This document shows, one piece after another, positions 1-64,000 of a stretch of DNA of 64,000 bases. The first letter of the stretch is position 1; every line of letters begins with the position of its first letter. The translations under genes were made by a program, and so were the position numbers. The notes beneath the pieces were generated by a model. The model saw nothing but the letters and a program-made list of their open reading frames with translations. It had not been told where the DNA came from and did no database searches. The stretch comes from Protonemura montana (Eukaryota > Arthropoda > Insecta > Plecoptera > Nemouridae): NCBI GenBank assembly GCA_947568835.1, contig OX387604.1:8215860-8279859 (forward strand), in the 5' to 3' direction.

Positions 1-3000
1 GATAATATTACCAAAAAGTGGTAAAATTGAAACTGTTTCTTAGCTGTATAATACCTTTGCACCCTACTCTTAACTTTACCCATGCTGGAAGTTGAATGGA
101 TTCTGTCAACCTTGCATGGGAGTGTGGTGTTGCTATGGGTATTTTTTGGTTAGGATAGTCAGCTGTTGTGACAGTGCTGGCAACGTGTCAAATACTGCCG
201 ATTTAGCCGCAAACGCACTGAACACAAATAGATACAAAAGAGCACCAAAAATAGAGGAAAAAAAAACGATTACATTACACTAAAATTGCTTGGTAATATT
301 ACCGCTTTAAATCTCTAAGCTAGACCATGGTAATTTCGATGTCAAGAGTAAAATCTTACTCGAGATTTCGAAATGCCGCGCTGTAAAGGTCCTGGTTAAG
401 GTTGGTATTGTCGATGGACTTCAGTTTCTCGCAATCAGCTGGGGACAAGGGGTGCGCACCATTTTTGTCGTTGATCCATACGTTGTTCATTGGGGGATCC
501 GACAAGGAAACCGTCACTAGAATAAATGCAAAAAAAATTAATTTTATATTATAGTTTGCATTCATATGAACACTGGGCGATAATGGTCCATACCGTAGAA
601 GTCATCAAGTGGTGGAGAACCTTTGATCATTTCTTCATCTCCTAATGAAATCTTTAAGTTGTATTGCTGTAACAGAAATAAGTAAATATAATGATTAAAA
701 GTTCCTAAAAATCGCCTTGCGATAACACATCAATGGTGTACTTCACTGACTGCCCAGATGCGCTTCGGATGTGCACCGGGAGCGATTGGAGTGTTCGACT
801 GGACTGAGCTGCTCGCTCTCAGGTCACTCCGGGTGCACTTAACTTACTACGAGAATTTTAGAGGTACTATTGGAAAACAAGCTAACGCTCTGACAGCTAG
901 TTATCACATATTCAGGTGAGAGCACTCTCGGCCTGAACTGGTCCTAAATTGATGGAGAGCACGACGTCTTCGAGCAAGTTTCAAGCTCGTCTCAGTGCAG
1001 GTAAGTTGAAAATGCCTTAAGTAACTACGGGCTGTTCGTGTAATGAAGAAATAGTCAGCAGAATACTAACCTTAAGAAATTGATCATCTGTCATGCGTTC
1101 AAGCTCGGTTTCGTCCGGATGTTCAGGGAGTTTACTTGCTAGCAACGAGCCCAGTAGCCCACCGCCTCCACCACACTGGCCAGAACCCAAAAGTCGAGAA
1201 ACGGCTGACTTTTCCAATGTAAGCATGTCACCTGAGGATACCAAACACAGATTAAACAGTTGTACCCAGTGGCGTAACTACCGGCAGGGCAGGCGGGGCG
1301 ACCGCCCCAGGGCCCAGAGGTTATTCCCTGAAAGCGATGGCGATAGCTCGTGAGGCCCACCAGAAGGCAAAAAATTGGGCGCTTGCCGTACTCAGGCCGG
1401 CCGACGAGCCCGTACCCACGACCCAGTTAAATTTATTTGTTGTTTGCCAAAATAATCTTTAAGTTAATAGTTGCATTTCAGGGTGTCTCACTACCCCATT
1501 GAGGTTGTGGGACTAGCCTACTCCTCGTAATGGTTTCATAGTTACTACGTTGCTACTGCCGCTGAGTGTGTAGGCTACACACTAATGCTACTGGCTTACT
1601 CTTTGTCGGCGCAAAAGACCAAATTTGCGTTATTTTTGCGGGTATGAATGACTTATTTTCCCAATTGTGGGAAAAAAATGCTTTTACACAATACAGTAAG
1701 CAGTCTAGTAAAGTCACTGTTCACTAGGCTACGCCGGCTGACGGCAGTCACGTGGGGCCATCCCGGGGCCCAAAAAAAAGGTTTTTAATGTGACAAAACA
1801 AGGAAGTGAATAAACTTCCTAAAATCAGCAGCTTTTTCGTGTCTACTGCTTCGGGTTTTCCGGTACGCAACGATAGTTTGGCAGTGACAAAAAAACTTCT
1901 AATAAAACTGGATATTTGCCTGACATGCACTACAAGAAAATGTGGCGAGAATATATTAGATAATACTTATATATGGCGGGGGTTAATTAAAACTAATCCC
2001 AGTTTCAGTTATTTTCAATCTAATTTGGTGCAAGGTGTCTTGTTCCATTTCCTCTCCAATAAAGTACAGTATGCGGTCCTTTCGATCTAGACTCTATCAA
2101 TATCATACATTCTCAATCTGTAGTCACTTCGATGTGAATATCATTCCGAACTGAGTTTGCTGTAGCTATCTTTTAGCTGTCTCGGAACGCGTATGAGACT
2201 GAAGTATTTGCGTTCTCTTCATGTCGACACCGCCCAAATTTCCTGACACGTAGAAATAATTAATAATCCAACTGCTCGCAAACGTTACCCGTACATCATT
2301 GTTGCCCGTACGAAACATTTCCTGGTTGACAATGAAACACTTCGTTGTCTTTTCCGACTTGTACTGAGTCAAAACGAAGCTTTTCTGCCAGCTACTAAGA
2401 AACTAAATCCAAAACGGGGCTTGGCTAATCAACTGCACTCGATGCCGCATATTGTCAACCGTGTTGGGTATTTGCTGACAGAAAAAAGACAAGTAGCTGT
2501 TTAAATAAAGGGAAGCTACCCCCAGGCCCAGGGATTCCTAGTTTTGCCACTGGTTGTACCATTTGACTTTTGGGTTCGTTGGAACCGGCTGATAATAGGC
2601 AAATCAAATTAAGCTAGTATGGGTCACAGAAAAAAATGTCAATAGATTCAAATTAAAGTTAAAAATTAACCTGTAGATGATTTCTCTATTTTTAACACAT
2701 ATAAAACCATCTTCTACCTGTTCTGTTACCTAGTGAACTTCCTGTGTAATAACTTGTTTTCTAAATCGCAACCTAGAACAAATGCCAGCTGTACCTGTGT
2801 CTTGGTTGGTGGAAAAGCATTGAACTGCTTTGCAGTTCTCCCCATCTGGACTGCAAATCACTGTGTCGCCGTCCTTCAGGTGTGTATTGAGCAAACCCGT
2901 AGACTCGCACATCTCTTGAGGATTTGTCGGTGTTACCTCCACAGGTTTCTCTACACTGAACTTCTTCATGCATGATAACGCGAGAACATACTTCGGAAGA

Positions 3001-6000
3001 TCACCATTCATGTAATTGGGCTCCACTTTTAAGATTTCTTTGAGGTGGTAAATAGCTCCAGAAAAGTTCTTTTTTGAAGCATAAATGTTTGAAAGAAGAA
3101 ATTTTGTGTCGGGCTGAAAAACCAAATTATCTCGGGTTAACAAAATAGCCGTCATAAACTCACATAAGATTTTTGGATTTGATTAGAGATGTTGTTTATG
3201 CCATTTACCTCCAGGCTGTTAATGGTATATGCCTCGTTAGCAGCTAGCAATGCTTCGTTGGTATGCCCAAGCCTGTGAAGTAAAGACCCTAAAGACACCA
3301 ACACAACATCAAGATATTCTTTCGGAACTTTGGTCAGTGCCGACTGTAGGCAGTCAAGCGTATTCTTTGAATTTCCCTTTATGCGCCAATACAGCGATGC
3401 CAGCGTTTTCAGCAGCCATTCTGGGCCCACACCCTAAATCAAACAAGGCAAGTGCCATTTCAATCATATCACAAACTTTGGGCGATAAACTATTGAATGC
3501 AGATTTAATCCAAAGTCTAATTGTAAGTAAAACTGGAACAAAGTGCTTAAAGAGTACTCTGAACTGAAATTGCCTTCCAGCTAGATCCTAATAGTTTGCC
3601 CAAATATAATCCTGATTATGCTTTTTTTTCCTTGTGCATTTTTGGAAAAGAAGCTTCTTAAATTTGGCCTATTAAAAATACTGACAAAAAACTTCCGACT
3701 CAATTACCTTGTTGATGGCAGTCAATATTCTTTGACCTATTTCTGCTTGTTCACTCTTAGCATTGTTCACGTAACTTAGCAAGTACTCCACTAAATGAGG
3801 CTCATTTTGTACTTGTATTTCCATCAGAGTCGAACTCAGTATGGTAGGTATGAACTTCTTTATAAGTGGAAACTTCTTGGCATTCTTTAAATCACAAATT
3901 GGAGGATACCATGGCAAGGAATGTTCCACGTTGCCACTCAGATCAATAAGTTGAGACAGATACTTGTGAACTCTGCAAAAAACAGATTGGGTTTTTAAAT
4001 CGCTTGTTATGCACGTCTTTCGTGATACAACTTGATGTGACACAAACAACTCACTCAAATCCTTTGTTTTCAGGAGGTAAAAATATCTGCGGAAATTTTT
4101 TGAGAGAAATCAATTTCTTCGAACATTCCTCTCGCGACGGCCAGTTGTCAGTATCTTTTGGTACATTTTTGTCTTTTTGTGATGCTTTTGGTTTTTGTGA
4201 AGAGTATTTTGGAGGAAGGGTGGGCTTTTGGTAAATCGCCAAAATCCCGAGATCATTTTTTGGTTGCTCCACAGCATCTGTGCTCAAATTCTCTTCATGC
4301 AAGGAATGTTTCTCAAGGTAATTTTCACGGCTAGAAATCTTATTTCTCCTTGACATTTGCTCACTTATCATCTTAGCCTAGGAAAGCAAGATGGTCATCA
4401 ATGAATCAAATAAGAAAAGTATTGCCTAATAATTTCAAAGTAAACTATTAATTCCTACAACGAACCTGTGTTTCTACATTTTTCAGCAGCATTTGGAGGC
4501 TCAAAGTGATGTCAATCTGCAGGCTGTGGGCCAATAACTGACTATTGCTATTCACATCACAGCTGAGGATGGTCCGCCCACCTTGCAAGCGTTGCACGCA
4601 GCTCTGTCCACGCGTACCGAGTATCTGCGCAAAAGTGTTGTGATCGTGCCCAAGCAGCCGCACCTCTAGCGGAGCTTGCTCCCAAATCAACTTCTCCTGA
4701 TGAGTCAACCACTGCTGCTGCTGATTATGGTAATCGTGCAGCTCGGCTAAGATCTCCTGTAGCGACTCGTGGAGGTCCAGCAGACCCTTTTCCAGCTTTC
4801 GGTGACAGATTACGGAGTGTCTGGTTCGCGCTACTTTCTCCCATTGGGGTTTCAGCTTTAAAGCATTGTCATAACAAGCAATAGACCTAGATATAAATCA
4901 AATAGAGTGGTATTAGATGATAAGCAAATATTACCAAGAGAGATATGTCAATAGCCAACACGCTGAAAAATGAACATTCACCGTTGAACTTTTAACTACA
5001 ATGAACTATTAAGATTTTAACAGAAATTTTCAGAAATTTTCACCTGTTATAGTCTCCCAAGATAGCATACACGTTTCCTAAAGCAAAATGACCACTCGGT
5101 GTTTGAGGGGAGTGGTCTACAGATGCATGAAGAATAATCGCTGCTTCTGCTGGGAATCTTGCATGATGGAATATGCTCCCCAGAGATAACAAGGCTAGGT
5201 CACGGTACTGTCTGTGGACAAAAAGAAAATATGCGTTGCAGTTAACGAACTAAGAGTCTGTGGGGCCCAACTGCTTAAAAAAGGGCCCTGCCAAGGTTTT
5301 TGTTGGTTATAAATAATTCAACTACTTATGTCAATTCTTGTTTATTTTGAATGTCTGATTAAAACCTATTTAGTGCATTTTTGATGGGGGCCCTCACCAA
5401 ATTTTTGCAGGTGGACCCATGGAACATTTAGACCGCCACTGTAGCAAGGTGTGTGATTCGAAGGAAATATCAAAAGTTCTCAAGTTACTTGACTGCTCTT
5501 TAAATTTACCTTACAATATTAGGCTAGGTACCAACATAAATAGACAGGTATCAAAATTACCTTGGCGAGTAATGAACCGCATAACGAGCACACTCTATTG
5601 CGTTTGGTGCATTTCCTTGAATTCTCCAATAGATTGATGCCAAGTTGTAATGGACACATGAAGATTTGTTATGTTTTAATCCATCTGCAATTCGGCTGGC
5701 AAAGTAATCATCCTTGAAAAATGGTATGGAGGTTGCCAATGCCGGCTCAGGGGGAGATGTTAGATTTGATCTGACAACCATAGCCTGGAAGAAAATAAAT
5801 TCATTTTAGGTTTGATGCTGTCATTGCTTACATCTGATATAAATTGACACGTGTATAAACTATTGTTTTGTATTCATAATTAACAAGTAGTTCGTACATG
5901 TAAGTGGTCAAACATGTCCATGCTGAATTTAGGTCCCACATCTTCATTGCATAGGGGTTCTGCTTGCTCAACTGAGACCTCATCAAAATATTCATGAAGA

Positions 6001-6693
6001 TTGAATCTTTCTTGATAGTCTACAGCTATACTGGCATAAAGATCAGTGTCAGATAACGGCTTCCCTGCTTTCAAGCAATCAAAATCTTGTGAATATAATC
6101 TTGACTCCAAATCAGTGGCTGTCTCCAAACCACTCCACTGCTGATCGATGGCTATCTTTCGTGAGACCAATTCCCGGTACAAGACGTTGATGTTTTTCAC
6201 TCGGTTCTCTTGATCGAGTAGTGCTAGCAGATCATAGGGACGCCTCAAATGGAAAGCGGAGTCCAGCTGTAAGGAATAAAAATACCGAACTAAAACTCTG
6301 TTTGACATTTGAGAGGTATCCGCAGATATTATTCGGGAAACATTCAATTAGATTAACAAGTAGGGTTATGTTTATGTAAGTGCTTGAATTCAAATCCAAT
6401 GAAAGAACAGGACGAGAAACGCAGCGTACATATTTTCTTGGTTAAACAAGTTGGGATCATGTTCAAGAACTGTAACTGTAGGTTTCAGATCGGCATAAAA
6501 GGAAACCACAGGCTCTGCATAGATTACACTGCAGCTGTTGTGGCATGAAAATAAAAATTACGACAATACTCAGTGGACATACCTGAGATTGGACAAGACC
6601 GTTTTCGGTCACCACCCAATGAGTTGATGCGGAGATCCTTAAAATTATTTCAAATAAAACACAAAACACTTTCCACGATTTTAATTTCACCAT
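1..6693 (-). CDS. TTC17: TTC17-like tetratricopeptide repeat protein, 3' end off the window
   Basis: Twelve coding exons join in phase on the minus strand: 6693-6583, 6266-5898, 5784-5561, 5211-5044, 4886-4466, 4377-4055, 3972-3708, 3433-3209, 3113-2795, 1231-1071, 666-594 and 516-360. Every junction has GT-AG ends and compatible phase, giving about 938 codons; vertebrate TTC17 has about 1140, so roughly 200 C-terminal residues lie to the left. Diagnostic segments are a signal-peptide-like start followed by STHWVVTENG, two blocks of the form NLASIYWRIQGN and TLASLYWRIKGN, ALGNVYAILGDYN, a glutamine-rich coiled-coil-like stretch, and FLPPENKG, which is typical of TTC17. TPR proteins are scaffolds; TTC17 is reported to act in actin polymerisation and ciliogenesis with CATIP. 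The N-terminal exons match the family strongly. Exons 10-12 rest mainly on phase and short matches. The gene is head-to-head with arrow. Confidence 0.92.
360..516 (-). CDS. TTC17: TTC17 exon 12 (probable); next exon is beyond the window
   Basis: The acceptor is TTATTCTAG|TGACGG and the donor CTCGA|GTAAGA. It encodes NDKNGAHPLSPADCEKLKSID, resembling WPSPDECLKLRWVE just before the C-terminal TPR block of vertebrate TTC17. It ends in phase 2. I found no convincing following exon in 1-359. Confidence 0.72.
594..666 (-). CDS. TTC17: TTC17 exon 11 (probable)
   Basis: The acceptor is TCTGTTACAG|CAATAC and the donor CTACG|GTATGG. The 73 nt encode YNLKISLGDEEMIKGSPPLDDFY. The phase fits both neighbours. 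Confidence 0.65.
1071..1231 (-). CDS. TTC17: TTC17 exon 10 (probable)
   Basis: The acceptor is ATCCTCAG|GTGACA and the donor CTTAAG|GTTAGT. It joins exon 9 in phase 1 and leaves in phase 0. It encodes a glycine-rich linker (CGGGGGLLGSLLASKLP) with no strong family match, so it is supported mainly by phase and splice sites. Confidence 0.65.
1259..2560. mobile_element. hAT-type DNA transposon remnant with 8-bp target duplication
   Basis: The element runs from 1267 to 2552 and lies inside TTC17 intron 9. Its ends begin CAGTGGCGTAACTA on the left and, read inward from the right, CAGTGGCAAAACTA. Both are followed by a GC-rich GGGCC-type stretch, a common hAT terminal layout. It is flanked by perfect 8-bp direct repeats GTTGTACC at 1259-1266 and 2553-2560, the duplication size expected for hAT. 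No intact transposase is present. Short open stretches (for example LPKISSFF near 1815) may be decayed coding sequence, but this is weak. Confidence 0.8.
2795..3113 (-). CDS. TTC17: TTC17 exon 9
   Basis: The acceptor is GGTTTTTCAG|CCCGAC and the donor ACACAG|GTACAG. It encodes TKFLLSNIYASKKNFSGAIYHLKEILKVEP (TPR), then a less conserved cysteine-containing stretch corresponding to the region after the middle TPR block. Confidence 0.85.
3209..3433 (-). CDS. TTC17: TTC17 exon 8 (second TPR block)
   Basis: The acceptor is GATTTAG|GGTGTG and the donor CTGGAG|GTAAAT. It encodes GPEWLLKTLASLYWRIKGNSKNTLD and LVSLGSLLHRLGHTNEALL, two TPRs. Both ends are phase 0. Confidence 0.9.
3708..3972 (-). CDS. 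TTC17: TTC17 exon 7
   Basis: The acceptor is TTTTGCAG|AGTTCA and the donor AACAAG|GTAATT. It encodes VHKYLSQLIDLSGNVEHSLP and ends IGQRILTAINK, aligning with the FLFHAINK stretch of vertebrate TTC17. Confidence 0.86.
4055..4377 (-). CDS. TTC17: TTC17 exon 6
   Basis: The acceptor is TTCCTAG|GCTAAG and the donor TTTGA|GTGAGT. It is mostly low-complexity and charged, and ends in the highly conserved FLPPENKGF motif, which fixes the family identity. Confidence 0.88.
4466..4886 (-). CDS. TTC17: TTC17 exon 5 (TPR end, coiled coil)
   Basis: The acceptor is TATCTAG|GTCTAT and the donor ACACAG|GTTCGT. It encodes SIACYDNALKLKP (TPR helix), then a charged and glutamine-rich helix with HNQQQQWLTHQEK, and ends SLQMLLKNVETQ. 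The coiled-coil-like part corresponds to the EYQKQHDHYLRQQE region of vertebrate TTC17. Confidence 0.88.
5044..5211 (-). CDS. TTC17: TTC17 exon 4 (TPR)
   Basis: The acceptor is TCCACAG|ACAG and the donor AACAG|GTGAAA. It encodes QYRDLALLSLGSIFHHARFP followed by HFALGNVYAILGDYN, two further TPR helices. It joins exon 3 in phase 2. Confidence 0.9.
5236..5441. mobile_element. degenerate hAT-like terminal fragment
   Basis: This lies in TTC17 intron 3. The right end read inward is CAGTGGCGGTCTAAATG and leads to GGGCCCCC. Another GGGGCCC stretch lies at about 5259. The layout is that of hAT ends, but no target duplication is visible. Confidence 0.4.
5561..5784 (-). CDS. TTC17: TTC17 exon 3 (first TPR block)
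   Basis: The acceptor is TTCCAG|GCTATG and the donor CCAAG|GTAATT. It carries HYNLASIYWRIQGNAPNAIE, the first TPR of the N-terminal block. The exon ends with two bases of an Arg codon. Confidence 0.9.
5898..6266 (-). CDS. TTC17: TTC17 exon 2
   Basis: The acceptor is TTACAG|CTGGAC and the likely donor is CAT|GTACGA. It encodes 123 codons including RRPYDLLALLDQE and MFDHLH, which align with the PHDLVILMRQE and FQHL segments of vertebrate TTC17. Both ends are phase 0. Confidence 0.88.
6583..6693 (-). CDS. TTC17: TTC17 exon 1 (start codon, signal peptide)
   Basis: ATG at 6693-6691. The 37 codons encode a hydrophobic leader followed by STHWVVTENGLVQSQ, the conserved start of mature TTC17. The donor is CAG|GTATGT and the exon ends in phase 0. 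Confidence 0.9.
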
Positions 6694-7222
6694 TTCTTAT
6701 TGTTTTATAGTATAAGCAGTATAAGGGGTAGAGAGATCAAGGCTGCTTGCTTTCATGATTGCACTCCTGTGGCTGGTGGCACTCACTATCACCAACGCTA
6801 TCACAAAGCAATAGATGGTGCGCGCAAGTGCTGCCGTTAGCGGCAACTAAGAAAACAACCATCTGATAGTGGTTAGTAGATGTCAAACTCTGCGTATTTG
6901 CTACAGGGGTAGCGCGGTATCTGGTTGGTGCACGATAAGGCTTTGTTTATTAATTTCGCGCATAGCAAATCGAATTGTGAATGAGTGCGTAGTGACAGTT
7001 CTCTCGTGTGATTGAACAGCTTATTGATACATTGCGCCTTCATTTATGGACAGTGTCATGGCGACAGCCGAATCGGAATCAACTGTTGCTACGGCGGGTT
7101 TTGGTGTGTAGTGCCGTGCTGCGTGTTGTAGTGATTTTACTACGTTATTATGATAAATTTGTGTACTTTCGTATCATAAATGAAGCGGGTTACGTCTCAA
7201 GAAATCGCCAACATCTTCTAGT
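6694..7222. promoter_or_regulatory. divergent TTC17 / arrow promoter interval
   Basis: Only 529 bp separate the start codons of the minus-strand TTC17 and plus-strand arrow genes, so both 5' UTRs and promoters must lie here unless unseen upstream exons exist. There is no obvious TATA box at a fixed distance. For arrow, an in-frame TGA upstream of ATG 7223 with no ATG in between supports that start. A separate upstream ORF (7008-7250, different frame) would overlap the start if transcription begins before it. Confidence 0.6.
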
Positions 7223-7280
7223 ATGTCAAAGACACGCTGGATCTTGCTAAACTACTGCTGCCTGCTCGCTTGTGTAAATG
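7223..7280 (+). CDS. arr: arrow exon 1 (signal peptide)
   Basis: It encodes [19 protein letters not shown], a short hydrophobic signal peptide. The donor is AATG|GTATGT, phase 1. It fits the next exon, which continues [15 protein letters not shown], equivalent to PLLLYANRRDLRL of LRP6. Confidence 0.8.
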
Positions 7281-10200
7281 GTATGTGACACTGGATATGC
7301 CATGCTATACTACATGTTACTTTATGCTACCTACTCTATGCTTATTTTATAACACCTAACGTCAAAAATGTGGCTTGATCGTAGTTTCTCAGTATTTCAT
7401 GAGCTGGAGATGTCAGTTAACATTATTCGACAATGAATTTAAATTACTATTTTACTCTTACTTCTTAAGCGATTGTACTATTTGCTGGGTAGTGTACGAG
7501 GACTACCTTGTGTATCGTTATATCTAGTCTCGTCCTTGTTGTAGGTGCCCCTCGTTTGTACTCAGAATTCGGTTGTTTGTAAAATTCTCATCCACTGAGT
7601 AAAATACGTGCAAAAATAGCTTCGTAGTAGTTATTTATGAGTAATGCATGCTTGTTATCTAGTTCCTTGCTTGGTGGTATACCCTATACAAGAAGGTTGG
7701 GTTTGCATTCTACACCCTTTGTTCGACATTGGAACTTAGAGTAAGGAAGGTTAGACCTGGTTAGAACCCTTGGCCCAAGCAATTGTCAGGGAAGTAGCAT
7801 ACAAAACAGTACAACATAACGTAATACTTAGACTAGCGTGAACACAACAGAGTAACAGACCATTTAAAATGGCAAATATTGCTATCATAAAATACAAATC
7901 TGATCAAAGTAAATGAAAAAAAAAGCAAGTGCACACACACAAATATTGGTGATGATAAGCTTTTTACTCACATTAGGTAGGAAGTATGTAAAACATTATT
8001 TCGTAAGAAACTGTTGGTTATATTCGATTACATGTCGCCCAGTGCCGCACTAGCATTTTAATATTACGTGTGTACCGGCGGCGGCGAGTTCAAAGGAAGC
8101 AAGTTTTCGTTGAATCGTCGCTTAGTAAAATAGAACCGACGATAAGATAGCGCAATCATATTTTATGTCCGTACCTTCATATGCCAAGTACAAATTTCAT
8201 CATCTGCTTTGTTGAAGACGGGGTACTCTATTTGCACAGTTTTCGTATGTCGCATGTCATTTTAGTTAGACGATTTAATGATCGAGCCACTCTTGTAATT
8301 GTGCGTTCTCTTCGGTTAATTATAAACCCTTCAAAAGTATATTTGACATAATAGTCGATTGTAAACCAGAAAATTTAGCTTTGTAGTTCCTACAAACTTG
8401 GAAACATTTTCGCGGAGGTCGTACTCGAAACCCGCGCAATCTCTTCGCGAAGCTTTTTTGACTACCCTCCCGCATGTTTTGACAGGGACGCTGATATATT
8501 TTGTCATCGCACGCTGACCAGCTGATTTCATCCGCAAATAACTTTGGTTTATAGTACCCATTACCTGTGCTAACAGTCGTTAGCAATCGGCGACTAGAAA
8601 ATCTTCCGCGATTTTCCCAATCCCTGACAAGGCTCTGCGGAATCTTGCGTTTTATTCGGAACCCATAATTCACTGATATTTCGTCCTTGAAATCAGGGTT
8701 CCAAGTTCGAACCAGGTGACCGAAGATCCTCGCCATATAAATGTTTTGCATTTAGTCTCGCCACTTGCTGGGATTATTCCTCCACCTCCTTGCCCCTCCA
8801 AACTAGCAATTGCTTGAGAAAAGCCAGAGACCCCAAGTAACTACTCGAGCTCTGCAATAAGTTCCATTTTGGTCTTCAGAAAATGATATTTCTTGATTTT
8901 ATCTCTATTGTTGCTGTTTACTAATCCTAATAAATGCTTAATTTTTTGCTAATAACGTAACTTTATTCATTCACAATATTCGTTTAAGAAATTGCTTTGT
9001 AAATAGAAAAAAAATGTTCTTTCGACGCCCTGAAAACCTGACAAAATCAACTAATTCCACTCGATATCACTCGTTATTTTCCTCGACTTCGCTTCGACTT
9101 CCCGCTTTGGTCATCCTTTATTATGTTACAAATACAAAGCTCTCGCAGCTAGCCGCTTCTCCTTCGTCCTTTCATGAAGCGGTTGGTCGGCGAACAGAGA
9201 TACAATCTCGGTTAGGTTCGAATCATCCGAAGCACGGTTAAGAACCCAACGTATGGCTCGACACTCCACGCTAGCTACCCAACGATAGCCCACAAGAACA
9301 TAATAACATTAAAATAATATTCCTACAGTCACGTCTGATGGATTTCCAACCACATAGCTCGGCAATCTCAGAGAAAATCCTAGTCTCGAGTAGATACGTG
9401 ATCATCCGCGGCAATTCTTGTAACCGCATCATACGTACGAAACTGCTATATAGCAATCATAGTCGGCTCCAAAGGAGGCTGCAGCATTTTAGCGTCTACT
9501 TGAGTTTAAAAACTCGACTTGAACAAATTTAGAATCGGATTCAGGCATCAAGGTAACGAATTGTCACAAGTACCTTCGCCCGCATCGTTCCAGCTTCAAG
9601 TTTGGCAAAAATCAAATATGTTGCTTGCTACTTGGCAATTTTCTGGCAAGAAGGCTGCCTAGTGAAACCTGACCCACCCTCGCAATTCGCAAAGCAAGAC
9701 CTTTGAAAGCTAAGCGGTTGACTCCCTGGCTCCCCCATCCCTAATGCAAGGCCTACACGACCTTCCGATTCTTGGGACTACCTCTCTCAGGTAGAACCAG
9801 CCTGGACACATCTGGGCTACGATAGAGCATTTACAATCGTAACATCAGGGCCAAACAATAACATGATTTGACGCCACAATTTGGAATTCTTAATGACGCG
9901 TCCTGTAATTTCATTAAATAAGGGAGAGTGTTGTGGGTACTTATCGGATAGAACTTGAAATCATTTTTCAATTTAAGTTAGATTCCATGTGTTTTGTTTT
10001 TGACTTGGCTGTGATGAATGATGATATCACAGTTCTTCTGGTTGTCCCTCTAATGTGAGTCGTTAGAATTACTGGAAATAAAAATTCAGCCAGCGAGAAA
10101 GTAATTTATCGGCTATCTTGTTACCTTTACTTCTAAACCATGTCTTTTGGTCTTCAGAGTAGTTAGTTCTCTTAACTTTTATTTTGACAAGGCTTATCAT

Positions 10201-13200
10201 CATTCACAGCCATTTGAAGCAACCATGGACATATTCTTCCTTTCAAACCTTTTTTTTTTATTTGGATTCAAATTTCGTAGTCTTAACGCACGAAAATACA
10301 CAAAAATGTCGTGTAGCCAAGTCATCAGAAAGCTATTCGCACGAAAATCTCAATCTGGATGAGCTGTGATTGGACTCATTTGATTCACACACGTCACACC
10401 ACTTTCTTATTTTAACTGCAGAGATCAATTATTTGAACGCATCTTGCACCTGACACAGCTTCCCAAAGACTGAACAAATACAACTCGCACAACCACACAC
10501 TGGCCACTAGGGTTGTAGCTAGCAAACTGGCTGGGTTATGGCGATTCACTTGCGTACACGCATTGTTTTGTTATTGCACCGAGTAGCGGTGTTCCACGAA
10601 AAATTGTGTTACTTTGAAGCAGTGGTTAATTTCTACCAAAACAGGTGGCCCTCGTAAATACTAAAATATATTTATATATTACTAGAAACAATCCACGCAA
10701 GTCAAAACCTAGTGTGTCTTTGTTCCATACTGTCGCGTTACTTTGTCGGCGCGATAAGCGAGTCGTCGGTAGGAGCGCTATCGATATTCAAGAGAATCTA
10801 CGAAAACGCTGTTAGCCAAGCTAACGTTACAGGTTACAGCTCTCGCAGGTTATTTTTTCTGCAAAAATTTTGAAAGATTGATCTCTTACCGATGTAAACC
10901 CTAGAAAATATTTATTTTTGTTGAGCCCGGCTGCGCAATGAGACGCCTGTCTAGTACATGACAATTTTCGTGCGAGTAGCTTTCTGACGACTTCGGTACA
11001 CGAAAATTTACGAAAATTTCGTGCGGATAGGTCGGCCTTCGATTTTAATCTGTCCGCGATTGCCTGTGCAGGCATGGGCGTTATAAAATCAAATTCGTTC
11101 GTTTTGAGTGAATTGCGAATTGCGATAGTCATCTTTATAAGACTTTTTTTTTTTTGGGCAAGATTATACGAGTTGGAACACACATATTGTCATTTTACGA
11201 GTCATGCATAGGAGATTACTTTTTCTTATTCACTAAAATTGACCATCCCCTTAGGATGCAATTCTTTAAAATTTGATACCGCACTGAAAATTAGTCTCAC
11301 TCTTCGATTCAAAATTGCCAGGCAATCAGTCTCGGGCGTACGTAGGATTAGAATCTTTTTTATTTTCTTATCGTAATTTACCACCAATACACGCCACATT
11401 TAATTGTGGTGGTGAATTGCAATGTCAAGAATAAGTCTGTGTATTCCTCTATTCGTACTGACACCAGCTTGCTCTATTTGCCCGACCTGTGAATGTGCAT
11501 TATTTTTTCGCGGTGCCAAACCAAGAAGTGGATTTAACACATTTACTTGAGTCTGCATCCAATTTATTTTTCCCTTGATGTGCCCCGCCGGCCTCTTCCC
11601 CTCCACCCACTCAACTTTTGACGACCTGTCAGGCTCCAGGGGCTAAGGCATCGCACCCTAGTTAGCATCAGTAATCTGCATCGCCGGCATACCTAAAACC
11701 AACACTCGTTACCTCTTCAAACTAAAACAACGGTCAAGTAAATGCACCGAGCTTCCAAGCAATACTTGTATCTTCATGCTGCTTACAAAAGATCACGGCA
11801 TTCCCTAGGTATTCTGCACTGGAGTCTAGACGGAATGCTATTTAAATCTGCCAAGATGATGTTGAAAGAAAGTGCCGATTGGCATAGCCGTTTCCCATGT
11901 ATCGGTCAGTTCACACAGCCTGCGAAGCAAACAAGCCATGAATACACACACACTGACAATATCCAGTCTCCATATTATGAATTCAAGTCTTCGTGATTTT
12001 CATAGATTACATATTCACGTAGCTGGGATGTTAAAGTGGTCCACCTGCTGAGACTGAGGTAAAGTAGAAGTGGCTAGGGCAGCATCCTCCCAAGACCTAC
12101 ATGTCCTCGGGGCCCTCGCTGCCCCCTGCTCCTAACCCCACTCTACCTCTGCCATCCTTAGAGGCTGCCATCGCAGGAGAACCGAGGCATGAGCCAGCCT
12201 ACCTGATTACCGTGCTGATTTACAATATAACCATGTCATGCTGACAACCTGCTCAATTTTAACCAGCATCAAAATAATACAAGCCGGATTTAATAAGATA
12301 CACATGACTCCTCCTCCTGTTAAGCAAACAGCTTTGATTGTTTAGTTCGATGGTGTTGAACCTCCTACCGTGGCGAACCTATAGCTGGTAACTTTGTCGG
12401 ATACCTGGTGTAGCCGTTCTGCCTAGGATCTTTCCATGTTAAGACAATTCGATGGGAGTTCCTCAATTATCGGCTATTTCTTTGGAGTGTACTTACTGCC
12501 AGAGATTTTATGATCTTCAGTTTTGTACCTCCCTATACAAAATCTTTAAAATGTGAGCCAGTGTTTTATTTTACACCTGTTAATGTGTTGGGATTGTTAA
12601 TTGTTTTGTTGGTGGCATTTGGTAATTGAATCGACTTGTTCGATAGATTGGTCGCAAGTTCCAGTTTCTAGCTACCCCAACGGCCAGGGCCAGGCTGGAT
12701 CCGATTGGCCTTATGCGCTGTATATAATATGGGCACGCAACAGATGTGACTTGCATCTAAAATATGTGTTGGTGCAGCAGGCAATGTGGGGTTGCACCTA
12801 ATTAATAACATAATGTCTTTCCGTAATCCGCGACAATCTCCTGGCGATTTAGTACAAGTACCAGGGAGCAGAAAACCTGGCGTGACCAATCGCGTTTGAG
12901 GAACGCTTAATTAAGACAATGTCCTAATTTTTAATCTGTAAAGCTCATTACAATGAGCACAACAGATTCCAAGATGATAATTGTCCTTGCCTCTGTCTTA
13001 TTAGATGACTGAAATTCCTGATAGGTGCGCTATACGATAAACACGCTTGATCGTGTGAAAATCGTTAGCCGAGACTACTTTCTTATGAATCTTCACAGGC
13101 AGACCGCATTTCATATGCAGGTGAATCCGATACTGATACGGAATAAGTATCGAGACCCTACTATCGGTGCCAATGGCGCAGCTTGCATTTAGTTGAAATC

Positions 13201-16200
13201 TGGTTGTAAACATACATCTTATTACCAACATTTTACTATAATGATCCAGCAGAATTTTCGGGAGACACTCGTCATTGGGTTGAAGACCCGAACGTTGTGG
13301 GAACAACGCGCTGTACCTTTAACGAAAATAAGTAGTACCTACCTACCACCCTGTGCTATTGTCAGATGTCGACTGCCGTCAGGAACAGTGGATGGAAAAA
13401 TGGAAATATGGTAGATTGATTGGAATTTGGTCTAGTATGCAAAACAAAACATTGCATACTCCGAGAGTTATGAACAATCTTCAGTTGAGGACATTTGTTT
13501 TTTTTTATCTTCTGTATTTACAGTAACTCTATATATGTTCGAGCAAAGAGATTATTGTGTTTAATAATTCTGTCATTGGTAACCAGTGCCGGTCAAGCAC
13601 GTGTATTGATGTTAGTCAGGGGCCCGGTGCGATCGCTCCCCCGCACCTCAGGCCAGCCCGCCCCTTGTACGATGTAATGTTAATTTTTTTATTTTCTTTT
13701 TGTTACAGGATTGCCAAGTCTTCTGTACGCAACAGCAAAAGATATTCGTATCACCAATGCATCGAAGCCCTCCAAGACAACTACACTAGTAAAAGTAAGA
13801 CTCAATTTTAATAGGTTAAGGATTTCTGGGCTTCAATTCAGAGTTCATGCAGATGAAATCCTCACAAAGTTGCTGGATTGGAAATTGGTTTTGTGCCCGA
13901 TCCAGCGTGTTTGCAACCTCCACCTCGCTATTTTGATATGGAATGTATTTTTGTGTGCATGTGTTGAGTATTTATTTATTAGCGTCATTGACATCAGGCG
14001 GATGCTAATGCCCAAGGTAACTGTGTTTACTTAGCTGGTTAATACCCCAGCATGTACCTCCAACCTCTTCTCTTTGTCTATCTCTAACACAAACTAACCA
14101 GAGATATTTTTAGACTTAACAAGAGGGAACCATTTTTATGTTATGTTATGTTCTGCTTAGCCTTTCTATACTTTCTCGTTATAAAATTGTTGCCGTCCCT
14201 AAACACGTGCAGTGGTTCATTTTAAGCCGGCTAAGCAAATTACTGTTTTTTTCTTTATCTTTCATACTTTGTGTAGTTTTTGGGACGAAATTTAGTGCAG
14301 TTCTGAATATCCTTCAAATACTTTCATATTGATCATCATGCAAAACTAGACCAGGTTTAATACAATTTTAGAAAATATGGTTAGTCACTGCACCTCAGTT
14401 GGTGGGGGGAGGGGAGGGGGGGGGGGGGGGGGGGGGGGGCTGTAGGGACAAAAAAATCTGTTTTGGGGCTGGGTATCATGTAGATGTATTTTGTTTAGAG
14501 GCACTTGATGATACTGCTGTAGTCTGGCTGGTATTTTGAGAGGAAATAAATGATGTCAAAACAAGGTGTTAAAAGATAGTCATTTTGTTGATTAATACAT
14601 TGATTTGTGGTGTTTCTTGATGTACTGAATGAGATAATGATAATGATATTTATGAAGCTACCTTAGATGGTTGGAGGAGAGACTTGGTGCTGGCAGGGGA
14701 TGGACAAAATGTAATAATTTGACATGTGTCAGTGAATCTGGAAGCCATTTTAAATTATCAAGATTTTGTGAGAATCTCTTGTTTAAACTCTAAAGTTAAC
14801 AAAATGATCTCGAGGAGAAACTCAAACTATGCCCACTTAGTGGCAGAAAGCATTCAACATTTAACTAAATTTAAAAGTTCAGTCCAACATAGTAAAAATA
14901 AACACAACTGGAGCTGATGACCATATCTTATTTCCAGGATTTAGGTGATGGTGCCGCCCTTGATTTTTATTTCGAAGGTGGTCTAATATGCTGGACCGAC
15001 CATGCATTAGAAATGATCCAATGCATCCCGTACAATGGCACACACACGGGCGAGAAGGTGGAGGTGATCACTACCATGCTTATGTCACCGGACGGCCTCG
15101 CTTGTGACTGGTTTACCGAGAAGCTGTACTGGACTGACGGCGAGACCAACCGCATCGAGGTCGCCACAATCAAGGGACAGCATCGCAAGGTCTTGATTTG
15201 GGATGACATCGATCAACCAAGGGCCATTGCCCTCGTCCCGATGAAAAGGTGAGTTGGCTGATTGTATTTGGGATAGAGAGTGGTTCTATAAACATAACAT
15301 TTAATGAGAATTGTGTTGACGTTTATCAGCTGTTAATGTTAAGATTGACAATTAATCAACCATTGATTGAACAAGTGGTTGAAGAAGAACTAGTTTATTT
15401 GGCAATCTGCACCAATGGTAGCTACTGATCTTAGTTGATACAAATTTGTTTGTTTTGCTAAATATTCTAGAATTAAATAAAAACAAATAAAAACAAATAA
15501 ATAAAAAAAATCATTGGGATAGGGAGTATAATGACACTATATCCAAAACATATTTGATTCATTGCTATCAAGTGAGGTGCTTGTGGGTGGGAGTGTATGT
15601 ACCAGTAAATTGGCATTTATCTGCTACCATTTTTACAACTTTTTCATGTTCCCTGGCAAAAATGATAAAATTTTATGTTTTTTGGCATAGATGCTTAGAA
15701 AACAAATAACTCGTTAAATTAGCACAGTGGCATTTTTCGACTCCTAACGTCTAATACCTTGACTGCTTTAAAAACAATTCAATTCTGTGTGTGACATTAG
15801 CTGAAAAAAAAATGCTTTTTGATCAGAATCAGCAGATTTGACTTAAGCATGATTCTAGCTCCGGGCTTGTTTTCTTTCTATTTTCTTTTCAATCAATAAT
15901 TTAATTTATTGATTATTTTTTGGAAGTTCCAATGACTGCTAAATACTCCTTTGTGTATTTAATTTTTTTTAAATAACCCCTTAAAAGTTGTGTACCCTTA
16001 TAACCACCCTGTGGCTTGCAGTTTTTGAAACCCAACTAACCTTTGTTTTCTGTTCCAGTATCATGTTCTGGACTGACTGGGGTGAGGCCCCAAAAATCGA
16101 GCGTGCGGGAATGAATGGTGATCCAGCGACACGGAAGGTGATAATCGAAGGTGACATCTTCTGGCCAAACGGATTGACTGTAGACTACGCTTCCGAGACT

Positions 16201-19200
16201 TTGTATTGGACCGATGGCCGGCTCAAGTTCATCGAAGCCGTTGACTATGAAGGCCGAAATCGAAAACCCATTGTCAATACGGGTGTCGAGTACCCTTTTG
16301 CCATATCGATGTTTCAAGTAAGTGACAGTCAAGACAAATGAAGTATGCACATTGGAGCAAGTTCAAAAAAAAAAATCTAATCAATGTGTGCCTATTTGGT
16401 GGTCTATGCTTGGTAACGGTTTGCCGTTTTAATATATTTTTATTGTCTGTAATACAACCATATCTACATATATCTGCCTTCACCCATGGCGTTACCAGCC
16501 AGCTAATTCATGGCATAGAGAGTAACAAGTCACATAATGCACCAACATAAAAATAGGCAAACCAATCTAATTAATCAGCATATGTTTTTAATTAAATACC
16601 TACCCTGATACCCAGGGGTTAATTTAAGAAATTGAAGAAATTATATCACATTCTGAAACCGCTCAACCCCATTCTATGATAATCAATTAATGGTCACAAA
16701 TCCTTCAATTCCATTATACAACTCAAAATGCATATTATATTACTTGTTTTAAAAAAAGACCGAAATGGTGCTCCATTGCTTTCTAGTGACCTCTGCCAGG
16801 TGGTGACATTCTATTAATGTCTGTTTGTACCACCCCAACAGAACAAACTGTACTGGACTGATTGGAAGACATGGGCGATCCACGAATTCGACCGTTCGGA
16901 ATCAAAGCCGCAATCAAGGAAGCTGATTACCGGTCATGTGGTGCCGATGGACATCCAGGTTTGGGATGAGGGGCGTCAGCCTAAAGGGGACACTGCATGC
17001 CGGCGCAACAACGGCGGATGCTCTCACTTGTGTCTGCTGGCGCCTTACTCTCCCGGATACACCTGCGCCTGTCCCACCGGCGTAAAACTTATCGACAACA
17101 CCACTTGCGCTGATGGTACGAATCGCCGAGGTGGCCAGTCGTAGACAGGAATTTACATTTTATAGATTGGTTTGGAAGGCTAATAAGGGTTATATGGTGA
17201 CTAATAATATACAAGACTGATGGTATTCTTGCTATGCTAGTAAAAGGACTGTTAAAAAGCACTGGTGGCTAGGAAGTTATATTTTATATTTTTAGCTTTT
17301 ATGAGAAGTAAGATTTTGTATGCTCTAAGGTGCCTATTGTTGTAAGGCTTACTTACAAACTAAATACTTACAAACTTAACAGATGTAGCAGATTCAGCTT
17401 AACGTTTCTAATGTTAAACTATGCTACTGTTAACGTGCTACGAAGTTGTGCCGCCATACTCTCGTAACGCTAATCTATTCAGTGTTTACCAGCGGACAAC
17501 TTTAAACTAGTGGCTAGTAACACTTGCCTATCTTCCAGCTTGCATATCCCATCAGATAAAATGGTGCACTTATTTTAAAACAACAAGAGATGACCAGAAA
17601 ATTCCTTGCCTCGAAAAATAATTTCACATAAGAAAAACTATTTGAACTGGGTTTTGAATTCTAAGTAAAGGGCTACTAAATTTCCAGACGTTTCGCAACA
17701 TATACTAGTTACTTCTTCAGAGGTTTGAGCAGTCCTGACAATTTTCCAATAACAAAAGAACCACATAAAATTATAACAATTACCTAGTTCAAGCATCCTA
17801 AATGCATCTAAACAAAATAATCCGGGTCAATAACTTAAAAACTAATGTATTATGTATTTTCTGAAATAAGATCTCGAACACAATGGCGTTTTTTAACTAA
17901 CTAATTATGTGTATGGAAAAAACGCCAATTTTTCGATATAATATAATTTTCGATAATCACATAACGTTAGGGCAACCTCGAAAAATTGGCGGTTTTTCCA
18001 TACACATAATTAGTTAGTTATAAAACGCCAATATGTTCGAGATCTTATTTCAGAAAATACATAATACATTAGTTTTTAAGTTATTGACCCTGATTATTTT
18101 GTTTAGATGCATTTAGGATGCTTGAACTAGGTAATTGTTATAATTTTATGTGGTTCTGTTATCGGAAAATTGTCAGGACTGCTCAAACCTCTGAAGAAGT
18201 AACTAGTATATGTTGCGAAACGTCAGGAAATTTAGTAGCCCTTTACTTAGCATTCAAAACCCAGTTCAAAGAGTTTTTCTTAAAACTAGTGCTAAGGATA
18301 AATCAAGTAGACATGAGTCTAAAAACCATAATAATTTCACTCTTTTTAATAAATTAAACTCGTCTTCATTCAGGCGCCCAAGAGTTACTGCTGCTCGTCC
18401 AACGCACGAACATCTGCAAAATATCGCTCGACTCTCCCGACTACACCAACTTTGTGCTGCCGCTCAAGGACATAATGCACGCAATTGCGATAGACTACGA
18501 CCCTGTTGACAAGTACGTCTACTTCACGGACGAGGAAGCACGAGCATTGCGGCGTGCGAGACTGGACGGCTCGGAACAGGAGGACCTGATCACCACTGAA
18601 GTAAAGCATCCTGACGGCATCGTCGTTGACTGGCTCGCTCGCAATCTCTACTGGACCGATGCTGGCACGAATCGAATAGAAGTCGCGAGACTTACTGGAG
18701 CGTCAAGGAAAGTGCTCATCAACAAGGTGATTTGATTGATTAATTTACAAAAAAAGATTGCCAAATGGATAGTTTGTATGGGCACTTCATTAATTGTACA
18801 TTTTCTTCTGCGACCAATGCAAAAAAGGAAAACGTTGACATACAGTATTTTTATGTAGATATTTATGATTTATTTATTTTGTAGTATTCCTAAGCATACT
18901 GATTCTTCATATTGGCTCTCTCATTAATTGGTTCTTTATTCACATCTTAAATAAATCGTCATTTGAGCCATAGCTCCTTTTAAACTTGGTTTTAATTCAA
19001 AACCATTGAACAAGATCGCTTTACAAGAATCAGCCTATCCTATCTTGAAACTCTTATTTCTGGTGCTGAATCTAGTGATTAGTAGGTGAAATCCTAGAAT
19101 ATTTTTTCTGGGTAAGTAGAGTAAAAGAAACCATATTTTGGACATTTATGGAAATTAACTCTGCGGCTGTAACAAAAATCAACTGTTCGACATTAAAACT

Positions 19201-22200
19201 TTGATGTAGTTGATATGACGCGACAAGTAGGACTGGTGGTCACGCCGCTAACATTTTCTCCTGTTGTCTGTAGGATCTAGGAGAGCCGCGAGCAATTGCT
19301 GTTGCACCTGAACATGGCTGGCTATTCTGGTCAGACTGGGACGAGAAGAGACCGAAGATGGAGCGATCATCGCTTGATGGGTCCGACCGGATGGTACTCG
19401 CATCCAGTGAACTTGGGTGGCCAAATGGAATTGCACTCGATCTCGAAAGGGATAAGATCTATTGGTGTGATGCAAAAACGGATAAAATAGAGGTAAGACA
19501 GTGCTTCGTTGCTATTGAACTGTCCCAGACTGAGTAAACTGATCAGATATCTGAGGATTTGGTCCAGCTTGTCCTTGTACTGAATGTGACATTACAATTA
19601 ACACATTTTTTGTCAAGAGCCATTCCTGTTAAAGATGCACTAATTGCATTTTCTTCCATGTGATTTTCCTGCGTTTATCTTTTTTTAGTGTAGGGGTTTC
19701 AACTACAATTTCCACGCTTGGTACTTACCTTTGTTTGTTTCATAGGTAGCAAATATGGATGGAACTGACCGCAGAGAGGTGATCAGCGATAATCTACCCC
19801 ATCCGTTTGGTCTCAGTCTTTTAGGTAAGTTCAGTAGAATGGACTTCATTGGTAAAACACATTCATTTATTTGTAAATAAATTCTTTTTTTTTGCTGACA
19901 GTTTTTCAATACATATAGCTAGTTGTAATATACTTAAACCTGAAAAAAAGATATTGTTAGCATTAACTGTTACTGTCTGTGTCAAAATTACAATGATACT
20001 ACCCACCCACTTTGTAGAGACTGATAATAAGTGAATTTGCATCATTTGCCTTGATGTCCAGTCCAGAAAAAATTGGCTTTGGTCGGATGATGTCTCGGCC
20101 TCCACGATTCAATAGTGTAATCTGTTCTGTAATCAAATCTGGGCAACATAATTCTATTGGCTCAGCCTACTTTCCACATCTTATCGTGGTGTGAGCCATC
20201 ACTTGTACCATTGAAATGCGCCTAGGACGTGTAGCCTTCGACATTAGTGTTACAAATAGTCAACCTGTTTCCTAAGCTGGGATGAGGGAATACCAACATC
20301 CATCTGTCACCTAATACCATTGTGTGTTATGACTAGGTGACTACCTCTACTGGACTGATTGGCAACGCCGCAGCATCGACCGAGTGGACAAGCTCACCGG
20401 AAACGACCGAAAATTGATTGTCGACCTCCTGCCCAATGTAATGGGTATAAAAGCAGTTAGGATGGGCCCCGTAGCAAAAGGCAAGAACCCGTGCACTTTT
20501 GACAATGGTGGCTGTAGCCACTTGTGCCTGAACCGACCGAAAAATGACTACGTTTGCGCGTGCCAAATCGGCTACGAACTCACATCAGACGGCAGAACGT
20601 GTGTAGTTCCTGAAGCATTCCTGCTTTTCGCACGTAAAGAGAACATCGGGCGAATCAGCATCGAGAACGGCAACAACGACGTGTTGATTCCGGTGACCGG
20701 CGTAAAAGATGCTAGCGCCCTAGACTTTGATACCACAGACAATCGCATCTACTGGACCGATGTAAAAGTGAAGGCGATCACAAGGGCGTTCATGAACGGC
20801 TCTGACGTCGAGAAGATTGTTGAGTTTGGGCTGGACTCTCCTGAGGGAATGGCCATCGACTGGGTTGCTCATAATGTTTACTGGACAGACACTGGTAGTA
20901 AACGCATCGAGGTTTCAAGGCTAGATGGCCGATCACGAAAGGTGCTGCTCTGGGAACGGATCGAAGAACCTAAGGGTCTTGCGCTTGACCCTAAAGAGGG
21001 GTACATGTACTGGAGCGACTGGGGCAGACCGGGCTCTTTGGAACGCGCTTCCATGGACGGTTCCAAACGGACACATCTGGTCTCGAAAGTAGGCCGCGCA
21101 AATGGTTTGACAATAGACTACGTAAAGCGGAGAATCTACTGGACCGAGCTGAACCATCCAGCCATCGAAAGCTCGGACATGGAAGGCAACGGGCGAGTCC
21201 GTATCGTCACATCGGATCTTGACAAGCCGTTTGGGCTGACACAGTACCGCGACAACATCTACTGGACCGAATGGAACACTGGAAAAATCAAGTGCGCCAA
21301 CAAGACTACCGGCGAGAATCGTACGCAGATTCACAGCGACCTAGAATCTATTACTGACATCCTCGTGTTCCACACATCACGGCAATCAGGATGGAACCAG
21401 TGCGCGGTCAGCAACGGAGGCTGCTCTCACCTTTGCCTCGCTCTACCTGGGTCAGCAGGCTCAGCTACCAGCCGCCAATCCAACACGCACAAGTGCGGCT
21501 GCCCCACGCACTACACTCTTGAGCCTTCCGATAACCGCACGTGCGTGCCCCCTACCTCGTTCATCCTGATTGGCGGTAAGAACTCAATCAGTCGACTGAT
21601 GCCTAACACATCTGACTGCCCGGACGTGGTGCTGCCCATCCAGGGTCTGAAGAACATCCGTGCCATGGAGTTTGACCCAGCCACTCGATTCGTTTACTGG
21701 GTGGACGGACGCAGCCAGACAATCCGTCGCGCATTGGCTAATGGCAGCTCTGCAGGGTCGTTGATGGCCGGAGGTAGTGGAGGACTGCACCACCCGTATG
21801 ACTTAGCCATCGACCCATTTGCACGGCTTCTTTTTTGGAGTTGCGCTCAAACGGACGCCATCAATGTGACGCGACTCGACGACAGTTCGCCGCTCGGTGT
21901 GGTGGTGAAAGCTGACGATGAGAAGCCGAGGAACATTGCAGTTCACCCAGAGAAGGGATTTCTTTTCTGGACTGATCTAGGGAAGCGGAAACGGATTATG
22001 AGAGCCTCAATGGACGGTCAGCACAAAGTGATGATCGTAGATTTGTCAGAAGACCCGGTCGCTATCGCAGTTGACCGGATCTTGGACCTGGTTTTCTGGG
22101 CTTCAGTACGAAACATCGAGACTTCAGACATTGATGGCAAGAACCGACGCTCGTTGGTATCGACTCTGTTGGTGCAGGTGACGAATCTGGCAGTCCACGG

Positions 22201-23701
22201 GGATTACCTATACTGGGTTGATCGTGATCAACAACAAATGGAGCGGGCATGGAAAACCACGGGTGCGAATCGGACCGTAGTCATGAGACGGCTGACCCAG
22301 TTGACCAATCTGGTCGCCGTCTCGTTTCCGTTGACACAGACATACAAAGACCATGGCTGCAGCCAACTCAACGAACACAACGGCTGTTCGCACATCTGTC
22401 ATGCTGTCAACTCTACTTTTGTTTGTTCGTGTCCCGATGGCTTGACCCTACATGAGGATGGAAAAAGCTGTACTGCAGTCCTTGCGTGCGGACCCGAGAT
22501 GTTCACCTGTCTACTGGCGACCAAAGACTGCATCCCAATAATTTGGCGATGCGATGGTCAGAACGACTGCCCAGACAACTCGGATGAAGCTGGATGTGCC
22601 AGATGTCGCCCGGACCAATTCCAGTGTCCAACTGGGCAGTGCATCGATCAGAGATGGGTTTGTGATGGCATGTCGCAGTGCCCGGACAGCTACGACGAGC
22701 GGAACTGCTGTAAACACGGTAATTTTGCGTGTGCAACGGGAGATTGCATCCCGGCAGAGGCCTTGTGCGACGGCTATGCCAACTGCAACGATGGCAGCGA
22801 CGAATCGACCGCCAAATGCACAACCATCGAACGGCCGGATCCCCCGCATGGCAGCACTTCCAAAGCTACCACCGTGGTATTCGTGCTGATAGGACTCGCT
22901 TCAATCGTTTTTCTCGCAGCATTCGCTTACTTCTGTCGCAAGCGCATTCTGGGGGCAGGAGGGGCTGAGGCCAGGGGATTGGACGACTCGGCAGGAGACC
23001 CTCTGTCGCCAAAACCTCAGCGCACGACAGTGAAACCCGTCTGCGTGACGACAGGCGTAAAAAATTACCGTGTGGGAAAGCTGGGGACTGATGCCGTTCA
23101 CATGACCAAGCTCAACGGGTCTTCAACTTCGAACAGCTATGACCGTAGCCACATAACAGGCGCTTCGAGCTCAACCACAGAAAACGGCCTCAACGGCCAC
23201 AATGGGGCTGTCTTAGTCGGGTCGTCATCACTTCTGGGCTATCCACGCGAAACATTAAACCCCCCTCCCAGTCCTGCGACGACGGCAGACTCCAACCGTC
23301 GGATCCACCACCACAACAATTATATGGATGACTATTGTTGCTCGGGTGCATCATCAGGTGTTTCTAAGTACAAGCCGTACAGACATTATCGTAGCATCAA
23401 CCAGCCCCCGCCTCCAACTCCGTGCAGCACGGACGTGTGCGACGAGAGCGACTCTAACTACCCACCACCACGTGGGAGGCATAGGTATTACGCGCCTCCT
23501 GGCTCCGAGTACGATTCGGACCCGTTTCCGCCACCCCCTACTCCACGGTCGCATTACCACAGCGACGGAAATGGCGGCGGGCAGCATTCGTCGTGCCCGC
23601 CTTCTCCTTCATCAACAGCAGGCAGGTCATCAACCTATTTTAACCCCCTGCCCCCACCCCCGTCACCAGTGCCTTCTCCCGCGAGTCGACGAGATTGCTG
23701 A
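7223..23701 (+). CDS. arr: LRP5/6 (Arrow) Wnt co-receptor, complete
   Basis: Nine coding exons: 7223-7280, 13709-13794, 14938-15248, 16059-16317, 16842-17115, 18374-18726, 19274-19492, 19746-19824 and 20337-23701. All junctions are GT-AG and in phase. The product is 1667 aa (human LRP6 1613; fly Arrow about 1680). Order: signal peptide 1-20; propeller 1; EGF 291-327; propeller 2; EGF 599-635; propeller 3; EGF 902-949; propeller 4; EGF 1221-1258; three LDLa repeats 1264-1374; membrane helix about 1391-1413; cytoplasmic tail. The tail carries [11 protein letters not shown] and five proline motifs (near 1521, 1570, 1611, 1633 and 1652) of the PPPSP type. In the family these are phosphorylated by GSK3 and CK1 and bind Axin after Wnt/Frizzled engagement at the plasma membrane. 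Identity as the single LRP5/6 orthologue is very secure. Confidence 0.96.
10288..10349 (+). repeat. dispersed repeat copy 1 (inverted partner at 10963-11025)
   Basis: CGCACGAAAATACAC... is followed by AAGTCATCAGAAAGCTATTC and GCACGAAAAT. The partner at 10963-11025 reads the same on the minus strand with AAGTCGTCAGAAAGCTACTC. The unit is bounded by CACGAAAA/TTTTCGTG words. Confidence 0.6.
10963..11025 (-). repeat. dispersed repeat copy 2
   Basis: This is the minus-strand partner of 10288-10349, similar over about 60 bp including GTCAGAAAGCTACTCGCACG. Confidence 0.6.
13584..13672 (+). mobile_element. GC-rich hAT-like terminal fragment
   Basis: It begins CAGTGCCGGTCAAG and runs into GGGGCCCGGTGCGATCGC with a C-rich stretch, 37 bp before arrow exon 2. 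A similar GTGCGATCGCGCCCC stretch occurs near 39470. It looks like one end of a DNA transposon. No partner end or target duplication was found. Confidence 0.35.
13709..13794 (+). CDS. arr: arrow exon 2 (start of propeller 1)
   Basis: The acceptor is TTGTTACAG|GATTGC and the donor GTAAAA|GTAAGA. It encodes [18 protein letters not shown]. Confidence 0.9.
14400..14440 (+). repeat. poly-G tract
   Basis: A G-rich run of about 35 bp lies in arrow intron 2, with AT-rich flanks. It may form a G-quadruplex, or be mis-sized by the assembler. Confidence 0.9.
14938..15248 (+). CDS. arr: arrow exon 3 (propeller 1)
   Basis: The acceptor is TTTCCAG|GATTTA and the donor AAAAG|GTGAGT. It contains [24 protein letters not shown] and ETNRIEVA, canonical YWTD blades. 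Confidence 0.97.
16059..16317 (+). CDS. arr: arrow exon 4 (propeller 1)
   Basis: The acceptor is TGTTCCAG|TATCAT and the donor TTTCAA|GTAAGT. It contains [19 protein letters not shown] and [20 protein letters not shown]. Confidence 0.97.
16842..17115 (+). CDS. arr: arrow exon 5 (propeller 1 end, EGF1)
   Basis: The acceptor is CCCAACAG|AACAAA and the donor GATG|GTACGA. It contains [12 protein letters not shown] and the EGF repeat [12 protein letters not shown] to CACPTGVKL. Confidence 0.97.
17629..18282. mobile_element. 654-bp foldback (long inverted repeat) element in arrow intron 5
   Basis: The left arm 17629-17936 and right arm 17978-18282 are reverse complements over about 305 bp at roughly 95 percent identity by eye. 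They are separated by a 41-bp loop and end 91 bp before exon 6. Each arm carries a CTGAAGA...GCGAAACGTC block resembling a hammerhead core. There is no protein-coding content and no clear target duplication. Confidence 0.9.
18190..18224 (+). ncRNA. hammerhead-ribozyme-like core (right arm); mirrored on minus strand at 17687-17721
   Basis: CTGAAGA fits the CUGANGA box. A 5-bp stem (GTAAC paired with GTTGC, allowing one G-U) with an 8-nt loop follows, then GAAA. This is the order of hammerhead core, stem II and GAAA. I did not find convincing stem I and stem III partners or a placed cleavage triplet, so activity is unproven. Similar blocks are known in Penelope-like retroelements. Confidence 0.35.
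18374..18726 (+). CDS. arr: arrow exon 6 (propeller 2)
   Basis: The acceptor is TTCATTCAG|GCGCCC and the donor AACAAG|GTGATT. It contains [20 protein letters not shown] and [19 protein letters not shown]. Confidence 0.97.
19274..19492 (+). CDS. arr: arrow exon 7 (propeller 2)
   Basis: The acceptor is GTCTGTAG|GATCTA and the donor ATAGAG|GTAAGA. It contains [19 protein letters not shown] and [25 protein letters not shown]. Confidence 0.96.
19746..19824 (+). CDS. arr: arrow exon 8 (propeller 2)
   Basis: The acceptor is TTTCATAG|GTAGCA and the donor TTTTAG|GTAAGT. It encodes [20 protein letters not shown] and ends in phase 1. Confidence 0.95.
20337..23701 (+). CDS. arr: arrow exon 9 (end of propeller 2 to stop)
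   Basis: The acceptor is TGACTAG|GTGACT. A single 3365-bp exon encodes EGF2, propellers 3 and 4, EGF3, EGF4, three LDLa repeats, the membrane helix and the whole cytoplasmic tail, ending SRRDC-stop. In vertebrates the same region is split over many exons. The second LDLa repeat has DSYDE where DxSDE is usual. Confidence 0.97.
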
Positions 23702-25820
23702 CCAAACGCCGAAAACGATGCGATTCTATACCAAGATTTGTCGTCAGCTTTTGCCGGACTTGTGAGAAAGTGTTTTCTATGTTGACATTGTGGGTGGACG
23801 CAGTCGTGTTACCTTCTCAAGAGTATTTTCCTTTGAATATTTTGGCTCCTTTTTATGGCAGACTGAAGGGCTATGCTATCAAGTGATTTTTTTTTCTTTG
23901 CTCTCCTTTTTTGGCTAGTGAGTTCGTGTAAATGAGCGTTGGTGGGCGCACAAAACCGATTTGTACAAATGGAAATAATGGCCACCTGCATAGTGGGCTT
24001 GTACAGAAAATGAGTAAATGATCATACATACTATACTCATTTGAAAGGTGAGACTAGGTGATGTTGAGGTGAACAATCAATTTGAATGTTATATCTTGTG
24101 TTGACAACAACTTCTCGTGCTTATTGCCACAATTAGGATTATTTTACCTCATATTATGTTATTAGAAAACAATTCAATTGGTTAAAGGCAATATCACTCT
24201 CTTGACCCACAGGTTTCAAAAAAAGCCGTTGTTACATTTGTCACATATTTTTGTTTACAGCTGAAAGAAATTATGTAAACATTTTATATGCGGTCCAGCT
24301 GAACTCTTTTATCGACCCCCATCGCGTTTGACAACTATTGGCGTACTTTCAGCCCCTGACTGTGTAAAAATTAAGAAAAAGTTATTTTGCTGTTAAGTTG
24401 CCATTGACAGCTGAAAACAAAATGGTTAGAGTTTTATTTTATTTTTCTAGCTTTCAGATGGAGTAAGATGTTTTTATGCTGTGCCAAGGATTACTGAATT
24501 TTTTGATAAACTAAGAATCGGCCTTTACTTACTTTTTCAAAAGTTTTGGCTGTTCTTATCACGTCACAAAATGTGCCTTAAACCGTTCGAAAGCCAGATT
24601 AATAAAAAGCAACTTAGGCCTCTATTTGGCTGTTGCCTGTGACTGGAGTATTATAGCATATGCATCGGCAATTTACATAAATCTTAGGGTCCATTCACGT
24701 AAATGATCTAGCATACTTTTATAATTTTTTAGAAGTGTTATGCTTTGGGTTATGAGTTCTTTTGCCTGCAAACCCACTTTAATCTCAAATATTTTAAGAG
24801 CTGACATTTTGGCAAAATTTTATAAACCTTTATAAACATGAAACTTTGCCAAGCATCCTCAGAGGAATTTTGCTTTCATGCATGATAGTTCATGTTGCCT
24901 TAAACATATTGACCTTAAAAATATTGAGTCCTTCGAAAGAACGTAAACTGCGTGGTGCAGACTGTGGCGTTTTAATTCCTCGAACTTCATGGTTCTCAAT
25001 GCATATCGTTGCTGGGCAGATGGGGAGCGAAGTGCTTTGGCATTCCCCTCTCTGTATATGGTGCTGTTAGATATGTCAATGGGTCTCATCTACTTTGTAT
25101 TGCCGTTGCAAATATTTTACTTTTTGACAAAATTATTGGTACAAACTTCTAGCAGTACTTAGTGCTATATTTCACGAGATTAAGAAATTCTGCCATGCTG
25201 TGCAAGAACATCATGTATTTTGGCATTCTTCAAAAACGAGTTCTGATGCATTTTATGCTGCATCTTGAAAATGATGTCCCTGTCGTAGGAGTTGGATGAG
25301 TGTAGATGTGTATTGGTGGGATTTGCTCGACTCAGTGGTATCACAACCGCAATGGATTGTCAGATCTCAGCTTCTTCCGTTGCAGAGGACGAATGCTTCT
25401 CATTATCCAATGAGTGCTTCTGAACTTCAAAATGTAACAAAACTATCCCATTTGTGTAACTGGGAACTTGTACATCATGTGGTATGAATGAACGTTAGTG
25501 TATACCAACATGCATATATTTTTTACGTTTTACTCAAGTTTATTTGAAACTGTACCTATATCTTTGCCTTCGAGGCATGAGCCAATGATTATCGGCTGCA
25601 ATATTTTGTCCATTCGAGCGGAATATTGTGAGGTGTATTTTATTTTTTTGGAGGATGATTCGTGCTAAAAATTGTAGGTCAATTATACAATCAATCAGCA
25701 CCAGCTGCAATGTGCATAAATGAATGCAATCGATCAGTAAATTGTACATCTTGCCATTCTATTTAAATTGTAGTTAAATGACTACATAAATTATTGTTAG
25801 CTTAAAATGTTGTGTTGATT
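23702..25820 (+). other. arrow 3' UTR and downstream AT-rich DNA
   Basis: No coding potential is recognised. The sequence is AT-rich with several T-runs, consistent with a 3' UTR grading into intergenic DNA. Confidence 0.6.
24601..24606 (+). terminator. candidate arrow polyadenylation signal
   Basis: AATAAA 0.9 kb after the arrow stop codon. It is a plausible 3' UTR end, but other AATAAA words occur further on (for example near 26223). Confidence 0.4.
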
Positions 25821-25827
25821 TTCAACC

Positions 25828-25888
25828 TGCATTTGATTTGAGTAGCAAATCAGTATACTGCCTGTTATAAAAGAAGACTTAGTACAAT
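25828..25888 (+). repeat. about 60-bp dispersed repeat, copy 1 of 3
   Basis: It contains CAGTATACTGCCTG and then TTATAAAAGAAGACTTAGTA. It is shared with 26211-26268 and 26294-26355. Confidence 0.75.
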
Positions 25889-26210
25889 CGTTAGGTTTCA
25901 ATTTTGTCAGCAATGGTGGCCGCAGTGCTTGCGGCTGTCCTTTTTAACAATCCTCTATAATTAATTTACTACAACTCACAATATTGATAAATGAGTATCA
26001 ATCGTTGAGGTTAAATTTAAAAGAAAATTGTGTTGTGGATTGGTCTCCAAACGTGATGAGACATCATCTTTAGCCTACCACCATTTTTGTCTGTATAGTA
26101 GTCATCGGTCTCCATATTTAGCAAAGAAATTTTTTCATCGTTTGCTGAGACTTGTGACTAACTCGAAACCCAATGGTATAATTGAACGTTAATGATGATT
26201 TCTGTTCAGT

Positions 26211-26268
26211 GTTTTATTTGAGAATAAAATCGGTGTACTGTATGTTAAAAAAGAAGACCTAGTACAAT
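26211..26268 (+). repeat. about 60-bp dispersed repeat, copy 2 of 3
   Basis: The diverged copy carries GGTGTACTGTATGTTA and AAGAAGACCTAGTACAATTG. Confidence 0.7.
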
Positions 26269-26293
26269 TGAGTATCGATGAATAATTTCATTC

Positions 26294-26355
26294 TGCATTT
26301 GATTCGAGTGGTAAACCAGTATACTATCTGTTATAAAAGAAGACTTAGTAACAAT
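26294..26355 (+). repeat. about 60-bp dispersed repeat, copy 3 of 3
   Basis: It carries TGCATTTGATTCGAGTGG, CCAGTATACTATCTG and AAGAAGACTTAGTAACAATT. It lies about 25 bp after copy 2. Confidence 0.75.
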
Positions 26356-28889
26356 TGAACATTGAACCAGGGTCCTAATCATACTTAGTGCCTTAAAAAC
26401 CGCACAATAGTGCTTTGTCTTGCGGTGCCGGAAGATTTGCCAATAGGTACTCGATGTTTCTCTACTGAAGAATATTGTTGTTATTATTGTATTCATTTTT
26501 TAGATTTTTATAATACTATTTGTATTTGTCGAGGTATTTATACAATTTATCTGTAAGTTAAAATGTTAAGTGCAGAAAACCGTAACTCAGGAAGTTAACT
26601 TGCATATTTTAGTATTTTCAACATTCACTTGACATTTGAAACTGCTTCATGTTCCTTACCCTGACAAGAAATGTTGATACAACGTGAGTCGGTGCCATAC
26701 ACTACTGAATTAAAATGTCATTATGAAAAAAATATATATTTGTTGTACTCTTTATTTGTACATTTTATATTCATGTTTGTAAACACCTGACTATCCTGGG
26801 TCCTGACAAAAGTACTGGCATGAAGAGTATCCTAGTTTGACATAATTATGAACCAATTAGCGTATTTCGAGAGAATTTCAATAATTTCGATATATCATCG
26901 GAATGTTTGGTTAAAGATGTTAAGCAATTGCCTGACAATAATGATCTAATTTGAGTCGATTGTATCTGTTTGTTTGCTCTTTGATAATCCAGTGCTGAAA
27001 GTTATTAGTGGGAAATTTATTTCGTATCATGAAAGCTAAGTACTTGACCCTCTTTGATGAATGTTTGTTAAATGAAATATCATCCCTGATCAACCCAGTC
27101 GCTCTCTTTGCCTGATCACCAATACACATTTAACACTTGGCAGTTACAAGAATTCAATTGCACTAAAACGTTCAAAATACGTCTTGACTCATTTTGATTT
27201 CTGGTTCATATATGTCCTATTTTCAAGTGAAGTTAAGAGTTAGAAATATATCAAATAAACCAAACCAAATTCAAACTGATTGAATCAAAAAGTTGTGGCT
27301 TTAACAAAACTTTCATTCGGCAATGACACTAATATAACTTCTACCAAGTGTTTATATTGATTCGGTGTGGTGTGAAATCAAAACTAACTTAAATATCAAG
27401 CAAAAACATTGAAGAAACAATGGTATGAAGATAAAATTTTCAAAGCAAACATAAACTCAGTACAGAGCGTGTATGTCCCTATAAAGTACTGTGTAAAGAC
27501 ATGAGTTTCGACAATTAGACGGAATTATTTAATAATAGCGATGCATCCACAAATCTAACGTAAGATATAGAAAATGCAATTAAATTGTAATATCACTTAC
27601 CTCCGCACTTTCATTATAACGTTAGTGTAACAGTCGATAACGCCCAACTACAAAAAAAAATCAGTTTCTCACTAATAATTCACGTACCTACTCGCAATTT
27701 GCGAAAATACTGATACTTTTATTTTTTATCCGTGCTCATTTATTATTAAATAAATATCTCACTTGCTCAATGACCCATAACACAAAGACATTTTCTTCGG
27801 AACAAAGCCACAAGATAGCTGGTGCTTTCTTATCGACGATGTAAGCAAACAACGAGTAAAGCACAGACATTGCGATGTGTGAAGGACGGTAGAATTTGGC
27901 AGTATGTTTCCTTTTTAGTGAGAAGTTACTAAAGAGTAGGCTTACAAGGAAAATATCGCGAACACCATTCTATTTGCTTGCTATTCGAAGATCACGAAGA
28001 TCTCCAGTGTCCGATTCCCGCTCCAGGTTTTTAGACAAAATATGATTTAAGTAGGATATATTCATGAATACGAAAAAAACCTATGTGTTCGCACGGCTTT
28101 ATTCTATGGGTAGTGAAATTGATTAACAATTAACAGAAAGGCTATACTATTACTTTTTATTTGATATATCTTTATTCATTCACTGGTAACAGATTTGCCA
28201 AGAAAGTTAACATCTTAGGACCAACAAGATCATGGAAGTTAAAGTTTCGAGGCTTATTAGCACTCTAGACTTGCACGTTTTTGCACTCTCAGACTTCTTC
28301 TGGCCATGAAGCTTAGCAGAAACTTGACCATGCTAATTGCGACTGTTCGCTTGGTTAATTTGTATTAGCATTATTTCGGTTGTTCGCTAGGCAAACCATT
28401 TGTGAGGAAGTGTAGATGGGAGTGACGCACGTTACAAGCGACATTCGCTAGCTCTGTATCAATGGAGGACTTCCTTCTTATCACCCGACAGGATGGGCTC
28501 ATTGGAGCCGCTATTGCTGGTCCACCCTGTCGCAGACTTCTACACTGATAGCATACACACACACACACATTGTGAAATAGCACAATATTTACTTTTATTA
28601 CAGTACCACGCCATTTAATCACATAAAAAAATGCATGGAGGTATGCAGGTGGTTATGCAAATAGCCGTATTTATCATAACCATGTTTTATTAGCGTTGTA
28701 CAGACAGAACTTCAGCCAGATCATTAACAACCCATTTACTGGATACTTGGTAAAGGTAATAATTAAGTACTCATTACTACACTCGAATGAAAATAGGCAT
28801 ACATTCACTCTCTGGGGTAAAGATAAGCATGCAATAATTTGTCGTAAAAAAATCACGATTATAAACTATGTGGCTATACATCAAGGAGA
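26356..28889. other. intergenic, no gene seen
   Basis: AT-rich DNA with short chance ORFs only, and a short CA microsatellite at about 28554-28570. Confidence 0.6.
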
Positions 28890-29235
28890 ATGTTACTAGC
28901 TAGTTGGGTAGGGTAGGGTAGATAGATCAGTTAGTCGAATGGCAGGCCGAGAATCGAGAACCCGTGGGCTCTAACAACTTCCTGTCGGGAATACGAACTT
29001 CGGGTATTGTATATTATTAGGCCTTCTTATGTACGTAACATAGGCAAAGCATTCAGCCTGCGCGTCTGAGGGCGGGTCGCCACTCGCCAGATACCACGGA
29101 CCGAGCCCGACTAGTGGACGACCATGTGGGACGATCGTTCATATTCTAGAGAAAAGAGATACGCCATCGAATTCGTAACATCCTGCGACGAAACTTGAAT
29201 AAACACTCGTTTACAGTTCTATGAGTTACCACAAT
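28890..29235 (+). mobile_element. possible solo LTR-like segment
   Basis: The segment starts TGTTACTAGC, is more GC-rich than its flanks, and has AATAAA about 25 bp before a CA-containing end near 29210-29235. Length and layout fit a solo LTR. I could not find matching short target repeats, so this is tentative. Confidence 0.25.
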
Positions 29236-32200
29236 TGTTTATCAATAATAGTGTACCAAAATAAATTGCAGGTACTCATTGTAGTATCAATACGATGTTA
29301 TATTATTTAGCTGCTAAAGAATGAACATACCTTTTTCCAATGAACGTCATTAAAATGAGAAGAAAAAAAAACGTGTCCGAAAGTAGTCTAACCCACACAA
29401 AAGCACACACTTCCTCCCACTCACATACACACACGCTCACATGCTCACAACTAACTTCATTTCATTGAATGAAAGGAATGAGATGCTGATGACTGAAAAT
29501 ACAGAGCATGATGGTCAGAGAATCGATTCCTTATCACCATGAAGAGTGGGGTGCAGATAAAAAAGAGTAAGTCTGGTTTCTTTTTTACGCCGACGTTATT
29601 ATGTACTGCCTCCACCCACCCCCAACAAACAGTTATTTTTACAACACAATATTTCAAATTACATGATGTTTTGATGTAATTTCCTTTCGAATCATGATTG
29701 ATAATTCGTTTATGGTTACTAACTCTGACCTGCTGTTCCGTCGTTTCCAATAGATTTTCAAAATAGGCACATTATTGCAATCCAAATATTGTAGAACGAC
29801 CTAAAACGAACAATTTTAAAACATTCGTGATATTATATCGTTGTTGTTCTTAGGAAATCGAAAAGATGACATTTTTTGGTCCCAAAATAAACTTGCTAGA
29901 GACAATCACATTAAGTTATTAAAAATATCATCTGTCTGTTTCTAATAGAGGGAAGCGGGGTAGTGGAAGCAACTAATAAGAAAAGTAATAATCTAGATAC
30001 CATTCTCTTCGCCCACCCAATGACCTAAGTATCCAATTTACTAAACTATCCAATCGATCAACTTATCGCTGTTACTAGTGGAAAAAAAACATCAAATTAC
30101 GCGGGGCAATTTTTAATGTGAGGGAAATGAAGCTCTATTTCAGAATTCATTGAACATCTTTCTTTGGGGGGTATTCGATTTTTGTTTTACTTGCTATGTT
30201 GCTTAGTTCAGTCTGCTGGACCTTTTTTCAATCGGATGGGTATTTGAAGATCAAGTATGAAGGCCGGGGTTCTGCTCTCACCCTCCACAGCCTGTAGCGT
30301 GCTCCGACCATGCTACTCTCTCTCCCCCCACTCACCTCCCTCAATCCGCCGACTACCCTTTCATCAATTCCGGAGGTGAGAACCCATTAAACCGGATGTA
30401 CCTAAGTCCTTTGCCAGAAGGAAACATCTTTTATGTAGCAGATATTTGAAATGGGACGTTCATTGTCCGGATTGGGCTCCATATAGTGACTCCTCTCCGC
30501 TCGGCTGTCTCACATCGAAACCAACTCAAAGGAGAAGCGGTCAGGGCAAGCTTAGCTGCTCGCTCTAGCATAAATTGCTATCCGTTATGAAATGCATCTG
30601 ACAAATTACTTCATCCGAATATTGAAAGTGCACCGGTGTAAAATGTTATTGCATTTAATATGGAACGTTGATATGATCAAAGCACAAAATATGATTGCAG
30701 CACTTCGCATCCTGTGTACCTAGGAGGGGTGATAGAATGCACATAATATCTGATTTTGACTTAGAATAATAATTAAACTTGGTATGGTATTAATTCGTAT
30801 TTGATATCCATCCAATCATCTAAATTAGATCGTAATACCATAATGCGCTTTGTAATAGCTTAAGCGAAGATTTTAAATTCAGATTTATAATCGGTTTTAA
30901 ATTCAACCAGGTTAAATCATGCGAGAGCCAAAGCAATCAAATTAGTGGACATGTAGATTTTATATTTTGCATTATAAGGGATGTCTCCCACTTGTTTTGA
31001 CCGAGTTGGCGTCTAAATGCTGGAATTGTGTTTATGAAGTCAGGATCACCATTCCATTCATTGACATGGTCGAGTGTCCTTGGTAGCAATCTTGGTGCAA
31101 TGCAGTTATAATTTACTCAGTTTCTTAGCTCGTCTCAGCGTATCTGGTCGATCTTGGATCATCATGGCGTATCTTGGCGATCTGGCTGATCTTGGTTCTT
31201 CGGTTGGCATTGGGTTGTGTAGTCGCGTGTAAGAGGCCGCCGACCGGAAACCCCTGTCAACTTGTTTCACGCCATCTCGATGATTTCCCTTGTCTTGTTT
31301 TGCTAATTCTTATTCTTATTCTTACTAGATTAGTTCTCTACTCTCCTCTTGACTCCAGTTGGGGGGTCTGAGAAAATAGTGGTTCGGATAGCAAACAAAT
31401 TTTGTGAGAATTTCATTTGTGCATGAAAACTTGCACAATGCATTTTTTTAAATGGTGCTTCAGAGTTCAGACCAACTTACTTCAGGCGGGGATTACCAAT
31501 AGCATGGTCTCCAATTACATTCAGTTTGCAGTTCAGTGATGTCGAACCCTTTTGATGTGGCTTGCCAATTGGCCAATTGGTAGGTTTTTGGAAAGCAATA
31601 TTGAAGAGAAGTTGACATAATGAATTTTGATTCTATAAAGACAAAAAATTTAAATTGAGGAGATCGCTCCAATTTCAAACAATTCCATATTTCAAACTGT
31701 CACCACATTGTTCGATCATGGTATTGAATTTTCCAACCACACTCAACAATAGAAACTTTTTGAAATGGATCGCATTCGCGTCTTAACTAGAGGAGGGGTG
31801 GGGGAGGGGGGGATTTGAAGTGAAGTGGATATCACATTAAAAATAGCGGGAAATATCAATGATGTGAATCGTGACGATTAAAGTCCGTTTTAAAGTATTT
31901 TTGATAACTTCCTTGTATCGAGGGGTGCCACGTGCCATGTGTCACTAACACCCAAGTATCACTAGCTCCTGTACCTGAAACGTTGATCAGCTGCCTTTGT
32001 TTGCCCGGATTTGCACGGATGCACGGATATTGAGCTAATAATTTCGAAGCAAGATACCGGCAACTACATCACGCAAAACACGCCGGTTTTTCTTCACTTT
32101 TTCCTGCAAGATCTTTTAATGATTTCTGCTAGTTCCGTTTCCTGCCTCACGACGCTAGCCCCCCTGAATCCTGATCCTGTTTTCTTTTACACTGGACTTA

Positions 32201-32500
32201 AATCGATAGCTGGCGTTGGGGGGGAAAGAGACTTTTCTCTCGAGTTCCCCATCCACCAGCCACTAATAAAACACTGCAAAACATACTTAAAAATCATCTT
32301 GCTCGTTTCATTAGTTTTCATTAGTTTCCTTACCTTTAGTTTAATTTTCCTATGCATAAATTAAATATCTCAAGAAACAGATATTAGATGTTCACAACAC
32401 AGGTTCACAGGTTCAAGGTCTTGGTAGGCAACACTAAGCTCCGAAGAATCGGGTAAGCAAACGACCGCGCAAAGAAACTATCCTAGAATTAGTCAAATCA
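29236..32500. other. intergenic, no gene seen
   Basis: AT-rich with short C-rich and CT-rich patches (about 30270-30350) and G-runs near 31800. No supported ORF, RNA gene or complete mobile element. Confidence 0.6.
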
Positions 32501-32504
32501 CGGG

Positions 32505-32580
32505 TAACCAAAATCGAATCTGGGACCTCCCGATTGCAGGGCAAACGAGATCACTCCGGTAGTGCTCGATGTACCTGAGT
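32505..32580 (-). repeat. tRNA-like pseudogene or SINE head
   Basis: Read on the minus strand it shows TAACTCAGGTACATCGAGCA (box A/D-arm-like) and, about 40 nt later, GGTCCCAGATTCGATTTTGG (box B/T-arm-like). The acceptor stem is not intact, so it is a decayed tRNA or a tRNA-derived SINE head rather than a working gene. Confidence 0.45.
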
Positions 32581-32689
32581 TAGCTGCAATGAAATACAAC
32601 AAGATTAGAAAAGAAATGTTTTAGTTTTCTAAACATGCTATGAAATAGGGTAGTACACTGCATCCAAGTGTCTAAGTTAGTTAGTAGAA

Positions 32690-33020
32690 TTCGGTTTGGT
32701 ACCGAACGTTTTAGCGTGTTGAAAACACCGGTTCTCGTGATACTACCGAAGCTAAGCAACACTGTGCTGGGCCAGGTATTGGATGGGTGACCATCATATT
32801 CATGGTCAGTTTTGTTTGAGAGAGGTTGGAGGAATTGAAGTGTTTAACAACCTCTCTACAGCGTAAATTAGTGAAGGAATCTTGTTATTCGTGTAATACC
32901 AGTATAACCGTCCTTCGGAAGGGACGGAGTAGGCTCCGTGCCGCTACCGACCTAGGATAAGCCTGAGAGAGCCTAAAATAAGTTCATCTGCATCCTCATC
33001 TTCGCCCATTAATTCACCAA
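32690..33020 (+). mobile_element. 5S rRNA-derived SINE, copy A
   Basis: The head reads GGTTCTCGTGATACTACCGA, AGCTAAGCAACACTG and then ATTGGATGGGTGACCATC, aligning with 5S rRNA (CTCGTC..ATCACCGAAGTTAAGC and TTGGATGGGTGACC). The body is shared with copy B (AACCTCTC, GGAATC-TTGTT, CTTCGG), with a CATC-rich tail. The promoter-bearing 5S part plus an unrelated body is the SINE3 layout. Confidence 0.75.
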
Positions 33021-33639
33021 TGTTATTTCGTCGGTAAGATGGCAATATATAAGTATTTAAAGTTTAAACTGTACACATTTAGCATCCCCGGTGGTTAATC
33101 CCGGTGATAAATTTAAACCTGCTCGTCAGCAGCTCTAGTTTAAACCGGGAATAGGGAGATTTAAATGTTAGAGAACAGTCCAAATGAGACAAACCTTCCC
33201 AAACCCTTTGACGCCATGTCAATGAATTCGGACCAAGTGTGCCTATTAACTGCAGGGCCTTAAAAGCAGGGTTTAAGCTGGGTGTAGCTCATTAAGATAT
33301 AGTTTTCGTAAAACTTGAATTAGCACTTTTTCACCACAAAGCACAAATCATTCAAACAATACGATGCAGGAGACCGTTCGCTGCTCATGGCGAGGTAATT
33401 GGAAACGAACTTGGCTTTCAAGTCGTAATTGAGTCGCAATGTACCTTTAGCGGATCCAATATTTCAGTCTGGGTCCGACACTACTCCAAATCAAACTGCA
33501 AATTCGAGTGAAAAAGCGCACAAAAGAGGGTAATTTCAGACACTTTTTTTAGTTCAAGGTTATAATAAACACAAATCAGTATGTTTCAGGTGATACATGT
33601 GAATGAGATGACATCCCAATGAAATACATATTTAAAAGC

Positions 33640-34039
33640 ATAGTTTTTTTTTTTTTTATTATCATGATTTTTATTACGTTCTGTTATTGGAGATTGTTTA
33701 AAAAACCAAAACTTTTAATACATTTTCAGTAACCATAAGAGGGTTCATACAAATAGCACTCTCCCAGATTTTCGCTATTTGATTTTGGATTTTCGCTCTT
33801 CGACGCATGGATACCCTAAATTCTCGTGACCCGGAATTCCGTGACCCTCTGCACGTGCTTCTTCCGCACAGGCCCTAAGTCCGACCAATTGAAAAAAAAA
33901 AAAAAATGTTAGAGCTGAAATCTTTAAATGCGAGAAAAAATATTGTAAACTAAACGAAATTCAGCGCAAGAGCAAGAGATACATAGAAACTAGAGATTGG
34001 TTGACGAAATAAGCAGCCAAATGACTAGCCTGTTAGTAA
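33640..34039. other. intergenic, homopolymer-rich
   Basis: T-run at about 33645-33658 and A-run at about 33892-33906. No gene seen. Confidence 0.6.
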
Positions 34040-34221
34040 AAGAGTCCTTATTTTTTATTTATTAAAACATATATTTTTTGGTTTGGTGAAGTGGTTCAGA
34101 GCCGTGGGTGAATGTTGAGGTGAGTACCAGAAGAGTCCTTATTTTTTATTTATTAAAACATATATTTTTTGGTTTGGTGAAGTGGTTCAGAGCCGTGGGT
34201 GAATGTTGAGGTGAGTACCAG
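34040..34221 (+). repeat. perfect 91-bp tandem duplication (two copies)
   Basis: Units 34040-34130 and 34131-34221 look identical. Each contains GGTTTGGTGAAGTGGTTCAG, which resembles a pol III box A. No clear box B is visible. Confidence 0.9.
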
Positions 34222-35729
34222 ACTTACTGTGTTGAGATTGACTTTTTAGGTCCTTTCTAGGACCACAAGTAAATCTCAACAGAGCAAGTCCGATGCTCAT
34301 CACAACATATATTTTTTTTCTATGATAATTAAAGTAATTTTTTTTAAATCAACTTCTTCCGACCTATAATGATTCAAATGGACTAGAACATGTTTCTAAA
34401 CGAAAAAATGTCGGCAGCCTTGCACGTATTCATTGCACTTGAAGACATTTCACACAATTTTCCGTTTAGATCGATACAATTTGGGTAACGCATAAAACAA
34501 GGAATATATACAAGGGTGCCAAACAAGATTTTATGGGGCATAAATGAATTTGAGATTCCATTAACTACGAAGGTTAGAACCAGAACCAAAATAGTCTTAT
34601 TTTCGACTGAATGAGACGAATGACTTCGGAAATAAGGCGATGTTACGACTTTCGCCATCGCAGTACGCCTTTCGCCACAGGATGAAGAGTATGATAACAC
34701 GATGAAAAAATATGCGTTTACTAAAAAGACATGCACAGCTTATGGACATAGATTACTACATTTGCACCTCGAAGGCCATCTTATATTTCATTATGTTAGT
34801 ATTATCAAACAGTTAATGCGTGTGCTGATATTTGGGAATGCAGTCACCATTGTTTAACATTAGTAACAACACCATAACAAATGATGAAGACAGACGTGGT
34901 CTGTTAATTGTTTTGTGAAAAGCACGTAATCATTTGTGTAATTCATGATGAGCCATTGCATGACGCATGCCTTTTCTATCGATTAGAAGAAGCATAACTC
35001 GTGGGGATACTGAACAAGCCAAACTAGAAGGGGTGGCTTATCCCCTGGTGTTGTGCACTGTAATAACCCTAACCCAAAACGACTATAGAATCCAAATTTC
35101 ATCGGGTAGAACACATTGAAATGTTCAACTCTTTTCATTTCACTTGTCATTTTATGACATATTTCTCAAATGTTCTCTTATCTTTATCAATTCAGTGCGT
35201 AAAGCACCGCTTGTAAGGGTCGAAATCTCGGCGCTTTCATATAAAGTGTCTATAAAAATGTTTAGGTACCAATATATTTTGTACCCACATATTCTTGTCA
35301 CAAAAGATGTCAACGCTTGCTTACACATTCTCTCCTTACTAATACAATTAGAATATAGATTTGAATTCATATAATTGTGTTTAAAATCTACGATTCCACG
35401 TGTGTAAGGACGAAAGAAAATGTCTCGCTTTCGCATAATACTTTGCAGTGTCAGAATTTCATAGTGTCACAAAGTTTGTTCACCATTCATCAATATTTCA
35501 TATACTGTCAGACGCCCGAAGGATCCTAGTTTTCACATATCTTATATACAGACCACATCTTTGTATATTTTGTCATATTGCCAAGAAGCTAGTTTTAAAA
35601 GAATGCGTAAGTGAGTTGTTTGGTGAAAATATTGTGTGGCCTACATGAATACAGTGTTTTTCTGAATGAATCGTCATAATTTTCCCGCGGCATCTTGCCT
35701 TTTTGTAAGTTGAATTTCAAAGAACCTTG

Positions 35730-36370
35730 AAGCGGAGATTTTCATTGAAGAGACCTAACCTGTTCGTTCATTGGACGGAACCCGATTGACGTCAATGGAA
35801 GTGCTATCTTTCTCACTCTATCTCTCTCTCTCTCTCTCCAGCCTGACCTTGTATTCAGATCTAGGGGTGCTTGAATTCCCTTCGTAACTAGGTCGGCACG
35901 TGTAGATTCCCAGTTTGACCTCGTTTCATATGTGAGCTCTCCCATTCGTCGAGAATCCATTGACGTCAGAGAAATGTGTTCTCTCTCTCTCTAGTTGATC
36001 TGACCTTGCATCCAAGGGTGGTTTTATTTCCCCTTCTGGGCATGCGCTCCCGAGGTTCTTCGGTAACCTTCGTTTTCATTCACGATATCCTTGAGCGCTG
36101 GTTGGCTGAATTTCCATTGACGTCAGTCGCTATTGCTATCTCTCTCTTTGACCTAACCCTTAGTTTCAGGGTGGTTGATCTCTGACGAGAACTGGTACTG
36201 CACGTGTCATTTCCCATCCCACTTACCCGGTTTTCATTCAGCCCTAGGAGTTTCCATTAACTAGCAGTGCTGCTTTCTCTCTCTTTGACCTGACCTTGTA
36301 TTGCAATGGGGTGGTTGAATTCCCATCTCCTGGTACACGTGTTCCCACTTGCCACCCCTATGACGTGTTA
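35730..36370 (+). repeat. diverged tandem array (about 140-175 bp units) with TGACGTCA palindromes
   Basis: Four diverged units. Three carry CATTGACGTCA-type words (TGACGTCA at 35787, 35961 and 36118); the fourth has CCATTAACTAG at about 36255. Each unit continues with a CT-rich run, a (T)TGACCTGACCTTG-type word, GGGTGGTT.AATT and often CACGTG. Confidence 0.75.
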
Positions 36371-38300
36371 GGTGTTCCAGGTCAACCCAAAGTTCGACCC
36401 GTGCTCATGAACCAACGGCAAGCTACCATTTTCATTCATCCGCGCCTCGTCATTGATGTTTCAGATGAATAACATTTCATTGAAGAAATTTACACGAAAT
36501 ACAGTCTCGATACTAGTGTCTTAACTCGAACACGGTTTGTCAAAACTAATTGAAAAGCATAAATATGTGATGCAGACATTTTCGCAGGTAATATTTTGTA
36601 GTTGGACCGATTCCATTTGATTTCGTAGCACTTTTCTAGGAGTATTGATACCGAGGATTTTCATATACGGGCACGAACCGGAATGTGCGAAAATAGTTGT
36701 TCATGATCGCATGATCGAATGGGTGGTAGGGGAGAACAGGAATGCATGAAACTGACATCCGGTCTCTAGCTGTTGAGTGGAACTTTTTCCTTGGATTGTG
36801 CTTGACTTGATATTTCCATGCTTGACTAATTGCAGTAATTGTTCTAAAACGCTGGGATTGATATTTGATGCAATGGTTGCAAGTGCTAACGGTCGCGAAG
36901 GACCCAATCCCTGAGTATTCGTTACCAGATCAGCAGTCAAAATCACATAATACTAAGTGAAGGGTGATCAACGACAGTGTTGATATGCAAATTTTCCATA
37001 AATTCCTGATGTGCTAAACTAAGTGATTGTACTTGTGAGATAGTTGAAGTAGCAAAACTGTTGGTGTCCCGAAAAAGAAATGATTGGCCACCACCTTAGT
37101 ACTTGGACGGTAGTTCTTGAAGAAAACAGGAATGACTCGCTTCTGATGCCATCCAAGTTAGGTACATCACCTTTCTTGCCCATCATAGAACTACCTACTA
37201 CTCAGTATATCTACCCAATACGTCAACTCACATGGTTTGCTTTTTCTACGAGTAAAATATAGACTCACGACATAGTAATTGATTGTCTCTGTGTCATATG
37301 ATTATTATAACAATATCAAAATAAAAATGCAAATAAATGTTACGGGGTTCTAGTAACGCAATTTTAATTTTGAGAAGAATTAATAAAACCAATACGGCTC
37401 TTTTTGTTTTAAATATTTATTCTTTTTTTTTGTTCTGTTCTGTTCTGTTTGTCTTGCATTTTTTGGAGCACTTGGTAGTGAAATATTTACATGCATATTA
37501 TGCAGGAAAAATCAAATACATTTACCATACAACAAATACAAAGCTAATAACAATAATGAGGTAAATTCTTAAATTCTAGTTTTTGGATTGTGACGGTAAA
37601 ATCTGCGAACAATAAAACATTTTCGCTACTCAGCCGTTGGTCAGGTGAGAGGGTACACAAGGCAGCGATTGGTAAATTAAAATGAGAAAGAAATTAAATT
37701 AAATTAAATTATGGAACAATGCATGTAACGTGTTGTTATCCTTACAGCGGCTAAGCCTGATATGTTGCTTTGCGATGCGTATTCGCTCACGCAAGAAGCG
37801 TTTTCAATAACGTATCACGCTGAGGCTGAGACTGAGGTTGAGGCTGAGGTTGAGGTTGAGGCTGAAGCAAAGCGTTACTGCTCCCGTCCCTCCAGAAGCT
37901 GTTTACCATAGCACATGACACTGAGGCTGTTTGCCTTTTTTATCTCCTTCAGATAGTGTTATAAATCATATCATTTTAAATAATCCTTGTGCAAACACAC
38001 AAGAAGCCGAATGTAAAAATATCATATGCCCAGACAAGACTTCCAAGTCTGGGAAACCTCGGTCGACTCAGTGTTGACTTTTTGAATTGCATTATTGGTC
38101 AGGACATTGGAAGTTCAGGACATTGAAGAATAAAAACATCGCGCTACCCTGTGACTCGCAAGTCATGTTCTTGAGTTCTTGAGGAGTTATTGGATAGTCT
38201 TCAAGCAGTCGCCACTACTCATATCGAATAGACATATCGCTGTCGCAGTTACCGATTAAGAAACTAACAGTACGTTAACTTGATGACTGATTATTTAACA
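36371..38300. other. intergenic with simple repeats
   Basis: It contains TGTTC repeats (about 37431-37450), AAATT repeats (about 37688-37711) and a GAGGTT/GAGGCT hexamer run (about 37820-37868). A minus-strand 81-codon ORF at 36701-36946 is unrecognised. Confidence 0.6.
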
Positions 38301-38321
38301 GCAGAAGCTATTGTGATACCA

Positions 38322-38372
38322 GCAATTGATTGATTGATTGGTTGATTGATTGCTTGATCGATCGATTGATAA
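38322..38372 (+). repeat. TTGA tetranucleotide microsatellite
   Basis: Repeated TTGATTGA with a GATC-rich patch. Confidence 0.9.
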
Positions 38373-39639
38373 TTTTATTTGCTATGTGCATCAGTTTTAC
38401 AATAAATTGTGCCAGATAGGAACCGTCAACAGAATTAAAAATCACATACAAATTGTTTATATACTTTATAGAAGTATACAAGTAAATACTAAATATACAA
38501 GTTGTAAACAATAGCAAGAATACATGTAAGATATTATTCAAGATGTCTCATGAAAACTATGTTGTTAGCATTATTAAAACGCCGAGTAAATATGTACGTA
38601 ATGCTACTTGGGCTAATTTCGATGAACTATGAAGCGACATGAAAGAAAGTTTTTATCCATGTCAAAGGTTGCGGGACCAAACAATCATGTAGTACTATCA
38701 TTCTTCTTGATGGTTTCAAATCATTTGAAGCTGGTTTTCGTATCAAATCGACAAATTAGCGCGATCCGCGCCGGGTGAAATAACTTCAATTGATGTGAGC
38801 TCGGCTGGTATCTTGTTTTAATTACATTTTTTACATAGAAGCTTTATTTGGGGCGATTCGTTAATCAACCAATACAGCTGCAAATTACAGCCCCTTCAGC
38901 GGAAAGCACTTGAAATATGTCATTGTCGGGTAATTATCTGAAAATTGTTTGGAAAAGCTAATCAGTTTATGTCCCATCCAGTATCAATTTGCGAAATAGC
39001 GATGTCTCTTGAAGGGTGTAAACTGTCGAGACTGAAGCTGTCATAGCTAAATAATGACTCACTCACTGGCTATAATAGTATCAATTCACAGTATTCAGAT
39101 GTTCTAGTAACTAAACCAGTAACTAGAAACTATAGTAACTAGCAAATAGTCGTAAGGAAGTGTATAGAGCAGAGGAGGCTGTGCTAGCTTGCGTTGACAT
39201 GAGATTAGGTCATATCCTGTCCCCGAGGTTGATTAGAATAGATCACTCTGAATTCAAGACGGGAGAGGCACCGTGCGGGGATCGCTTTACTGCACTGCTG
39301 CAATGCCTTATTAAAACGTGTCCAACGACTTTTGACAATGGAAAATCTAGCAAGTACTAGACGGTGTTATGTTCTTTACTGCTTGTGAGAGGATACTGGA
39401 TAGCCAGTCGTTTGGTATTATGGTCCATCATGGGCTTGGATCAGGCTCGGACTCACCCGGGGTGCCTGTGTGCGATCGCGCCCCAGGCCTTTTGATCATT
39501 CCGGACCCCTGCTGAACTTCGAATACGTGCTTTCTGTTTCTGGTAGTTTATGTCAATATAAAATATAGATTTGAAAACCTATCTCTTTGCTTGTGCTATT
39601 GCGAAAGAGCGTAACCATGCAGATACTCTGAAACTGAAT

Positions 39640-40135
39640 GGTTTGGCATATTGGAAGATCGGTTCTCTTGAAAACACTGAAGTTAAGCAACACTGCGCTG
39701 GGTTAGGTATTATGGCCCAATAGTAGTTTCAGCGCCGGTATTAATGCCGACTCTGATACTTCTACTGGGCCACAACACAGGTATTGGGCATGGGTAACCA
39801 TCATACAAATGACCAGTTCTGTTTCGGGTAGAGAGGTTTGAGGGATGGAAGTTAGTATCACTATATTTGACCTTGCTTTTCAACCTCTCGACATTATGGA
39901 TTTAGAGGAATCCTCTTGTTCGCGTTGTACCGTGCTTCGGCAGGGATGTTAAACCGGTTGTTCTCTTGGAGCTCTTCGACAGGAGTTGGCTACGCCTCTC
40001 TTCTAGGCTAGGTTAGGTACATCATCATCCTTATCATCATCATCCACTTATTCATCGTCGCCATTCAACCAGTACTACAGAGTCAGTTGCCAAAACAATG
40101 CTTCGTTAAACCCCTCCAATCAATTAATCAATCAA
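39640..40135 (+). mobile_element. 5S rRNA-derived SINE, copy B (interrupted)
   Basis: The 5S-like head has CACTGAAGTTAAGCAACACT, then after an insertion TTGGGCATGGGTAACCATC. The body shares GGTTTGAGGGATGGAAG, AACCTCTCGACATT, GAATCCTCTTGTTCG and TTCGGCAGGGATGTTAAACC with copy A or with common SINE bodies. The tail has ATC repeats and (CAAT)-like words. Confidence 0.75.
39713..39772. mobile_element. 60-bp near-palindromic hairpin inserted in SINE copy B
   Basis: The 30-bp arms (ends TGGCCCAATAGTAG and CTTCTACTGGGCCA) pair at about 23 of 30 positions. The SINE word AGGTATT is present on both sides (39705-39711 and 39779-39785), consistent with an insertion that duplicated 7 bp. Confidence 0.7.
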
Positions 40136-40267
40136 GTGTGTGCCATGAAGAAAAAATATCTCAGTATTAAGAACCAATGCACATTGACTATAAGCTGTCG
40201 CCGTGCTGAGTATGAGATTTTATAGAAAGCAATGTCTTGTTTTGGACTTGGAGTCTGTTTTGAAATA

Positions 40268-40297
<30 letters not shown>
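40268..40297 (+). repeat. poly-C tract
   Basis: A run of about 30 C. Confidence 0.95.
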
Positions 40298-40299
<2 letters not shown>

Positions 40300-41408
40300 T
40301 GTCTGCTCCATCTAAAGAACATCAAATACTTTGCGGGCCTCTATTCTGGCCCGCACCCCATGCCTTTTCGAGCCAGCCTGACCCTGATTTGGGTGACACG
40401 GTGATAAGGAAACCGGCGGAATCTCAAAAGTCATTTAGACCTCAAGTCTGAATTTTCGCAATCGTTCCAATCATCAGTTAAATTCGAGATTGTACGGAAC
40501 TGTATGGCATTTTGAATATCCGCTAAAAAGTTAGCTCCATAAAAGACGACACTGAGCCCGGAGACGAGTTAAAACTAATGAACACTTAGCTCGATGGATG
40601 GCACTAACTATTTTATGTTGCAATTGATGTAATTAACCGAACGTTTCAAAACTCTACGTACACGTGGAAGGGAGTGGTATGGTAGGGATCATGGATGCCT
40701 AGTGAAACACAGAGGGAAAGGGGGGGAGGAGTGGGGGGCTAGCAACGCACTTGGGGTAGGTCCGCCGGGTAACCATGGAAACATTGAGCAAGGTGCGTGG
40801 GTGTAGGGCTGTATTTCGGGGTTTGATTCACGCCCTCAACCCGCCTTTTCGCCCATGTGCCGCACGAAACGGTGAAAACCATACAAGCTAATAGCTAGGC
40901 CACTTGCGTGAGATATGCGAGACTTGTGTTGTGCGTTCGCGTGTGCGTGTGCGTGTGCGTGTGTGTGTGCATTGAATACACTCTCACATATAATCACTCA
41001 TACGCATTTCTGTGACTATGGAACTATTAAGTTAGAAAGACCAGCATGTAAAAAGGTATTTTTCAATAAAACATCCAAAAACGGTCGGTGTGGGACTTAA
41101 AAAAAACGGAATGATTGTTCGTTATCTATATGATATTCTTTGCCAAAAAAACTATTTTTCCATTCAGTTGGGAATTGAAGGCAAAATAACATGGAAGCTC
41201 TAAATTCTTACACTCTATTCACAGTACCCCACCCACCCATGACCCCATTGGTAATAGTGCAATATCAATTTCGTTCGTCTGAGAAAAAAACATGTATATT
41301 TTTCGAAATTCAATATCACATTCTGTCAACCATCTCTATTTTCACGACATTTGATTGAATTTTATTCCTTACAACCGTGCAGTCATACTAAAATAGTTCA
41401 CCATCTGT

Positions 41409-41590
41409 TCACTGCCTATTCACCGCCTGCGCTAATCACTGCCTGCGCTAATCACTGCATGCGCTTATCACTGCCTGCGCTAATCACTGTCTGTGCTAAT
41501 CACTGCCTGCGCTAATCACTGTCTGTGCTAATCACCACCTGCGCCAATAACTGCCTGCGCTAATCACTGCCTGCGCTAATCACCGCCTAT
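41409..41590 (+). repeat. 16-bp minisatellite
   Basis: About eleven units of the type CACTGCCTGCGCTAAT with point variants such as CTGTCTGTGCTAAT. Confidence 0.9.
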
Positions 41591-42212
41591 TTTACGCATA
41601 TAATCACTGCGATAAGAAATAAGACACCCACAGGATAAGTTGATATCGGATGTGATCTGCTAAGCCTAGGCTGATATTGCTTTCTGAGTTTTTCGTCTTA
41701 CGTCAGTGATGCATCACGGCGATTCACCTGAGTTACTTTGTTTTGGTACCTGTTTTTGGTGCAGAAGAGCGTAGCATTGTCTTGGCGGTCAAAGAAAATT
41801 CCAACAGTTTATTCGAAGACTTCTTGAATACCATTTCAATATTTTACTGTTCAAATGTTCTTACAAAGTTCTGTAAAATCTTTGTTGTTGTGTGCAACTT
41901 CTGTAGCAGCTAGCCAGGCAAATCGCAAATCGTGCGATTTTAACATTTTATTGTTTTTTTTTCTTATCAGTGTATTTGCTAAAAATTTTACGAAGTGTAC
42001 TTATAATTTCAAAATAAACCAAGGCCCATTCCATCAAGATAGCGTCTTTGGCAGTCATATTCTATCAAATTCTGCGTAACACTGACATTTCAATTACAAT
42101 ATGGTACCTACCTAGACCTACTACCTAATTAGATCTTAGTATTTAACGGTGGCATGACCATATGCATCTTGAAGTTATAAGGGTTGTGAATGCTAGCAAT
42201 CATCCATGCCGT

Positions 42213-42264
42213 CCACCGGATTTCCGCAAGAGAGAGGAAGTCCTGTTAAAAGGCCGGAAGTGGT
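42213..42264 (+). promoter_or_regulatory. cluster of ETS-type GGAA/T motifs
   Basis: ACCGGATTTCC, AGGAAGTCC and CCGGAAGTGG lie within about 50 bp. The last is a full ETS consensus. Sprouty genes are induced through RTK/ETS, so this could be a distal element, but it lies 15.8 kb from the start codon and is inferred only. Confidence 0.3.
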
Positions 42265-44213
42265 GTTCACAACTACAACGCTTCCTGTCTGGGGAAATAG
42301 GTAAAAGAATGGTTTAGAGGAGGGGTAGGCAGGGGAGGGGTATATAGTATGTGATATTGCCGGTACTTGCTTCTAAAGTTCTCTAACATAGTTTACTCCC
42401 ACTAGCCACGCCAAGGAATGCGTTTATTGACAATCATCATATAACTCAAGATACAAAATACTTGGCGTTACAAATATATATATTTATTGAAGTCGATATG
42501 CGTAGAGAAAAGTCAAAGAGCTCATTCAAGGAATATGCATTGCCACTAGTTTGAAAATTTTCTTACCCCATTTGTGCGTTCAGCGGTGCATGGTCTGTTC
42601 CCAGTTATAGCGATTCTGGTAATGACTGATGAATAGGTTGGGCAGGGGATGGGTACCGCTGGCAGCTTGATTGCGGTATTAGCTCTCAATTCATTGCCAA
42701 ACTAGCAACTTCAACTTTTGTCTTACTCTCATGTCCACACCTCATCATCCCGCGATCAGATTCCCGATTGACGCTCTTTAGTCTGTACGATCACATGACG
42801 AGATCTTAGGAGCATGTGAGTGCAGATCAGTGAATCTAACAGAGGATTCCCACCCAGATGATTCTGGGTAGGACAGGACTATCTCTCTTTTGGGTTTTGG
42901 CTTTTCACTCGAAGATTAGTCTTCGAGGGTTATCGCTTTCATTGTGCGAGCAAGACTTTAGTGTAATACATACACGATACAAAACACAGAATGTCACATG
43001 GGTCAAGCGGATGGATGGAAAAACCGCTATGACTAAACGTGTAGAAAAACTTATTGTGGAGGTGCCGTACTCGTATGATGGCTGTTTAAATGCAGTGCAC
43101 TTTTTCTATGCACCCACATGAATTATTAGCAAAGGTAATAGCTGGTGTTTTCAGCTTGTCGGGGTCTGCTGTCCTGACTGTCTTTATTCTATGCTCCATA
43201 TAGGGCGGAGTCTCGTCGAACATTCGCCGGCAAGGATACCTCAGAGGCTTCAGCAGCCATGAATGAACTGTAATTGTGATGTGCTGAGGTTGGGCGAGGG
43301 GCGAGGGGCCGCTCGCTTGGCAGCCACACGCATGCGTCCGAACTCTCCCCGCTCCGCTCTGGACCCGGTCGCTCGCAGACTACATGTAATGCCACTGCCA
43401 GTCCATCTTTCGAACTGTAGTGGGTCGAGCCTGCAGTCAAGAGATACTCTCAACTTTAGTTCGTGGATGAGATGTTTTGCACAAGTGCATAAACTCATTG
43501 ATAGGTCGTGTACAACAGATGTAGTCGCTCGCGCGATCTATCGTGACATTGTTCTTGAATTCATCTACGCGTTTATCTAGCAAGTATTTCTATTGATCTT
43601 GCGTGTTTTGTGATGTGCTGATCGTTTCGTATCGTGCTCGTTACTTGTCAATGTGATATTGATGACAATATTTCATCTGTTGGTACTTTTGGATATTATG
43701 CCATTAAAGGATTCTAATGCTTCCGCTGAGCCACGATGGCCGCTGTCTGCAGGTAACATTGAACACCGATTTGTTGTAAACACTCGTGCAGTGAAGACGA
43801 CCTAAGCAGTGGATAGTGCGTACAGGCCCGGCGTTTTGGGCATACCTAACGACGAAGATTATTTCACACAGAGTTCATTTCACTATGTGGGTTATTTATA
43901 TACTTTAATGGGCTGCACCGAGAAGCAAGTTCAAGAGACAAGCGGCTAATGAGTATTATTACCATTTGAAACTGTTATGATATCTAAAGCGATTAGCCCT
44001 GGAAGAAGTGCACGTAAGGTACCGCAAACACATAGTACCTACCTATCCTGTGAAGTCACAATTCTTTTGAGATAAATCTGTATATTTTTTAGTGCGGAAT
44101 AGAATCTTATAAACTTTTCGGTGCTTGTGACGGCCAGGAAAGTTTTGGTTTCATGCCACATTTTATTTTGGTGATAGAAAAAGGATAGTCGTCATTTTTA
44201 AGTAAACATCTCC

Positions 44214-44415
44214 ATGATCGTGAATGGTCTCAACTTGTTTGCCTACGAATTGGACGAAGACGAAAACGACCTGGTCCAAGCGTGTGTCCATCGTCAGTGC
44301 TTGTCAACCGTGAACACCCCGACCCAAACCCTACAACACATGGTCGGTACCGGCCCATGCAGTCAACTCTATCCGGCGAAGTGGCCCCTCTTCTCCTATC
44401 AACGTATCATTGACG
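44214..44415 (+). CDS. candidate orphan first coding exon (unrecognised)
   Basis: ATG at 44214, 67 codons with C/G-ending codons unlike the AT-rich surroundings, ending IID at a GTGAGT donor in phase 1. It contains LFAYELDEDENDLVQACVHR. No family is recognised. It could pair in phase with 51394-51752, or be chance or non-coding RNA. Confidence 0.25.
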
Positions 44416-45689
44416 GTGAGTTTTGTCTCTTTCACTAATACCTACTCTAATTTGTATGCAAGTCAAAGCGCAAGAAATGTCTCGTTATCACATGCGTAGA
44501 ATGTGCTAGTACGAAATTCATTCAACATTGATTAGTTACTTAAACTAGCCATCGGTTTTTGTCAATGAAAATGGCGGTATTTAGGTCACATGTTTTGTGA
44601 AAGTCGACCAAGATTCATTCATTTATTCATTAGCTCCCTACTATGTCTAAGCTGGTTGTGACGTTGAACTCGCGTAAGGCTTGCAAGCGTCCGGTATGTT
44701 CAAGCAGTCATCTGCTTGCTTGACTCGAGACTGCTGGCAATGCAGAAAAATAAAAGCTACGCCTAGCTTGAAGCGCGCGCTAATAATTTCGAGCGCGAAT
44801 GTCAAATTTGGCACGTATGGTGCTCGACACTACCGGTACATCGGTAGGTCGAGCACACTCCTTGAAAGAGTCTGGGTTGCTGTGTTCAGCCCCTCGGTCT
44901 AAACTTGTATTGCGCGGGAAGTTGTCTGGGGGAAAACGCACCTGATCTCACTTCTTTTTCTCCTCGAGTTCAATACTGAAAACCAATTCAAATTACCAGT
45001 CCGTGTTAGCTGAGAAAGATATTTGTCAAATAACTCTAGGGGTCAATTATACGGTTTGTAAACGCCAGGTGTAGTAGTCTACTATAAAATATTCCAGATG
45101 TCAGCGAATTTACATGTGTTTAGGCGTGCGATTTAAAAACTACAGTCAAGAATAACGACCTCCATCTATTCTCAATATTTAGATCAACCTGACTCCAGAT
45201 TCAACAAATGCACTTAAGAACCTGATCTTAACAATAATGCTAATAATTTTAGTATTCTTTATTAATTTGTTTCATATTTTACAATCATAACTAAGCATTA
45301 CATTTTTTTGTGGATTTACCACAAAACCCTTAAGCCTCGTCTGTGATGACAAGTAAATTACAAAACAAGATTGCTTTGCTACTATACTTCATGCTTTGTC
45401 TATATTTCTTTAGAAAAGCAGACATTCTCTTAATGTAATAATATTAACAATAAAAAAATAACAATAGTGGTAAAAACACTGAAAAACGCACTATGTCAGT
45501 GACATAGATGTTACCATCGCTAAAATCAGAAGAGAAGAGATTAAAGTAAAACAGGATCAATATGTTTGGATCCATTAGTATCGAGATTGTCCATGTGCCA
45601 AGGAACAACATGAAGTGAAGCTTTCATCTCCCAAGGCCCGAGCATGCTTGTGTTGGGCGGCAAGGCAAGGCACGCACTCGACGCCCGCT

Positions 45690-45980
45690 GCCGCCGCCGC
45701 CGCCGCCGTCCAGGCCGGCATCACTATCGCAATTTTACATCATATATCACAGTCACACGTTCACTCTCGTATCACTGGCACTGTCACTGGCCTGGTACTG
45801 TCATTGTTCTGATATTGATACTAGTTCTAGTACTGACGTTAGTACTGAAATTGCCCTTAAACGTATTCTGTCGTTGTCCTGACTTAGACGTTGGAACTAG
45901 AACTGGTACCTGCAATGGAACCGGCTCTGGTACTGGAACACCGGGAGTGGTACGGCCATTGTTCTTACTGTAACTGGCAC
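45690..45980 (+). repeat. CCG run and TACTGG-type degenerate repeat
   Basis: CCGCCG repeats at about 45690-45707 are followed by about 250 bp dominated by diverged (G)GTACTG and CACTGG words. Confidence 0.65.
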
Positions 45981-47099
45981 CGGCGGTGGCGTACCAATTC
46001 CCATGTTAGTGTCTATACTTCAGTATTTGCAAATCTAACCTCTTCCTGGACTTCTTCTCGAATCGACTGAAAGGTACAGGCAAAGGAAATATAATTTGAC
46101 GGATACGATCATTTGCATAGCAATCAGATCTCATATGAACCATGTTCATTGAAATGGATAAGAAGAAACTTGAGCGACTAGGCAAGGCGGATTAATTACC
46201 TTGAAAATCTATATAGGAAAGTCGTACAATCCGTGGAGATAGCTCATTTAGTGGGCATTCTGACATCTGAGGTAATAAGAAACGCGAGATTTGTTATCAA
46301 CCGTGATTTATTTATTTTAAGCCTGTTAATGACAATGGTATGATGATAAACTGATTTGGACATTGTCCATTGTCTGGGGAGCGAGTCATACCTTGTCATC
46401 GAGCTATCGCGATCGTGGAAACAGGGGACGTGCAATCATACGTTAGGGTAGCTTCAGTGTTTTCGATACAGCCAGGAGTCGGGTCGCAGGGCAAGCACAG
46501 GACAGGTAGAATTTCACAAATCGATACAATTATTTCGAGTGATTACACGTGCAACTGATCCGGTAATTGTGTGTAATTACTGAATAGGGAGAACGAGCAG
46601 GGGCAAACGTTTTAGCCCGTAATACAACACCCTGCCGGTCGGCTGACCAAAGGTCGGTAAATCAGATCTGCAATTCCGGATCATCGGATTGTATTGCCTT
46701 TGTGGAGCTAGCTTTTAAAGGTAATCAGGGAAACTGTTAGGAACAAGTAGAATATCGTTGACATTTCGTGACAGTGCTGTCGGTGCTGATGAAGCTAGGT
46801 GCTGACAGTGCCGAGCTGTTCGCTTAGACTCTATAAGCACTGCACCGTGTGACATGGGCTTACCCTCCCCCTCAGAATATAACAGGAAATGGACTGGGGG
46901 GTACCTCTCAGTGCTCGAGGCGGCGAAGGAGAGACAGGATGTGGGATGCCAGGGGCCTTGGTGGGGCGAGGGGGAGCGGTGAGGGGGGCAGGAAGCTTGC
47001 AATAGGACCCAGAGACGAATTTCATTCAGTATAATAATTCATTGCCTCTTTGCCATATTTCAAGTCAAAACTACCGACAATCTGCCTTACCTGTTATAT

Positions 47100-47160
47100 C
47101 TACCTATACCTACCTACCTACCTACCTACCTACCTATCTATCTACCTACCTTCTACCTGC
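47100..47160 (+). repeat. CTAC tetranucleotide microsatellite
   Basis: Repeated CTAC/CCTA with CTAT variants. Confidence 0.95.
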
Positions 47161-49340
47161 CTGCTGCCTGCCTACGGTTTCCGCCGGCCAGATGGGTTCA
47201 AACTTCTAAAGGAGCCAAATTCCAGAATACTTAGCTCTTTCATCTGATCACAATTTCAGTGGCAAGAGAAACATGGGCCACGACACCGATTTTTCTTCTC
47301 ACCTTTATTTTGAACATCTTGAAACGTGCAATAATATAACCAACGGGTCGTTTTGCGCGTACTGCCTTATATTGCCAACTACTTGTAAGGCCTAACTGAA
47401 GGCCGCTTCTTTGCTTCTAGACTCGAGTAATTTGATTACGAAATAAAACAATGTGTGCTCGAGTTATTATCAGTTCCCTGGATGATGTTATCAGCGGCTC
47501 CATTCATAGAAATTGCCTACCGGATGTTAGTGATGAGCTAACAGACTGGTTGATAACAGAAACTTGATCCATCTTCAAGACTTACACACGAGATCTATGT
47601 AGCTGTCCGTTACATGTATGTGGCAATTGCCGTGGGCTGTACAGTGTAGGGTTCCGCAAATTCCGTGGCTCTGACAAGTCATTCGGTCCTTTTATGCCCT
47701 CGACCCTTGGTTGAAATCCCGACACCCTTCAAAGAACCCTTGCGGAATAAAGTACAAAAACAATGACATATTTTCTTCTGACGCTTTTTCGCACGCTTTT
47801 TCTTATGGTCGACTAAATCTGCACACGAAATAATAAGTCATATCACAGTCATATGATGCAGAAAACGCAGACCAAACATGGTGAGCGATCACTTATTCTG
47901 TTCCCGACTAACAAAAAAAAGTGCTAGTTAGTACCATATGGTTGTACGTATTTAATATTATAATATTTCAATATTCTATTAATACTTGACTTAAATGACG
48001 CTATATTACTCAATGAATGAATCGAATAATGCGTTACGTGCTAGGTGCTATGGTGTGAGGCAGATATTATTGTTGCGATAGCAACTTAGGCTCTAAATAA
48101 TTGCTTTTACTTACAGTAAAGTCTGACTGATTTACTCATTGAATTCGAAGCGTAATATGGTGTAAGTACCAAGACAATGTCTATGGACAACATTTCCATG
48201 TTTTAAATTTGTCATAGAAGTCGATTTCAGAGGAATGACACGTGATAAGGAGTGTGAGTTGGAAAGTAGTGTGCATGGTATGCGTACGAAAGGTAGGTAG
48301 CTACACATTACCTGTTCATACTGCAGTACGTCAGATTTTCCAGCTGCCGTACTGTCCTATGATACGGCCCAACATCTGGCCTCGCTATATAAGGTAGGAC
48401 CAAGTTTCAAGCGCAGATAGTAAAAACTTAAAAACTTGGTGTCCAAACAAATAGTCTTGAATCTTACATAATCGTTTAAGGCCCACATTCCTGCGAAGGT
48501 CGCAACTACACGTTGGTTCATAAACTCCTACTTATTGTACAGTACTTACTTACAATGAAACATCGAATTAATTCATAATTGTTGCATTTGAAATTCGAGG
48601 ACATTGGATTGGAAGCAGTGACGTGGTTTGCGGATACCTGTGCGCGTGATTTTTTAGATTATTATGTAGATAGAGCACCGACGACCACAAGGCAAATATA
48701 AGTAGCTTGTTCTTTGTTTTTCTTATCTTTTCGTTTTTTTTTTTGTTTTTTTGTTTTTAATTACGCATCGCGCTTGCCTTTGATGTGAATGAAAGAGCTC
48801 ACGTAAAGGCTCACATTTATTGACCCCAAAAGCCCAAGTATCAATCGAAATATCAAAGCCGATGCCGATCAAATGATCCGAATATGAGAACCTGTGCTCG
48901 CTGGGGCCAGATATTCAAAATAGTATGCATAAAAAGAAATTATGCGTTGACGTTAAACTACGGAATTGGAGCATACACTAAACAATAACGTCAATTTATT
49001 AGAAATTAATATGCAAGTTTATCGATAGTTTCAATACAATTGCAATAACACGCTTTTTCCTAAAAATTAATACGGAATCGGAGTAAATATTCGAATAATA
49101 AACGTTCATATATTTGAAAAGAATGTGTGGGTTTGTCGATTTGAATTATGTGTTCTTTCGAATAAGTTCAAATAAGGAATTAAAGTACCTGTTAAAATAA
49201 ACGTACATTTATTAGTTGTCCAGTTGTGGGCAATTGTTTGTACTGGCTTTTACTGTGCGAGAGCTGCGTTTGCTCAGTGCACTGAGCAAAAATCTAGCAT
49301 GGAAAGGCTGTGAAGCTTCGCCAGCAGCTATAGTATACTA
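47161..49340. other. intergenic, no gene seen
   Basis: AT-rich, T-run at about 48733-48758. No supported feature. Confidence 0.6.
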
Positions 49341-49349
49341 TATGTGTGT

Positions 49350-49560
49350 GTGTGCCGTTCGAGTCAGTCGAGCTCAAACGTGACGCAATATCCGGTTTGT
49401 AGACATGGGTTGGGTTTTTAAGGCGGGTCTTGGTACAGGCCAAAAGCCTCGCGCTCTACGTCTCCGGTGCGGTGCTAGCCTGGCGACGGCGGCGGTGACG
49501 GCGGCGCGTCATTTCAGTTGTAAAGGTAGCTAGAAACCGCACGACACGACCGACCAAAAA
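49350..49560 (+). promoter_or_regulatory. CpG-rich candidate promoter or exon
   Basis: A GC-rich block with many CG dinucleotides (GGCGACGGCGGCGGTGACGG) stands in AT-rich DNA. It could be an upstream promoter or 5' UTR exon of sprouty. There is no direct evidence of transcription. Confidence 0.25.
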
Positions 49561-50686
49561 TGACCACATTTATTTTTTGTCAAAGTAACCTTCTACTTTG
49601 TGATTCTACGATCGACATCTGTTCGATATGTTTTATTTTTCTTTAACCATCTTCTAGAATAATGTGCTCATTGAAATGTGTCCAATGTAATCAATGAATG
49701 AATGCAATTTTACGCATCAAGACCCTTGCGAGAAATGAGTTGCGTCGTTTCATTCATAAAACATGTGCTGATACCGGAGAGTTTTGCGACCAACGTCTTA
49801 GGCAATTTTTTTTTTTTTTTTTTTTTTTGTAACAAACGTAAGAAATGAACGATAAACATATGGTAATGTTACGATATGTACATGCACGTATCTGCTTTAC
49901 CACTTGCGACGTGCCTTCCTAGCACAAGCATTATATCACACATCTTATCACATCACTTGCATTTGACCTTTGCAAATTGTGCCAATTGTCCATAGCGAGC
50001 TTTAAGAATCTCAATAATCATAACAAATAGACTCGAAGTGAGCTATTTAGTTGCAATCGTAACGATGTAGTTGTATTTGGTTTTCTAGACATAATTGAAC
50101 TCGTGTAGGACGGCCAACGTTCACTGTTTCAATAATGATTGAATGGGCGCCAGATTCGTTACTCAATCTTGAAACTTTTCATTCACAACAGCTGTGCAAG
50201 GCGACAGGCGAGTATAGCTTTATGTAACACTTTGCGCTGTTCACATGTGGCGGCGGTGGTTGGGGCTATTTCACAAAGCCTATTACACCAAACATGGTAT
50301 GACCTGGCTGGCCGGACAGTGTCTCATACTATTTCTAAGATGAAGGTGAACCCACGTTGGTATCTCCTTCTAGCGTGGGGCCTCAGTTCGTAATCCGTTT
50401 GGCGTTTACCAACCTATCTCACTTCTCTAGACTACACTAGAACCACCAGCAGCTGACGCCATTCATACTCTGGTAGGCCAATATATCTCTTGGTCAATTA
50501 GCGCAGATAAACTGTCTCCACCTCTACGGTTATTTGCATTGCACACGCAACCCTTTTAGGTTAAATTTCATCTCGTACAGTTCATTGTAGTATTTTGACA
50601 AGGAATACGCGTTATTTTCGAAATGTTCGTTGGTGTCATTGAATGTTTGTTGAATACTTGGTATGTTTGTGGTGCTTGGCCGAGCG

Positions 50687-51097
50687 TAAAGCCCGGTTTA
50701 CATGGGAGTATTTTTCTCGGCTCTCTGCCTCCGCAGTCTACCACACGAGAAAACTATGCCCGTGTAGACGGAAACTATTGCCAAACATGTGCTACAAGTC
50801 GGTACAAGAGACGTAGTAGATATCTGCCGCCGAGATTTTCGATTAGCGCATGTTCTGTTTGAACAGAGATCTACGTTGAAACCAACCAATCAGAAACGTT
50901 CCCGCGAGCGTGTCCGAAGCTGACGGGGCGTGCCTAGTTGCAACTGATGTCTCCGAAGAGAACTTTTGCCTATGCTGAAATGTGGAAACAGCTACGCACG
51001 CAATATTGTGCCAGCACTCTAGAGCAGCAAACTCGGCAGTAGACTGGCGCTGAGAGTCTACCGCCGAGAAAAATACTCCCATGTAAACCGGGCTTTA
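50687..51097. mobile_element. TA-flanked MITE with perfect 32-bp inverted ends
   Basis: The element is 50689-51095 (407 bp). The left end AAGCCCGGTTTACATGGGAG continues through TATTTTTCTCGG and matches the reverse complement of 51064-51095 at all 32 positions. TA is present on both sides. Size, TA flank and lack of coding point to a non-autonomous DNA transposon of a TA-targeting group (Tc1/mariner- or ISL2EU-like). Perfect ends suggest recent insertion. Confidence 0.88.
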
Positions 51098-51147
51098 GAC
51101 GGTGGCAGGAGTGGGAACAGTTGTCGAAGGCAGGTCTGAAAATCTTA

Positions 51148-51225
51148 GCAGTTTGGAAGGCAGAAGGTCGGGAAATTGAAGCAGTTTGGAGGGCAATTTG
51201 GTTGGGAAATGCAAGCAGTCTGGAT
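51148..51225 (+). repeat. short diverged tandem repeat (33-34 bp units)
   Basis: GCAGTTTGGAAGGCAG, GCAGTTTGGAGGGCAA and GCAGTCTGGATACT recur at 33-34 bp spacing with GGGAAAT between. Confidence 0.6.
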
Positions 51226-51393
51226 ACTAAACACTACGAAAAATGGGAAATCGGGCAGAAACGGAAAATCACACTTCAGTCAGAGAATTGTAGCTAGCAG
51301 CGAGCAGGCCAGCAGGTTGAGAATAGAGTAGAAAAATAAGTGTTTTTTTTTCTCCGTTTACGTGCCTCACCTTCAAAAACACTAGCTACGTAG

Positions 51394-51752
51394 ACATTGG
51401 ATTGGACAAGGACGACACTCACTGGCATGATACCGTGAAGGAACGTGATCATGCGGAGTATGAACCATCTGCTCCTATCGACCATGCCAGACCAGACCAG
51501 GCCAGTCCGCAGGATGGCCACTGGGTGCATGGCAAGGTTTTGGACACTAGCCTGTACCAGGCTCCCGCCACCAATGGCCACCTGATCTCGCCAAGTAGGC
51601 AGGCAGACCCGGCAAGGTACGCCATATGCCCGCCGCTGCCGATCCTACAGAGTAGGTGTGTGGCGCCCGTTGGCCCCCGACCGGCTGACACCACCAACAC
51701 CAAGCCAGCCAATGTCCATTTGGAATTCATTAATGAATTTCATTTACAATAA
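51394..51752 (+). CDS. candidate orphan last coding exon (unrecognised)
   Basis: An open frame with G/C-ending codons, proline/alanine/histidine-rich (SPSRQADPARYAICPP), ends EFHLQ-stop directly at AATAAA (51749-51754). A possible acceptor TACGTAG|ACATTG gives phase agreement with 44214-44415, but it lacks a good pyrimidine tract. No homology is recognised. Confidence 0.2.
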
Positions 51753-52299
51753 AGTCAGTTCTCACTGGCGCCGTGTCCGCGCCGCAGCCCCGCGCTTCAT
51801 AATGCGATTGCGAGAATTTGAATATTGTTTTGTTGTACGAAATCGCTGCCCATCGAAAGCGTTGCACGCTGCGTGGCGCATAAAATGTACACACCGATGC
51901 AGACATACACGCGCCCCAAGAAGTCGCTCCAAGAAATCAGCTCAAGAAATCGCCGAGGCGTGGGCGACGAAATAGCCATCACGCGAGCATCAAGGAGACG
52001 TGCATTCTCAATGGTAATTTATCTAGTTGAAATCGGTTGTACGCAAGCAGCTCGTATGTTGCTAAATATTTCGTTCTAAAAAGATCAATAGTAGTTAAAA
52101 GTTGTTGCACATTGGAGAGAATGTTTTTTGAACGCTTATAGTACGAGCGTTTCATTCAAGCAGTCCAATGATGGCTGCCGAGCAAGTATCTCCCATTCAT
52201 AAAAACGTAGTAGCGACGAGCATTTGTTTAATTGTGAAGCCCGCTAGATGGCAGTATCTACGTAGGGGGATTACACTCGTCTTACACCATAGACTATTT

Positions 52300-52769
52300 T
52301 GTATCGGTGTCGGCGTTCGGTTCGCCGTTCGGCGGTGGGACCAGCTAGCTATGGCAGAGGCTGTGCTTGTGCTTCGCTGTCGCAGAGGCCGCTATTGGTT
52401 ACATAGTGCTAGCGCTCAGTCTGAAGAGATCCGTCCTGGCGAGAGCTGCGGTGCGCGCTCCTCCCGTTCATTGCCAATTGGCTATCTACGTGCGAGTGAT
52501 ATTCGTTTGGCGAATCAACTGTGCTGTGTTGCGCTCGATACATCGGTGATCCGTTATTAGTGAATTCATTTCGGTCAATTGAAAAGCGTCTTGTTAATCA
52601 AATTGTTTGACCTGAAACCCTGTAAAGTGGTGGAAATAAATATCTGCTCGTGTGGTAGAGAGTCTGTGGGCCGCTCGAACTGGATTAGAAAATGAAGTCT
52701 TCGAGATCACTATTTGGATTATTACGCGGTAGAAGCTTCTATCTTGCACTTCCCAAGACAAAACGTTAA
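52300..52769 (+). promoter_or_regulatory. candidate sprouty promoter / 5' non-coding exon
   Basis: CpG-rich sequence (52310-52560) is followed by a strong donor GTTAA|GTAAGT at 52769/52770. Sprouty needs an upstream non-coding exon because a splice acceptor lies at 57934. This block is a plausible candidate, inferred only. Confidence 0.3.
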
Positions 52770-52998
52770 GTAAGTTCTCCGAAGACGTTCACTTAATGTA
52801 ATTGAGCGGTTGAGATCCAGTATATAACAATATTATGTAGTCCCTTCTTGTGCCATCTCGTCTAACGTGAAATTCGACTTTGTCAGAGGTTCTCGCTTAG
52901 TGGGCGACGAGATTCTCGATTCATCTTCTAAGATATCATGCCCACGAATGGCGACCGCGAGCTAGAACCAATTTATGCAAATGGATTATGATGTGTGT

Positions 52999-53262
52999 TT
53001 AGTGGTTAATTAGAGTTAGGCTAGTCAGGCAGCTGTCATATGGCAAGACTCGTCGGACCCTTTTTTGTCTACTCATTGTCAACAACATCCCCAATCTCCG
53101 GTTAAGCAGCCGACACTGGTACTTGTTGGACTTCTTTTCGGAGTTCTCGAGGGTGCAGCACCTTTTGTCAATCTCAGTGTCCGAGTCGGGTGTCGAGACA
53201 AGGGCGTCCATGACGGCATGCCAGTAATTTACTGCCAATTGCTGCAACTGAAGATGGATACA
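52999..53262 (-). CDS. candidate orphan exon (unrecognised)
   Basis: Minus-strand open frame after a possible acceptor CATCTTCAG|TTGCAG, containing AVNYWHAVMDALVSTPDSDTE and ending at a stop near 52999. Its codons are G/C-ending like the true genes here. No family is recognised and the opposite strand is also open, so it may be chance or a transposon relic. Confidence 0.18.
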   Translation of the reverse strand, partial: CIHLQLQQLAVNYWHAVMDALVSTPDSDTEIDKRCCTLENSEKKSNKYQCRLLNRRLGMLLTMSRQKRVRRVLPYDSCLTSLTLINH

Positions 53263-54332
53263 AGGCAAAAGTCGGAGAAAGCATCGTCGCATCAATTAGA
53301 AAGTAGTCGTTATTTCGTTTGCTTTGCACCACTTGTCAAAAAACGTACACTTTTACGAAACACGTCGCCGAAAATCGTTGTGACTCGTGGTTTTGCCTTC
53401 GGGATGGAGGGGGGGGGGGGGAGGGGGTACTTGTTGACTCTTTGGCGAGCTGAAGGTGAGCGCCATGGGCAAACTGAGTGCATTGGCGATTTCGCGTTGC
53501 ATTTGTGGCCTACCTGCAATTCGCACACCTTCGCGAATCCGAATGCCGAGATAGTATCACCACCGCATCTGCCCGTTCCGTTTGGTACTTGCCTATCTGC
53601 TTCGCTAATTATTTTGACAATCAATTAGCCGTTATTGATAAATTCATTAAGCGGTAGTCGCTCGCAGTGAGAAAAGTTTCTTAAGAAGTTACGAGTAGGT
53701 GTATACATGCTCTCAAGGCAAATGTTTTGTAAAGTTCTTAAATGTGAACAAAAGTTTCGCCTTACAAGTAAATATTTGCAAGGGCCAAGGTAACAGTAAT
53801 GCTGTGGTGCAATGCCAATATTATCTCAGTGATAAATAACAATTATAGAGTAAGAGCAACAGCCGCCGAGTACGCTGCTGCACCATGAAAACGCCTGAAA
53901 AATTATCTTTGTACACGAAATGTACGAATAATTTGATCCGCTATTTGAGCACAAGCATTTTTTTTATTCGCAACGTTAAATCTGCAAAGTAGTGTTGATC
54001 TAGGATGGTTGATGCTGGCTGTTAGCATGGTGGTTGCGTTGCCTTGCGTGGCTTCTTCTCGTTCTCTAGCACCCAAGGTTGAGTTGTTCTTGTACCTTGC
54101 CGTTGACGCTGGTAAGATTACAGACTCGTTGATTTCTAAGGCGAACTCGAAATAGCTCTGATAGGAATTGCGCCGGGAAATTTTTGCGATGATTGTCCTT
54201 ATCTCACTTGGTTATAGCACTCACTACAATACCGAAGCAATCGCCTGCCAGGAATCCTGGATGATGCATGTACTCGTCACACAAGTCATGTGTAGAGCTG
54301 GAAGCTGAAGGAACGCTACCCTTATCCACTCC

Positions 54333-55375
54333 CGTGTATTTGACAGGATTGCAATCCATCCTCCGTGTCTTTGACAGAATTGTAACCCACCCATGTCTAA
54401 CACAAGATTGCAGTCCACTCCTTGCCTTCGACACCAATGCAGTCCACTCCTTGCCTTCGACACCAATGCAGTCCACTCCTTGCCTTCGACAGCATTGCAG
54501 TCCACTCCTTGCCTTCGACACTAATGCAGCCCACTCCTTGCCTTCGACACCAATGCAGTCCACTCCTTGCCTTCGACAGCATTGCAGCCCACTCCTTGCC
54601 TTCGACACTAATGCAGCCCACTCCTTGCCTTCGACACTAATGCAGCCCACTCCTTGCCTTCGACACTAATGCAGCCCACTCCTTGCCTTCGACACCAATG
54701 CAGTCCACTCCTTGCCTTCGACAGCATTGCAGTCCACTCCTTGCCTTCGACACTAATGCAGCCCACTCCTTGCCTTCGACACTAATGCAGCCCACTCCTT
54801 GCCTTCGACACTAATGCAGCCCACTCCTTGCCTTCGACAGCATTGCAGCCCACTCCTTGCCTTCGATACTAATGCAGTCCACTCCTTGCCTTCGACACCA
54901 ATGCAGCCCACTCCTTACCTTCGACACTAATGCAGTCCACTCCTTGCCTTCGACACTAATGCAGTCCACTCCTTGCCTTCGACACCAATGCAGTCCACTC
55001 CTTGCCTTCGACACTAATGCAGTCCACTCCTTGCCTTCGACACTAATGCAGCCCACTCCTTGCCTTCGACACTAATGCAGCCCACTCCTTGCCTTCGACA
55101 GCATTGCAGTCCACTCCTTGTTCTTCAATCATTGCAAACCTTTCCAGGTATTTGACGCCATTGCAATCTTCTCTGTGTCTTTCACTGGATTGCAATCCAT
55201 TCCTTGTCTTTGACAGCATTGCAATCCACTCCTTGTCTTCGACAGCATTGCAATCCACTCCTTGTATTTGACAGCATTGCAATACACTCCTTGTCTTAGA
55301 CACCATTGCAATCCACTCCTTGTCTTTGAAAGCACTGTATTCCACTTCTTGCCTTCGACACATTGCAATCTACCC
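54333..55375. repeat. 29-bp minisatellite array, about 36 units
   Basis: The unit is CTCCTTGCCTTCGACACCAATGCAGTCCA-like (29 bp), with variants ACACCAAT, ACACTAAT and ACAGCATT, and GCAGTCC or GCAGCCC. The core (about 54411-55110) is nearly uniform and both edges are diverged. Because 29 is not a multiple of three, several frames are open on both strands. These ORFs are not genes. Confidence 0.97.
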
Positions 55376-57934
55376 TTTTTTTAGCTGCTTGATTCAAGCA
55401 CCCAGCCGCAGCGCGCTATCTCGTAGCGCAAGTATGTACTAATCTGCATTAAACACGTTTACTTATTCGATCATTTGACTATTTCAACGTCAGATAGCTG
55501 CCAGACCACACGTAAACGTCAAACTCGCTAAATCCCGATTTTGGATGTTCTGAGATGGGCAAGCAACTTGGGCCATTTTTAAAATGTCCAGTTTCATACT
55601 GCCAGTTAACTGCTAGTTGGACACTATCCCCCATGGTCATAGCCAATCAGGTACATCCATTTTCATCCGAACCTCCTGTTGCTTATTTAACTGCACATTG
55701 TAAAACTGGCCCTCAAGGACCCAACTAGCAAGTTGCTGCTCGCCTTCCTTTCGGCGCCCCTGCCTAGTCGACTCATTCATTTTCTGTTAGAGAGAGGTTA
55801 AATTTACAACCCAAAACCCAAAATAGTCCTTGTGCAGCTAGTCTAGGCTGACTGCTCCCCAAAGCGATCAGCCGTTGTAGGGTCTAACCTTGGCTATCCT
55901 AGGCTGCCCTTTTATGCCGAGCTGCCACGCCCCAAGCTGATGTTTTCATGCGAGATCCACCTGGAAGATAGAATGGAAATGTTCTTTTTCTGTACCAGAT
56001 AGTACCTACTTGCTCACTCATTCATAATAACTTCTTACGTCTGTGATAAGACTGTTACCTCCAATGGCGACACACACTCACACGATATTTTGAACGGTCT
56101 CTGTTTTTCCAGTGCGGCCCCGAATATTGCAATTTATTTCGATTGCGAATTTCAACTGTCTCCTAGATTGTGAAAATGTCTTAAAATGCTGAGTGGGTTT
56201 GTACACACATTCACGGATTAGTGGTGTCCGCTGTGATACTGTCGGTTAGGCAGGCGCAGCCGTGCGCAGGCTTGGCGCAGTCTGGGCGCAGGCTTGCGGA
56301 GATGACTTCCAAACCTCGTGGGCGGCAACGACATAGAGCTAATGTGGGCGAATACACACACACATTCACATCATCCACTAACCATGCATATAGAAACTAT
56401 CAAACGATTCGAAAACATCTCTTACTCAATTGCTAAAGTATCACACACTTTTCTTGTATCCTGTAGAGTTTTTGAATGACGCCTTCATGTCTTATTGTGA
56501 ACATCGAATAGCCAGGTTGTCAGTAGGGCTGCGTTGATCTGTTAAAACTTTTGCCTAGAATCTAGACACAGGCACCGAGTCCATTCGGGGATACGTTTGT
56601 GTTGACTATAGTTTGATGAGGAGAATGATGCAAGGAGTTATTAGTTGTTCGTCGGCCGGCCGGCAAGTGGCGCATCGTAATAAACACGCGGCCAGTGGGA
56701 TGTGTTTAAGAGTTACTGTGACATGGAACCATTCGAGACTGCTATGCAATTAAAATTTAACCTTTCGTGGAATTCGTTGAAAGTTGGTGCAATGAAAAAC
56801 GTGGACAGCTTGACGTGTAGGAGGGATACTTAGAAAAAGAGGTGCCGAGCTTTTTGGCTTTGACACCAACTCCGTTGTTCATGTAAGGCCTTGATCGACG
56901 ATCTACTCATTCACATGCCAACCAACGCGTCATGTGCAACGATTCGAGGAAAATAGCACGCGCGGATTAATGGATTATTGTATCCCTCGAACGTGACACG
57001 CGAATAATTAAAAAGTGCGTCGTGTAAACATGAGTGTAATGGAGGCAACCCGAAACGCGTACACTCATATTTTACCGATATCGATAAAATCAGAGTCGAA
57101 ATAAAAGACCTACGCACTGCTACGCAAAATACGTGTCGAAATGACGGTTAGGAAATGGTACCTGTGTGCTAGCAGTTTCCATGTATGTCGGCTCGGCCGT
57201 GGTCCTGCTACGAAGTCCAATGAGCGTGCACGCAGGCGGTGGGTGGTGTGGCGTTGGCATGTCAGTTTCAACGACGACGACAACGTGTAGCCAGCAGCAG
57301 CTAGCTGCTAACTTACCTTTTCATTGTGCAGTTGGTTTGGATTTGAATACCTTTGACCAAACTTAGCCAGTGTGTTCGGAGCAGGTGCGATACAGGTACA
57401 GAGTACCAGGTTCAACTGGGACGCTGGACGGGACATTGATTTAAAAATGTTTTTGGGGTCTCAATGGGCGAAGTGTGTAGAAGCAGGCCCATAGATTTCG
57501 ATGACAATACGCGAAAACCACTTGGAACCGAAAAAAAAACGAACGAACGACACGAGTCGCGGACTCGTTTTTGCACTTGCTTTTTTGTGTATCAGGCGCT
57601 TTGCAGTCGCGTTATTGCTCTTGGTCGATCAGCTCAACTGCCGACTGCAGACACTTGAAACTCAGCAGTCGGTGGCTCCCATTTGGCTGGTCTCGGTTTC
57701 ACATCCTTTCTGGCTGCGTGTGCGAGTTTGGAATTAATTTGATTTTGGACCAAACTTGCGTGCGTAGACCAATACGCATGAGAGAATAGGCAGACTATGT
57801 AGTAGCGAGCGGCCGTGAGACCAGGGGCCTTCGCCCTTCAGTGCTCGGTTTGGGTAGCCAGCCAGCACAGAATGCTTCGGGGTGATACCACGTGATGCCT
57901 TTAACTCATGGTCCGTTTTTCTTCTGTGTTGCAG
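55376..57934. other. upstream of sprouty coding exon; intron or intergenic
   Basis: No coding exon is recognised. GC content and CpG rise toward 57.2-57.9 kb. If sprouty has a 5' UTR exon upstream, much of this is its intron. Confidence 0.55.
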
Positions 57935-58019
57935 TTGCGAGACTCGACGTCGCCAAAATGTTGGTAAACTGAGTCGGAGCGTCAACGCCGGGCCACCACC
58001 TTCTCTTCAATCAAGATTA
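57935..58019 (+). other. sprouty exon 2 start, 5' UTR part
   Basis: The acceptor TTCTTCTGTGTTGCAG|TTGCGA precedes the start codon by 85 bp. The frame stays open upstream to 57882, but that part lies across the acceptor, so ATG 58020 is preferred. Confidence 0.7.
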
Positions 58020-59180
58020 ATGGCCGAAAATGGCAGCAGATCCACACAGACATCTCCGTCACACCAGCTCCCGTACAGCAATGCGGCGCCGCCCCCGCGG
58101 CCCCCCGCGCCCAGCTTCCCCCGGGTGCACCGGCCACGGCTCACCTTAATGAGTCCGCCGCCTCCGACCACCATCACCTTGCAGCCCCTGGGCAGCTCGG
58201 CTTCGACGGCGACACTCCTGTCGACCATGCGGCGACCCATCGTGACCCCCAGCCTCCAACCGGCGCCCACGAGCTCGCCGGCGTCGCAGGTCGAAGTCAC
58301 CCTCACCGCACCCCGGCCTGACAACGACCGGATAGTCAACGAGTACGTGGAAACCCCGTTCCGACCCGAACTGCACTTAGCCGCTAAAAACAAACACAAT
58401 GGTTCCGATTTGATGCGCGGTCTCGAAGGTCGCCTATCGGCCTCGTCAACCTCTTCAGTGAATAGAACTCGAAACGTGGCGAGTCGCGATCCTCACCACC
58501 AAACTATTCACCTCCCGATAGTGCAACACCATCTACAACACCATAACAATAACAAGAGCAGTGTGATGCTCAAACGACGCGCGGGGGGTGTAGTGACGAA
58601 ACAACCGGGTGCGACGGCTACCTTCAAGAAGGAGTTGCCGAGCAGTTCTGCGTCGGGAGAGCGCTCCGGCCCCGGGGGCAGAGGGGACGCTAACGGTGGC
58701 ACGGGGTCTAGTGCAGCAGACTGTTTTCGGGGGTCTATCATCTGCCCCGAATGTGGCCGGTGTCGCTGTGAAAGTTGTCGGCAGCCTCGGCCATTGCCGT
58801 CGCGATGGCTTTGCAACGACACGTGCTTTTGCTCTGCGGAGACGGCCGTCGACTACGCTTCGTGCTTGTGCTGTGTCAAGGGTGTCTTCTACCACTGCTC
58901 CAAGGACTACGAGCTGGACAGGGACGGTGACGGATCGTGCGCAGACAACCCTTGCTCTTGTGGCTACCATCGCATCTACACGCGATGGGGCTGTCTGAGT
59001 GTCCTCGCTCTGGCCCTGCCCTGTTTACTATGCTACTGGCCGCTCAAGGGGTGTGTCAGCGTCACTGAGAAGTGCTACGCAAGGTACGCGAACCAGGGGT
59101 GTAGGTGCGAACCGAGGGACCCCAAGATTACGGACTTGACGCCGGAGAAGAGGTTACTAGATTCGCATCTGGACTTCTGA
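58020..59180 (+). CDS. sty: Sprouty, RTK/Ras-MAPK feedback antagonist
   Basis: The 386-aa product comes from one uninterrupted coding exon. Residues 35-40 are RVHRPR, as near the fly N-terminus. NEYVETP at 107-113 carries the conserved Tyr109 equivalent to the phosphotyrosine that binds Cbl and SH2 proteins. The cysteine-rich Sprouty domain spans about 242-363 (CPECGRCRC, CFCSAETAVDYASCLCC, FYHC, DNPCSCG, WPLKGC, EKCYARY..GCRC). The tail ends DLTPEKRLLDSHLDF, almost as in insects. Between these lie proline/serine-rich and histidine/asparagine-rich stretches. Sprouty proteins sit at the inner plasma membrane through the palmitoylated Cys-rich domain and dampen FGF/EGF receptor signalling. Fly and vertebrate sprouty genes also keep the coding region in one exon. 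Length is shorter than fly (about 590 aa) because low-complexity insertions are missing. Confidence 0.96.
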   Translation: MAENGSRSTQTSPSHQLPYSNAAPPPRPPAPSFPRVHRPRLTLMSPPPPTTITLQPLGSSASTATLLSTMRRPIVTPSLQPAPTSSPASQVEVTLTAPRPDNDRIVNEYVETPFRPELHLAAKNKHNGSDLMRGLEGRLSASSTSSVNRTRNVASRDPHHQTIHLPIVQHHLQHHNNNKSSVMLKRRAGGVVTKQPGATATFKKELPSSSASGERSGPGGRGDANGGTGSSAADCFRGSIICPECGRCRCESCRQPRPLPSRWLCNDTCFCSAETAVDYASCLCCVKGVFYHCSKDYELDRDGDGSCADNPCSCGYHRIYTRWGCLSVLALALPCLLCYWPLKGCVSVTEKCYARYANQGCRCEPRDPKITDLTPEKRLLDSHLDF

Positions 59181-59387
59181 ACGGGCCCCATTGCGACGGT
59201 CGCGAGTACCGGCACCGGCACCGGCCCCGGCCCCGAGCCGAGCCGAGCCAAGTGATATTAGCTTATTTCCGTCAGAACATGCATATATAGTGAAAGTACC
59301 TATCGAGTTGGCTTTTGGGTATTATGCCACAGATGATTTTCGATATTAATTAATCTAGGGTGGCCTGTCTGTTCAGTAATAACAGCT

Positions 59388-59393
59388 AATAAA
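59388..59393 (+). terminator. candidate sprouty polyadenylation signal (proximal)
   Basis: AATAAA 0.2 kb after the stop codon. Further candidates at 60327-60332 and about 61850 suggest possible longer 3' UTRs. Confidence 0.4.
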
Positions 59394-59399
59394 CGTGAA

Positions 59400-62300
59400 T
59401 ATTTTGTCTCAAAAGTCTATCTAGGAAATGTACGTTTCTCAGCGGCGTTCACGGTGAATAGTAAAGAGGAATTCGACACGGCAGTTGCGCAATCTTACCG
59501 TTTCTTCCCTGTTTTGGGATAATTGTTGGCTCACCTCCGATCCACCACCTTGCCTTGATTACCTTGCCTAGATTGCCTTGCCTTGGTTGGCATCTTTCAC
59601 AAGGAACAACTGATCGAACTCAAGGAGTCAAGGCGCTCAACTGAACGGCTTGTGGTGGTAGCAGTTCACACGCTAAAGATATGTCAAATAAATATTTATA
59701 TAAATTTCCATGTCGCAAATGTCATCCTAGCACGTATACTCTGTGAATTTTACGGGTTAGGTACTGTTGATGTTAAACGGGGTAATCGAATAATGTATGA
59801 TTAAGGCCGTGGGCTTCATTAACTCCATAACTTTCCAAAGCTAAAACGACAAAAAACGATACTATCATTTGGCGCTACGAGTACGTTCCTTAGCTGTCAT
59901 TTCTCAGTGATTCTATTTTGGCAAATTGTGTGTCGTAGAACTTGTTGCTTGAAACTTAACACAACATGTATTCGTTCGTTGCTATATTTAATGGAACTGA
60001 TCGGCGACAGTATGTGTCGCATTCTTCCGAATTCGGTTGGTAAGAAGGGGGGGGGGGGGGGGGGGGTCGATAGATCTGTCGCCTTCGCTGTTAATTGTTG
60101 TTATTCGAATATTGGTCGATTGCTGTTCGAACCAATGCATCCTCACATGCATTTACCACTCACAGTTCAACTGATTCCTCGTGCCCATATATACTAAATG
60201 TTTTTTTCAATGAAAATTCATCTTTATTTTGGCGTAATATACAGCGATTTTAACAGAAAATGTGTCAATGTTTTGAAATCGCCTCCTTGTGAATGTGTTT
60301 CAATGTTAATTTCTTCAATGTCAGTGAATAAAACACTAGTATAGGTAATAAGAAATGATAAACCTAACAAAAATATTCACGATATTATAATTACTTATAA
60401 TAATAGTAACTACGTTCCTCATGCAGCCGCAACCAGCTGCACAATTCATAACTAATTTATTTAACTTGGTATGATTTTATAAGATAATTGCTTTGCTCTT
60501 ATTCTGGACCATTCAAATAGACTGGCGAGACACTACTTTAAAGTTTCTAACGAAGCTAGTATCCAAGAAAATAATGGAAGTATAACATTCGTAATCGCAT
60601 AATTTATTATTACCTTTACCTGTTCATTTCAAAGAGGAACACTTTTTCGGTTTTTTGTCGTCCGTCTGACATTTTTTTTTTTTTTTTTTTTAATTCATGA
60701 AGTTGGCATGAGGGTTATTATACTATTATTACTCTAGTGCTCAATCACACTGGTTTCAGTGTCCAAAAAACGAGTCATTGTCTCATTCATTTTCGCATCA
60801 ATGTTCCGATGGTTACTAACCAATCCACGATTCGTCCGAATATTGCCACGTTTATATTCGTATGCTATATCTGTTCGGTGTCGGTAACTGCCAATGAGGA
60901 TTTTACTCCGATTATAGTCACACCGATCCAAATGAGCCAACGCGATGCGATAGTGCCTGAAGACCTGCGTTTGACTCTCATTCACATAAGGACACATTCA
61001 CAAAATTCTGAAATTCCTGATCGATGTTTGTTAGCAGCAGCCAGGCCAGCAGCAATGCTATCCAAAGGATTTCATGTACAAAAGAAACAGACAAATCTTA
61101 CGATGTATTCAAGAGTAAGAAAACATGCTTATCTATTTATTCTCGATTCGATTTTTAAAGAAATATTCATACACACAATCACTTTGATGAATATTAGTTA
61201 TTATTCTATGTGTTACTGTGTTAAAAGTGTCGAACTATTTAGCAATGTGGTTGTTTTTCTATGGACCATGTTTTAATTGTTGATCAATAACTGTTCGTAA
61301 TATGGTACTTTTTAAGAATACCGGTATCCAGTATCTACTGAGTCGGTACCTCTAGGAGAAGATTTGACAGAAATTAAGGAATAATGCAAAATAATCTCCT
61401 CCAGATTCGAAAAAGCTTGACCTGGACTGGAGCGGTATTTTTTTTTTTTTAATTCAGTTTCAAAATTCAATCATTCAACTACTAAATGATCACATTGCCC
61501 TCAACTGTTCGCTTTTAACCAAGTAACTAACAGAGCTTACGATTGTCTAAGAGAATCATGGCACTTAACAGTATTATCTAGTCGTCAATTCTTATTTTTT
61601 GAGTACATGTCCAAACGAACGCATAACCAAGGTTAAAAAAATATATCGAATGTTGAATTGATCATATTGTGTATGATATTTTCGTGTACATAGGTAGCAG
61701 CGCGCACTAATCTGCGGCTATATGTTAATAATAATGCATCAAACTGTTATTGTTGCAAGTTAAACAGTCGTCAGCAGTTCGATGATTAAATGCAGCTCTG
61801 TACATTTTTGTTTTGTACATAGTTCATTAAAATATGTCCAACTATCTGTAATAAAAACAGAGACCAACAGTAATCAAGTGTTTTGATTTTTTTGTTTTTA
61901 ACAAGTAGTCTATTCCTAAAATATCTTTGCTCTGTAGCCCGTCTATCCTTTTAGATCCTCGCGGAGAAGGCGAGTGTGTGAGAGAGATGGGGAACTGCTT
62001 TTTACGGCCACCGGAAACGCCAGTTAAAATCCGATCTGCGTTCTCGGAGCGTAAACCATTGACTTCCATATGAAAGTCTATTCATACTCCCTCCTGTATC
62101 CTGTGTTGAAAACTACCCACTTCCTAGCTAGAAGAGATAAGGGCATTCAGAATGTTTTATCTGTGACTTCAGATAACAAAATTCGCCGACTATTCGCATG
62201 ACGCTTGAAGAAAACTGGGCAAATGAGGGTAAAAGACTATTACTTCCAGGCAGTTCCTGTGAATTGGGACGCGATAATCGGTTTGTAGGAGATGATAATT

Positions 62301-64000
62301 AAATGTATCGTGATTATCGATGCTTAAATCAAGTAGAGCTAGAATGATTTTGATGGCATACTGCTCTGGAACGATGTCTAGAAACTTCCTTTCATGCAAT
62401 TGATCGCTGAATCGGTAGAATTGACTATTTTTCTCTATATTTCCAGAATGGTTCTACTGTGATGTTTTTTTTTTATCTTTCAGGATCCAACAGATACTTC
62501 TTTCTTGCTTTTGACTCTTTCGACATGCGGCGTTGCCGGACTTAGCATCTAAGGAGCCCAACCCAAACCAATGTTTTATTATCAACTATTCGAAAAACAT
62601 TATTTTTATAAATAGCCATTGCTTCTAAATACAAGTCAATACTGGACAACACCATTGATCGACTCATCGTATAATTGAACCATGCATCTTTTAAACGACC
62701 CAATTCATTGTTTTAGCCAAATTAAAATTTGGACGGAAAATTATTTATTTGCACTTGGGCCCAACAATGAAAAAGAAAAACCTAACCTCGGTTAGTTTCA
62801 AGTTGGAATTGTAACAAACAACCCAGTCAGCAATTATACGTGGGAAAAATCGGTGTGATACGAGCGGATTCTGTGTACAAACCTCGAGCTCATTTTAGCA
62901 GAAATCATTTGCTGTTTCGTTTCCTTTTACAAATTACTACCGAATATTATTTTAAGCGTTAACCAAGTTAAAGTATCTTAAAAACTTCATATCTACCTTT
63001 TTTTAAACCGTTTATTACGAATTTTAGCTTAATTTTTAAATTGTATTTTTGCTTACCAGTAAAAAAATATATTAAGATCAAAAGTAATTAAAATAAATAA
63101 ATAAATCTACGACGTGACCCAAACTAAAAAAACTATTTATCACATGACAATAGCATCTTTTTAAAATTTCGTATTTCATTTAACTTTGATCTATTAAATG
63201 AGAATGGCGTCCACGAAACATGCAAAGTCGTTATTTTCCTTACTGCCCAGCGTCTTTGCTGCGCTTGCTCAGTGCGTAAACGCAGCAGCGTTTCCAGGTC
63301 CATCGAATGGTCGCTGCACGAAGCTTTGTCATTCACTCTTTGGGGAAGGTTTGCTTAAGGTTTTGGGCTTGTTCACGAATCACAAAAGCAGGCAGAGCCT
63401 TTCAATCGGTCCCTAATTCGATTTCACTATCGTCGTGCCTGTACCGGCTAAATTCTAACTGGTATCAATCTATTCACATGTCTCAAATCTTCATTCAATT
63501 TCTGACTCTGAGAGCACAACATTCTTGTTTCACATGTGTTTCGCGTATTGTGTGCCAAATAACGTAGCACTTCGTCACATCATTGCTGAATTTTTGGACG
63601 CTGCTAAAAATAAGATCCTCTGATTTTTTTTAAAGGATCCTTTAGTACAAAATAAAGCATTATTTTATGTGGGGTATGCATCTTACCTAAATAGCATACA
63701 AGTCCTTCAAAGATAACTTTTCTATAAATTTGTTTACCAATGTCCTTGGCCTAATTTGTACTCTTTATTTTATTGAACCTGACGGCATGTTATTTTTCAG
63801 TTGTCGGTTGGCTGTGCGTTTACCGAGTTCGGCAAACTGATTCGTGTAGACTTCGTCTCATCCCGACTGCAAGTGCCGATAAATAATGATCCCAATCGTT
63901 TCATTCAGACTTTGTTTTCTGTTCTTCACGGACTGGACTAGCTCCGGAGTCCGCCAAATTGTTAATCGCGCTATGCTCTGGCGGCTGTCAACGGGCCCAC
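59400..64000. other. sprouty 3' UTR and downstream AT-rich DNA
   Basis: No recognised gene. T-runs at about 60673-60691 and 61439-61450. A 179-codon plus-strand ORF (60737-61276) is AT-rich and unlike the real exons. Near 62531-62562 a GCCGGACTTAGCATC...GGAGCCCAAC stretch resembles a hAT end. Confidence 0.55.
60046..60066 (+). repeat. poly-G tract
   Basis: A run of about 20 G in the sprouty 3' flank. Confidence 0.95.

Follow-up and report, generated by a model that had tools for sequence, protein, structure and literature searches.

The window, by which we mean the whole 64-kb stretch of DNA analysed here, carries a gene of the LRP5/6 type, in which we found Ldl_recept_b, EGF-like and Ldl_recept_a domains and whose structure matches were LRP2, LRP4 and LRP6 (LRP6 over one 749-residue stretch). 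As these are the domains and matches that arrow should have, they bear out the first-pass annotation (a reading of this DNA from the sequence alone), which had placed a foldback in an intron of arrow. The host intron measures 1,258 bp (17116..18373, forward strand; limits inferred from GT/AG and the reading frame). On the same basis the next exon starts at 18374, i.e., 91 nt past the last base of the foldback at 18282, which is the spacing originally proposed.

The foldback consists of two arms (17629-17936 and 17978-18282) that differ at 9 positions and by one 3-nt gap over the 308 columns of an arm-versus-arm alignment. An inverted-repeat search recovered it as two abutting repeats (17754-17936/17978-18160, 183 nt, 97% identity; 17629-17757/18154-18282, 129 nt, 96%) with the inner arm ends 41 nt apart, so that both the near-identical arms at 17629-18282 and the 41-bp loop described in the first-pass annotation were recovered. 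With the search set to repeats of at least 40 nt and a seed of 14 nt, nothing comparable was found elsewhere in the 64-kb window. The sole other inverted repeat at that length is an imperfect 40-nt palindrome (70%; 55160-55225). Predicted folding of the RNA from 17619 to 18340 gave -474.5 kcal/mol, whereas 20 shuffled sequences averaged -129.6 (sd 6.2; z = -55.7).

Limits and identity of the insertion

Comparison of the flanks showed that the insertion is larger than the hairpin. It spans 702 bp (17628-18329), including a 49-nt extension on one side only, and it is bounded by an 11-bp target-site duplication, AATAATTTCAC, at 17617-17627 on the left and 18330-18340 on the right. The element thus runs on to 18329 and does not end at 18282, as had been thought. 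The view that its ends are not those of a standard MITE stands; the view that it has no clear target duplication does not, and the duplication was overlooked because one end of the insertion outreaches the hairpin by the 49-nt extension.

From left to right, the insertion begins with an inverted block of pseudo-LTR (the 5' arm, 17628..17936, reverse strand), which maps, reversed, to about -1 to -305 of a full-length relative, L009 (positions are counted from the end of the pseudo-LTR); the first 2-3 nt of this block at 17628 may be target or priming residue. There follows a direct block, whose unpaired start is the 41-nt 'loop' (17937..17977, forward strand), reaching up to about -346 and adjoining the ORF stop of L009, and whose remainder is the direct pseudo-LTR (the 3' arm, 17978..18280, forward strand, sense relative to arrow). 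A single nucleotide is left over at the junction of the two blocks. The one-sided tail (18281..18329, forward strand) corresponds to the beginning of the element's ORF in full-length relatives, ATG included (18313-18315).

These full-length relatives identify the family as that of a Penelope-like element (PLE). L009 and L008 contain ORFs of 856 and 696 aa that match the Pfam reverse transcriptase (RT) domain RVT_1 with E-values of 2.8e-13 and 7.8e-13, respectively, and the PDB sequence matches that L009 gave at E <= 1, 10 in all, were without exception reverse transcriptases (best E 0.00065). A PLE should also encode a GIY-YIG endonuclease. The C-terminal 168 aa of L009 gave no Pfam match to a GIY-YIG endonuclease even at E 5; by eye, they contain a GVY...VYIG stretch, which we take to fit the GIY-YIG motif. 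In this one full copy, an inverted pseudo-LTR stands in front, followed in direct order by pseudo-LTR, ORF and pseudo-LTR. The layout described as typical of Penelope elements likewise combines direct pseudo-LTRs around an ORF with an inverted pseudo-LTR (PMC3846280). The window copy keeps the repeat and tail only, its direct block extending to about -346 and its inverted block to -305, and it has no ORF, as was expected of a foldback said to lack coding content; its kinship is therefore traced via pseudo-LTR and tail, with no encoded protein.

We are confident that what lies in the arrow intron, in sense orientation, is a PLE copy of 702 bp without an ORF, for whose formation we propose the two-primer route set out below. 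The anatomy, the kinship with RT-encoding copies, the one-sided tail, the duplication and the independent block lengths are all directly visible. The foldback is hence best read as a truncated Penelope-like copy from a family of thousands and as no special structure of this intron. The insertion appears to be old, because its arms diverge by 3%. Mutation rates in insects are roughly 3e-9 and, if such rates apply, its age would be, as a rough estimate, of the order of millions of generations. In itself, the window element is an ordinary representative of a known kind, and it is at the level of the family that the footprint described below is of interest.

Anatomy and proposed formation of the family copies

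The first-pass annotation had suggested searching the genome for other copies and aligning their ends and flanks. We did both: many copies were found, and the flanks gave one-sided tails and target duplications. The searches covered the source genome (258 Mb, 34 contigs) and, at no more than 3 mismatches, returned 8,086 matches to the outer end of the pseudo-LTR and 3,743 to the tail, i.e., 2.2 ends per tail, while reversed-pattern controls for both gave 0 matches genome-wide. Where flanks were compared (copies in 20 regions of the source genome), the extra stretch was present at one end and the other end started with the edge of the pseudo-LTR, in many cases preceded by a T run.

The same asymmetry was found in 37 non-redundant, innermost inverted pairs (from L001-L087, window copy included; four loci, L009, L053, L061 and L068, are composite), all 37 of which had a tail at exactly one end; in 28 of them, by raw count, a flanking word of at least 10 bp was common to both sides. 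Another 42 ends in L001-L087 had no partner within their own locus. Among 70 tail-bearing ends (L001-L097), 42 had a target duplication of at least 10 bp (raw count; 10-17 bp, median 13) and 28 had none of that length, which at some of these 28 may be due to locus ends and decay.

When mapped on L009, each copy was found to be made of an inverted and a direct block of differing lengths. Most direct blocks were short: in a sample of 50 loci picked solely for the tail pattern (L058-L087 and L098-L117), 42 were no longer than 150 nt, and 2 extended past the ORF stop. In 5 of the 37 pairs (L004, L032, L040, L062 and L075) the inverted block exceeded the direct one by more than 40 nt (e.g., 1,269 vs. 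48), which means that in these pairs the direct cDNA cannot have been its template. Each copy has the look of two cDNAs that were truncated separately and then joined head to head.

The simplest explanation of this structure is an account with two primers, for whose enzymatic steps we have taken guidance from in vitro experiments published for an Anolis PLE. Specifically, the RT/endonuclease of the PLE would bind PLE sense RNA, both target strands would be cut about 11-13 bp apart (giving rise to the duplication), and each cut end would prime reverse transcription on the sense RNA, one primer at an outer start site (the end of the tail) and one at an inner start site (the A-run bordering the pseudo-LTR). 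Both cDNAs would stop early, either at arbitrary points or by run-off at the 5' end of the RNA, and would then be joined head to head via microhomology or short filler. The expected product is an inverted pseudo-LTR and a direct pseudo-LTR with a tail at a single end, flanked by a target duplication. For the window copy, one cDNA would have stopped at about -305 and the other at about -346, close to the ORF stop, so that the hairpin consists of pseudo-LTR only. In vitro, the Anolis PLE protein is described as cutting and extending both strands, and reverse transcription as beginning at two neighbouring internal sites, between which the tail lies (PMC11167929). That study saw no strand difference in the choice of site, whereas the copies here show one start of each kind. 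As a side observation, the filler at the block junctions of L050, L052 and L063 repeats nearby words and looks like the outcome of templated end joining.

A hammerhead-like motif and the ends of the arms

The pseudo-LTR contains, in this order, CTGAAGA, an extra A, a stem (stem II) and GAAACGTC, an arrangement that is hammerhead-like by comparison with the hammerhead consensus and whose predicted cut separates -56 from -55. In the window, the core CTGAAGA ... GAAACGTC lies in the right arm (18191..18224, forward strand; predicted cut 18224/18225), where it is complete, with the first G after the cut replaced by A, and its antisense counterpart lies in the left arm (17687-17720). Searches of Rfam at E up to 5 and 10 gave no match to a hammerhead family, the matches being sub-threshold ones to miRNA hairpins and others. 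Among 40 copies reaching -106, each core base was kept in 36-40, stem II was paired in 38-40 and lower stem I in 38-40 of the 39-40 testable copies, with three pair types at -90/-55. The core was slightly less variable than the rest of the stretch (2.8% vs. 4.2%). One position of upper stem I was unpaired in 37 of 39 copies, and one extra A precedes stem II. A T at the first core base (4/40) and an A at another core G (4/40) speak against a ribozyme. Since the 40 copies are close relatives of one another, the conservation of core and stems lends the ribozyme weak support.

The minimal form of PLE hammerheads has been described (PMC7761336), and the motif here resembles the minimal type I form in its CUGANGA ... 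GAAAC-GUC core, in having no helix III nucleotides and in its position within the pseudo-LTR; it differs in the extra A before stem II and in the lack of an Rfam hammerhead match.

A whole hammerhead-like core retained in sense in the right arm, and a very strong predicted duplex in the pre-mRNA, could together suggest that the host uses the hairpin, either as intronic double-stranded RNA controlling how arrow is edited or spliced, or as a ribozyme that cleaves itself within the intron, intronic hammerheads being known from amniotes (PMC6155905). We nevertheless consider such use very unlikely, given that thousands of similar copies exist, that the duplex would compete with ribozyme folding, and that the element does not include the splice acceptor region: it lies in sense orientation and ends 44 nt upstream of the next exon, so the branch point and pyrimidine tract are likely outside it. 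For arrow itself, the data show little more than an old retrotransposon scar.

Across the family, by contrast with neighbouring positions of the pseudo-LTR (the only controls for this cluster), arm ends accumulate at the predicted cut. In the 50 tail-chosen loci, 9 direct blocks ended in -58..-50, compared to a single one in each of the two 9-nt bins beside this interval. A larger, mixed sample (which includes 10 loci picked as short pairs, and in which BLAST ends are uncertain by a few nt) placed in this interval 15 of 72 direct and 15 of 46 inverted ends falling within -340..-20. Split by tail type, with direct and inverted ends combined, arm ends in -58..-50 numbered 19/74 for type A, 9/57 for type B and 2/7 for unclassified copies; we count the presence of the cluster in the second tail type against the ribozyme reading.

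A genome-wide pattern for foldbacks in which both arms reach -52, with an arm gap of at most 30 nt, gave 63 places, 49 of which were used (50 matches listed, two of them overlapping). Among the matches listed, 35 junctions had at least 8 nt between the arms, and 24 of their 70 arms reached the GGG ending at -55. Of these, 23 stopped there and one ran on (the 30-nt limit leaves out arms far past the site; arms a dozen nt past it are countable, and one was found). In three junctions among the matches listed, both arms stopped at the cut. The remaining 46 arms were 1-3 nt short, ending at the self-complementary AAATTT required by the pattern, as joining by microhomology at AAATTT would give.

We considered RNA structure or microhomology as the sole cause of the cluster and rejected it, reasoning that a structural block should halt the RT before the GGG, while the arms stop just after it. 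Because the motif would be functional in sense RNA only and the arms stop at its cut, both arms appear to be copies of cut sense RNA. We think it likely that in this genome the pseudo-LTR hammerhead cleaves PLE RNA in vivo, that the cleaved sense RNA templates both cDNAs of many insertions, and that the short foldbacks are the footprints of this, i.e., fresh by-products of a parent element, each composed of one outer-start and one inner-start cDNA. Against this, the study of the Anolis PLE found that the hammerhead was dispensable in vitro and that no reads lay at the cut (PMC11167929). In the titles and abstract openings that we surveyed, a survey in which subscription literature was scarcely covered, we found no report of arm ends at a hammerhead cut.

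Arm ends form a second cluster at about -86 to -109, close to the hammerhead-like motif on its upstream side; several of them fall on A-105. The TCAG found there resembles an insect initiator, and the cluster could be a transcription start. The window copy ends at neither cluster and thus not at the predicted cut.

The same data bear on how a hairpin might arise from a single cDNA. Copied from a sense or an antisense template, such a cDNA could fold and self-prime its own second half, and self-priming on an antisense template has indeed been proposed for inverted Penelope repeats (PMC3846280). Near-symmetric copies with a short apex, which this would produce, are common (the window copy, L038 and L066 are examples). 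If the second half were copied back along the direct cDNA, however, the tail should be copied as well, yet all 37 pairs have a single tail; such copying also does not account for the 5 of 37 pairs whose inverted block is more than 40 nt longer than the direct one, and an antisense template leaves unexplained why arms halt, in three junctions both of them, at a cut made by a ribozyme of the sense strand. Snap-back of this kind therefore seems to us highly improbable, and we retain two cDNAs with separate primers.

An origin as a MITE or Foldback-type DNA transposon mobilised by a transposase would fit the hairpin shape, the thousands of short copies and the TA flanking the arm ends of the window copy. 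We considered the arms as terminal repeats with TA duplications and dropped the idea when the flanks gave one-sided tails and duplications of 10-17 bp. Asymmetric ends, target duplications of 10 to 17 bp and an RT in the full-length relatives all contradict it, as does the observation that junctions are individual and do not represent one deletion form (the 35 longer junctions sampled were all distinct strings), leaving this origin with almost no probability. An assembly artefact is unlikely, and we give virtually no credence to this or to a local inverted duplication in place of an insertion, because the arms differ at 9 positions and by a 3-nt gap, an intact 11-bp duplication bounds the insertion, and independent copies elsewhere share the same design.

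Relation to known elements

The closest parallels to the truncated PLE copies described here are Pen2a_Av of Adineta vaga (PMC3846280) and Poseidon of Anolis (PMC11167929), which, as described in the available text of both reports, share with this family an ORF for RT flanked by direct pseudo-LTRs, an additional pseudo-LTR in inverted orientation, an ORF-start tail on one side, a target duplication and a hammerhead-like motif near the pseudo-LTR/ORF junction. There are also differences. The tail is about 49 nt here, compared to 31 and 30-40 in that comparison (PMC3846280, PMC11167929), and in L009 the predicted cut precedes the start codon by 87 nt, as opposed to following it by 26 bp in the Anolis element (PMC11167929). 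Unlike Pen2a_Av and Poseidon as there described, the family here consists mostly of short copies with pseudo-LTR only, and the window copy has no ORF.

Retrozymes, too, are small, non-coding retrotransposed units with hammerhead motifs (PMC7229834, PMC4918200). They are, however, described as direct repeats that spread via circular RNA, whereas the copies here are inverted and have individual junctions (that all 37 sampled pairs are inverted reflects sampling which sought inverted pairs only). With Foldback elements and MITEs the family has in common its hairpin shape and high copy number; asymmetric ends, a variable target duplication and an RT, not a transposase, in full-length relatives set it apart. 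Caution is nonetheless needed, as PLE copies of this kind can pass for MITEs.

With about 3,700 tail places, the genome is in effect a natural insertion library for Penelope biology. It bears on the in vivo action of PLE hammerheads, called 'still a mystery' in PMC7761336, and on whether inverted arms originate from sense or antisense RNA, a question left open in the available text of PMC3846280. PLE foldbacks may also be one source of the minimal hammerhead motifs dispersed in animal genomes (PMC7761336).

Some individual members of this library stand out. In L036, about 130 bp of non-element DNA, apparently captured, lie between the arms and within a 12-bp target duplication. In L019, a larger copy harbours a mini foldback of 148 bp (575-722) that has a tail of its own and a duplication of 12 bp. 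Finally, in contig C5 of the source genome two copies of the arm are found near the contig start, at 10877-11204 and 59779-60106.
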